From assembly GCA_009773155.1 (NCBI GenBank), contig WOVA01000002.1, positions 70,889 to 118,522 of the forward strand: DNA of 47,634 nt. The letters run 5' to 3'. How positions within the stretch are numbered: position 1 is the first letter of the stretch; every line of letters begins with the position of its first letter. Positions 1-47,634 of the stretch are shown here, one piece after another. The notes under the pieces were generated by a model. That model searched no databases. It was not told the DNA's origin and saw only the letters and a program-made list of their open reading frames with translations. This DNA is from Elusimicrobiota bacterium (GTDB taxonomy: Bacteria > Elusimicrobiota > Elusimicrobia > Elusimicrobiales > UBA9959). A program made the translations under genes and the position numbers.

Positions 1-2
1 TG

Positions 3-128
3 AGGGCCGTCTGGGACACCGCGCGCAACTACATGGGCCTGGCCACCACCAGGAAGATGAGCCCCGAAGAGTCCGCCCGCAGGATGCAGCAGAACGTCGA
101 GAAGAAGATCTCGGAGATGAACCGCTGA
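3..128 (+). CDS. C-terminal end of a sugar ABC transporter solute-binding protein (partial)
   Basis: Only the last 41 codons are present. The frame open from base 3 ends at the TGA at 126-128 and reads ...YMGLATTRKMSPEESARRMQQ... The helical, charged tail resembles the C-terminus of family 1 extracellular solute-binding proteins (MalE/UgpB type). Its stop overlaps the start of the first permease (TGATG), as expected for binding protein-permease-permease operons. The assignment is mainly from context, because the diagnostic N-terminus and lipobox lie outside the window. Confidence 0.6.
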   Translation, partial: RAVWDTARNYMGLATTRKMSPEESARRMQQNVEKKISEMNR

Positions 129-1312
129 TGGAACTGCTCTCCTCCCTTTACGAAGTGGCCTGGTTCGTCTTCGTCGTGGCGGCCGGCATAGCCGTCCTCG
201 AGGGCTATTTCTACTACCACTTCAAGTTCCACGACCGGCCCTGGTTCTTCTGGGCCGGCCTGGCGGGCTTTCCCCTGCTGGCCTGGCTGGGCCTGGGCGC
301 CGCGGGGCTGGGCAAGACGGGCCTCTTCGCCTGGCTTTTCGCCACCGAGGCCGTGGTGCTCCTCTTCTTCCGCCACATCGTAAAGGGCCGCAATTCCCTG
401 GCCTACCTGCTGCTGGCCCCGGCCTTCACCGGCCTGGCGCTGCTGCTGGTCTACCCCTTCATCTTCCAGATCTACCTCTCTTTCCACGACCTCAAGCTCA
501 CCACCATCATGCAGTGGAAGCAGACCGGCACGCTGCCCTTCGTGGGCCTGCGCCAGTTCTACGACGTCTTCACCGTGCCGCCGCTGGCCGAGGCCGGGTT
601 CTTTAAACTGCTGGGCCGCACGCTCTGGTGGACCTTCGTGAACGTCTTTTTCCACGTTCTCGGCGGCTTCGCGCTGGCGCTGATGCTCAACAACGACATC
701 CGCTTCAAGGGCGTCTACCGCACGCTGCTGGTCATACCGTGGGCCATGCCGCAGGTGGTGGCCGTGCTGGCGATGCGCGGCGAGTTCCACTCGCAGTACG
801 GCTTCGTCAACATCATGCTCAACAAGCTGGCGGCTTTCTTCCCCTTCCTGGCCTCGCTGGGCCTGGGGCCGGTGCAGTGGCTCAGCGACCACCCGCTGAC
901 CACCTGCATGCTGATAAACGTCTGGCTGGGCATACCTTTCATGATGGTCGTCATCCTGGGCGGCCTCCAGTCCATCTCGAGCTCCTACTACGACGCGGCC
1001 GACATAGACGGGGCGTCATATTTCCAGAAGCTGCGCTTCATCACGCTGCCGCTGATAAAGCCGGTGCTGATGCCCGCCGTCACGCTGGGCACGGTCTGGA
1101 CCTTCAACAACATAAACGTCATCTACCTGGTGACCGGCCAGGCCGGCGGCACCGAGCAGGCCGACATCCTGGTCTCGGCGCTCTACAAGGCGGCCTTCAC
1201 CTATAACCGCTACAGTTATTCCGCCGCCTTCGCGATAGTCATTTTCCTTATACTCTTCGCCATCTCGGTCTTCTACCTCAAGACTTTCGACGCGGCCAAG
1301 GAGACCCGATGA
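128..1312 (+). CDS. ABC sugar transporter permease, MalF/UgpA type
   Basis: A 394-residue integral membrane permease. About three extra hydrophobic segments occupy residues 1-90, before the usual MalF-like core, as in MalF proteins with N-terminal extension helices. The core has the binding-protein-dependent transport signature: the cytoplasmic EAA-type loop YYDAADIDGASYFQKLRFITLP near residues 287-308, which docks on the ATPase, followed by WTFNNINVIYLVT, typical of maltose/oligosaccharide permeases. The start overlaps the upstream stop and the stop overlaps the next start (ATGA at 1309-1312), so the three genes are translationally coupled. The substrate is probably a sugar or oligosaccharide but cannot be fixed from sequence. 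Confidence 0.9.
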   Translation: MELLSSLYEVAWFVFVVAAGIAVLEGYFYYHFKFHDRPWFFWAGLAGFPLLAWLGLGAAGLGKTGLFAWLFATEAVVLLFFRHIVKGRNSLAYLLLAPAFTGLALLLVYPFIFQIYLSFHDLKLTTIMQWKQTGTLPFVGLRQFYDVFTVPPLAEAGFFKLLGRTLWWTFVNVFFHVLGGFALALMLNNDIRFKGVYRTLLVIPWAMPQVVAVLAMRGEFHSQYGFVNIMLNKLAAFFPFLASLGLGPVQWLSDHPLTTCMLINVWLGIPFMMVVILGGLQSISSSYYDAADIDGASYFQKLRFITLPLIKPVLMPAVTLGTVWTFNNINVIYLVTGQAGGTEQADILVSALYKAAFTYNRYSYSAAFAIVIFLILFAISVFYLKTFDAAKETR

Positions 1313-2190
1313 CCACGGAAGCGATCCGCGCCGCCGGGGCCGAACAGGCCGCCGCCCACAGGCGGAAGAAGCTGATAAAGTACGCGCTCATACACCTGGG
1401 CATAATCGCCTTCGTCTGCGTTTGCGTCTACCCGCTGCTGCGCATCTTCTCGGTCTCGCTGAGGCCGGGCGACAAGCTGGTCTCCACCGACCTGGCGCTG
1501 ATCCCCGACGGCGCCACCTTCAAGTCGTACTGGTCGCTGCTGACCTCGACTTATTTTCTGCGCTGGCTCTGGAACTCTCTCGTCATCACGGTCGCCACCT
1601 CTTTCATCGGGGTCTCGCTGGCCTCGACCGCCGCCTACGCCTTCTCCCGCTTCAGCTTCGGCGGCAAGAAGGCCGGCCTGATATTGCTGCTCTCGACCCA
1701 GATGATTCCGGCGGGCATGCTGATACTCCCGCTCTTCCTGATGATCATGAAGCTGGGGCTGATGAACACCTACCTCGGCATGATCATCGCCTACTCGGTC
1801 TCTTCGCTGCCTTTCAGCATCTGGATACTCAAGGGCTATTACGACACCATCCCCCGCTCGCTGGAGGAGGCGGCGCTGGTGGACGGCACCTCCCAGATCG
1901 GGGCCTTCTACCGCGTCATACTCCCCCTTTCCACTCCGGCCCTGAGCATCGCCTTCCTTTTCAACTTCACCACCGCCTGGAACGAGTACCTCGTCGCCCG
2001 CGTCGTCCTGTTCAGCTCCAAGCAGTATACCTGGACCCTGGGCCTCTTCGAGCTGCAGGGGCAGTTCATAACGCAGTGGGGCATGTTCGCCGCCGGCTCG
2101 ATGCTGGTCACCCTGCCCGTGCTGGCGGTCTTCCTCTATTCCTCCAAGTGGCTGATCTCGGGCCTCACGCTCGGCAGCGTAAAAGGATAG
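1309..2190 (+). CDS. ABC sugar transporter permease, MalG/UgpE type
   Basis: A 293-residue partner permease with six predicted membrane segments. The EAA loop EEAALVDGTSQIGAFYRVIL lies at about residues 185-204. The C-terminus LISGLTLGSVKG is the canonical MalG-type ending, which in MalG inserts into the translocation path. It forms the heterodimeric channel with the preceding MalF-like protein. The ATPase gene of the same system follows, but only after a 372-bp gap filled by a structured repeat element, which is unusual inside such an operon. Confidence 0.92.
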   Translation: MTTEAIRAAGAEQAAAHRRKKLIKYALIHLGIIAFVCVCVYPLLRIFSVSLRPGDKLVSTDLALIPDGATFKSYWSLLTSTYFLRWLWNSLVITVATSFIGVSLASTAAYAFSRFSFGGKKAGLILLLSTQMIPAGMLILPLFLMIMKLGLMNTYLGMIIAYSVSSLPFSIWILKGYYDTIPRSLEEAALVDGTSQIGAFYRVILPLSTPALSIAFLFNFTTAWNEYLVARVVLFSSKQYTWTLGLFELQGQFITQWGMFAAGSMLVTLPVLAVFLYSSKWLISGLTLGSVKG

Positions 2191-2340
2191 GCGTAGGCCT
2201 CGTCAAAGAATAACTGATACAATTTGGCCGGGCGATTTTATGGACGAACCAAGGAAGGAGGAGCGAGTAATAGCTTTGCTATACGAGCGACGACTGACGC
2301 CGGTGCGGTCAAAAAGCGCCCGGCCCCCAGGGGGAGGCCC

Positions 2341-2392
2341 GGCCCGTCGCAGAGCTCCGTGCACCGACAGCGGACAAAGCCGCCCTGGTCCG
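2341..2392 (+). repeat. R repeat, frame module without middle (copy in E1)
   Basis: Reads GTCGCAGAGCTC, then directly CACCGACAGCGGACAAAGCC and GCCCTGGTCCG. This is the two outer parts of the R repeat (compare 3935-4048) without the roughly 50-bp middle, the same short form as in kamC at 25645-25702. It is diverged (GGACAAAGCC for GGGCAATGCC). Confidence 0.7.
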
Positions 2393-2450
2393 TCTTTGGC
2401 CGGTTCCTTCGTTGCTCCTCACTTACAGACCACCGGTATGCTCGTTCGTC

Positions 2451-2500
2451 GGAACAGCGCCTCCGGCGCCCCAGGTGCCGGGAGTTATACGACCGGCCGC
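2451..2500 (+). repeat. R repeat, middle module only (copy in E1)
   Basis: Begins GGAACAGCGCC and continues CCAGGTGCCGG, ending TACGACCGGCC. It matches the middle of the R repeat (GGAACAACGAGCC, CACAGGTACCGG) found at 3961-4012 and 17821-17872 (minus). Here it is separated from the frame module by E-core sequence. Confidence 0.6.
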
Positions 2501-2562
2501 GCCTCGGACCCGGCTCAAATCCGGGTCTCCAAATCGTATCAGTTATTCTTTGAGGAGCCCTA

Positions 2563-3663
<1,101 letters not shown>

Positions 3664-3668
3664 GCGCT

Positions 3669-3696
3669 TTGAATCCGGCCGCTTATTTTTTATAAT
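3669..3696 (+). promoter_or_regulatory. Putative sigma70-type promoter of the ferredoxin gene
   Basis: -35 TTGAAT (3669-3674), 16-bp spacer, perfect -10 TATAAT (3691-3696). It starts right after the ATPase stop and lies about 50 bases before the ferredoxin ATG, which has a strong GGAGG at 3734-3738. Confidence 0.65.
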
Positions 3697-3744
3697 TTAG
3701 TCGGAAGAAAAAGCCCGCGGGGGCCAATAACGCGGAGGTATAAC

Positions 3745-3930
3745 ATGAAGGTCAGCATAGACAAAGAAGCGTGCATAGGCTGCGGTCTCTGCGTCAGTGA
3801 GCAGCCCGACATCTTCGAGATGGACGCCGACAAGGCAGTGGTCAAGTCCGGGACAGTGCCCGCCGGCAAGGAAGAGGGCTGCAAGGCGACCGCCGGCAAC
3901 TGCCCCGTCTCCTGCATCATCTGCGAATAA
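3745..3930 (+). CDS. Single [4Fe-4S] cluster ferredoxin
   Basis: A 61-residue soluble electron carrier. Ligands C10, C13, C16 (CIGCGLC) and C53 (NCP) give one [4Fe-4S] cluster, as in Thermotoga/Pyrococcus-type monocluster ferredoxins. Further Cys at 46, 57 and 60 could form the disulfide known in that family. It is monocistronic with its own promoter and GGAGG ribosome-binding site. In this genome it could carry electrons between the 2-oxoacid:ferredoxin oxidoreductase (14155-16749) and the bifurcating-type hydrogenase (40847-46286). That partner assignment is inference. Confidence 0.93.
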   Translation: MKVSIDKEACIGCGLCVSEQPDIFEMDADKAVVKSGTVPAGKEEGCKATAGNCPVSCIICE

Positions 3931-3934
3931 GCGG

Positions 3935-4048
3935 CCCTGATCAGGCCCGTCGCAGAGCTCGGAACAACGAGCCACCGGCTCCACAGGTACCGGGCGCCAT
4001 GGCGCCCGGCCCGTGCGCCGACAGCGGGCAATGCCGCCCTGATCAGGC
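3935..4048 (+). repeat. R repeat, full copy between ferredoxin and MFS genes
   Basis: The 12-bp sequence CCCTGATCAGGC stands at both ends (3935-3946 and 4037-4048), offset by 102 bp. Between them: GTCGCAGAGCTC, GGAACAACGAGCC, hairpin GAGCC-ACC-GGCTC, hairpin CGGGCGCCATGGCGCCCG, CCGACAGCGGGCAATGCC. The right-hand direct repeat contains the stop codon of the MFS gene (minus strand). Other copies: 17786-17888 and 25645-25702 (both inside genes), with partial modules at 2341, 2451 and 16788. Confidence 0.8.
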
Positions 4049-5293
4049 TTTTATCTTCAGGAAAGGTATCAGCAGCATGCCCGGCAGGGTGGCGAAGCAG
4101 ACGATGATGAAGAACTCCGGATATCCGACGCGCTCCTGCAGCCAGCCGCTGACGAAACCCGGCAGCATCATACCCAGGGCCATTATCCCCGTCGAGATGG
4201 CGAAATGGGCCGTCTTGTATTTCTCCCCCGTCAGCTGTATCAGGAAGAACATGAAGGCCGTAGTGCCCAGGCCGAACCCGAACTGCTCCAGCGCCACCAA
4301 AACGCCGACGAAAGAGAGCGGCAGGTCCGTGTTGTAGGCCATATAGACGTAGAAGAGGTCCGGCGCGTTGAGCATGAAGGCCAGCGGCCAGATGGTCCGA
4401 CGCAGGCCGTACCTGGCTATTATCATCCCGCCCAGTATGCTGCCCGCTATCAGGCAGATAAGGCCGACGGTGCCGTAGACATAGCCGAAGTTCGTGGTGG
4501 AGAGCGCCAGACCGCCGGCTCCGGCCTTGTCCAGGAGGAACGGGGCCGCCAGCTTGAGGAGCATCGCCTCGCCGAACCGGTAGAGCAGGATGAACGCGAT
4601 CCCGACCCCTATCCCTTCCAGCCTGAAATAGGCCGCGAAGACGCGGAAGAACTCTCCCCAGTCGATGCCCTTTTCCCGCGGGGCGTCCGCGGCCGGGTAG
4701 GGCAGAAAGAGCTTATGGTAGAGGGCGAGCAGGCCCAGTATGCCTGCCGCCGCCAGAAGGGTAACTTGCCAGCTCAGCGGGATATTTCCCGTACGGGCCT
4801 CGATGAGCCCGGCCCATACCACCAGTCCGCCGGTAGTAAAAAGAATCGCCAGGCGATAGCAGAAGGCCCTGATGCCGACGAAGAAAGCCTGCTTCTCTTC
4901 GCTCATGGAGAGCATGTAGAAGCCGTCGACGGCTATGTCGTGAGTGGCCGACAGGAAAGCGACCAACATGAAACAGGCCGTCGCCAGGTAAAGAAAATAT
5001 GGGGTTTTCAGCGAAAGTGCGGCGGCGATCAGTCCAACGGCGATCAACCCTTGAGTCCAGGTTATCCATTTCCGCCTGGTGGAGTACATGTCCACCAGCG
5101 GGCCCCAGAACATTTTTATGACCCAGGGCAGATAAAGCAGGCTGGTCCAGGCGGCTATTTCCGTATTGGAGACGCCCATCTTTTTGAAGATGATAACGGC
5201 CAGCGTGTTGACTACGACCCAGGGCAGGCCCTCGGCGAAATAAGTGGTGGGCACGTAGGACCAGGGTGTGCGGCTTTCGGCTTTGGCGATCAT
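4043..5293 (-). CDS. MFS transporter, AmpG/PAT family
   Basis: A 416-residue, 12-TM major facilitator. The N-terminal YFAEGLPW...IIFKKMGVSN and the block YLPWVIKMFWGPLVDMYSTR, with its Lys...W.P..D and RR elements, are typical of the AmpG / acetyl-CoA transporter-like (PAT) group. AmpG imports muropeptides, but related members carry other solutes, so the substrate is open. I chose the ATG at 5293. An in-frame GTG at 5338 exists, but a TATAAT (-10-like, 5327-5332 on the minus strand) lies between them, so the longer form would start inside the promoter. Neither start has a strong ribosome-binding site. The stop lies inside the R repeat's right direct repeat. Confidence 0.88.
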   Translation of the reverse strand: MIAKAESRTPWSYVPTTYFAEGLPWVVVNTLAVIIFKKMGVSNTEIAAWTSLLYLPWVIKMFWGPLVDMYSTRRKWITWTQGLIAVGLIAAALSLKTPYFLYLATACFMLVAFLSATHDIAVDGFYMLSMSEEKQAFFVGIRAFCYRLAILFTTGGLVVWAGLIEARTGNIPLSWQVTLLAAAGILGLLALYHKLFLPYPAADAPREKGIDWGEFFRVFAAYFRLEGIGVGIAFILLYRFGEAMLLKLAAPFLLDKAGAGGLALSTTNFGYVYGTVGLICLIAGSILGGMIIARYGLRRTIWPLAFMLNAPDLFYVYMAYNTDLPLSFVGVLVALEQFGFGLGTTAFMFFLIQLTGEKYKTAHFAISTGIMALGMMLPGFVSGWLQERVGYPEFFIIVCFATLPGMLLIPFLKIKA

Positions 5294-5414
5294 TTGTGTA
5301 GTGTCCCGCGGCTTTCGGGCCTGTTTATTATACAACACTTTGATATTCGGGAGGTGTTATTGCTGGACCGTGTGCTGGACCGCGTAAAATCTCGCGAAGT
5401 CGCTGAACGGCCCA

Positions 5415-5438
5415 GTTTGTCAATTATAGTTGACAAAC
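5415..5438. promoter_or_regulatory. Operator candidate: 9-bp inverted repeat overlapping the HTH gene promoter
   Basis: GTTTGTCAA (5415-5423), 6-base spacer, TTGACAAAC (5430-5438): a perfect dyad. Its right half is also the -35 box. A third half-site, TTGTCAA, lies at 5460-5466 next to the start codon. The arrangement suits autorepression by the HTH protein encoded just downstream. Confidence 0.65.
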
Positions 5439-5458
5439 CAATTTTTGTGATGTATGAT
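5430..5458 (+). promoter_or_regulatory. Promoter of the HTH/nucleotidyltransferase pair
   Basis: -35 TTGACA (5430-5435), 17-bp spacer, -10 TATGAT (5453-5458). Transcription would start near 5465, at or one base from the ATG at 5466, so the mRNA is probably leaderless. Confidence 0.7.
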
Positions 5459-5465
5459 ATTGTCA

Positions 5466-5945
5466 ATGAATATCAACACAATTTCAGTCATTGCCGATAG
5501 CCGCGCGAACTCTCATAGCGACCTAGCGAGAATGGCCGGGATATCACGGCAGGCCGTTTCCAGCTGGTTCAGGCAAGGGCGCACGGAAATTGATGTCCGT
5601 GCCAGCCACCTGCAAAGATTGAGCCGGGCGCTGGGCGTCAGCATGGACGAACTCTCCCTGCCGCTGCCCTGCCTCCAATCCCCGGAACAGCGGGCCGCTC
5701 TGGGCGCCGGCCTTCTCTGGGACCGGCTTTACCCGGATGTCGGCAGCTTCGCGGCGGCGCTTGTGCGCGGCGAGGGGCGGGCGGTGGCGCGCCTGGTGGA
5801 GGTTTATGGCCTCTTTCTATCGGCCCGGATGCTGGGACGCTCTGTCTGGGTCTGTTTTCCGCAATACAAGAAATACCTTCCGCCGGTGCTCCGGCGGCAG
5901 TTGGAGGAACTATGGGCATTGAGCAGCCGCCTCGGCTGGATCTAG
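5466..5945 (+). CDS. HTH (XRE-like) regulator, probable antitoxin of an AbiEii-type module
   Basis: A 159-residue protein. Residues 15-62 form an XRE/Cro-type helix-turn-helix (SDLARMAGISRQAVSSWFRQG...RLSRALGVSMDEL). The rest is an uncharacterised helical domain ending YKKYLPPVLRRQLEELW. It overlaps the nucleotidyltransferase gene by 34 bp. The start at 5466 is chosen because an in-frame ATG at 5454 lies inside the -10 box. No ribosome-binding site is present, consistent with a leaderless transcript. Classical AbiEi antitoxins are winged-helix proteins, so this is a different antitoxin type. The role is inferred from pairing, overlap and operator. Confidence 0.8.
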   Translation: MNINTISVIADSRANSHSDLARMAGISRQAVSSWFRQGRTEIDVRASHLQRLSRALGVSMDELSLPLPCLQSPEQRAALGAGLLWDRLYPDVGSFAAALVRGEGRAVARLVEVYGLFLSARMLGRSVWVCFPQYKKYLPPVLRRQLEELWALSSRLGWI

Positions 5946-6685
5946 CGGCCCGGGCGCTGCCGGGCCCGCTCCTTGAGGCGCTCCGGCATGTGTTTCACCG
6001 GCCCGGCCCGGGGTGCGCTCTGGTCGGCGGAACCGCGCTGTGCGGATTCTATGCCGGACACCGGAGGTCCGACGATCTTGACCTCTTCGTCCGCGACCGC
6101 CAAAGCCACGAGGCGACGATCCTTACCGTCCGTTCGCTGGAAGGCATTGGGGCCAGGTTTGAGGCTGAGAACCATAGAGGTCCCTACTACCGCGCAGTGT
6201 GCCGGTTGAAGGACCATTTCTTCACGGTGGATGTGGTGGAGGACCCTGATCTCTTCAGGGTAGGCCGTTTCGTAGAACTGCCTGATGGCGTCATCGTCGC
6301 GGATCTGGAGACACTTCTCAAGATGAAGTCGGCCGCCCTGGTGAGCCGTTGCGCGGAGAAGGATCTATACGACCTGATCTGGATTCTGGAGCAGGTTCCG
6401 GGGATGAGCCTGGCGCGGCTGGTCGCGTTCGGGGCCGAGCTTGACGCCGGCCTCAACCCCGAGAGCCTCATCATCAGCGTCTCAGGCGCCCGACCGCGTT
6501 CCGAGGCCTGCGGCTTCGCCCTGGACCCGGCCGAGACTCCGGCGGCTGTCCATGCCCGGCTTGAAGAATTCCGCCAGAGCCTGCTTCAGGGCCTGATGCT
6601 CCTGGCAAAGAAACAGCCGGTTCCGCCCCTGGGGGAGCTCATCCGGCTGCTACGCCCGCGGCGGGGCAGGCGAACGGGGCTATAA
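5912..6685 (+). CDS. AbiEii/AbiGii-family nucleotidyltransferase, probable toxin
   Basis: A 257-residue member of the DNA polymerase beta-like nucleotidyltransferase fold. The motif LVGGTAL (37-43) is followed by HRRSDDLDLF (50-59), the GG-T...S-DxD pattern of PF08843. It then has FFTVDVVE, which may supply the third acidic residue, and a helical domain LLKMKSAALVSRCAEKDLYDL typical of this family. Such proteins transfer nucleotides onto tRNA or other targets in MenT/AbiEii toxin systems. The ATG has GGAGG 4 bases upstream, inside the HTH gene. Whether it is toxic here is untested. Confidence 0.85.
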   Translation: MGIEQPPRLDLAARALPGPLLEALRHVFHRPGPGCALVGGTALCGFYAGHRRSDDLDLFVRDRQSHEATILTVRSLEGIGARFEAENHRGPYYRAVCRLKDHFFTVDVVEDPDLFRVGRFVELPDGVIVADLETLLKMKSAALVSRCAEKDLYDLIWILEQVPGMSLARLVAFGAELDAGLNPESLIISVSGARPRSEACGFALDPAETPAAVHARLEEFRQSLLQGLMLLAKKQPVPPLGELIRLLRPRRGRRTGL

Positions 6686-6718
6686 ATTGGTAGAATTGAC
6701 CGACGGAGACGCTGAATA

Positions 6719-8374
6719 ATGGACCTGCTCGCTTACCTCTTCTCCCCCCAGTCAGCCGCTCATACCGTTTTCGTCATGATGATAGTCGCCGCCGCGGGGC
6801 TGGCCATAGGGAACATAAAACTCTTCGGGATAAACCTGGGGATAGCCGGCGTTCTTTTCTCGGGCATACTGTTCGGCCATTTCGGCTTCGACGCCGATCA
6901 CGACACGCTGGAGTTCCTGCGCGATTTCGGCCTTATACTTTTCGTCTATTCAATAGGCACGCAGGTCGGACCCGGCTTCTTCTCCTCTTTCCGCAGGGAA
7001 GGCATAAAGCTCAACCTGATGGCCGCGGCGGTGGTCCTGGGCGGCGTCGCCGTCACCATCGCCGTCGCGAAGCTGGCCGGCTACGATATACCGACGGCCG
7101 TGGGCATGTATTCCGGCGCCGTCACCAATACCCCCTCGCTGGCCGCCGCGCAGCAGACGCTGGAGGCCATAAAGCCGGAAGCCGTCAACAGCGTTTCGGT
7201 GGGTTACGCGCTGGCCTATCCCGGCGCCATCATGGGGATAATCCTCACGATGCTGCTGCTGCGGGCCCTCTTCCGCGGCCAGGCCGAAGCCGATATGAGC
7301 GCCCCGGACGAGCACAAGGCCGGCTCCGAGATAGCCAATCTCAGCGTCAGGGTGGAGAACCGCAATCTCGACGGGCTGAAGATAAAGGAGATCCCGGCCA
7401 TCGACGAGATAGGCGTGGTGGTCTCGCGTATCTGTCACGAAGGCGCCGTTTCCGTGGCTCACGACGACAGCGTGGTGCGCGCCGGCGACACGCTTCTCGC
7501 CGTCGGCCGCGCGGAGGCGGTCCGCAAGTTCATGCTGGTGGTCGGGTCGAAGAGCGACCTGGACCTCAAGAAGATGCCCAGCCGCATAATACACTCCCGC
7601 GCCATAGTGACGCGCAAGGAGGTCATAGGGAAGACGCTCGACGAGGCGAACCTGGAGGCGCAGTACGACGTGGCCGCCACGCGGGTGGCCCGCGCCGACG
7701 TGGAGTTCCTGGTCTCCGATTCGTATGTCCTGCAGTTCGCCGACAACCTGGTCCTGGTCGGCGAGGAAGGCTCCGTGGCCAGGGCCGCGGCCTTCCTGGG
7801 CAATTCCGTCAAGGACCTCAACCACCCGCAGCTTATACCGGCTTTTATCGGCATAGCCGCGGGCGTCTTCCTGGGCTCGATCCCGATAGCGATACCGGGC
7901 CTCAGCGCCCCGGTCAAGCTGGGCCTGGCCGGCGGCCCCTTGATAATGGCGATAGTCCTGAGCTATGTGCAGCACATCGGCCCGCTGAACTGGTATCTGC
8001 CCCCGGCGGGCAACCTGATGCTGCGCGAGCTGGGCATAGTCCTGTTCCTGGCCTGCGTGGGGCTCAAGGCCGGCGGCGGCTTCTTCGAGACGCTGCTGCA
8101 TGGCGGCGGCGTCTATATAGTCCTTTTCGGCTTCCTGGTAACCACGCTGCCGCTTATCGTCGTCGGCGTTTTCGCCAAGGCGAAGCTGAAGATGAATTAT
8201 CTCTCGCTCTGCGGCGCGCTGGCCGGCTCGCTGACGGACCCGCCGGCCCTGGCCTTCGCCAACTCGATGGCCCCGTCCAACCGCTCGGCCATGGCCTACG
8301 CGACGGTCTACCCGCTGGTCATGATAATGCGCGTCATCTCGGCCCAGCTGCTGGTCCTCTATTTCATGGGCTGA
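6719..8374 (+). CDS. AspT/YidE/YbjL-family transporter with two RCK-C (TrkA-C) domains
   Basis: A 551-residue inner-membrane protein with the duplicated AspT-YidE-YbjL architecture. TM bundle one (residues 1-195) carries GAVTNTPSLAAAQ. Two cytosolic TrkA-C-like domains follow (about 205-275 and 285-365). TM bundle two (370-551) carries GALAGSLTDPPALAFAN. In AspT, a related antiporter, this fold exchanges aspartate for alanine. The substrate here is not determinable, but an amino-acid or dicarboxylate exchanger would suit an amino-acid fermenter. The spacing to the preceding gene is 33 bp, with only a distant GGAG as ribosome-binding site. Confidence 0.88.
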   Translation: MDLLAYLFSPQSAAHTVFVMMIVAAAGLAIGNIKLFGINLGIAGVLFSGILFGHFGFDADHDTLEFLRDFGLILFVYSIGTQVGPGFFSSFRREGIKLNLMAAAVVLGGVAVTIAVAKLAGYDIPTAVGMYSGAVTNTPSLAAAQQTLEAIKPEAVNSVSVGYALAYPGAIMGIILTMLLLRALFRGQAEADMSAPDEHKAGSEIANLSVRVENRNLDGLKIKEIPAIDEIGVVVSRICHEGAVSVAHDDSVVRAGDTLLAVGRAEAVRKFMLVVGSKSDLDLKKMPSRIIHSRAIVTRKEVIGKTLDEANLEAQYDVAATRVARADVEFLVSDSYVLQFADNLVLVGEEGSVARAAAFLGNSVKDLNHPQLIPAFIGIAAGVFLGSIPIAIPGLSAPVKLGLAGGPLIMAIVLSYVQHIGPLNWYLPPAGNLMLRELGIVLFLACVGLKAGGGFFETLLHGGGVYIVLFGFLVTTLPLIVVGVFAKAKLKMNYLSLCGALAGSLTDPPALAFANSMAPSNRSAMAYATVYPLVMIMRVISAQLLVLYFMG

Positions 8375-8375
8375 G

Positions 8376-9278
8376 ATGACCTCCATAATACTCACTCTCC
8401 TCCTTATAATCGGCGCCGGCTGGCTGTTCCGGCGCTTCGGGGTGGTCGGCGAGGGCGCTGAAAAGGCTTTCAACCAGTACCTCTATTACCTGGCCCTGCC
8501 CTGTCTTATAATCGTCAAGATCGGTTCCACCCCCCTGTCGGGTCTCGGCTGGGATTTTCTGGTGGCCAACCTGCTGCCTCTGGTCATCTGTATGGCCGGG
8601 GTCTGGACGGCCTGGCGCTTCTTCGGCCTGGACTGGAGCTTCGCGCGCCTGCTGCTGATAGTCTCGGTCATGGGCAATACCGTCTACCTGGGCTTCCCCG
8701 TCGTTTCCATGCGCCTCGGCGAGCACCTGATAGGCCACGCCGCCATCATCTCCTCGCTGCATAATGTCATCGTCTTCACTCTCGGTTTCGCGCTGATGAG
8801 CACGATCTGCGCCGAAGGCGGCTGCCCTCCCTCGCGCCTGCTCAGGATCGCCGCGCGCAACGTGGTCCTCTGGGCCTCGCTGGCCGGCCTGGCGCTGGCC
8901 GCCTCGGGCTGGCGCCTTCCCGGCCTGGCCGAGTCGGTAATGTCCGCTATCGGCGGGACGACGATGCCGCTCTCCCTTTTCACCATCGGGATCACGCTGT
9001 ACGGCAAGAGCGTCGCGGGCAACCTTTGCCGCCTTTCGGCGCTCAGCGGCGTCAAATTGCTGGTCCTCCCGGCGATCTACCTGGCCGCGGCGCGCTTCCT
9101 CGGCTTTTCGGGAGAAATTTCCGCGGCGGTCTTCCTGCAAATGACGATGCCGGTGGCGGTGCTCAACTATGTCGTGGCCAGGGAGTTCGATTTTGACGCG
9201 GACCTCGTCGCCCAGTCCATAGTCCTGTCCACGCTGCTTTTCTTCCCGCTGCTGTACCTCTACGAACTGGCGTTGTAG
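8376..9278 (+). CDS. AEC (auxin efflux carrier)-family permease
   Basis: A 300-residue, roughly 10-TM protein of the PF03547 membrane transport family. The N-terminal half has NQYLYYLALPCLI and VMGNTVYLGFPV. The C-terminal half has TTMPLSLFTIGITLYG and MTMPVAVLNYVVAREF, the paired crossover segments of the family. Bacterial members such as MdcF move malonate, malate or other organic acids. It starts one base after the stop of the AspT-like gene, so the two are almost certainly co-transcribed and may handle related anions. Confidence 0.88.
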   Translation: MTSIILTLLLIIGAGWLFRRFGVVGEGAEKAFNQYLYYLALPCLIIVKIGSTPLSGLGWDFLVANLLPLVICMAGVWTAWRFFGLDWSFARLLLIVSVMGNTVYLGFPVVSMRLGEHLIGHAAIISSLHNVIVFTLGFALMSTICAEGGCPPSRLLRIAARNVVLWASLAGLALAASGWRLPGLAESVMSAIGGTTMPLSLFTIGITLYGKSVAGNLCRLSALSGVKLLVLPAIYLAAARFLGFSGEISAAVFLQMTMPVAVLNYVVAREFDFDADLVAQSIVLSTLLFFPLLYLYELAL

Positions 9279-9318
9279 AGCGCGGGACCTTATATTCCGC
9301 AGACGGCGCTCATCGGGT

Positions 9319-10257
9319 TCAGACCCGCCGCCGCCCGGCGCGCCGGGGGCCGCAGGCCTCCCCGGCGGGATGGTAGTGGATATATATCTTCTTCACGAAA
9401 TCGAACTTCTCAACGACGGCCCGCTCGGCGGCGGTGGCTATGGCGTCGCCCTCGCTAACGGTTATCCCCCCGTCGACGCAGACGGTGGCGTTGACCATGT
9501 AATAGGGCCCGAAACGATGGGAGGCTATGTCCTCCACGGCGGTAACGCCCCGCACCCCCGCGAGGACCTCGCGGATGCCCGCGTCCAGCTTGCCGCCCGG
9601 CACCGCGTCCATCAGCTCCAGCGACGAGTCCTTAAGTATGCCGAAGCCGGTGCGGAAGATGAACAGGGCCACCACCGCGCCGGCCAGCGTATCCACCCAG
9701 GCGTAGCCCGCCCTGGCGAAGATTATCCCTATGCCGGCCGCCGAGGCCGCCAGGATATCGTTGACATGGTCCGCGGCCAGCGCGCTGACGGCGGGATTGC
9801 CCGTCGCGCGGCCTATGGCGCGGGTGCGGGCCGCCAGCCAGAGCTTGAGCGCCACCGTGGCGCTGGCCGCCCAGAGCGTGAAGGCGCGCACTTCGGCGGC
9901 GCCGGCCCCGTGGACATAGAGGTCGTAGCCCTTGTTTACGGAATCCCAGAAGATGGCGACGCCCGTGGTGAGGACGAAGGCCCCGACCATCAGCGCGCCG
10001 ATAGTCTCGAACTGGCTGTGGCCGTAGGGATGCTGCTCGTCCGGCGGCTTGCGCGCCAGCCGCATGAAGACCATGACCGCGATATAGTAGACGACGTCCG
10101 AGGTGGAATTGATGCCGTCGGCGAGAAGGCCGGAACTGTGGCCCACTATGCCGGTGACGGTCTTGAGCAGCGCCAGGAAGACATTGGCGTAAAGCCCCAG
10201 CCGCACCACCGCGTCGCAGAGGTCCGCCCTGCCGTCCTCAGGCCGGTTGTCCGTCAC
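9319..10257 (-). CDS. Cation diffusion facilitator (CDF) metal efflux protein
   Basis: A 312-residue CDF antiporter. It has six TM segments with the metal site pair LLADGINSTSDV (TM2, Asp-x3/4-Asp) and ADHVNDI (TM5, His-x3-Asp), and the typical HPYGHSQFETIGAL loop. A cytosolic ferredoxin-like domain (residues 215-298) ends with FVKKIYIHYHP. Metal specificity (Zn, Fe, Mn) is not clear. The start is a GTG overlapping the end of the ABC exporter gene by 20 bp, so it is coupled to the exporter operon. The tail CGPRRAGRRRV is basic and extra to the family. Confidence 0.92.
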   Translation of the reverse strand: MTDNRPEDGRADLCDAVVRLGLYANVFLALLKTVTGIVGHSSGLLADGINSTSDVVYYIAVMVFMRLARKPPDEQHPYGHSQFETIGALMVGAFVLTTGVAIFWDSVNKGYDLYVHGAGAAEVRAFTLWAASATVALKLWLAARTRAIGRATGNPAVSALAADHVNDILAASAAGIGIIFARAGYAWVDTLAGAVVALFIFRTGFGILKDSSLELMDAVPGGKLDAGIREVLAGVRGVTAVEDIASHRFGPYYMVNATVCVDGGITVSEGDAIATAAERAVVEKFDFVKKIYIHYHPAGEACGPRRAGRRRV

Positions 10258-12046
10258 GCTCGTCCCCCTTGTCCGCTCCCAGCTCGCCGCGGAGTTTTTC
10301 CCGCTCGTATATCTGACGGTACAGCCCGCCCAGCGCCATCAGTTCCGTGTGGGTCCCCTGCTCGGCTATTTTTCCGCCGTCCAGCGTAAGGATGTGGTCC
10401 GAAGTCTCTATCGTGCGCGCCCTGTGCGTTACGGCCAGGCAGAGCGCGTCGGGGTGTTCCTTGCGGAACGCCTTCCAGAACTGGTATTCGGTCTGGGCGT
10501 CCATCGCGCTGGTGGCGTCGTCGAGCAGCAGCACGTCGGGGCCGGTCAGCAGGGCGCGCGCTATGGCCACGCGCTGCTTCTGGCCGCCCGAGAGCGCGAA
10601 GCCCCTGGTGCCGACCACGGTGTCGAGCCCCTTGGGGAACTTCTTAAGCTCGTTCTTAAGCTGGGAGGTCTCCAGCGCCCTTTCCAGCATCTCGTCCGTG
10701 ACGCCGAACTTGCGGTCCATGAGTATATTGTCCCGCAGCGTGCCCGTGAAGATGGCGGCTTCCTGGGCCGTGTAGCCCACCCGCTCGCGGAAGACGCGCA
10801 GGTTCCACCGGCGTATGTCGGCGCCGTTGACCAGCATCTCCCCCTCGTCGTGCTCGCTGAGGCGCAGGGCCAGGCCCAGCAGGGTGGACTTGCCGCTGCC
10901 TATCTTTCCCACCACGGCGACGCGCTGGCCCCGCTCGGCCCGGAAGTTTATCCCGCGCACCAGCATGCCGTCGCCTTTGGGGTTCTGCAGGCCGGCTCCG
11001 CGGAATTCCATGGAGGTTATGCGGTCGGGGGTGGTCATGTCCCCGCAAGGCAAGGACAAGTCGCCGAGGCCAGACTTAAGGGACGACCGGGACTTGAGCA
11101 GTTCGTCGACGCGCTTGATGGAGACGCCGGCGCGGTTGCCGGCCACCACGAACTGGCTTATATCCATCAGCGGGTGCACCACCATGTTGGCGTAGAACTG
11201 GAAGGCTATCAGCTCGCCCAGCGTGGCCCCGCCGTTCATGACCAGCAGGCCGCCGGCGGCGTAGAGCAGGGCTATGGAGAGGAAGCCAGCCTCGTGCCAG
11301 AAGTAGGAGAGTATGACCTGCAGCCGGGCCGTGGCTATTTCGCCGTCCCTCTGGGCCGCGGTACGGCTCCTGAAGAAGCCGACCTGGGAATTCTCCTTTG
11401 CGTTGGCCTTTATGACGCGTATGCCGGTGAAGCAGGTCTCCAGGAAGTCGAAGAGATTGGTTATCGACTCCTGCAACTCCTTGTATTTGCCGCTGAGCAG
11501 ACGGCCCGTGCGTATGGAGGTCATCAGCACCAGCGGCAGGGGCAGCAGGACGAAGGCGGCGAGGGTCGGATTGAGGTAGAGCATCATCGAGACGGCCGCC
11601 GTCAGCGTGAAGCAGGCCTGGATGAAGCGGAAAACGCCCGAGCAGGAGAACCAGGAGATCTTCTCGGAGATGTCGTCGGAGAGGCGGGCCACCAGGTCGC
11701 CCGTAGTGAAGCGGTGGAAGAAGTTGCGGTCCATCCCTATGACATGGTCGAAGGCCTTGCGGCGTATCTCCCACTCCAGCCGGGCGTTCATCCAGGCCCG
11801 GTTGCGCTGGGCCACCAGGTTGACGAGGAACAGTCCCAGCCCGACCGCCAGTATCATCGTCACGTTATGGCGCAGGTATTCGGGGTTGAGGTTGGCGCCG
11901 AGGCCGTTGACGATGTTCTTGATCAGCACCGGGTTGACGGTGTGCAGGACGGCGCTCATCATGCCGAAAACCACGATCACGGTCATGCGGACCGCGTGTT
12001 CGCGCCAGTAGGGCAGCAGCCAGCGGAGGGTCTTACCGAGCGTCAT
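10238..12046 (-). CDS. ABC exporter half-transporter B (degenerate Walker B)
   Basis: A 602-residue fused TM-NBD protein. There are six TM helices in residues 1-310. Walker A GKIGSGKST is at about 380-388, signature LSGGQ about 485-489 (canonical), Walker B LLLDDATSAMD about 506-516. The catalytic Glu is replaced by Asp. With the partner at 12317-14095, which has an intact Walker B but a poor signature, this is the pattern of heterodimeric exporters with one degenerate ATP site. The start is the ATG at 12046. Upstream in-frame codons to 12091 belong to element E2, whose arm covers codons 1-4. The exported substrate is unknown (lipid or drug). Confidence 0.92.
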   Translation of the reverse strand: MTLGKTLRWLLPYWREHAVRMTVIVVFGMMSAVLHTVNPVLIKNIVNGLGANLNPEYLRHNVTMILAVGLGLFLVNLVAQRNRAWMNARLEWEIRRKAFDHVIGMDRNFFHRFTTGDLVARLSDDISEKISWFSCSGVFRFIQACFTLTAAVSMMLYLNPTLAAFVLLPLPLVLMTSIRTGRLLSGKYKELQESITNLFDFLETCFTGIRVIKANAKENSQVGFFRSRTAAQRDGEIATARLQVILSYFWHEAGFLSIALLYAAGGLLVMNGGATLGELIAFQFYANMVVHPLMDISQFVVAGNRAGVSIKRVDELLKSRSSLKSGLGDLSLPCGDMTTPDRITSMEFRGAGLQNPKGDGMLVRGINFRAERGQRVAVVGKIGSGKSTLLGLALRLSEHDEGEMLVNGADIRRWNLRVFRERVGYTAQEAAIFTGTLRDNILMDRKFGVTDEMLERALETSQLKNELKKFPKGLDTVVGTRGFALSGGQKQRVAIARALLTGPDVLLLDDATSAMDAQTEYQFWKAFRKEHPDALCLAVTHRARTIETSDHILTLDGGKIAEQGTHTELMALGGLYRQIYEREKLRGELGADKGDERDGQPA

Positions 12047-12314
12047 GCAAGTAATATCCTCGTTGGAGGCCTGTATTTGAGATGGATGCAAGGCGCGAGG
12101 AGCGAGCAGGCCTGCGGGCCTGTAAGCGAGGAGTAACGAAGCAGCCGCTCAAATACAGGCCTCCTTTTTCCCGACGGGAAAAAGGCCGGACGCTTTTGGG
12201 CTTAACCTGCGTCAGTCGTCGCTCACATAGGAAAACTATAGTTCGCTCCTCCTTCCTTTGTTTCGCTCCAAAATCGCCTCGGCCAACAAGGACATTACTT
12301 GCATGACGCTCGGT
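12035..12314 (-). repeat. E2: 280-bp intergenic element with locus-specific inverted arms
   Basis: It lies between the two ABC exporter genes. Arms 12035-12066 and 12283-12314 are inverted repeats (30 of 32; both differences would be G-U pairs in RNA made from the minus strand). One arm covers the ribosome-binding region, start codon and codons 2-4 of exporter B. The other begins two bases after the stop of exporter A. An inner perfect 17-bp inverted repeat (CTCAAATACAGGCCTCC and its complement, about 12065-12081 and 12150-12166) and the hairpin CCTTTTTCCCGACGGGAAAAAGG-type stem near 12161-12185 nest inside. The core is shared with E1 in inverted genomic orientation. No gene is seen. Confidence 0.8.
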
Positions 12315-12316
12315 GA

Positions 12317-14095
12317 TCATTCGCCCTCCCCGAACTGCAGCTTGTAATACTTCGAGTAGAGGCCGCCGCCGGCGAGCAGCTCGTCGTGCGTGCCGAGCTC
12401 TTTTACTTCCCCGCCCGAGATCATCATGACCCGGTCGGCGTTGCGCACGGTGGAAAGCCTGTGGGCTATTATGATCACGGTCTTGTGCTTCAGGAGGCTC
12501 TTTATCGCCGTGGTGATGAGCCGCTCGGTGTGCGGGTCCATGTTGGAGGTGGCCTCGTCCAGGACCAGCACCTCCTGGTCCAGGACCATGGCGCGGGCCA
12601 GCGAGACGACCTGCTTTTCGCCTATCGAAAGGTTGGCGCCCTTCTCGAGGACTTTCTTGTCCAGCGGGTGCTTTTTAAAGAAGGCGTCCAGCCCCATCAG
12701 CCGGATGGCGTCGTGCACCCTGCCGTCGGGTATGGCGTCGTCCATCAGCTTGAGGTTCTGCATCACCGTGCCGGGAAAGAGGTAGATGTCCTGCTGCACC
12801 AGGCCGATGGCCGAGCGCAGCGAGCCGAGGCTCAGTTCGCGTATATCCGTGCCGTCTATCTCTATGCGGCCCTTCTGGAAATCGTAGAAGCGGAAGAGCA
12901 GGCTGGTGACGGTGGTCTTGCCCCCGCCGGTCTCCCCCAGTATGGCCAGGCTTTTCCCGCGCGGCAGGCTGAAAGAGACGTCCTTGAGCACCCAGCCCCC
13001 CTCCGAAGTGTAGCGCATCCAGACCTTTTTGAACTCGATGGCGTCGCGCACGCAGGAGAGGAATCGCGGTTCCGCGGGCTCCGTCAGGGCGGGTCTCAGC
13101 GCGAGGATCCTGGAGATGCGGTGACCGGCCGAGAAAGAGCGCTGTATGACGCTCAGGTGCTCCGAAAAGCGGAAGATCGGCTCGAAGAGGTAGCCCAGGT
13201 AGAGGACGAACATCACGATGATGCCGACGGTCATCTCGCCTTCCATCGCCATGGCGCCGCCGAAGCCGAAGACGGCGGCGGTGGCGGCGGGATGCAGGAA
13301 TACTATGCCGAGGAAGAAGAGGACGGTGTAGACCTCCACCCCTATCTCGGCCTTGAACTTCCGCTGGTTGAGCTCCTCCATCCTGGAGGAGGTGTCCTCC
13401 TCCCGGCTGAAGGCCTGCAGGACCCCTATGCCGTTGAGCTGCTCGGTCAGGAAGCCCGGGACCTCGGCGGCGATCTTGCGCACCCGCACGAACATCGGCG
13501 AGGTCACCCGAACGAAGATCCACCCGAAGAGGAAGAGGATCGGGAAAACCGGCAGCAGCATCAGCGTCAGCTTGAGGTTGTAGAACGACATCACCGAGAA
13601 GACGATGACGAACATCATCATGTCGTTGACGATGGTGATCACCGTGTTGGTGAAGAGGGCGTAGAGCGTGCTGGTGTCGGCCTGCACCCGCGCCGTCAGC
13701 CGGCCGACGGGCTGGGAGGAGTAGAACTCCAGGTCCAGGATGAGCATGTGGGCGAGCAGCTTCTCTTTGAGGTCCACTATCAGGTCCTGCCCCGCCCTGG
13801 CCAGCTGCAGGACCTGCAGATAATTGAAATAGAGGAAAGTCACCGTGGTCAGCAGGTAGACCCCGGTGGCCGCGAGCAGGGCGCGGGGGTCCTTGCCCGG
13901 TATCGCGGTGTCGATGACGTACTTCGCGATCATGGGGATCATCAGGTTGACCAGCGTGGCCGCGGTCATATAGGCGAAGGCGACGGCAAAAGGCCGCTTG
14001 CGGGGCGCGATGAGGCCCGCAAGGAGGCGGAAGGCCGCCTTGTAGTTTATCCGCTCTTTCGGATCGTGTTCTTCGTCGCCTATTTGCGGATGCAT
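12317..14095 (-). CDS. ABC exporter half-transporter A (intact Walker B, deviant signature)
   Basis: A 592-residue fused TM-NBD protein. The TM domain spans roughly residues 35-330. The NBD has Walker A GETGGGKTT, Walker B VLVLDEATSNMD with the catalytic Glu, and H-loop IIAHRLS. The signature reads LSIGEKQ instead of LSGGQ. It therefore complements half-transporter B, and the pair should have one consensus and one degenerate ATP site. The start ATG lies 5 bases after the terminator of the oxidoreductase operon with only AGGAT before it, so initiation or the promoter is unclear. It may rely on read-through or a leaderless start. Confidence 0.92.
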   Translation of the reverse strand: MHPQIGDEEHDPKERINYKAAFRLLAGLIAPRKRPFAVAFAYMTAATLVNLMIPMIAKYVIDTAIPGKDPRALLAATGVYLLTTVTFLYFNYLQVLQLARAGQDLIVDLKEKLLAHMLILDLEFYSSQPVGRLTARVQADTSTLYALFTNTVITIVNDMMMFVIVFSVMSFYNLKLTLMLLPVFPILFLFGWIFVRVTSPMFVRVRKIAAEVPGFLTEQLNGIGVLQAFSREEDTSSRMEELNQRKFKAEIGVEVYTVLFFLGIVFLHPAATAAVFGFGGAMAMEGEMTVGIIVMFVLYLGYLFEPIFRFSEHLSVIQRSFSAGHRISRILALRPALTEPAEPRFLSCVRDAIEFKKVWMRYTSEGGWVLKDVSFSLPRGKSLAILGETGGGKTTVTSLLFRFYDFQKGRIEIDGTDIRELSLGSLRSAIGLVQQDIYLFPGTVMQNLKLMDDAIPDGRVHDAIRLMGLDAFFKKHPLDKKVLEKGANLSIGEKQVVSLARAMVLDQEVLVLDEATSNMDPHTERLITTAIKSLLKHKTVIIIAHRLSTVRNADRVMMISGGEVKELGTHDELLAGGGLYSKYYKLQFGEGE

Positions 14096-14100
14096 ATCCT

Positions 14101-14132
14101 AAAAAAAGGGGCCCGGTCTCGCCCCGGGCCCC
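14101..14132 (-). terminator. Rho-independent terminator of the 2-oxoacid:ferredoxin oxidoreductase operon
   Basis: On the minus strand, GGGGCCCGG (14132-14124), a 7-base loop and CCGGGCCCC (14116-14108) are followed at once by seven T (14107-14101). It lies 23 bases after the stop of the gamma subunit. Confidence 0.88.
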
Positions 14133-14154
14133 GCTGGGTTAAAAGCCCGGAGAT

Positions 14155-14694
14155 TTAATTAACCTTGAACTCCGCGCCCCGCCTGAGGGCGTTAACGTTG
14201 AGTTCTATAACCTCGGGCTTGAGTTTCTTGTAGACCTTGGGCAGCGCCCGGGCTATCGCGTCCACGCTTATGGCGCCCGTGGCCGCCGCGAAGGCGCCCA
14301 GGGCCACCATGTTCATGACCTTGCCGTTGCCCAGCCCGGCGGCTATCGCGTTGCAGGGCACCTCGAGTATCCTGATGTCCTTGCGCGTAGGCCGGGAGTT
14401 GATCAGCGAGGTGTTGATTATCAGCAGTCCGCCGGGCCTGACCATCGGCTCGAACTTGGCCAGAGAGGGCTCGTTGAGGACGATGGCGGTGTCCGGCATG
14501 GACACGATGGGGGTCGTCACCTCGTCGGAGGCCACCACGACCGAGCAGTTGGCGGTACCGCCGCGCATCTCCGCGCCGTAGGCCGGGAAGAAGCTGACTT
14601 CTTTGCCGTCCATCATGCCGGCCTGCGCCAGCAGAACCCCGGCCGAGATAACGCCCTGTCCGCCGAAACCCGATATCCTTATTCCCTGATACAT
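14155..14694 (-). CDS. 2-oxoacid:ferredoxin oxidoreductase, gamma subunit (KorC/VorC-like)
   Basis: A 179-residue gamma subunit. The N-terminal ISGFGGQGVISAGVLLAQ and SFFPAYGAEMRGGTANC are signatures of the catalytic gamma domain of pyruvate/2-oxoacid oxidoreductases (PF01558). It is the last gene of the operon (delta-alpha-beta-gamma), with a good AAGGAGG ribosome-binding site, and is followed by a strong terminator. The four-subunit layout matches 2-oxoglutarate (Kor) and branched-chain 2-oxoacid (Vor) enzymes rather than pyruvate enzymes. Confidence 0.93.
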   Translation of the reverse strand: MYQGIRISGFGGQGVISAGVLLAQAGMMDGKEVSFFPAYGAEMRGGTANCSVVVASDEVTTPIVSMPDTAIVLNEPSLAKFEPMVRPGGLLIINTSLINSRPTRKDIRILEVPCNAIAAGLGNGKVMNMVALGAFAAATGAISVDAIARALPKVYKKLKPEVIELNVNALRRGAEFKVN

Positions 14695-14704
14695 GTCGGC
14701 CTCC

Positions 14705-15463
14705 TTATTTCTTCTCCGCGCCGGCGTCCTTGTAGACGCCCAGCGGGAAGACGGGCTGCATACCTTCCGCCACGAACTTAGTGGCCTCGGAAGGGTTGTC
14801 GAGGCGGGTGCCCCAGTTGGTCGGGCACATGCTCAGTATCTCCACCATCGAGAAGCCCTTGCCGTCCACCTGGTTCTGAAAGGCCTTCTTGATCGCGGCT
14901 TTGGTCTTGAGGACGCCGGGGGCGGTGTGCACCGTCGTGCGCTCCAGGTAGACCGCGCCGTCCACGGTGGCCAGCATCTCGCTCATCTTTATCGGGTAGC
15001 CGGCCTGCTTGGCCGTGCGCCCTTCGACGCAGGTGGTGGCCTTCTGGCCCAGCAGCGTGGTCGGGGCCATCTGGCCGCCGGTCATGCCGTAGATGGCGTT
15101 GTTGACGAAGATGACCGTGATGTTCTCCGAGCGTATCGCCGCGTGCACGATCTCGGCCATGCCGATGGAAGCCAGGTCGCCGTCGCCCTGGTAGGAGAAT
15201 ACGATCGTGTCCGGCCTGGCGCGCTTGATGCCGGTCGCCTCCGCCGGGCCGCGGCCGTGCGGGCCCTGGATCATGTCGCAGTTGAAGTAGGTGTCGGCGA
15301 ACACGGCGCAGCCGACCGGGGCCACGCCCACGGTGCGCTCGCGTATGCCCAGCTCGTCCATCACTTCGGCCACCAGGCGGTGGATGATGCCGTGGCCGCA
15401 GCCGGGGCAGTAATGCATCTTAACGTCGAGGAGCGATTCGGGCTTTTTATTTAACAGCTGCAT
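14705..15463 (-). CDS. 2-oxoacid:ferredoxin oxidoreductase, beta subunit (TPP-binding; KorB/VorA-like)
   Basis: A 252-residue beta subunit. MHYCPGCGHG near residues 16-25 is the conserved N-terminal motif. The thiamine pyrophosphate/Mg site is GDGDLASIGM followed about 20 residues on by VNNAIYGMTGGQ. Together with alpha it oxidatively decarboxylates a 2-oxoacid to the acyl-CoA and reduces ferredoxin. It overlaps the alpha gene by 17 bp. In this context the likely substrates are 2-oxoglutarate (released when glutamate from the lysine pathway is deaminated) or branched-chain 2-oxoacids. Sequence alone does not separate the two. Confidence 0.93.
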   Translation of the reverse strand: MQLLNKKPESLLDVKMHYCPGCGHGIIHRLVAEVMDELGIRERTVGVAPVGCAVFADTYFNCDMIQGPHGRGPAEATGIKRARPDTIVFSYQGDGDLASIGMAEIVHAAIRSENITVIFVNNAIYGMTGGQMAPTTLLGQKATTCVEGRTAKQAGYPIKMSEMLATVDGAVYLERTTVHTAPGVLKTKAAIKKAFQNQVDGKGFSMVEILSMCPTNWGTRLDNPSEATKFVAEGMQPVFPLGVYKDAGAEKK

Positions 15464-16535
15464 ATTCTTTGGCCCCCTTCTTCATTATCTTTTCGAGCGC
15501 GGCGCAGACTTCCTCGGCGGTGATCAGGGAAGCGCCGGGTTTGGCGTAGAGGTGGACCGGCGCGCGGCCGTTGAGGGAGAGCAGCACGTCCTCCACCATC
15601 TGGCCCAGGCTCATCTCCACCACGACGAAGCTCTTGATCCTGGCGGAGAGCTCGACGAGGCGGGCCTTGGGGAAAGGCCAGAGCGTGATGGGGCGGAAGA
15701 GGCCGACCTTGAGGCCCTTCTCGCGGGCCATCTTCATCGCGGCCACGCTGACGCGGGCGGAGATGCCGTAGGCCACCAGCGCGACCTCGGCGTCCTCCAG
15801 CATCTTTTCCTCGTACATGACTTCGGAGGCTTCGATCCGCTGATAGCGCTTGACCCGCTCGTTCACCATTATCTCGACCCCGCCTTCCTTAAGGTCGTAG
15901 GACTTCACGATGCGTTTGCCGCGGCCCCTGGCAACGCCCAGCGCCCAGTCGGGCTCGGGCAGGGATTTGGGGTCTATCTCGGGATGCTTGAAGTCGACCG
16001 GCTCCATCATCTGGCCCAGCAGGCCGTCGGTCAGCACCATGGAGGGTATGCGGTACTTGAAGGAGACCTCGAAGCACTTATGCGGGAAGTTGCCCAGCTC
16101 GGTCACGCAGTTGGGCGCCATGACGAAAGTGCGGTAGTCGCCGTGGCCGCCGCCGCGGGTGGCCTGCCAGTAGTCGCCCTGGGCGCCGGCGATGTTGCCC
16201 AGTCCCGGGCCGCCGCGCATCACGTTGCCGATGAAGACCGGCAGGTCCGCGCCGGCGCAGTAGGAGATGCCCTCCTGCTTGAGGCTGATGCCCGGGCTGG
16301 ACGAGGAAGTCATGCAGCGCACGCCGGTGGCGCCGGCGCCGTAGATCATGTTTATGGCGGAGACTTCTGACTCCGCCTGCACGAACGCCCCCCCCACCTG
16401 CGGCATACGCCAGGACATGTACTCGGGAATCTCGTTCTGCGGCGTTATGGGATAGCCGGCGAAGAAGCGGCAGCCTGCGCGTATCGCGCCTTCGGCCAGC
16501 GCCTCGTTGCCTTTCATTAATTTTTTTTCAGCCAT
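15447..16535 (-). CDS. 2-oxoacid:ferredoxin oxidoreductase, alpha subunit (KorA/VorB-like)
   Basis: A 362-residue alpha subunit. Domain I is the pyrimidine-binding domain, with FFAGYPITPQNEIPEYM (25-41), QAESEVSAINM and the TSSSSPGISLKQEGI loop. Domain II (from about residue 245) has VALVAYGISARVS and VGLFRPITLWPFP. The length and the motif YPITPQNEI are typical of the KorA/VorB group. AAGGAGA stands 6 bases before the ATG. It lies directly downstream of the ferredoxin-like delta subunit. Its substrate class (2-oxoglutarate or branched-chain) is uncertain. Confidence 0.93.
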   Translation of the reverse strand: MAEKKLMKGNEALAEGAIRAGCRFFAGYPITPQNEIPEYMSWRMPQVGGAFVQAESEVSAINMIYGAGATGVRCMTSSSSPGISLKQEGISYCAGADLPVFIGNVMRGGPGLGNIAGAQGDYWQATRGGGHGDYRTFVMAPNCVTELGNFPHKCFEVSFKYRIPSMVLTDGLLGQMMEPVDFKHPEIDPKSLPEPDWALGVARGRGKRIVKSYDLKEGGVEIMVNERVKRYQRIEASEVMYEEKMLEDAEVALVAYGISARVSVAAMKMAREKGLKVGLFRPITLWPFPKARLVELSARIKSFVVVEMSLGQMVEDVLLSLNGRAPVHLYAKPGASLITAEEVCAALEKIMKKGAKEYAAVK

Positions 16536-16545
16536 GGCAGTCTCC

Positions 16546-16749
16546 TTATTTGTAGACCCTGATGGCCAGGTCCGGGCAGATCCTGGCGCAACTCTGGCAG
16601 GCTATGCAGCAGCCTTCCTTGGAGTCCATGGCCGGGTAGTACCCTGACTTGGAGAATTTATCGGATTTTTCGACGCACTTTTTTGGACATACCTGTACGC
16701 AAAGGTAGCAGCCTTTGCACCTATCCACGTCTACTTCCATTTTTGGCAT
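16546..16749 (-). CDS. 2-oxoacid:ferredoxin oxidoreductase, delta subunit (2[4Fe-4S] ferredoxin)
   Basis: A 67-residue subunit with two [4Fe-4S] binding sets: C11, C14, C17, C21 (CKGCYLCVQVC) and C48, C51, C54, C58 (CIACQSCARIC). It passes electrons from the TPP site to soluble ferredoxin. It is first in the operon, with GGAGG 6 bases before the ATG. The leader upstream contains a partial R repeat. Confidence 0.93.
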   Translation of the reverse strand: MPKMEVDVDRCKGCYLCVQVCPKKCVEKSDKFSKSGYYPAMDSKEGCCIACQSCARICPDLAIRVYK

Positions 16750-16787
16750 TTTTGACCTCCGGGAGCGGAGAGGGTGGCCTGCGGCGC

Positions 16788-16838
16788 CGGAACAACGAGC
16801 CTCTGGCTCATAAAGTGTCGGCCGCTATGCGACCGACC
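16788..16838 (+). repeat. R repeat, middle module only, in the oxidoreductase operon leader
   Basis: CGGAACAACGAGCC, hairpin GAGCC-TCT-GGCTC, then GTGTCGG...TATGCGACCGACC. It matches the middle module of the R repeat at 3961-4012. The flanking frame module (CGCAGAGCTC and GGGCAATGCC) is absent. On the minus strand it lies in the 5' leader between the predicted promoter and the delta subunit. Confidence 0.6.
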
Positions 16839-16864
16839 TGAAAGCCTTTTCAGACTACCTAGTT

Positions 16865-24234: not shown

Positions 24235-25867
24235 TCTTTTCCTCCATGGATCTTTCCGCCGCCTTTATGATCCGGGCGGGCACGCCCAGGATGGCGGCGA
24301 TATTAAGGGCGTCGGCCGGGCCCGCTCCGCTTTTATCGGCCGCGAGCCCGTAGCGCATGAATCTGTTTATCGTTTTGAGTTTCTCGCGCAGGCCGGCCGT
24401 CGTCTTCCCCTTGTACTGCTTCCTGAACGCGGCCGTGTCGAAACCGAGCATGCGCAGGGCCGCGGCCTCCCGGGGCAGGGCGGCCCGGAAATGGGTGGCC
24501 AGCATGAGATGGACGTGGCGGTTGGAGGCGGCTTCGCCGAGCACTCCCGAGATCAGGGCCGAGGCCTCCGCGGCATTGGTCGTCCTGGCGAATTCGTCCA
24601 TGACGAGCAGCAGCGGCTCGCCGGCGGCGGCCCAGGCGCGGTTGAAGGCCTCCATTTCCAGGCCGAAGGCGCTCAGGCCCTCCGCCTTGTCGTCGGGATC
24701 CCCCCAGACCGCGGCCAACCCGGCGAAGACGGGGGCGGAATATTTTTTGGCGGGGACGAAAAAGCCGGACTGGGCGGCCAGCTGCAGCAGCGTCACGGTC
24801 TTGAGGACGACCGTCTTGCCTCCCATATTCGAGCCATGTATGACTGCCAGGCGCTTATCGAAGACGAAATCGAGCGGTGTGTAGGGCAGGTCGTATCCCG
24901 CCAGCGTCCGTTCCAGCGGCAGGAAGCGGGCCCCGCTGACCTTTATCGGGGAGTCGGCGGGCGAGAGTTCCGGACGGGAGAGCGAGAGTTCTCTGGCCAT
25001 CCTGGCCCTGGCGAAAGCCCGGTCGCAGAGCTCCACGGCCCGCGCGCAGGCCTCCAGCTCCGCCCCCGCGCCCGCAACAGCGGCCCACAGCTCCGCGCAG
25101 GCGAGGGCTTCCGCCTTGCCCTCTTCCGCGCGCAGGCGCTCGCGTTCGCCGGAGAGTTCCAGCCAGGCGGGCGTCATGATGGGCTTGGCCGTTACCCGGC
25201 CGGCGTCATAGGGTTCGGTGAAAACGCAGCCCGACTCGCAGAGGGGCCGGGCCCTGTCCTCGGCGATGACCAGGAAATCCAGATTGCCGAAGTCCAGGCC
25301 GGAGCGTTTTCGTATCCCGGCCAGGCGCTCGGCGCGCAGGCCGGAGAGATGGCGGTCCGTATCGGTTATCGCCCGGCGCAGTTTCGCCAGGACGGGGCTG
25401 AACGAGTCCGCTATGTGAAAGGCTCCCGATTGAGCCCCCCTGTCCAGGAGGGTCAGCAATTCCGCGCAGTTCCAGCGGAAGCCCAGTTTTTTCGCCAGCG
25501 GGGCGGGCAGCAGGCGGGCCACGGCCTTGAAATTTGAAAGGAAACGGTGGACCAGGAAAAGCCCGGCGGGGCCCGAGGCGGGTCCGTCGGAGGGCAGCTC
25601 CGGGATGTGCCTCAGGTGCCAGGCGAGTTTGTCGGCTTTCGCCTTGTTCCGGCCACTCGCAGAGCTCGTGGCACCGACTGCGGGCAATGCCGCCCTGTTC
25701 CGCGAGAAGGCGACGAAGTCGGCGGTAAGATCGTAGATGTTCTCCAGCTCCTGGGGAGAGGAATAGAAAGTCCCGCGCGCTTTTTCCTCCCGGCCATAAG
25801 GGGTCAGCGGCGCGTAATGGGCCAGGAACTCGTCGAACTCGCAGAATTTGGCGGCAGTCTCGTTCAT
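24221..25867 (-). CDS. kamC: MutS-related ATPase of the lysine fermentation cluster, with R-repeat insertion
   Basis: A 548-residue protein with only the MutS core and ATPase: Walker A GSNMGGKT (345-352), Walker B VMDEFARTTN (422-431, D424/E425), and ATHF. It lacks the mismatch-recognition domain. Genes of this kind sit beside kamB in other lysine clusters and have been proposed to maintain or reactivate the B12-dependent lysine 5,6-aminomutase. That role is not shown by this sequence. Residues about 56-72 are encoded by a 51-bp R repeat (25645-25702), kept in frame near the N-terminus. The start overlaps the kamB stop by 4 bases (ATGA). Confidence 0.88.
   Translation of the reverse strand: MNETAAKFCEFDEFLAHYAPLTPYGREEKARGTFYSSPQELENIYDLTADFVAFSRNRAALPAVGATSSASGRNKAKADKLAWHLRHIPELPSDGPASGPAGLFLVHRFLSNFKAVARLLPAPLAKKLGFRWNCAELLTLLDRGAQSGAFHIADSFSPVLAKLRRAITDTDRHLSGLRAERLAGIRKRSGLDFGNLDFLVIAEDRARPLCESGCVFTEPYDAGRVTAKPIMTPAWLELSGERERLRAEEGKAEALACAELWAAVAGAGAELEACARAVELCDRAFARARMARELSLSRPELSPADSPIKVSGARFLPLERTLAGYDLPYTPLDFVFDKRLAVIHGSNMGGKTVVLKTVTLLQLAAQSGFFVPAKKYSAPVFAGLAAVWGDPDDKAEGLSAFGLEMEAFNRAWAAAGEPLLLVMDEFARTTNAAEASALISGVLGEAASNRHVHLMLATHFRAALPREAAALRMLGFDTAAFRKQYKGKTTAGLREKLKTINRFMRYGLAADKSGAGPADALNIAAILGVPARIIKAAERSMEEKNAGN
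25645..25702 (+). repeat. R repeat, short copy inserted in frame in kamC
   Basis: Direct repeats TGTTCCG at 25645-25651 and 25696-25702 flank CTCGCAGAGCTC, CACCGACTGCGGGCAATGCC and GCCC. The offset is 51 bp (17 codons). The middle module of the full repeat is missing. The repeat is antisense to kamC and adds RAALPAVGATSSASGRN-type residues without a stop. Confidence 0.8.
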
Positions 25868-26742
25868 TTTGTCAGGTAAGGGTTATAAACCAGTTTCGCC
25901 CGCGCGGCGGGCGTCAGCCGGGCTTCTAATTCCCGCGGCGTGACATTGTAGAGATTGGCCGCTATGGCCTTGAGTCTCAGCCGCCGGGCGAAGACGATCT
26001 TCAGTCTGCGGCGCAGGGCGGACCATTCCCGCCAGCCTATGAAGACCTTGGTCAGGTCTTCGAGGACCAGCCTGCGCGCGTCCCGGGGCACTTCGGCCGC
26101 GCGCGAAGGGGTCAGGGCTCCCCTGACCGCGTGATCGCCGCTTATCGCGGGGGCCGATCCCCCGCAGAAGAAATCCGCCCAGCCCGGCGCGGCGGCGCAT
26201 TCCGCCGCTTCGGCCAGCAGGCTGGCGGCGTCGGCCGCCGACGCCAGCGTTCCGGGTTCCACGCGCGTGACATAGACTATGCCGGCTTCCGCCCTGGCGG
26301 CGGCCTGGGTTATGCGGTCCACGGCCCCGTCCACGAGCACGGTATCTATCCCCGCTTCGGCTATATCGCGGAGCATTCCGCCGAGGCCGGAGTTGGTCGC
26401 CGGGCCGGTGATCTCGGCCGTTCCCTCCCGCCTGGCGCGGGCCAGCGCGGGCCGGCCGATGGCCGTCGCGGCCGGGTAGACCTGGAGTATCTCAAGCGCG
26501 GCGTCGGAAGAAGCCAGAGAGGAGGCCGGGACCACCGCCGCGTCGCCCGGGCGCAGGCGCACGCGCGGCTTGGGCGTGCCGAACACCCTGTCCGCCGTTC
26601 CGCTCTCCACGCCGACGCTCAGGCAGGCCGCCGGCCGGCGGCGGCGCGCCAGGACATAGTTGAGGAACGTCGTCTTGCCGGCGTTCTTCCTGGAGCCGAC
26701 GATGAAAGTCGTGCGGCCTTCGAGCTGACTGATCGGGTCCAA
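25864..26742 (-). CDS. kamB: P-loop protein of the lysine fermentation cluster
   Basis: A 292-residue protein. The N-terminal P-loop is FIVGSRKNAGKTTFLNYV (Walker A G16-T24), with a probable Walker B TVLVDGAVDR near 135-144, and a basic C-terminal domain rich in Arg and Leu. Its place between kamA and the MutS-like kamC matches the kamB gene of known lysine clusters. A chaperone or reactivation role for lysine 5,6-aminomutase has been suggested for this pair. The family name rests on synteny and the P-loop, since there is no close motif to a characterised enzyme. Confidence 0.8.
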   Translation of the reverse strand: MDPISQLEGRTTFIVGSRKNAGKTTFLNYVLARRRRPAACLSVGVESGTADRVFGTPKPRVRLRPGDAAVVPASSLASSDAALEILQVYPAATAIGRPALARARREGTAEITGPATNSGLGGMLRDIAEAGIDTVLVDGAVDRITQAAARAEAGIVYVTRVEPGTLASAADAASLLAEAAECAAAPGWADFFCGGSAPAISGDHAVRGALTPSRAAEVPRDARRLVLEDLTKVFIGWREWSALRRRLKIVFARRLRLKAIAANLYNVTPRELEARLTPAARAKLVYNPYLTK

Positions 26743-26754
26743 CGCTAAGTTCTC

Positions 26755-28020
26755 CTATTTGCGGTTCCGCTTCGTCCGTATGAGGTGGGAGGGCTCCAGC
26801 GTCAGTTTCTCGCCGCTGAGCAGTTTGGCCACGCCGTCCATCGGCTTATAAGCCTTGTCCGGGCATTTGTCCCCCCCGCAAGTGGCGGAGTAGCCGGAAG
26901 GTTCGGTATAGGTGGTGATGACGCCCTCGTAATTGCGCAGCACCACGCGTTTCTCCGACATGGAAATGAGGTAGTTGGGCATGACCGGCGTCTTGCCGCC
27001 GCCGCCGGGGGCGTCCACTACGAAGGTCGGCACGGCCATGCCGCTGGTGTGTCCGCGCAGGTTCTCTACTATTTCTATGCCCTTGGAGACCGTGGTGCGG
27101 AAATGGCTGATGCCTTTGGACAGGTCGCACTGGTAGATGTAGTACGGCTTCACGCGGGCCATCAGCAGCTCGTGGACCAGCCGCTTCATCGTCTGCGGGC
27201 AGTCGTTGACGCCGCGCAGCAGGACGCTCTGGTTGCCCAGCGGGATGCCGGCGTCGGCCAGCTTGCGGCAGGCCTCGAAGGCTTCCGCGGTGAGCTCTTT
27301 CGAGTGGTTGAAATGAGTGTTGACGTAGATCGGATGGTACTTTTTCAGCATGCTCACCAGCGAGTCCGTTATGCGCATCGGCATGACTACCGGCGTGCGC
27401 GTGCCCAGGCGGATGATCTGCACGTGCTTTATGGCGCGGAGCCTGCGGATTATCCCCTCCAGCATCTCGTCGGTCAGCACCAGCGGGTCGCCGCCCGAGA
27501 TCAGCACGTCGCGCACTTCGGGGCTGCGGCGTATGTACTCGATGGCCTTGTCCAGGTTCTTCCGCGGCATATGCACGTCGGTGAAGCCGACCAGGCGGCG
27601 GCGGGTGCAGTGGCGGCAGTTCATCGAGCAGATATTGGTGACCAGCAGCAGCACGCGGTCGGGGTAGCGGTGGGTGAGGCCCGGCACCGGCGAGTCCACG
27701 TCCTCGTGCAGCGGGTCGGAGAGGTCGGACGGATCGTCCATGAGCTCCAGGCCCCTCGGTATGGCCTGCATGCGCACGGGGCAGGTACGGTCGCGCTTAT
27801 CCATCAGCGCGGCGTAGTACGGCGTGACGGCCATCGTGAACTTCTTCAGGCAGGCTTTGAGGTCCTTCTTCTCCTGCGCCGTCAGGACCGCGACCTTCTC
27901 CAGCGTCGGGATGTCCTTTATGACGTTGCGGAGCTGCCACTTGTAATCGAGCCAGTCGCTTTCGGGAACGTTCTTCCAGAGAGAAATCTTCCTGTAATCC
28001 ACCTTGGTGTGCGCGTGCAT
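26755..28020 (-). CDS. kamA: L-lysine 2,3-aminomutase
   Basis: A 421-residue radical SAM/PLP enzyme. The [4Fe-4S]-SAM motif is C131, C135, C138 (CSMNCRHC). GGDPLVLTDEML follows, then HFNHSKELT and the PLP lysine in DAPGGGGKTPVMPNY. A C-terminal Cys set (TCGGDKCP) near 381 is the zinc site of clostridial-type enzymes. It converts L-lysine to beta-lysine, the first step of the pathway. It is 12 bp upstream of kamB and 10 bp downstream of kdd. GGAG precedes the ATG. Confidence 0.96.
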   Translation of the reverse strand: MHAHTKVDYRKISLWKNVPESDWLDYKWQLRNVIKDIPTLEKVAVLTAQEKKDLKACLKKFTMAVTPYYAALMDKRDRTCPVRMQAIPRGLELMDDPSDLSDPLHEDVDSPVPGLTHRYPDRVLLLVTNICSMNCRHCTRRRLVGFTDVHMPRKNLDKAIEYIRRSPEVRDVLISGGDPLVLTDEMLEGIIRRLRAIKHVQIIRLGTRTPVVMPMRITDSLVSMLKKYHPIYVNTHFNHSKELTAEAFEACRKLADAGIPLGNQSVLLRGVNDCPQTMKRLVHELLMARVKPYYIYQCDLSKGISHFRTTVSKGIEIVENLRGHTSGMAVPTFVVDAPGGGGKTPVMPNYLISMSEKRVVLRNYEGVITTYTEPSGYSATCGGDKCPDKAYKPMDGVAKLLSGEKLTLEPSHLIRTKRNRK

Positions 28021-28030
28021 GGGGTTCTCC

Positions 28031-29080
28031 TTATGCGTAAAGCTTCTCGTAGGCGGCGCGGATGACCGGGCTCTCGCGCAGGATGTTAAGGGTCGTTTCG
28101 GCGTGGCCCCTGGTGTAGCCGTTGCCGATGATCATGTTTATGTCCTTGCCGACGCCCTCGGCGCCCAGCGCGGCCTTGGTGAAAGAGGTGGCCATGCTGA
28201 AAAAGTACACGGTGCCCTCGTCCCGGCACATCAGTATGGACGCCATCTCGGTGTTCTGGACATTGACGCAGTTGATGACCACGTCGGCCAGCTTCCCGCC
28301 CGTGAGGGCCGAGATCTTCTCGTAGCAGCCGACCGCGTCGGCCGCGTCCGCCTGCACGGCCTCGCGGCAGAAGCCGTACTCCCTTATCTTCTCCACGGCG
28401 CCGGCGGCGTACTCTATGCCGATGACCCGGCCCGCGTCCCCCGCCCGGCGGCGCGCCTCGTAGGCGCAGAGCACGCCGGACTTGCCGGCCGCGCCGATTA
28501 TGACTACGGTGTCGCCCGGCTTGACCAGCTTTATGGTCTGGGCCGGCGCGCCGGCTACGTCGAGTATGGCCAGGGCCAGCGTCTCGGGCATATCGGAGGG
28601 AAGTTTGGCGTAGATGCCGCTCTCGAAGAGGATGGCCTTCGCTTTTACGTTGACCTGGTCGGTGCCCTTTTTTATGCCGAGTATCGCCTCTATCTTCAGA
28701 GGGGTCAGCGAGAGCGAGACCAGGCTGGCGATCTTGTCGCCCTCCTTGAGTCCCGTCTTTCCCGCCAGGGCGGGGCCTATCCCTGCGACCCTGCCTATGA
28801 ACATGCCGCCGGAGCCGGTGACGGGGTTCTGCATCTTGCCGCGTTCGGAGACTATCTTCAGAATGGCTTCCTTGACCTTCTCCTCGTCGCCGCCGGCGGC
28901 CTGCTTGAGCTGCGTGAAAGAGGCGGAGTCGATGTTGAGGGTCTCCACGTCGACGAGGATCTCGTTGTCGTAGAGCGAGTCCATGTCGTTGGACACTTTC
29001 AGGGCGGGCTGGGGCAGCACGCCTTTGGGCTCCAGCACGCGGTGCGTGCCGAAAGGGTTTCCGTTCCTGAGTATGTTCAT
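28031..29080 (-). CDS. kdd: L-erythro-3,5-diaminohexanoate dehydrogenase
   Basis: A 349-residue MDR-like dehydrogenase. FGTHRVLEPKGVLPQPA at the N-terminus and the block LYDNEILVDVETLNIDSASF are characteristic of Kdd. The NAD-binding motif is VVIIGAAGKSGVL (about 192-204). It has GRVIGIEY and SMATSFTKAALGAEG. It oxidises 3,5-diaminohexanoate to 3-keto-5-aminohexanoate with NAD+, the NADH-yielding step of the pathway. It starts 7 bp after kce. Confidence 0.95.
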   Translation of the reverse strand: MNILRNGNPFGTHRVLEPKGVLPQPALKVSNDMDSLYDNEILVDVETLNIDSASFTQLKQAAGGDEEKVKEAILKIVSERGKMQNPVTGSGGMFIGRVAGIGPALAGKTGLKEGDKIASLVSLSLTPLKIEAILGIKKGTDQVNVKAKAILFESGIYAKLPSDMPETLALAILDVAGAPAQTIKLVKPGDTVVIIGAAGKSGVLCAYEARRRAGDAGRVIGIEYAAGAVEKIREYGFCREAVQADAADAVGCYEKISALTGGKLADVVINCVNVQNTEMASILMCRDEGTVYFFSMATSFTKAALGAEGVGKDINMIIGNGYTRGHAETTLNILRESPVIRAAYEKLYA

Positions 29081-29087
29081 GGCCGCT

Positions 29088-29906
29088 TCAAGCTCCTCTG
29101 AGTCCGAATAATTTCCTGACCTCGCCGGGGCCGGCGATCCCGAGCTGCGCTTCCTTCGACAGCCTGGCCGCGCGCTCCACGAACTCGGCGTTGGATATCG
29201 CCAGCCGGCCCTTGGAGTAATAGATATTGTCCTCGAAGCCGACGCGTATCCAGCCGCCGGAGGCTATGGCCAGGCAGATCCCCGGGATATGAGCCCGGCC
29301 TATGCCCATCACCGTGAAGCGGCTCTCGGCCGGCATCTGGTCCATCATATAGGACAGCGTCTTGGGGCTCAGCGAAAGCGCCGCCGGCACCTGCATGACG
29401 AAGCCGTAATGGTAGGGCGGTTTTATCAGGCCCTCTTTTATCAGTATGTGCGAGGACTGCACGTGGCTGACGTCGAAGCATTCCAGCGTGGGATGGACCT
29501 TATGCCTGCTCATCTCGGAGGCGAACTGGCGCATTATCGGCAGCGTATTGACGATGTAGTCGTCGCCGAAATTAACGGTGCCGCAGTCCAGCGAGGCCAT
29601 GTCCGGCTCCAGCGAGACGGGGGCTATGCGCTCCTCCGGGGTCATGCCGACGGCGCCGCCCGTGGTTATCTCTATCACCACGTCGGTCCGCCTGCGGATA
29701 AGCTCTATGGCCTTCCCGAAGACCTTCAAGTCCGCGGTGGGCGAGCCGTCGTCGTTGCGCGCGTGCAGGTGGACGATGGCCGCGCCGGCCCTGGCGCATT
29801 CCTCGGCGCTGGCCGCCAGTTCTTCGGGGGTCACCGGCAGCGCCGGGGCCTGGGCCTTGGTCGTCTCGGCGCCGGTCAGCGCGCAGGTTATGACCATCTT
29901 GTTCAT
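29088..29906 (-). CDS. kce: 3-keto-5-aminohexanoate cleavage enzyme
   Basis: A 272-residue Zn-dependent BKACE-family enzyme. The metal-site motif is VHLHARNDDGSP, with EITTGG, the SLDCGTVNFGDD segment and GGWIRVGFEDN. It condenses 3-keto-5-aminohexanoate with acetyl-CoA and splits it into L-3-aminobutyryl-CoA and acetoacetate. The start is the ATG at 29906, overlapping the upstream stop (TGATG). A longer in-frame reading to 30086 lies inside the atoA gene and has no family similarity. Confidence 0.95.
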   Translation of the reverse strand: MNKMVITCALTGAETTKAQAPALPVTPEELAASAEECARAGAAIVHLHARNDDGSPTADLKVFGKAIELIRRRTDVVIEITTGGAVGMTPEERIAPVSLEPDMASLDCGTVNFGDDYIVNTLPIMRQFASEMSRHKVHPTLECFDVSHVQSSHILIKEGLIKPPYHYGFVMQVPAALSLSPKTLSYMMDQMPAESRFTVMGIGRAHIPGICLAIASGGWIRVGFEDNIYYSKGRLAISNAEFVERAARLSKEAQLGIAGPGEVRKLFGLRGA

Positions 29907-30565
29907 CAGAATCTCCCCAGTTTGCCCGCCACCTGCAGCGGGGCTTCGGTGGCCTTGATCACTTCCTCCACCGTGGTGTCCTCGGCTATCTCCTCCAGGA
30001 CCAGTCCCTTCTTGGTGACGCGTATGAAGGCCATTTCGGTGACTATCAGGTCCACCTCGCCCACGGCGGTGAGCGGCAGGGAGCACTTCCTGAGTATCTT
30101 GGGCGCGCCGTTCTTGTTGACGTGCTCCATCGCGATGATGACGTTCTTGGCGCCGGCCACCAGGTCCATCGCGCCGCCCATGCCCGGGACCATCTTGCCC
30201 GGTATCATGTAGCTGGCCAGATTCCCCGCCATGTCCACTTCCAGCGCGCCGAGCACAGTGTAGTCCACGTGGCCGCCGCGGATTATGGCGAAACTCATGG
30301 CCGAGTCGAAGAAGGCGCCGCCGGGTATTATCGTCACCGGCTGGCCGCCCGCGTTGACGATGGAGGGGTTCTCCTTCCCTTTTTCGGGAGCGGGCCCCAG
30401 CCCGGTGAAGCCGTTCTCCGACTGCAGGATTATCGTGCGCCCGGGCGGGATATGATTGCCCACCAGCGTCGGCATGCCGATGCCCAGGTTTACCAGCGCG
30501 CCGTCGGGCAGTTCCTGCGCTATGCGTTTTGCGATGCGTATCCTCTTAAGTTCTTTGGGGTCCAT
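29906..30565 (-). CDS. atoA: CoA-transferase, subunit B (acetoacetate/butyrate type)
   Basis: A 219-residue beta subunit of a family I CoA-transferase. The catalytic glutamate is E50 in QSENGFTG. LVNLGIGMPTLV and GGAMDLVAGAKNVI are family blocks. With AtoD it should activate the acetoacetate released by Kce to acetoacetyl-CoA at the expense of another acyl-CoA. It is coupled to kce by TGATG and lies 10 bp after atoD. Confidence 0.94.
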   Translation of the reverse strand: MDPKELKRIRIAKRIAQELPDGALVNLGIGMPTLVGNHIPPGRTIILQSENGFTGLGPAPEKGKENPSIVNAGGQPVTIIPGGAFFDSAMSFAIIRGGHVDYTVLGALEVDMAGNLASYMIPGKMVPGMGGAMDLVAGAKNVIIAMEHVNKNGAPKILRKCSLPLTAVGEVDLIVTEMAFIRVTKKGLVLEEIAEDTTVEEVIKATEAPLQVAGKLGRF

Positions 30566-30575
30566 TCGATCCTCC

Positions 30576-31256
30576 TCAGGGCTTGAGCTGCAGGTTGGAG
30601 ACCGGCAGCACGGCCCGCACCAGGGCCGAGACGAAGGCGCCGGGTATGGTGACCCGCTCCGGGTCCAGCTCTCCTGGTTCCACGATCTTTTCCGCCTCGA
30701 CTATGACGCGGTCGGCGGCCATGGCCATCACCACCGCCATGTTCTTGGTCGCGCCCGGCAGGAAGCAGTTGCCGTACTTGTCGGCGACCTCGGCCCTTAT
30801 GAAGGCGAAGTCGGCGCCGAGCGGCGTCTCGAGCAGGTAGTCCTTCCCGTTGAGATTCAGCTTCTGCTTGCCCTTCTCCACCTCGGTGCCCACGCCCGTC
30901 GGGGTGAGTACGCCGCCCAGGCCGGCGCCCCTGGCGCGTATCCGCTCGGCGAAGGTGCCCTGCGGCACCAGCGTGACCTTGAGCTCGCCGGAGTTCATCT
31001 TCTGGCCGCTGACGGGATTGGTGCCTATATGGGAGGCCGTCAGCGTGGCGGCGCGGCATTCGCAGATGATGCGGCCGACCCCTATGTTCGGGTAGGCGGT
31101 GTCGCTGGTGATGAGGTTGAGGTTCTTCGCGCCCTTTTTTATGAGGGCGTCTATGAGGGTGAAGGCGTTGCCGCAGCCCATGAAGCCGGAGACCATAAGG
31201 GTGGCGCCGTCCTTTATGTCCTCTACGGCTTTTTCAGCGGTGATAACTGGTTTCAT
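30576..31256 (-). CDS. atoD: CoA-transferase, subunit A (acetoacetate/butyrate type)
   Basis: A 226-residue alpha subunit: the CoA-binding-like loop SGFMGCGNAFTLIDALI, VPQGTFAERIRARGAG and GVLTPTGVGT are typical of AtoD/ScoA. It is the first gene of the ten-gene lysine operon, with a strong AAGGAGA ribosome-binding site. The operon has no acyl-CoA dehydrogenase or Etf genes, so the CoA donor may be acetyl-CoA rather than butyryl-CoA, if no butyrate branch exists elsewhere. That is inference from this window. Confidence 0.94.
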   Translation of the reverse strand: MKPVITAEKAVEDIKDGATLMVSGFMGCGNAFTLIDALIKKGAKNLNLITSDTAYPNIGVGRIICECRAATLTASHIGTNPVSGQKMNSGELKVTLVPQGTFAERIRARGAGLGGVLTPTGVGTEVEKGKQKLNLNGKDYLLETPLGADFAFIRAEVADKYGNCFLPGATKNMAVVMAMAADRVIVEAEKIVEPGELDPERVTIPGAFVSALVRAVLPVSNLQLKP

Positions 31257-31349
31257 CTTCTCTCCTTAACGCGGCGGGGTGCCGCGGCAAATGGAATGAA
31301 ATTTTCATTTATTATAACAAAATAATATATTATGAGGGCGGAGGACGAT
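31257..31349. promoter_or_regulatory. Divergent promoter region between the lysine operon and the mrp gene
   Basis: An AT-rich island in GC-rich DNA. A TATAAT faces the lysine operon (minus strand, 31316-31311). Palindromes AATGAAATTTTCATT (31295-31309) and TATTAT-AACAAA-ATAATA (31309-31326) lie in it. TATATTATG just before 31332 may serve the plus-strand gene. No convincing -35 boxes were found in either direction, so an activator or a repressor acting on the dyads is possible. Confidence 0.5.
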
Positions 31350-32156
31350 ATGCACCAGGTTCACATAGACCGCAGGCAGTCGCTGATAAAAGAGAACATG
31401 GCCAGGATAGGCCGCAAGCTGCTCGTCATGAGCAATAAGGGGGGCGTGGGCAAGAGCTCCGTGGCCGCGTCGTTCGCCGCCCTCCTTTCGGCCTCCGGGC
31501 AGAGGACCGGCCTGCTGGACATAGATATTCACGGACCTTCGATGGCCCGGCTGACAGGCAAGGAGGGTATCCCCCCGTCCTCCGACGGCAAGTTCATGGA
31601 CCCGGTGCCGGTGCGCGAGAACCTTTCCCTGATATCCATGGGCTCGCTGCTGGGCAAGGCGGGCACGCCGGTCATCTGGCGCGGCCCGATGAAACTCAAT
31701 GTGCTCAGGCAGTTCCTGGCCGACGTACGCTGGGGCGACCTGGACTGGCTGGTCATAGACGCTCCTCCGGGTACCGGCGACGAGCCGCTCTCCCTCTGTC
31801 AGATGGTGCCGGACCTGGCGGCCGTCGTAGTCACCACGGGGCAGGAAGTGGCGCTGCTGGATTCGGTCAAGGCGGTCAATTTCCTTAAAACGATCCCCGT
31901 GAAAGTGGCGGGCATCGTCGAGAACATGGGCGCTTTCGGCTGCCCGCATTGCGGCGGTCAGGTGGACCTGTTCCGTTCCGGCGGCGGAGAGCGGGCGGCG
32001 CGGGAGGCCGGCGTGCCTTTCCTGGGTACCGTCCCGTTCGACCATGAGCTGCTCTCTTCGGGTGAAAAGGGAGAGCTTTACCCGCTGGCCCACCCGGACA
32101 GGCCGGCGGCCAGGGCGCTGTCGGCCGCGCTGGAGCGGCTCAGGGAGGCCCGGTGA
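31350..32156 (+). CDS. Mrp/NBP35-type P-loop ATPase (Fe-S carrier)
   Basis: A 268-residue ParA/MinD-superfamily ATPase of the Mrp/ApbC group. The deviant Walker A is KGGVGKSS (30-37), switch II is VIDAPPGTGDE (135-145), and C198-x2-C201 (GCPHCGG) is the Cys pair that holds a bridging [4Fe-4S] cluster. It delivers Fe-S clusters to apoproteins, fitting a genome rich in ferredoxin enzymes. The start at 31350 is preferred over 31332 because GGAGG stands 5 bases before it. The short N-terminus lacks the DUF59 domain. Confidence 0.9.
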   Translation: MHQVHIDRRQSLIKENMARIGRKLLVMSNKGGVGKSSVAASFAALLSASGQRTGLLDIDIHGPSMARLTGKEGIPPSSDGKFMDPVPVRENLSLISMGSLLGKAGTPVIWRGPMKLNVLRQFLADVRWGDLDWLVIDAPPGTGDEPLSLCQMVPDLAAVVVTTGQEVALLDSVKAVNFLKTIPVKVAGIVENMGAFGCPHCGGQVDLFRSGGGERAAREAGVPFLGTVPFDHELLSSGEKGELYPLAHPDRPAARALSAALERLREAR

Positions 32157-33013
32157 GACGCCTGGTACTCGCTCTGCTGCTTTCCCCCGCCGCGGCGGGG
32201 GCGTTTGAACCTTTCGCCAATTTCGGCGCGCCCAAGGAGGAAAAGTCCCTGTCCCTGGATTTTTGCCGGTCCGGACTGTTCGCGATACTGACCGGCGACT
32301 GTTCGCCGGCCGGGAAGACGGACAGGGACGCCGTCTCGCCCAAGGCCTGCGCCGAGGCGGCCGCGCTGCTGGAGGACGGGATAAAGGCTCTTTACCCGCT
32401 GGCCAGGGTAGAGATACTCGAGCCGGGCTCCCGTGACGAAGCTTTCAACATGCTTGCCCGCACTTCCATATTCGGTTTCGCCCTGCTCGGGCGGGGCGAT
32501 CACAAGGGAGGTTTTCTTGTTGACGGGGACCCCTTCTATCCCGACGCTCTGGTGTGCACGTCTCCCCGGGAGATATTCGGCGGCTTCTATTATCACAGCA
32601 AGTATTCCGAATCGGCCGCGGCGCCGAAGGAACTCCGCTCCCGTGTGCTTAGCCGCTACGAATTAGTCACCTCGCCGGACCGGGCCCCCGCGGGCTCATG
32701 GCCGAGCGTCTGCCGGATACCGGCTTCGCTGGTCTACCCGACACGCACTTTCGCCGGCCGCATGAAGACCGACGTGCGCAAGTTCCTCGAGTTCCTGGCC
32801 GCGGAGAAGCGGCGCCACATAGCGCGCGACCTGAAAAGCATCTGCTCGGCCTGCGACCATTACAAGTCGTCCGGCCATACGCTGGCCGCGCTGTGTCCGC
32901 CCGCTTCGGACGCCTGCCCATCGGGGCGCGTCACCCCGTCGAACGAGAGGGCAGTGATGAGGAATTACTGCCTGCTTACCCACCCGGAGTACGATACCGG
33001 GAACCGGCGCTAG
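32153..33013 (+). CDS. Secreted Cys-rich protein of unknown function
   Basis: A 286-residue protein starting at a GTG that overlaps the upstream stop (GTGA) with AGGGAGG before it. Residues 1-17 form a signal peptide (MRRLVLALLLSPAAAGA). The mature part has about ten Cys, including SICSACDHYKSS and ALCPPASDACP, and hints of disulfide bonding in the periplasm. I recognise no family. The 3' end overlaps hydF, on the other strand, by 38 bp. Coupling to mrp may be incidental. Confidence 0.75.
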   Translation: MRRLVLALLLSPAAAGAFEPFANFGAPKEEKSLSLDFCRSGLFAILTGDCSPAGKTDRDAVSPKACAEAAALLEDGIKALYPLARVEILEPGSRDEAFNMLARTSIFGFALLGRGDHKGGFLVDGDPFYPDALVCTSPREIFGGFYYHSKYSESAAAPKELRSRVLSRYELVTSPDRAPAGSWPSVCRIPASLVYPTRTFAGRMKTDVRKFLEFLAAEKRRHIARDLKSICSACDHYKSSGHTLAALCPPASDACPSGRVTPSNERAVMRNYCLLTHPEYDTGNRR

Positions 33014-34247
33014 CCGCCGCCCTGTAGGCCGCCAGCGCCGCGGGGAAAGGCGAGAGCACCCTTTCCAGCACTCCCTTGCATTCCGAAATGGCCGTGCCGT
33101 AATTCGTTATGGGTACGCCGGCGGCCGCCGCTTTTCCCATCCTGGCCAGTATCTCCGTACGGCCCAGCATGCAGCCGCCGCACTGCAGCAGGAGCTTATA
33201 TTCCCCGGGAGCGTCCGGCAGGTCGCGGCCGGCGAAAGTGTCTATCTTCAGCTCCCCCCCGACGGCGGCCTTCAGCCAGCGCGGCAGTTTCACCCTGCCT
33301 ATATCGTCCTCTATCGCGTGGTGGCTGCAGGCCTCCAGCACTGCTACGCGGTCCCCGGGCCGGAGCCCGCGTATGGCCGCCGCTCCGGCGGCGTAGGCCG
33401 CCAGGTCTCCTTTGAAGCGCGCGAATAGTATCGAGAAAGTGGTGCATGGCACGCCCGCCGGGGTATTGGCGGTCATGAAGTCGACTACCTGCGAGTCGCA
33501 GACGACCAGCGCCGGCGGCTCGCGCAGCGAGGCCAGCGCTTTGGAGTACTCGTGCTCGCGGCAGACGACGGGGAGCGCCCCGTGGTCGAGCAGGCCGCGC
33601 ATGACCTGCACCTGCGGCAGTATTATCCTGCCCTTTGGCGCTTCCCTGTCTATCGGTATTATGAGGACGACGGCGTCCCCCGGCTTCACCAGGTCGCCTA
33701 TCAGCGGGGCGGGCGCGGTGGAGGTACTGGCGGTGAGACGCAGCAGCCTTTCCTTGATGGCGGCGACGGCCTCTTCGCGGCGCCCGCGGTCGGTGGCCGC
33801 GCAGAGGACATGGTCCAGGGCCTTCGCGCGCAGCGCCGCGGCCATATCCCCGCGCGGGGCGGACAAGTCCGTCTTATTGACCACGACTATGACGGGCAGC
33901 TTTTTCGCGGAGGCCGTCTCCAGGACGCCCTCCTCCCATTCCCCCCACACCGACGGCTCCGTGACGAGCAGTACCGCGTCCGCCCGGTCGAAGATGCGTC
34001 TCGCCCTGGCGGTGCGCAGCGCGCCCAGCGGACCCGCGTCGTCCAGCCCGGCCGTGTCGAGGAAAACCACCGGCCCGACGGGCAGGAGTTCCATGGCTTT
34101 CTCCACCACGTCGGTGGTGGTGCCTGGTTCGGGCGAAGTGATGGCCACGTCCTGTCCCGCGATCATGTTCAGGACGCTGGACTTGCCGACATTGGCGCGT
34201 CCGAATATCGCTATCTGGAGTCTCATCGATCTGGGGACCGAGTTCAT
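32976..34247 (-). CDS. hydF: [FeFe]-hydrogenase maturation GTPase HydF
   Basis: A 423-residue scaffold/GTPase that carries the H-cluster precursor to HydA. The GTPase domain has Walker A GRANVGKSS (16-24), switch PGTTTD, DTAGLDD and NKTD. The dimerisation and cluster domains follow. Fe-S ligands are in EACSHHAIEDDIGR and LLQCGGCMLGR (C and CxxC). The start is ATG 34247, overlapping the hydE stop (ATGA). A longer reading to 34331 has no support. It is the last gene of the hydrogenase operon. Confidence 0.95.
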   Translation of the reverse strand: MNSVPRSMRLQIAIFGRANVGKSSVLNMIAGQDVAITSPEPGTTTDVVEKAMELLPVGPVVFLDTAGLDDAGPLGALRTARARRIFDRADAVLLVTEPSVWGEWEEGVLETASAKKLPVIVVVNKTDLSAPRGDMAAALRAKALDHVLCAATDRGRREEAVAAIKERLLRLTASTSTAPAPLIGDLVKPGDAVVLIIPIDREAPKGRIILPQVQVMRGLLDHGALPVVCREHEYSKALASLREPPALVVCDSQVVDFMTANTPAGVPCTTFSILFARFKGDLAAYAAGAAAIRGLRPGDRVAVLEACSHHAIEDDIGRVKLPRWLKAAVGGELKIDTFAGRDLPDAPGEYKLLLQCGGCMLGRTEILARMGKAAAAGVPITNYGTAISECKGVLERVLSPFPAALAAYRAAASAGSRYRTPGG

Positions 34248-35239
34248 CTTTCCCCCTTCAGGCTGTGGCCATGTCCTTCCGCCCGGGAGCGCCCCAGTCC
34301 GGTCAGCATCGCGTCTACGCAGGCGGAGCACTCTTCGGGGCGTTCGCCGGTGCAGATCTTGCCGGGGTAAAGGCTGTAATCCGGCCGGTGTTCCGTCGGG
34401 CTGATATTGGGCATGAGCACGTTAGCGCCGCAGCGCAGGGCCTTCTGCCTGCCCTGCGGGTCTATGCTGCCCATGGCCGTGGTGGCCGGTATATGCGCGT
34501 CGCCCGTGACTACGCGCGCCAGGGCCGTCACTCGCAGCGCCAGGTCCAGCGTGCCGGGCTCGGCGTCGGCCAGCGGGGTATCGGGGCCGGGGATGAACGG
34601 CCCCACCCCGACCATGTCCAGGGCGAGGTCGCGGAAGATCAGTATGTCGTCGGCCAGGCTCTCCCTGGTCTGGCCCGGCAGGCCGGTCATTACGCCCGAG
34701 CCCACCTGGAAGCCGGCCTCGCGCAGCCAGGCCAGGCGCCTGAAGCGCGCGTCGTAATCGGAGTCCGGCCTGAGCAGGGCGAAGAGCCGGCGGTCGGAGG
34801 TTTCGAAGCGCAGGAGGAAGCGGTCCGCCCCGGCCGCCCGGAGAGCCCTGTAGTCCCCGCGGGAATGCTCGCCGACGGAGAGCGTGACCGCCAGGTCCGT
34901 CTCCGTCTTGATCTTTTCGACCAGCGGTATGAGCGCCGCGGGCCCCCAGCCCGGGTCCTCGCCGCTCTGCATTACCACGGTTCCGTAGCCCAGGCGCACG
35001 GCGGTGCGCGCGCAGCCCATGATCTCTTCCGCCGAGAGCCGGTAGCGCCGGACCCTGGCGTTGCCGGACCTTATGCCGCAGTAATAGCAGCGGCGGCGGC
35101 AGATATTGGAGAACTCTATCAGGCCGCGCAGATGCACGCCGTCGCCCACGCGCTCGCGCCTGACCTTGTCGGCCCGGGCGAACAGCGGCGCCGCGTCGCG
35201 GTCCGGGTCCAGCCAGTAAAGTATCTCGTCCTTGTTCAT
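34244..35239 (-). CDS. hydE: [FeFe]-hydrogenase maturation radical SAM enzyme HydE
   Basis: A 331-residue radical SAM protein with the cluster motif C47, C51, C54 (CRRRCYYC). It has VVMQSGEDPGW, SVGEHSRGDYRALRAAG, FLLRFETSD and PGPDTPL, all HydE-specific. A C-terminal CTGERPEECSAC set may bind a second cluster. HydE works with HydG and HydF in building the 2Fe subcluster of the H-cluster. The start at 35239 fits homologues (MNKDEILYWL). The segment upstream to 35507 is a large hairpin region (E3). Confidence 0.95.
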   Translation of the reverse strand: MNKDEILYWLDPDRDAAPLFARADKVRRERVGDGVHLRGLIEFSNICRRRCYYCGIRSGNARVRRYRLSAEEIMGCARTAVRLGYGTVVMQSGEDPGWGPAALIPLVEKIKTETDLAVTLSVGEHSRGDYRALRAAGADRFLLRFETSDRRLFALLRPDSDYDARFRRLAWLREAGFQVGSGVMTGLPGQTRESLADDILIFRDLALDMVGVGPFIPGPDTPLADAEPGTLDLALRVTALARVVTGDAHIPATTAMGSIDPQGRQKALRCGANVLMPNISPTEHRPDYSLYPGKICTGERPEECSACVDAMLTGLGRSRAEGHGHSLKGER

Positions 35240-35245
35240 AATATT

Positions 35246-35496
35246 CGTCCACGCCCCGCTCATAAGGAGCAACTATGGGGGTCCTGTCGGCGGTTCGCTT
35301 CGAAAAAACAGCGTCGCGCACACCGTGCGCGCGCTTCCCGTTCTCGCCGCGAGCGCTCGTATGCGCCTCCGCATCCTCGAGATGCGATTCCACCGGCTAG
35401 CTGCGGCGCATACTCCGTAAGCTCGCGGCTCCGAAGGGTTTTTCTCCGCGAATCCGCCGCCACCCCCATTGTTTCCCGACGGGGGCGGGGCGCGTC
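35246..35496 (-). repeat. E3: intergenic long imperfect hairpin between hydG and hydE
   Basis: Outer arms 35246-35309 and 35438-35496 are imperfect inverted repeats (shared blocks CGCCCCGC, AACnATGGGGGT, CGGCGG, TTCGC, AAAAAC). Inner arms GCCGCGAGC...GTATGCGCC pair with GGCGCATAC...GCTCGCGGC (35362-35429 region). The arm near hydE reaches to within 6 bases of its start codon. The core does not clearly match E1/E2. No gene is seen in this 268-bp gap. Confidence 0.65.
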
Positions 35497-35507
35497 CGGT
35501 GTTTCCA

Positions 35508-36986
35508 TTAAAAGCACAGGTCCCTCTCGCCGGAGCCGATGCGGGCGTAATATGTCTCGAGCATCTTTATGGTCTCCGGCGGAAAATGGGCGGAGCGCGC
35601 GCGTATCTCGGCTATCTCTTTTTCGATCAGAGCCTCGCCTTTTGCCTTCGTCGCGTCCGAGGCGAAATCGTCCAGCCATTCGCGGAAGGTCAGCACGGCG
35701 TTTAGCTTGCAGAAGCGGCTCTCGTGACCGCTCTTGAGCAGTTTCATTATGTGGTCGCCGGTGCGGCCGCAGCGGTAGCCCGACGTGCAGAAGCTGGTGA
35801 TGTGCCCCAGGTCGGCCAGCTCGCCGATGATCTCGTCGAGGGAGCGCGTGTCGCCCAGCATGAACTGCTGGCGTTCGGCCTCCTGGGCGCCGTAGCGGTC
35901 GGAATAGGCGCCTATGCCTATCGCGGTGCCGGCGTCGCGCTGGGTGCACATGCCTATGACGGAGCGGATGGTCGCCGGCTTTTCGCGGGCCGTGACTATC
36001 ATGCCGGCGTAGGGGACGCTGAGCCGCAGTACCGCGACCAGCTTGCGGAAATCCTCGTCGGAGGCGTTGCGGAGGCTGTCCTGGGGCAGGCTGGTGCCGT
36101 CGGCCGACTCCAGCCGCGGGAAGGAGATAGTGTGGGGTCCTATGCCGAACCTGGTCTCCAGCTCGCGCGCGTGCGCCACCAGCCCCATCACCTCGAATTT
36201 CCATTCGGGGTTCAGCCCGAAAAGAGCCCCGAGCGCCACGTCGTCTATGCCGGCCTCGAAGGCCCTGTGCATGACGTAGAGCCGCCAGCGGTAATCGGCC
36301 TTGGGCGTGTCACCGGGATGGAGGCGCGAGTACAGCTTGCGGTCGTAGGTCTCCTGGAAGACCTGGTAGGTCCCGATGCCCGCCTCCTTGAGTTTGCGCA
36401 GGCCGGGCACGGTCATAGGGGCGGAGTTGACGTTGACGCGGCGTATCTGGCCGAAGCCCCGCCGCGTCGGCACCTTGACCGAGTATATCGTCCTAAGCGC
36501 CTCCGCTACATAGTCAGCGCCCGTCGAGGGATGCTCGCCGGTCACGAAGATCAGGCGTTTGTGGCCTATGCGGCCGGCGAGGGCCTCCGCCTCGGACTTT
36601 ATCTCCTCGACAGAAAGCTTGCGGCGTACGGCCCGGCGGTTGCCGGTGCGGAAGCCGCAGTAAAGGCAGTTGTTGACGCAGTAATTGGCGGCGTAAAGCG
36701 GGGCGAAGGTCACCACGCGGTTGTCGTAGACCTTCTTCTTGACGGCGCGGGCCGCCTCTAAAATTTCAGCGAGCAGCGCCGGGTCCTCCACGGCCAGCAG
36801 GGCGGCCGTATCCTCCGGCGGCAGGGCCTCCGAGACTTCCAGCGAGCGCGCGAGTATCTCCCTGACGCGCCCGGCGCCGGGCGCGGGCGCGGCCAGCGCC
36901 GCCCGGAGCGCCGCGTCGTCGATGAAGTCCGTTCCCTGCTTCAGGTAGCCGGCATAAGTGTCGGCGTTGACCGTTACGGGTTCCAT
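35508..36986 (-). CDS. hydG: [FeFe]-hydrogenase maturation radical SAM tyrosine lyase HydG
   Basis: A 492-residue enzyme that cleaves tyrosine to CO and CN- for the H-cluster. The radical SAM motif is C103, C107, C110 (CVNNCLYC). Other blocks are FVTGEHP, FQETYDRKLYSRLHP, DVALGALFGL and FPRLESADG. The C-terminal auxiliary-cluster motif, usually CxxC...C, reads C400-TSG-YRC406-GRTG...C426. The middle ligand position (403) is Gly and a Cys sits three residues later. CCGGAGG precedes the ATG by 4 bases. It lies 19 bp after the receiver-kinase gene. Confidence 0.94.
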   Translation of the reverse strand: MEPVTVNADTYAGYLKQGTDFIDDAALRAALAAPAPGAGRVREILARSLEVSEALPPEDTAALLAVEDPALLAEILEAARAVKKKVYDNRVVTFAPLYAANYCVNNCLYCGFRTGNRRAVRRKLSVEEIKSEAEALAGRIGHKRLIFVTGEHPSTGADYVAEALRTIYSVKVPTRRGFGQIRRVNVNSAPMTVPGLRKLKEAGIGTYQVFQETYDRKLYSRLHPGDTPKADYRWRLYVMHRAFEAGIDDVALGALFGLNPEWKFEVMGLVAHARELETRFGIGPHTISFPRLESADGTSLPQDSLRNASDEDFRKLVAVLRLSVPYAGMIVTAREKPATIRSVIGMCTQRDAGTAIGIGAYSDRYGAQEAERQQFMLGDTRSLDEIIGELADLGHITSFCTSGYRCGRTGDHIMKLLKSGHESRFCKLNAVLTFREWLDDFASDATKAKGEALIEKEIAEIRARSAHFPPETIKMLETYYARIGSGERDLCF

Positions 36987-37005
36987 GCTGCCTCCGGTAG
37001 GGCGG

Positions 37006-38187
37006 CTAAGCGCCCTTGAGCGCCGGGTCCGCCTCCGGCGCCGGTATCTCGGCGTCCCTGAGCGTCAGCTCGAAGGACGAACCCTCCCCGTACCTGGAAG
37101 TCACCCTGACTTCCCCCCCGTAAAGCGCGACGACCTTCCTGAGTATCGACAGGCCCAGCCCGCTGCCGTCGATGCCGCGGGTGTGCTCGTTCTTCATCCG
37201 CACGAATTCGCCGAAAAGCCTGGAGAGCTCCTCTTCCGTCATGCCGATGCCGGTATCCGAACAGCGCACCGAGACGGTCCCAGGTCCGGCGGGGCGCAGC
37301 TCCAGTACCGCGCGCCCCCCCTCCCTGTTGTATTTGACGGCGTTGCTCAGCAGGTTGGAGAGTATCATGTCCACTTCGCCGGAATCCGCCAGAAGCGGCA
37401 GCGCGGCGGGAGCGTCGACCCTGACCTCCACTTTCTTCTCCGCCGCCATGGCCGCCACGGCGTCGGCCGCCAGCGCGGCCGAGCGGGCGAGGTCGACGGT
37501 CTCTATCGAGCGCTTCTTCCTGCCGGATTCCAGCCTGGTCAGGTCCAGCAGGTCCATGACCAGCTTGCGCATGCCGCCGATGCGCGTCACGCTGCGGTCT
37601 ATCATCTGGTCGTAGGCCGCCATGTCGGGGCCCTTCATCCGCTCCTTCATCAGGTGCATGTACCCCTCGACGGCGGCCAGCGGGCTCTTTAGCTCGTGGG
37701 CCAGCACGCGGATGAACTCGAAGCGCACCTGGCGCTTCTCGTCCTCAAGCCGGCGAGCCTTGCGCTGGAGGTAGATGCTGCGCGCGGCTTTGGTTATTGT
37801 CGCCCTCAGCTCCTCCGGCGTGAAGGGCTTGGCCAGGAAATCGAAGGCGCCGCGCTTGGTGGCGGTGACGGCCACTTCCAGCGAGGCGAAGGCGGTTATC
37901 ATTATCGTCAGGAAATCCGCCGCCCCGGGGGCGTCGGCCAGGACGTCTATGCCCGTCATGTCCGGCAGCTTATAGTCCAGCAGGACTATGTCGGGGGTGC
38001 GGGCCTTGAGCTCCTCCAGCGCTTCGGCGCCGGTGGAGGCGGAGCGCACCGAGAAGGCCACGGTCTCCCTGAAATCCGGAAGCGCCACAGTGAAACCCTC
38101 CAGCGCGCGCTCCGCGCCGGCGCGCATGCCGGCCTCGTCGTCTACGATCAGGACGTCGAGGAGGTGCAGGGGCTCCGGGTCATTCAT
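37006..38187 (-). CDS. Receiver-histidine kinase (REC-HisKA-HATPase)
   Basis: A 393-residue cytosolic protein. The receiver domain (10-130) has DD at 16-17, phosphoacceptor D71 and K120. A short coiled coil follows, then HisKA with H164 (VLAHELKSPL), and HATPase with N-box NLLSNAVKYN, G1 DTGIGM and G2 GSGLGLSIL. The N-terminal receiver suggests kinase activity gated by phosphorylation, for example from the sensory hydrogenase-kinase two genes upstream. There is no DNA-binding or membrane part. The start overlaps the 55-codon ORF by 8 bases. Confidence 0.9.
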   Translation of the reverse strand: MNDPEPLHLLDVLIVDDEAGMRAGAERALEGFTVALPDFRETVAFSVRSASTGAEALEELKARTPDIVLLDYKLPDMTGIDVLADAPGAADFLTIMITAFASLEVAVTATKRGAFDFLAKPFTPEELRATITKAARSIYLQRKARRLEDEKRQVRFEFIRVLAHELKSPLAAVEGYMHLMKERMKGPDMAAYDQMIDRSVTRIGGMRKLVMDLLDLTRLESGRKKRSIETVDLARSAALAADAVAAMAAEKKVEVRVDAPAALPLLADSGEVDMILSNLLSNAVKYNREGGRAVLELRPAGPGTVSVRCSDTGIGMTEEELSRLFGEFVRMKNEHTRGIDGSGLGLSILRKVVALYGGEVRVTSRYGEGSSFELTLRDAEIPAPEADPALKGA

Positions 38188-38347
38188 GTCCTTCCCCCTC
38201 TCCCGTCAGGCGCCTGAGTCCTGGCTCCTTCTGTTTGAAGGCGGCCAGAACCCCGCATTCCTCGTTATCCAGGCAGAGCTTCAGCTGCTCCATCATGTCG
38301 GGCTCGTGCTCTGAGACGAGCATCTTCATCCTGGTTTTCCTGGTCAT
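38180..38347 (-). CDS. 55-residue truncated receiver-like protein
   Basis: A small ORF filling the gap between two kinase genes. AGGAG stands 6 bases before the ATG at 38347, and the stop overlaps the next start. Its sequence MKMLVSEHEPDMMEQLKLCL...ECGVLAAFK resembles beta1-alpha1-beta2 of a CheY-like receiver, but the acidic pair is SEHE, and the phosphoacceptor half is absent. It ends KEPGLRRLTGEGEGHE. It may be a decayed receiver or a small regulator. Expression is plausible from its signals but unproven. Confidence 0.55.
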   Translation of the reverse strand: MTRKTRMKMLVSEHEPDMMEQLKLCLDNEECGVLAAFKQKEPGLRRLTGEGEGHE

Positions 38348-38369
38348 GGAGGTCTCCTGTGCTTGAGTG

Positions 38370-40397
38370 TTATTTTTTAGACGCTTCGGTCTTCATCTTT
38401 ACGGCGCCGGCCTCCCGGGCTACCGGCGGCATCTTCACCGTGAAAACGGTTCCGGTATGACTCTTGGCCGGATCCGAGTTGCTCTCGACGGTAATATTGC
38501 CGCGGTGGACCTTTATTATCCCGTAGCTGACGGCCAGGCCCAGCCCGGTGCCCTTGCCTATCTGCTTGGTAGTGAAGAAAGGCTCGAAGACCTTCCTGAA
38601 ATTCTCCGGCTTTATGCCGCAGCCGGTGTCGCCTACCGAGAAGCAGACTTCGCCGTTCTCCCGGAAAGTCCTGGCGATAAGCGTGCCCGATCCCGCCATC
38701 GCCTCCAGGGCGTTGGTGACCAGGTTGGTCAGGACCTGTATCACCTGGTCGGGGTCCATCTCGGCCTGCAGCTCTTCGGGGGCGCTGCTCAGGTCCAGTT
38801 TCACCCCGGGGGGAATCTGGGCGCTCTTGAAATAGTTCTCCACCAGCTTCGTCAGGTCGGTCTGGCGGAAGAAGGGCTTGTTCTTTCGGGCGAAGTTGAG
38901 CAGCCCCCCCACGATCTTCTTGCAGCGGTCCGCCTGGTCGGTGATCATCCGCGCGTCCGCGTAGGTGCGGGAGCCCTTGTCGCACTGCTCGGCCAGCAGG
39001 TGGGCGTAAAGGAGCACCACGCCGAGCGGGTTGTTGAGCTCGTGCGCCACGCCGGCCGCGAGCTGGCCCATGCTGGCCAGCTTCTCGCTCTGCATCAGCG
39101 CCTGCCGGGTCTGGCCGAGCTGGTTGTAGCTGACGGTCAGCTCGTCGGCGGTGGCCTTGAGGCGGTCGATGGTATAGGGCAGGCACATCTCGCTTTCGGC
39201 TATCCCGCGGAGGATGGCCACGGCGTGCTCCGCGCAGGTGGGGTAGCCGCAGGCGCCGCAGTTCAGCTCGTCCTCAGGCCTGGTCTTGCCCATCTTTGAG
39301 AGCACGTCCCTGAGCTCTTCCGGGGCGGGCAGTTTCATGCGCCTGTCCTCCGGCTCGAAGGAAGCCGAGTAGTCCAGGCTACGGAAGCGCCGCACACTCT
39401 CCTCCCAATCGCTGATCCTGACGGTGAAATAGCTCTTGCGGGCGTAGCGGCGCAGGGCCGCCTCCCGGGCGTGCTTGGAGGTCTTGGCGCTGATGCCCGG
39501 GCCCATGATGCAGCCGTCGCAGCAGAGCAGGTCCAGGAAGTCCGAGTCTATGTCGCCGTGCTCCATATTCTTGAGCACTTCGGGAAAAGTCTCGAGGCCC
39601 TCCGCCGAAAGGAAGCGCCCGCTCATCAGGTCGTCCTGCAGCTCGGCGGAGTTGAGCAGACCCCCGCCCATCGGGTACAGCACGCCTTTGGCCGGGTGCG
39701 GCGGGTCGAAAGGCGCGTCGAGGACCGAGCTGATGTCCAGCCCCAGTCCCTTGCGCAGCGCGCGCAATTCCGTGAAGGTGATAGATTCCTCTATGTCGGC
39801 CTGGTTGCGGCCAGCCTCCCCCTTCTTGGCCACGCAGGGCCCGATGAACACCACTTTCACGTCCCCGCCGTACATCGCCTTTATTATCCGCGCTTCGGCC
39901 ACCATGGGCGAGACTATGGGGGCGAGGTCGGGGACCAGCGCCGGGTGGTACTTCTCGATGAAAGAGACCACGGACGGGCAGGCGGTGCTGATGAACTTTT
40001 TTCCGGGGTTCTCGTTGAGGAGGCGGCGGTACTGCAGCGACACTATATCCGCGCCGAAGGCAACCTCGCAGACATACCTGAATCCCAGCGCTTTTAGTAT
40101 ACCTGTGAAGCGCATCGGGTCCATGCCGCCGAACTCCACCGGGAAGCTGGGGGCCACGGCCGCCGCCACGGGCGCCCCGCTTTTAAGCAGGGCCTTCACA
40201 GCCTCCAGGGACTGCCTGGTCTCCTTGGCGCCGCGGCTGCACATCAGCACGCAGTTGGCGCAGCCTATGCAGCGCTCCCTTATGACCTCGGCCTGGCCGC
40301 CGGAGATCCGGATGGCCTTGGCGGGGCAGCCGCGCACGCAGGTATAGCACGCCCTGCATTTTTCTTTTATAGTGGCTACCAGAGGAGTGGTGTCCAT
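38370..40397 (-). CDS. Sensory [FeFe]-hydrogenase fused to a histidine kinase (HydS-like)
   Basis: A 675-residue cytosolic protein. In order: 2[4Fe-4S] ferredoxin domain (C14, 17, 20, 24; C43, 46, 49, 53); H-cluster domain (about 75-330) with loops ISTACPSVV (C140), GPCVAKKGE (C188) and LLCCDGCIMGPG (C292/C293, C296); FeS4 domain (C380, C383, C388, C405); HisKA with H452 (VAHELNNPLG); HATPase with NLVTNALEAM, DTGCGI and GKGTGLGLAVSYG. The L1/L2 loops lack residues usual in catalytic enzymes (TSC[CS]PGW, MPC), as in sensory hydrogenases. H2 binding may control autophosphorylation (inference). Confidence 0.9.
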   Translation of the reverse strand: MDTTPLVATIKEKCRACYTCVRGCPAKAIRISGGQAEVIRERCIGCANCVLMCSRGAKETRQSLEAVKALLKSGAPVAAAVAPSFPVEFGGMDPMRFTGILKALGFRYVCEVAFGADIVSLQYRRLLNENPGKKFISTACPSVVSFIEKYHPALVPDLAPIVSPMVAEARIIKAMYGGDVKVVFIGPCVAKKGEAGRNQADIEESITFTELRALRKGLGLDISSVLDAPFDPPHPAKGVLYPMGGGLLNSAELQDDLMSGRFLSAEGLETFPEVLKNMEHGDIDSDFLDLLCCDGCIMGPGISAKTSKHAREAALRRYARKSYFTVRISDWEESVRRFRSLDYSASFEPEDRRMKLPAPEELRDVLSKMGKTRPEDELNCGACGYPTCAEHAVAILRGIAESEMCLPYTIDRLKATADELTVSYNQLGQTRQALMQSEKLASMGQLAAGVAHELNNPLGVVLLYAHLLAEQCDKGSRTYADARMITDQADRCKKIVGGLLNFARKNKPFFRQTDLTKLVENYFKSAQIPPGVKLDLSSAPEELQAEMDPDQVIQVLTNLVTNALEAMAGSGTLIARTFRENGEVCFSVGDTGCGIKPENFRKVFEPFFTTKQIGKGTGLGLAVSYGIIKVHRGNITVESNSDPAKSHTGTVFTVKMPPVAREAGAVKMKTEASKK

Positions 40398-40430
40398 ATT
40401 GAAGAACCCTCTGTATCCCCCGCCGCCGCG

Positions 40431-40823
40431 TTAGGCGCGCAGGAGGCGCTTAACTTCGGCCCGCAATTGTTCCGGCCTGGCCGGCTTATCCAGCAGAATA
40501 TCGGCCCTCATCCAGGAGGAGGCGTCCTCCTGCCGGGCGGAGAAGTCGAGTCCGGTGGCGGCGGATACCGCGGTGAGCAGTATCACCGGCACTTCCGGAT
40601 AGAGTTTTTTGATGTGGTGGCACAGCGCAAAACCCGAGTCCATATGCTCCATCATCAGGTCCACTATGGCAAGGTCCGGGACGAACTGGAGCAGGATCTC
40701 TTCGGCGTCTTCCTGTCCGCGCGCGGTGGCTACGTTGTAGCCGGCCGCCTTCATGGTCAGGGCAACCTGCTCCAGTATGTCCTGGTCGTCGTCTACTACA
40801 AGTATGTTCTTCTTCGTCGTCAT
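40431..40823 (-). CDS. Stand-alone receiver-domain response regulator
   Basis: A 130-residue CheY-like protein: DDD at 11-13, phosphoacceptor D55 (IVDLMMEHMDSG), T84-region LLTAVSA and K113 (LDKP). It has no output domain. It sits between hydA and the sensory hydrogenase-kinase gene, so it is a likely partner of that kinase. The HMDSGFALCHHI insert after the acceptor resembles the DDSTEGFHMAQKL of the receiver at 46934-47350. Confidence 0.92.
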   Translation of the reverse strand: MTTKKNILVVDDDQDILEQVALTMKAAGYNVATARGQEDAEEILLQFVPDLAIVDLMMEHMDSGFALCHHIKKLYPEVPVILLTAVSAATGLDFSARQEDASSWMRADILLDKPARPEQLRAEVKRLLRA

Positions 40824-40846
40824 GGTTTTCCTCTTTTTTACGCGCC

Positions 40847-42568
40847 TCAGCGGAGGACGTCGCGCTTGGTGTAGCGGGTATGCAGCAGCTCGTGGCTCTT
40901 GCGGCCCAGCGGAGCGCCCAGGAACTCGTCGTAAAGACGTTTCACCTGCGCGTTCTTGTGGCTCACGCGCAGCGGGGCATCCTTGTCAATATGGTGCAGG
41001 GCGTTCATGCGTGCCTTTACCGACTCGGTGTCGGCGCGGCGGGGCTGGCCTCCGCCGTTTATGCAGCCGCCGGGGCAGGTCATGACCTCGATAAAGTGCA
41101 GATCCTTTCGTCCGCCCTTGATCTCCTCCATCAGCCTGCGGGCCGGGCCCAGGCCCGACACGACCGCGGCGCCGAGTTCGAACTTGCCGGCTTTCACGCG
41201 CAGTTCCTTCGATCCCTTCATGCCGCGGAGTTCCTGTATGGTGTATTCCTTCATCTCCGTGCCGGTTATCAGGAAGTAGGCGCTGCGCACGGCCGCTTCC
41301 ATAACGCCGCCGGAGGCGCCGAAGAGCTTGCCGGCGCTGGAGCGTTCTCCGAACGGGGTATCCGGGGTTTCGGGCTCAAGGGCGGCGGGGTCCACTCCGA
41401 CGGTACGGAAAAGCTCCGCCAGCTCCCGCGTGGTAAGCACGTAATCCACGTCGCTGAGACGTCCGCGTCCCATTTCCGGGCGTCCGGCCTCGAACTTCTT
41501 GGCCGTGCAGGGCATGACGGAAACGCTGACTATGTCGGCCGGGTCGATCTTCTCGCGCTGGGCGAAGAAGGTCTTGACGAGAGCTCCCAGCATCTGCTGC
41601 GGACTCTTGCAGGTGGAGAGGTTGGGCATGAACTCAGGATAGAACTGCTCGACGAGTTTTATCCAGCCGGGCGAGCAGCTGGTGAACATGGGAAGTACGC
41701 CGCCGGTCGTGGCGCGCTTGACGAGCTCGGACCCTTCTTCCATTATGGTCAGGTCGGCGGTGAAGGAGGTGTCGAACACCTTCCTGAAACCGACCCTGCG
41801 CAGTGCCGCGGTCATCTTCCCGTCCATGTCGGTGCCCGGTTTATAATCGAATTCTTCGGCGATGGAGACCGAGACCGCCGGGGCGTGCTGCACGACCACG
41901 TATTTACCCGGGGCGTTCAGAGCCCTGAGAACATCGTCGACGTAGCTGCGCTCGGCGAGGGCCGCGGTGGGGCAAACGAGCACGCACTGTCCGCAGTTTA
42001 TGCAGCTCGAAACATTAAGGCCCTGGTCGTAGGCGGTGCCGATGAAGGCCTTGGCGCCGCGCTGTATGAAGTCTATCGCGGAGACGTCCTGGACCTCCTC
42101 GCAGACGCGCACGCATTTGCCGCAGAGAATGCATTTCTCCGGGTCGCGCACGATGGCCGGGCTGGACATGTCTTTCTCGCGGCGGATCCTCTCTCCGGAA
42201 AACACTCGCTGGCGCACTCCGTGCTGCCTGGCGAGGCGCTGCAGGTCGCAGTCGCCGCCGCGCCCGCAGTAAAGGCAGTCCTGCGGGTGATTGGAGAGCA
42301 GGAGCTCGACGATGGTCTTACGGGCCTGGAGCACCTGACGCGAGTTGGTGCTGATCCTCATCCCGTCGGCCACGGGGTAGGAGCATGAGGGGATCAGCGA
42401 CGGCAGTCCATCCACTTCCACTACGCACATACGGCAGGCCCCGGAAGGCGCGAGTCCTGGAAGGTGGCAGAGCGTGGGAACTTTTATCCCGTGGCGCGTG
42501 AGCGCCTGCAGGATGGTCTCCCCCTGGCCGGCTTGTACGGTCTTCCCGTTGACTTCTATTTTGAGCAT
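40847..42568 (-). CDS. hydA: [FeFe]-hydrogenase catalytic subunit of a trimeric NAD-linked (bifurcating-type) enzyme
   Basis: A 573-residue protein. The [2Fe-2S] domain has C34, C45, C48, C62. The His-Cys3 [4Fe-4S] site is H94, C98, C101, C107. The 2[4Fe-4S] domain has C146, 149, 152, 156 and C189, 192, 195, 199. H-cluster loops: L1 FTSCSPGWI (C298), L2 VMPCTAKKFE (C354), L3 EVMTCPGGCINGGG (C498, C502). The C-terminus SHELLHTRY is typical. All cluster ligands of M3-type HydA are present. The start is ATG 42568 with GGAGG 6 bases before it. It evolves H2 with electrons from HydB and/or ferredoxin. Confidence 0.96.
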   Translation of the reverse strand: MLKIEVNGKTVQAGQGETILQALTRHGIKVPTLCHLPGLAPSGACRMCVVEVDGLPSLIPSCSYPVADGMRISTNSRQVLQARKTIVELLLSNHPQDCLYCGRGGDCDLQRLARQHGVRQRVFSGERIRREKDMSSPAIVRDPEKCILCGKCVRVCEEVQDVSAIDFIQRGAKAFIGTAYDQGLNVSSCINCGQCVLVCPTAALAERSYVDDVLRALNAPGKYVVVQHAPAVSVSIAEEFDYKPGTDMDGKMTAALRRVGFRKVFDTSFTADLTIMEEGSELVKRATTGGVLPMFTSCSPGWIKLVEQFYPEFMPNLSTCKSPQQMLGALVKTFFAQREKIDPADIVSVSVMPCTAKKFEAGRPEMGRGRLSDVDYVLTTRELAELFRTVGVDPAALEPETPDTPFGERSSAGKLFGASGGVMEAAVRSAYFLITGTEMKEYTIQELRGMKGSKELRVKAGKFELGAAVVSGLGPARRLMEEIKGGRKDLHFIEVMTCPGGCINGGGQPRRADTESVKARMNALHHIDKDAPLRVSHKNAQVKRLYDEFLGAPLGRKSHELLHTRYTKRDVLR

Positions 42569-42582
42569 ATTTTTCCTCCGGA

Positions 42583-45500
42583 TCAATCGGGCTGTGTGAA
42601 TTCTACGTCGCACCGCAGACAGCGGCCGGCTTCGCAGAGTGCGTACCGTTCAGGCACGCACAGGTCGACTTCCCTGAAGTTCCTGACGCGGGCCTTCACC
42701 GGCAGGTGCGCAAGAGGCACGCGCCCGTCGGTTCCCTCATTCTGCGCGGCCTTCACGGGCTCCACGTAAACTGAAGGAAGGCGAACCTTCTTTACGACCC
42801 GCAGCTGGCGGCCGGTCAGGAAACGGTCTATCATGACCGCGGCGTTCTTTCCCGCGGCGATGGCGTTGATCACGGTGTTCGGCCCCGTGGTCACGTCGCC
42901 GCCGGCGAATACGCCGGTCCTGCCGGTGGAGTACGACTGGCCGTTGATGACCAGCGTGCCCCACTTGGAGACGGTCAGTCCCTCCAGTGTCCCCGCCTCG
43001 GGCTCCTCGCTGATGGCGGCTATCAGGGTGTCCAGTTCGGCGGTGTGCTCGCTGCCTGCGACCGGCACGGGTTTCGCTCTGCCGCTGGAGTCCCGCGGGC
43101 CGAGCGTATTGCGGATGAAGCGCACGCCGGCCAGCCGGCCGTTCTTGAGCACGAGTCCCGTCGGGGTTTCGAGGACCTCGAGCTTCACTCCTTCCTGCAG
43201 CGCGGCTTCTATCTCCTCGGCATAGGCCGGCATTTCAGCGCGGGTGCGGCGGTAGAACACCGTCACGGATCTTACGCCCTTCTGGCGTATCGCCACGCGG
43301 GCGGCGTCGATAGCGGAGTTGCCGCCGCCGATAACGCCCACCCGGCCCCTGGCCAGGGCCTTATTTTCGAGGTTGTGGGCTTTGAGGAACTTTATTCCGG
43401 GTATAACTCCCCCGCAGTCCTCGCCGTCCAGACCCAGTTTCTTGCTCCTGTGCGCGCCGAGCGCGACGTAAACGGCCCTGTAGCCGTCCCTGGCGAGAGT
43501 GTCCAGCGTGAAGTCCCTGCCGAGCGATTTGCCGCACTTAAGCGCGACGTTCTCGTTCATGAGGGCCGCGATCTCTTTTTCAAGGACGGGCCTGGGGAGG
43601 CGGTACTGCGGTATGCCGCACACCAGCATACCGCCGGGTTTCTTCTCTTTCTCGAATATCGTCACTTTGTAGCCCTGCATGGAGAGCTGGTGGGCGGCGG
43701 TAAGGCCCGAGGGGCCGGCCCCGATGACGGCCACCTTCGGGGCGCCGGCCTTGACCGGCGCCGGGGGGCGCTTGTAGACTGAGGGAGGGACGTTCTCCAC
43801 CACGAAGCGCTTGAGCGCGCGTATCGCTATCGGCGCGCCGCCGGTAGTGCCGCAGCGGCACATCGTTTCGCACGGGTGGTCACAGACGCGGGCGCAGACC
43901 GACGGGAAGGGATTCGCCGAGCGGATGGCGCGATAAGCGTCCTCGTATTCCCCGCGGCTTACGTGGGCCACGTAGCGCCAGACCTCGGTGCCCACGGGGC
44001 AGCCGTTCTGGCAAGGGGCGCCGACGAGTTCGCGGCAGGCCCCGGCCGGGCACTGGCGGTCGAAAATATGGGTCTCATACTCGTCGCGAAACCACTTGAG
44101 GGTGGAAAGCACCGGGTTAGGCGCCGTCTGGCCCAGGCCGCAGAGCGACGTTTTGCGGATCACCTCTCCCAGTTCCCTGAGCAGCATCACTCCCTGGAAG
44201 CGGAAGAGGGCGTCGTTACCGTCTTCTTTGCGTCTCGGGCGGGTGATGGCCTGCAGGATCTCGAGCATCCTGCGCGTGCCTTCGCGGCACGGTATGCACT
44301 TGCCGCAGGATTCGTTCTGGATGAACTCCATGAAGTACTTCGCCAGGTCCACCATGCAGGTGCTCTCGTCCATGACTACGAGGCCGCCCGAGCCCATGAT
44401 GGCGCCGAAGTTCTTCAGCGCCTCATAATCACACTCGAGGTCTAGGTGCGCCTCGGGGATACAGCCGCCGGAGGGGCCGCCGATCTGGACGGCCTTGCAT
44501 TTCTTGCCGTTCGGGATGCCGCCGCCGATATCGAACACGACCTGGCGGAGACTGGTGCCCATCGGGACCTCGACGAGGCCGGTGCGGCGCACCATGCCGG
44601 AGAGAGCGAACACCTTAGTGCCCTTGCTCCCTTTGGTGCCGATCCTGGCGAAGCTCCCGGCTTCCGTCTCCAGGACGGACGGGACGTTCGCGAAAGTCTC
44701 GACGTTATTGATTACCGAGGGTTTGTCGAAAAGCCCGCGCTGCGTCGGGTAGGGCGGGCGGGGTTTGGGCATGCCGCGCTTTCCCTCGATGCTGTGCATA
44801 AGGGCGGTTTCTTCGCCGCAGACAAAAGCGCCGGCACCCATCTTCACGATGACGTCCAGGTCGAAGCCGCTGCCGTAAATATTCTCGCCGAGGAGCCCCA
44901 TCCTGCGGGCGTCCCCGATGGCCCTGGTCAGGTTCTTGACGGCCAGCGGGTATTCCGCGCGGATGTAGACGTAGGCTTTGGAGGCGTGGATGGCGTAGGC
45001 GCCGATCGCAAGGCCTTCCAGCACGCGGTGCGGGTCGCCCTCGATGACCGCGCGGTCCATGAAAGCGCCGGGGTCGCCTTCGTCGGCGTTGCAGATGATG
45101 TACTTCTGGTCGGCGTCGGAAGTCAGGGCCATCTTCCACTTCTTCCCCGTGGGGAAGCCGCCTCCGCCGCGGCCGCGCAGGCCGCTGGTCTCGACATCCT
45201 GGCAGACCTGGGCGGGCGTCTTGCCGTGCAGGGCCTTCAGGTAGGAGGTATAGCCGCCGCGGGCTATATATTCCTCTATGGAGACGGGGTTTACCAGGCC
45301 GCAGTTCTTGAGGACGACGCGCACCTGGTCCTTAAAGAAAGGGTGCTCGCTCATGAGAGGAACGCCGGCCCATTTCCCGGCGCCTTCGGGCGCGAACTGG
45401 CCGAGAATGTTGTCTTTTAGAGGTACGCGCCTGGTGAAGATGGAGTTGAGGATGGCGTCCACGGTCTCCGCCCTGGCGCGCTCGAAGGAGACGCGGGGCA

Positions 45501-45816
45501 TGCCGGGCAGGCGGACGTCCAGCAGGGGCTCGACTGCGCAGTAGCCGATACAGCCTACCTCTATCACATCGGCCTTGACCTTGTTCTTTTTGAGCCAGGC
45601 TTTGACCGCCTCCAACGTCTTTCCGGCGCCGGCGGCCAAACCGCAGGTTCCAGCTCCCACGTAGATTATCGGTCTTTCCACCGTCTCATGACGCAGCGCG
45701 GCAGCTCTGGGGGCCCAGTCGCCTTTGCCGAAGGCGGCGGCCAGGAACGAATTTTTTTCTTTTTCCGGCAGACAGGAGAGAGAGGCGATGATGAGGTTGT
45801 CGGTGCTTGACGTCAT
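42583..45816 (-). CDS. hydB: Fusion of hydrogenase flavoprotein HydB (NuoF-like) with a GltD-like NAD(P)H oxidoreductase
   Basis: 1077 residues. Residues 48-125: thioredoxin-like ferredoxin domain (C58, C89, C93). About 165-600: NuoF-type FMN/NADH domain with RGRGGGGFPTGKKW, CNADEGDPGAFMDR and GAGAFVCGEETAL, and the [4Fe-4S] set SCGKCIPCREGTRR...SLCGLG. From about 625: GltD-like part with a Cys-rich N-domain (CQNGCPVG...CARVCDHPCETMC), FAD motif GAGPSGLTAAHQL, a second nucleotide fold GVIGGGNSAIDAA and AGGDVTTGPNTVINAIAAG. A final RCLRCD could join an Fe-S site. It replaces the usual C-terminal 2[4Fe-4S] domain of HydB. It starts in overlap with hydC (ATGA). Confidence 0.93.
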   Translation of the reverse strand: MTSSTDNLIIASLSCLPEKEKNSFLAAAFGKGDWAPRAAALRHETVERPIIYVGAGTCGLAAGAGKTLEAVKAWLKKNKVKADVIEVGCIGYCAVEPLLDVRLPGMPRVSFERARAETVDAILNSIFTRRVPLKDNILGQFAPEGAGKWAGVPLMSEHPFFKDQVRVVLKNCGLVNPVSIEEYIARGGYTSYLKALHGKTPAQVCQDVETSGLRGRGGGGFPTGKKWKMALTSDADQKYIICNADEGDPGAFMDRAVIEGDPHRVLEGLAIGAYAIHASKAYVYIRAEYPLAVKNLTRAIGDARRMGLLGENIYGSGFDLDVIVKMGAGAFVCGEETALMHSIEGKRGMPKPRPPYPTQRGLFDKPSVINNVETFANVPSVLETEAGSFARIGTKGSKGTKVFALSGMVRRTGLVEVPMGTSLRQVVFDIGGGIPNGKKCKAVQIGGPSGGCIPEAHLDLECDYEALKNFGAIMGSGGLVVMDESTCMVDLAKYFMEFIQNESCGKCIPCREGTRRMLEILQAITRPRRKEDGNDALFRFQGVMLLRELGEVIRKTSLCGLGQTAPNPVLSTLKWFRDEYETHIFDRQCPAGACRELVGAPCQNGCPVGTEVWRYVAHVSRGEYEDAYRAIRSANPFPSVCARVCDHPCETMCRCGTTGGAPIAIRALKRFVVENVPPSVYKRPPAPVKAGAPKVAVIGAGPSGLTAAHQLSMQGYKVTIFEKEKKPGGMLVCGIPQYRLPRPVLEKEIAALMNENVALKCGKSLGRDFTLDTLARDGYRAVYVALGAHRSKKLGLDGEDCGGVIPGIKFLKAHNLENKALARGRVGVIGGGNSAIDAARVAIRQKGVRSVTVFYRRTRAEMPAYAEEIEAALQEGVKLEVLETPTGLVLKNGRLAGVRFIRNTLGPRDSSGRAKPVPVAGSEHTAELDTLIAAISEEPEAGTLEGLTVSKWGTLVINGQSYSTGRTGVFAGGDVTTGPNTVINAIAAGKNAAVMIDRFLTGRQLRVVKKVRLPSVYVEPVKAAQNEGTDGRVPLAHLPVKARVRNFREVDLCVPERYALCEAGRCLRCDVEFTQPD

Positions 45817-46286
45817 TTTTCCCCCTTGAGCTTTATTTCTTCAACGATGTTCTTGAGTTTTTCGGGGGTGACTTTGGCGTGAAATTCCCCGTTTATGCTT
45901 ATGACCGGGGCCAGACCGCAGGCGCCCATACAGCAGACAACCTCCAGACTGAAGAGGCCGTCCCGCGTGGTATCTCCCGCCTTGATACTAAGCCCCTCCT
46001 CGACCAGTCTGAGGGCGGAAAGGGAGCCCTTCACATGGCAGGCTGTGCCCCGGCAGACCATGATGTGGTACTTGCCTTTGGGCTTAAAACGGAACTGGTT
46101 GTAAAAAGTGGCGACACCGTAGACCTTGGACGCGGGCATTGCGAGATGTGCGGACACCTTGACCACCGCGTCCTGTGAAACATAGCCTTCAGCTTCCTGT
46201 ATCTCCTGTAATATGGGTATTACAGCGGCCCGCTTGGCGAAAGGGTGCGCTGCGAGAATCCTGGCCACTTTGCTCTGTGTGCTCAT
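45813..46286 (-). CDS. hydC: NAD-linked hydrogenase subunit HydC (NuoE-like)
   Basis: A 157-residue thioredoxin-like [2Fe-2S] protein with ligands C78, C83 (CRGTAC) and C119, C123 (CMGAC), plus the helical N-domain with YGVATFYNQF. It completes the HydABC complex. The gene overlaps rex and hydB by four bases at each end (ATGA), so rex-hydC-hydB are translated as a coupled set. Confidence 0.95.
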   Translation of the reverse strand: MSTQSKVARILAAHPFAKRAAVIPILQEIQEAEGYVSQDAVVKVSAHLAMPASKVYGVATFYNQFRFKPKGKYHIMVCRGTACHVKGSLSALRLVEEGLSIKAGDTTRDGLFSLEVVCCMGACGLAPVISINGEFHAKVTPEKLKNIVEEIKLKGEK

Positions 46287-46930
46287 TTGTGAAACTCCTT
46301 TGATGGTCTCATGCTTCTGGCGAAATACGCTGTTTTTTCAAGCGCAAGAGTGATATCTATGTGCTCCAGAAACACTCCCCGGGGGAGGCGGATATTGGCC
46401 GGCGCGAAATTAACTATGCCCTTTACCCCGGCCCTGACCAGGGCGTCGGCGGCCTCCTGGGCTACGGAGGCGGGCACCGTTATTATGCCCACCGCGACGC
46501 GCTCCCGGGCGACCACCTTCTCCAGCTGGCTGGGATGGTGCACCCGGCAGCCGGAATAGATCCTGTCCGTTTTTTCGGGGTCCAGGTCGAAGGCCGCGAC
46601 TATGCTGAGATTGGGCCGGCGCCTGAGGAAATAGGAAAGTATGGCCTTTCCGAGGTTTCCCACCCCCACCAGGACCATCTTCGTCAGTGACGAGGACTCG
46701 AGGTGGGAGTAGAGCGCCGCCATGAACTCCTTGACGGGATAACCGCGCTGGGGCGTGCCCTTTACCTGGCGGAAATTCATGAAGTCGCGCCGGACCTGTT
46801 CCGGAGAGACCCCCACCGCCGCCGCCAGTTCGTGCGAGAAAACGAACTCCGAGCCCGCCTCTACCTTGGAGTGCAGGAACTGGCAGTAGCGGAAGAACCT
46901 TTCCACCGCGCGCTGGGGGATACGCGGCAT
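46283..46930 (-). CDS. rex: Redox-sensing transcriptional repressor Rex
   Basis: A 215-residue NADH/NAD+-responsive repressor. The winged-helix DNA-binding domain (1-78) has VSPEQVRRDFMNF and RGYPVKEF. The Rossmann domain has GVGNLGKAI (89-97). The C-terminal domain-swapped helix has LALEKTAYFAR. The recognition region reads RRDFMNFRQVKGTPQRGYPV, where the common form is RKDL..FG.FG..G.GY.V, so the operator may differ somewhat from TTGTTAAnnnnTTAACAA. It is encoded in the operon it most likely controls. The palindromes at 47387-47423 are candidate sites. Confidence 0.94.
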   Translation of the reverse strand: MPRIPQRAVERFFRYCQFLHSKVEAGSEFVFSHELAAAVGVSPEQVRRDFMNFRQVKGTPQRGYPVKEFMAALYSHLESSSLTKMVLVGVGNLGKAILSYFLRRRPNLSIVAAFDLDPEKTDRIYSGCRVHHPSQLEKVVARERVAVGIITVPASVAQEAADALVRAGVKGIVNFAPANIRLPRGVFLEHIDITLALEKTAYFARSMRPSKEFHK

Positions 46931-46933
46931 AAG

Positions 46934-47350
46934 TTACCTGGTCCTGCCTTCTGTATTGATGTCTTCCTTCCTGAGGGCCAGCAGTTCCGCTACCCTGGCC
47001 AGGAATTCCTTGGGTTTTATCGGCTTCTCCATGAAGGCGTCCACCGGCAGGAACTCCCCGTCCTTTTCGCCGAACTTCTGCGGGGAAGTCTCGTTAACGG
47101 AGGTCAGCATCAGTATGGGAACGTATTTCAGCTCCTCCGTCCCGCGCAGCTTCTGCGCCATGTGGAAGCCTTCGGTGGAGTCGTCCATCATGACGTCCAG
47201 CACTATCAGCGCGGGCTTTTCCCGCAGGGCCTTCTCCAGCCCCTCCTTGCTGTTGACCGCGGTTACGACCGAGTGCCCCTTGCCCTGCAGCACCACTTCG
47301 CAGGTGTCCAGGATGTCCTTGTCGTCGTCTACGCATAATATCTTCGCCAT
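46934..47350 (-). CDS. Stand-alone receiver-domain response regulator, first gene of the hydrogenase operon
   Basis: A 138-residue CheY-like protein: DDD at 8-10, phosphoacceptor D52 (VLDVMMDDSTEGF), LMLTSVNE and EKPIKP (K near 107). It has no output domain. GGAGGGA lies 5-10 bases before the ATG. It is the promoter-proximal gene of the operon, 3 bp before rex, and may receive phosphate from one of the operon's kinases. Confidence 0.92.
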   Translation of the reverse strand: MAKILCVDDDKDILDTCEVVLQGKGHSVVTAVNSKEGLEKALREKPALIVLDVMMDDSTEGFHMAQKLRGTEELKYVPILMLTSVNETSPQKFGEKDGEFLPVDAFMEKPIKPKEFLARVAELLALRKEDINTEGRTR

Positions 47351-47386
47351 AAGTCCCTCCCGCTTCGTTCTATCCGTAACGTTGGT

Positions 47387-47423
47387 AACGATATCGTTAT
47401 TAATTAACGTTAATTAATTAACG
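47387..47423. promoter_or_regulatory. Candidate Rex operator array downstream of the hydrogenase promoter
   Basis: A 16-bp perfect palindrome CGTTAATTAATTAACG (47408-47423), an overlapping near-palindrome CGTTATTAATTAACG (47395-47409) and a 12-bp palindrome AACGATATCGTT (47387-47398). Each is built from GTTA/TAAC half-sites like those of the Rex consensus. They lie between the predicted transcription start (near 47431) and the first gene, where binding would block elongation. Confidence 0.65.
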
Positions 47424-47437
47424 ATGACTGCGTAAAT

Positions 47438-47466
47438 AATATACACCATCGTTCTGTATTTGTCAA
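47438..47466 (-). promoter_or_regulatory. Promoter of the hydrogenase operon
   Basis: On the minus strand: -35 TTGACA (47466-47461), 17-bp spacer, -10 TATATT (47443-47438). It is followed by the palindrome array and the first receiver gene 88 bases below the -10. This is the best promoter match in the window. Confidence 0.85.
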
Positions 47467-47537
47467 GGGTCGCTGGCTGGCGCATTTTCCCGACGGGAAT
47501 CCACCCCGGAGCCTCCGTTACATATCGCGTGACGGTA

Positions 47538-47634
47538 ATCGGGTAGGAGGCGGGTGATTAGTTCACCCGCCGTCCTCCCACACCACCGTACGTGCCGTTC
47601 GGCATACGGCGGTTCGGAAGTCTTCAGAGACCGA
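47538..47634 (-). mobile_element. 3' end of a group II intron (domains V and VI), continuing beyond the window
   Basis: Read on the minus strand. Domain V (47613-47582) is ACCGCCGTATGCC, tetraloop GAAC, GGC-A, two-base bulge CG, TACGGTGGT. The left strand carries the CGC catalytic triad. Domain VI follows with the stem GGCGGGTGA / TCACCCGCC and loop ACTAA, ending CCTACCCGAT at 47538, a usual 3' boundary. The reverse transcriptase gene, if present, lies to the right of the window. Confidence 0.8.

What the first reader, a model, noticed from the sequence alone, without database searches (positions are those of the whole stretch)
3935..4048. Modular R repeats bracketed by locus-specific direct repeats
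Copies fall into an outer module (GTCGCAGAGCTC...GGGCAATGCCGCC) and a middle module (GGAACAACGAGCC...). Two copies have both, two have only the outer part (2341, 25645), and two have only the middle (2451, 16788). The bordering direct repeats differ between loci (CCCTGATCAGGC here, TGTTCCG in kamC, TG[AG]TCCG-GGCC at 17786), which is what target-site duplications look like. No transposase is nearby, so the element would be non-autonomous.
Basis: seen in the sequence. Interest (0 to 1): 0.75.

Follow-up and report, generated by a model that had tools for sequence, protein, structure and literature searches.

The report
Tiny hairpin elements hidden in genes
The repeat is one of many copies of a roughly 50-letter, two-hairpin mobile DNA element found in Elusimicrobiota bacteria, which slips into genes without duplicating its target and, in the lineages whose length is a multiple of three, without breaking the reading frame.

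Summary
The 'outer' and 'middle' modules are one family in opposite orientations: a 48-51-nt element, 5'-GGAWCA, hairpin I, linker ending GGT, hairpin II, C-3'. The copy at 3944-4045 is a 51-nt element with another inserted in it. Covariation supports both hairpins (9 of 12 pairs change on both sides; 0 of 500 shuffles as high). Nine insertions compared with same-genus relatives are exact, without target duplication (22 of 23 relative sites empty). The host genome has at least 98 copies; 10 of 61 genomes searched carry clear copies, all in one Elusimicrobiota family. Where elements are 48/51 nt they lie in genes (G007 36 of 39; own genome 49 of 72, six frames used); in G008, mostly 50 nt, 1 of 25 do. 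Anatomy, a fixed C 5' of the insertion and lack of duplication fit trans-mobilisation by an IS200/IS605-type Y1 transposase; that step is inferred. Closest kinds: Rickettsia palindromic elements, REP/REPIN, cyanobacterial small dispersed repeats, mitochondrial double-hairpin elements.

The parts
3944..4045 (-). Host element of the O subfamily (51 nt: 3944-3960 plus 4012-4045), split by a nested element; the whole insertion is 102 bp
   Evidence: (weak model hit 4008-4045 because the host is split)
3961..4011 (+). Nested M1 element, 51 nt, inserted after GAGCTC of the host element
   Evidence: E 3.5e-14
3935..3943 (-). Probable remnant of the 5' end of a second, tandem element (source of the CCCTGATCAGGC 'direct repeat')
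   Evidence: inference: relatives have a different, longer spacer here
2341..2391 (-). O element, 51 nt, inside a TIR-type MITE
   Evidence: E 1.3e-10
2451..2498 (+). M3 element, 48 nt, inside the same MITE
   Evidence: E 6.6e-17
16789..16838 (+). M-type element, 50 nt, intergenic; exact empty site in G001, G002, G003
   Evidence: E 3.5e-17
17790..17888 (+). O element split by a nested M2 (99 bp in all), in frame inside ORF 16910-18703 (-)
17824..17871 (-). Nested M2 element, 48 nt
   Evidence: E 1.1e-15
25651..25701 (-). O element, 51 nt, in frame inside a MutS-domain-V protein gene (24221-25867, -); exact empty site in G001, G002, G003

Best explanation
A family of 48-51-nt non-autonomous mobile elements of Elusimicrobiota. 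Shown: each copy is 5'-GGAWCA, hairpin I (4-5 bp), linker ending in GGT, hairpin II (usually a 4-5-bp stem, tandem G.A mismatches or their Watson-Crick replacement, a 2-3-bp cap and a three-base loop), terminal C; it inserts in a fixed orientation after a target C (mostly GNC; GGCC for the O subfamily) with no target-site duplication; elements insert into each other and next to each other. Shown: lineages of length 48 or 51 sit inside genes and are read through in any of six frames, while a lineage of mostly 50 nt is confined to intergenic DNA. Inferred: the element is the minimal pair of ends of an IS200/IS605-type system, moved as single-stranded DNA by a Y1 (HUH) transposase supplied from elsewhere in the genome; the flanking C and the terminal C would be cleavage sites, and GGA/GGT next to the hairpin feet guide sequences. 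Inferred: length divisible by three and few stop codons were favoured because insertions that keep the frame survive. My split: family, structure, precise insertion and in-frame residence about 0.95; frame-preservation as a selected trait about 0.7; Y1 mobilisation about 0.45.
For: Covariation: 9 of 12 pairs with both-side changes, 43 cells against 11.9 shuffled, 0/500; folding as DNA gives the two hairpins for all 4 sequences tried, 2 of 4 with z below -3. Empty sites: 8 genes and 1 intergenic site, 23 relative sites, 22 empty, 1 with the O element but without the M2 that our copy carries. Target C 47 of 49, 15 of 15 and 15 of 15. In genes: G007 36/39 (random 0.89), own 49/72 (random 0.92), G008 1/25 (random 0.73); G007 against G008 p = 2.7e-13. 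Six frames used 11, 3, 4, 2, 12 and 7 times in 39 in-gene O copies. Y1 family present in all 10 genomes with clear copies; reverse transcriptase not found in 5 of them, including G007 with at least 125 copies.
Against: No Y1 gene is bounded by these ends: in 29 Y1 loci searched the only good model hit is one incidental neighbour in G008. Y1 genes are also present in many genomes without the element. The best candidate clade (that of L110) has 57%-identical and 36%-identical members in G029 and G031, which lack clear copies, and strong members are missing from 5 of 10 carriers. No strand bias against GC skew, 37 of 70, although skew here is too weak to be a fair test. The O consensus folds only slightly better than shuffles (z -1.2). 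In the own genome genes are still under-occupied, 68% against 92%. GC content and subfamily also differ between G007 and G008, so length is not the only possible cause of the contrast.
Confidence: 0.62

Rival explanations
1. Classic MITE moved by a DDE transposase, with target-site duplications that differ between loci.
For: Locus-specific flanking direct repeats exist at 3935/4037 and 25645/25696; ordinary TIR MITEs do occur in this genome (2194-2562).
Against: No duplication at any of 9 compared insertions; no per-copy likeness of flanks above permutation for O; no terminal inverted repeats; nested copies show clean junctions.
Confidence: 0.02
2. Another enzyme that leaves no duplication does the moving: an IS110-type recombinase, a serine or tyrosine recombinase, or an HUH enzyme outside PF01797.
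For: No target duplication; the O target GGCC^GG resembles the abutted ends of the element; no Y1 gene is flanked by the element's ends.
Against: No specific candidate was found, and I did not search those families; the hairpins and single-strand guide-like motifs fit Y1 systems best (recalled knowledge of IS200/IS605).
Confidence: 0.3
3. Mobility through RNA and reverse transcription.
For: Compact covarying hairpins fold well as RNA too.
Against: PF00078 not found in G001, G002, G004, G007 and G018, all carriers; few G.T/T.G pairs among the stem pairs.
Confidence: 0.05
4. Not selfish: the element is kept as a functional peptide insert or as an RNA control element.
For: Many copies sit in conserved enzyme genes and are read through.
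Against: All six frames are used, so no common peptide; nearly all relatives lack the insert at the same site; nested and tandem copies; one genome keeps them outside genes.
Confidence: 0.06
5. The insert is removed from the message or skipped by the ribosome, like an intron or a mitochondrial byp element, so frame would not matter.
For: Two-hairpin inserts in essential genes recall byps (recalled).
Against: Skipping would not need lengths divisible by three; 48 of 49 in-gene insertions are 3n (the exception is a nested complex whose borders I set by hand) and the mostly 50-nt lineage is almost absent from genes.
Confidence: 0.04

Closest known systems
Rickettsia palindromic elements (RPE)
   Same: Small palindromic repeats inserted in frame in housekeeping genes as well as between genes (PMC10969869, passages).
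   Different: About 150 bp with a conserved encoded peptide, as that review puts it; here 48-51 nt, two hairpins, all six frames used, elements nested in each other, and a sister lineage of other length that stays out of genes. No sequence comparison with RPEs was made here.
REP / REPIN with RAYT (Y1) transposases
   Same: Hairpin repeats in high copy, associated with a Y1 protein related to IS200/IS605, some as doublets (PMC2817692 and PMC3116915, passages).
   Different: REPs carry a GT(A/G)G head, pair as inverted doublets, flank their rayt gene and are extragenic. Here the two heads (GGAWCA and GGT) both stand 5' of their hairpins, no Y1 gene is flanked by copies, and copies live in genes.
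IS200/IS605-derived MITEs (PATE type)
   Same: Subterminal hairpins, short fixed target 5' of the insertion, no target duplication (recalled, apart from the lack of larger duplications, PMC2817692 passage).
   Different: No autonomous relative with these ends was found; the element is nothing but the two ends. The PATE comparison is recalled.
Small dispersed repeats of cyanobacteria (Elhai et al. 2008)
   Same: Very small mobile repeats.
   Different: Recalled from memory; the paper is not held and is seen here only as a citation in PMC3116915. Sequences not compared.
Double-hairpin elements of mitochondria
   Same: Two short hairpins as one mobile unit.
   Different: Organelles, not bacteria. 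Known here from recall and a search listing only; sequences not compared.

Membership tests
DDE-type MITE | Target-site duplication | tested here: not met
DDE-type MITE | Terminal inverted repeats | tested here: not met
   Element ends GGAWCA and RCC are not inverted repeats beyond two bases
IS200/IS605 (Y1) derived element | No target-site duplication, insertion 3' of a short fixed sequence | tested here: met
IS200/IS605 (Y1) derived element | Subterminal imperfect hairpins at both ends | tested here: met
IS200/IS605 (Y1) derived element | Ends shared with an autonomous element carrying a Y1 gene | tested here: not met
   29 Y1 loci searched with the model: none bounded by the ends. Not every Y1 gene of every carrier was searched
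IS200/IS605 (Y1) derived element | Preference for the lagging-strand template | tested here: inconclusive
   37 of 70 on the G-rich strand, skew at most about 0.05
REP / REPIN | Y1 (RAYT) gene flanked by the repeat | tested here: not met
REP / REPIN | Extragenic location | tested here: not met
   (met only in G008)
Rickettsia palindromic element | In-frame insertion into protein genes | tested here: met
Rickettsia palindromic element | Length near 150 bp with a conserved peptide | tested here: not met
   48-51 nt; six frames used
Rickettsia palindromic element | Sequence homology to RPE families | not tested
   No RPE sequence was fetched; none of the 32 genome contigs matches is from Rickettsia
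Known structured RNA (Rfam) | Match to a curated family | tested here: not met
   window 1-30000: no match reaches its gathering score, and none lies on a copy up to E 5

The most novel reading that the evidence does not exclude
A bacterial transposable unit tuned for life inside genes: about 50 nt, nothing but two hairpin ends, length fixed at a multiple of three and open in most or all six frames, so that many insertions, even nested and tandem ones, add 16-34 residues to core enzymes instead of destroying them, while a sister lineage of the wrong length is shut out of genes.
Probability: 0.6. Interest if true: 0.82.

Novelty: new variant of a known kind. Interest (0 to 1): 0.72.

Why it matters
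It gives, in one bacterial family, a natural experiment on how a mobile element comes to live in coding DNA: the same structure at 48/51 nt fills genes and at mostly 50 nt does not. It is a source of ready-made protein inserts (argS, moaA, purQ, pheT, pheS, pyrC, rsmE, hflX and a MutS-type gene in this genome), which matters for annotation and for protein evolution. The elements are also very small for mobile units with covariation-supported structure, which makes the minimal substrate of their transposase testable. My paper searches listed no account of such repeats in Elusimicrobiota; those searches cover open-licence papers only.

Tried and rejected
Target-site duplication: rejected. Known RNA family: none. 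Strand bias against GC skew as a test of single-strand transposition: null, skew too weak. Y1 loci as autonomous parents: the L110 gene has its own palindromic flanks and so does L115 (20-nt perfect inverted repeat); the one element beside L115 lies outside that repeat. Y1 clade co-occurrence: a clade seemed confined to carriers (quick tree of 71 proteins, the careful search did not finish), but a wider protein search found a 57% identical member in G029, which has no clear copies. Counting homologues of at least 160 bits, 5 of 10 carriers and 1 of 27 other genomes of the family have one (Fisher p 0.003); the cut-off was chosen after seeing the tree, so only a lead. The clade's palindromes (GGGGACAG, GGGGTCAG) resemble the element's GGAACAG/GGATCAG start; not pursued. 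Reverse transcriptase: not found in five carriers. A selected peptide: rejected because six frames are used. Six open frames as a selected trait: 18 of 29 O copies are open in all six against 0.19 for shuffles of the same composition, but M1 has 4 of 19, so only suggestive. Muribaculaceae hit L064: only the 21-nt pattern matches, taken as chance.

Limits of counts. One search scored at most about 98 candidates in its quick pass for most genomes, so large copy numbers are lower bounds. The 72 own insertions lie in 34 fetched stretches plus the window (707 kb) chosen because they hold matches; borders of nested groups were set by hand and a few are rough (L163, L168, L169, L170). G008: 25 insertions in 20 fetched stretches, out of at least 113 matches. 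G007: 39 insertions in named JACQWV loci found by exact pattern, hence biased to M1. In one search, 20 of 31 rows were used: 11 were dropped, one a match cut by a contig end and ten short paralogous matches. In one search, L171:8976 and window 2451 have identical flanks (they sit in copies of one MITE) and are not independent; one row (L170) is mis-set and was left in. In one search the aligner misplaced the gaps of pyrC and of rsmE in G001; I read those from the ungapped matches.

Full report
What was checked. BLAST with the 121-bp region finds 59 matches in the host genome, a 2.76-Mb assembly in 93 contigs. An exact 21-nt pattern from the middle part hits 32 stretches of public genomes, 31 of them Elusimicrobia/Elusimicrobiota MAGs and one chance-like match in a Muribaculaceae MAG.

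One family, not two modules. Read on the bottom strand, the 'outer' part is GGAWCAGGGCGGC-loop-GCCGC...GGTGCCGG...CCGGCC, and the 'middle' part on the top strand is GGAACAACGAGCC-loop-GGCTC...GGTGCCGG...CCGGCC. They share the plan GGAWCA, hairpin I, linker ending GGT, hairpin II, C, and are subfamilies (O 51 nt; M1 51 nt; M2 and M3 48 nt; low-GC relatives mostly 50 nt). M elements sit in O in antisense at two different points (GAGCTC^CCGGC and CCGGC^ACCGAC), M2 sits in M1 in L015, O sits next to O in tandem (L100, L105, L029), and in G007 a composite with M1 inside M2 recurs many times. So both parts move on their own, and composites can multiply.

Structure. On 36 diverse seeds (A1), 90.0% of cells pair, 9 of 12 pairs change on both sides, 43 cells show such changes against 11.9 in shuffles (0 of 500), and sliding the partner by 1 to 3 columns cuts paired cells to 31-43%. 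Hairpin II has tandem G.A mismatches in O, M2 and M3 and Watson-Crick pairs in M1, with a TAT/TCT-like loop. Folding gives two hairpins for the single strand as DNA and as RNA in the four sequences tried, though for M2 the pairing of hairpin II differs between the two parameter sets.

Precise insertion. Flanks of eight in-gene insertions (argS, moaA, purQ, pheT, pyrC, hflX, rsmE and a MutS-domain gene in the window) were compared with three same-genus genomes at 69-91% identity. Of 20 orthologous sites, 19 are uninterrupted; where the alignment gap is clean the difference is exactly 51 or 102 bp with no duplication. In rsmE, G002 has the O element at the same place without the M2 that our genome carries: most simply O came first and M2 later. 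The 50-bp intergenic element at 16789 is likewise absent, without duplication, in all three relatives. Nine of ten ORFs scanned have Pfam matches (the window ORF 16910-18703 has none at 1e-5); moaA and purQ also match PDB chains in two stretches that break at the insert; hflX and pheS are named from my own reading of the sequence.

At 25651 the repeat TGTTCC is the element's own end on the right and native target on the left, since the relative L138 has TTGTTCCG uninterrupted. At 3935-3946 and 4037-4048 the relatives have a longer spacer with a terminator-like hairpin, so no empty site is available; the left repeat reads, in element orientation, TGATCAGGGCCGC after the element's end, close to the element's start GGATCAGGGCGGC. 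I take it as a stub of a tandem second copy, an inference. In this copy the first base change (G to T) also gives the neighbouring transporter gene its TGA stop at the position where relatives have GCC TGA.

Target. In element orientation the base 5' of the insertion is C in 47 of 49 O, 15 of 15 M and 15 of 15 G007 insertions; position -3 is G in 43 of 49, 13 of 15 and 8 of 15; O prefers GG on the 3' side (37 and 33 of 49). Left flank and element end are no more alike within copies than between copies for O and for G007; for the 15 M insertions the likeness is slightly above permutation (0.733 against 0.675, p 0.048).

Distribution. With the covariance model, at E up to 0.01, 14 of 61 genomes match: own genome at least 98, G007 125, G008 99 (113 at E up to 1e-4), G004 31, G025 30, G018 23, G002 20, G001 12, G003 8, G005 2, and one or two weak matches in four others; none of the 24 genomes of the sister family matches. 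Large numbers are lower bounds.

Living in genes. A codon-usage gene finder written for this purpose puts 49 of 72 own insertions inside open genes (random positions 0.92), 36 of 39 in G007 (random 0.89) and 1 of 25 in G008 (random 0.73). Own and G007 elements are 51 or 48 nt and their nested sums, with three 50-nt exceptions in the own genome; G008 elements are mostly 50 nt, with 45, 48, 49 and 51. G007 against G008: p = 2.7e-13. In the own genome 48 of 49 in-gene insertions are multiples of three, against 18 of 23 others (p = 0.011); the in-gene call itself requires an open frame, so the contrast between genomes is the stronger evidence. All six frames are used in 39 in-gene O copies: 11, 3 and 4 sense, 2, 12 and 7 antisense. 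Different GC content and different subfamilies separate G008 from G007, so length is the simplest but not the only possible cause.

How it moves. Y1 transposase genes are present in all ten carriers, and reverse transcriptase is not found in five. The arrangement cleavage C, GGA, hairpin, GGT, hairpin, C matches the layout of IS200/IS605 ends as I recall it. No gene bounded by these ends was found among 29 Y1 loci. Hence Y1 mobilisation in trans is my best guess, at about 0.45.

Verdict. A real, well-supported family of very small mobile elements. It works like RPEs in where it lives and like IS200/IS605 ends in how it inserts, but fails membership of both on tested features.

Noticed in passing
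window 2194-2562: TIR-type MITE (34-bp inverted ends, TA at both borders) just upstream of an ABC-transporter ATPase gene; absent from G001, G002 and G003. It carries one O and one M3 element; another copy is suggested at L171 by identical M3 flanks.
   Followed up: partly
window 12035-12314: Second repeat bounded by 32-bp inverted ends (ACCGAGCGTCATGCAAG...), with 95 nt of interior related in inverted orientation to 2231-2325: two MITEs with different ends and shared inside.
   Followed up: no
L018, L098, L099, L100: Another palindromic repeat, of the type GGGGGACACCATGCGGCATGGTGTCCCC, recurs in this genome and is itself invaded by O elements at its centre.
   Followed up: no
L283, L286, L289, L290, L291 (G008): Several G008 elements sit at the same point of a larger repeat with a GGAAGTCCGACTTC arm on the left, and a GGAAGACGGACTT-like arm on the right in L283 and L286, so a larger unit may carry them.
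   Followed up: no
L110 and L115: Y1 transposase genes bounded by their own palindromes (AAAAGGGGACAGGCTACTTTT; AATGGGGTCAGCCACCATTT), whose GGGG[AT]CAG core recalls the element's GGA[AT]CAG start.
   Followed up: partly
   Followed up: yes
window 4043-4045: The transporter gene ends in a TGA formed by the first bases of the inserted element, at the codon where relatives stop.
   Followed up: partly
window 5684-5728: Weak model match (21.9 bits, E 0.00018) that may be a decayed copy.
   Followed up: no
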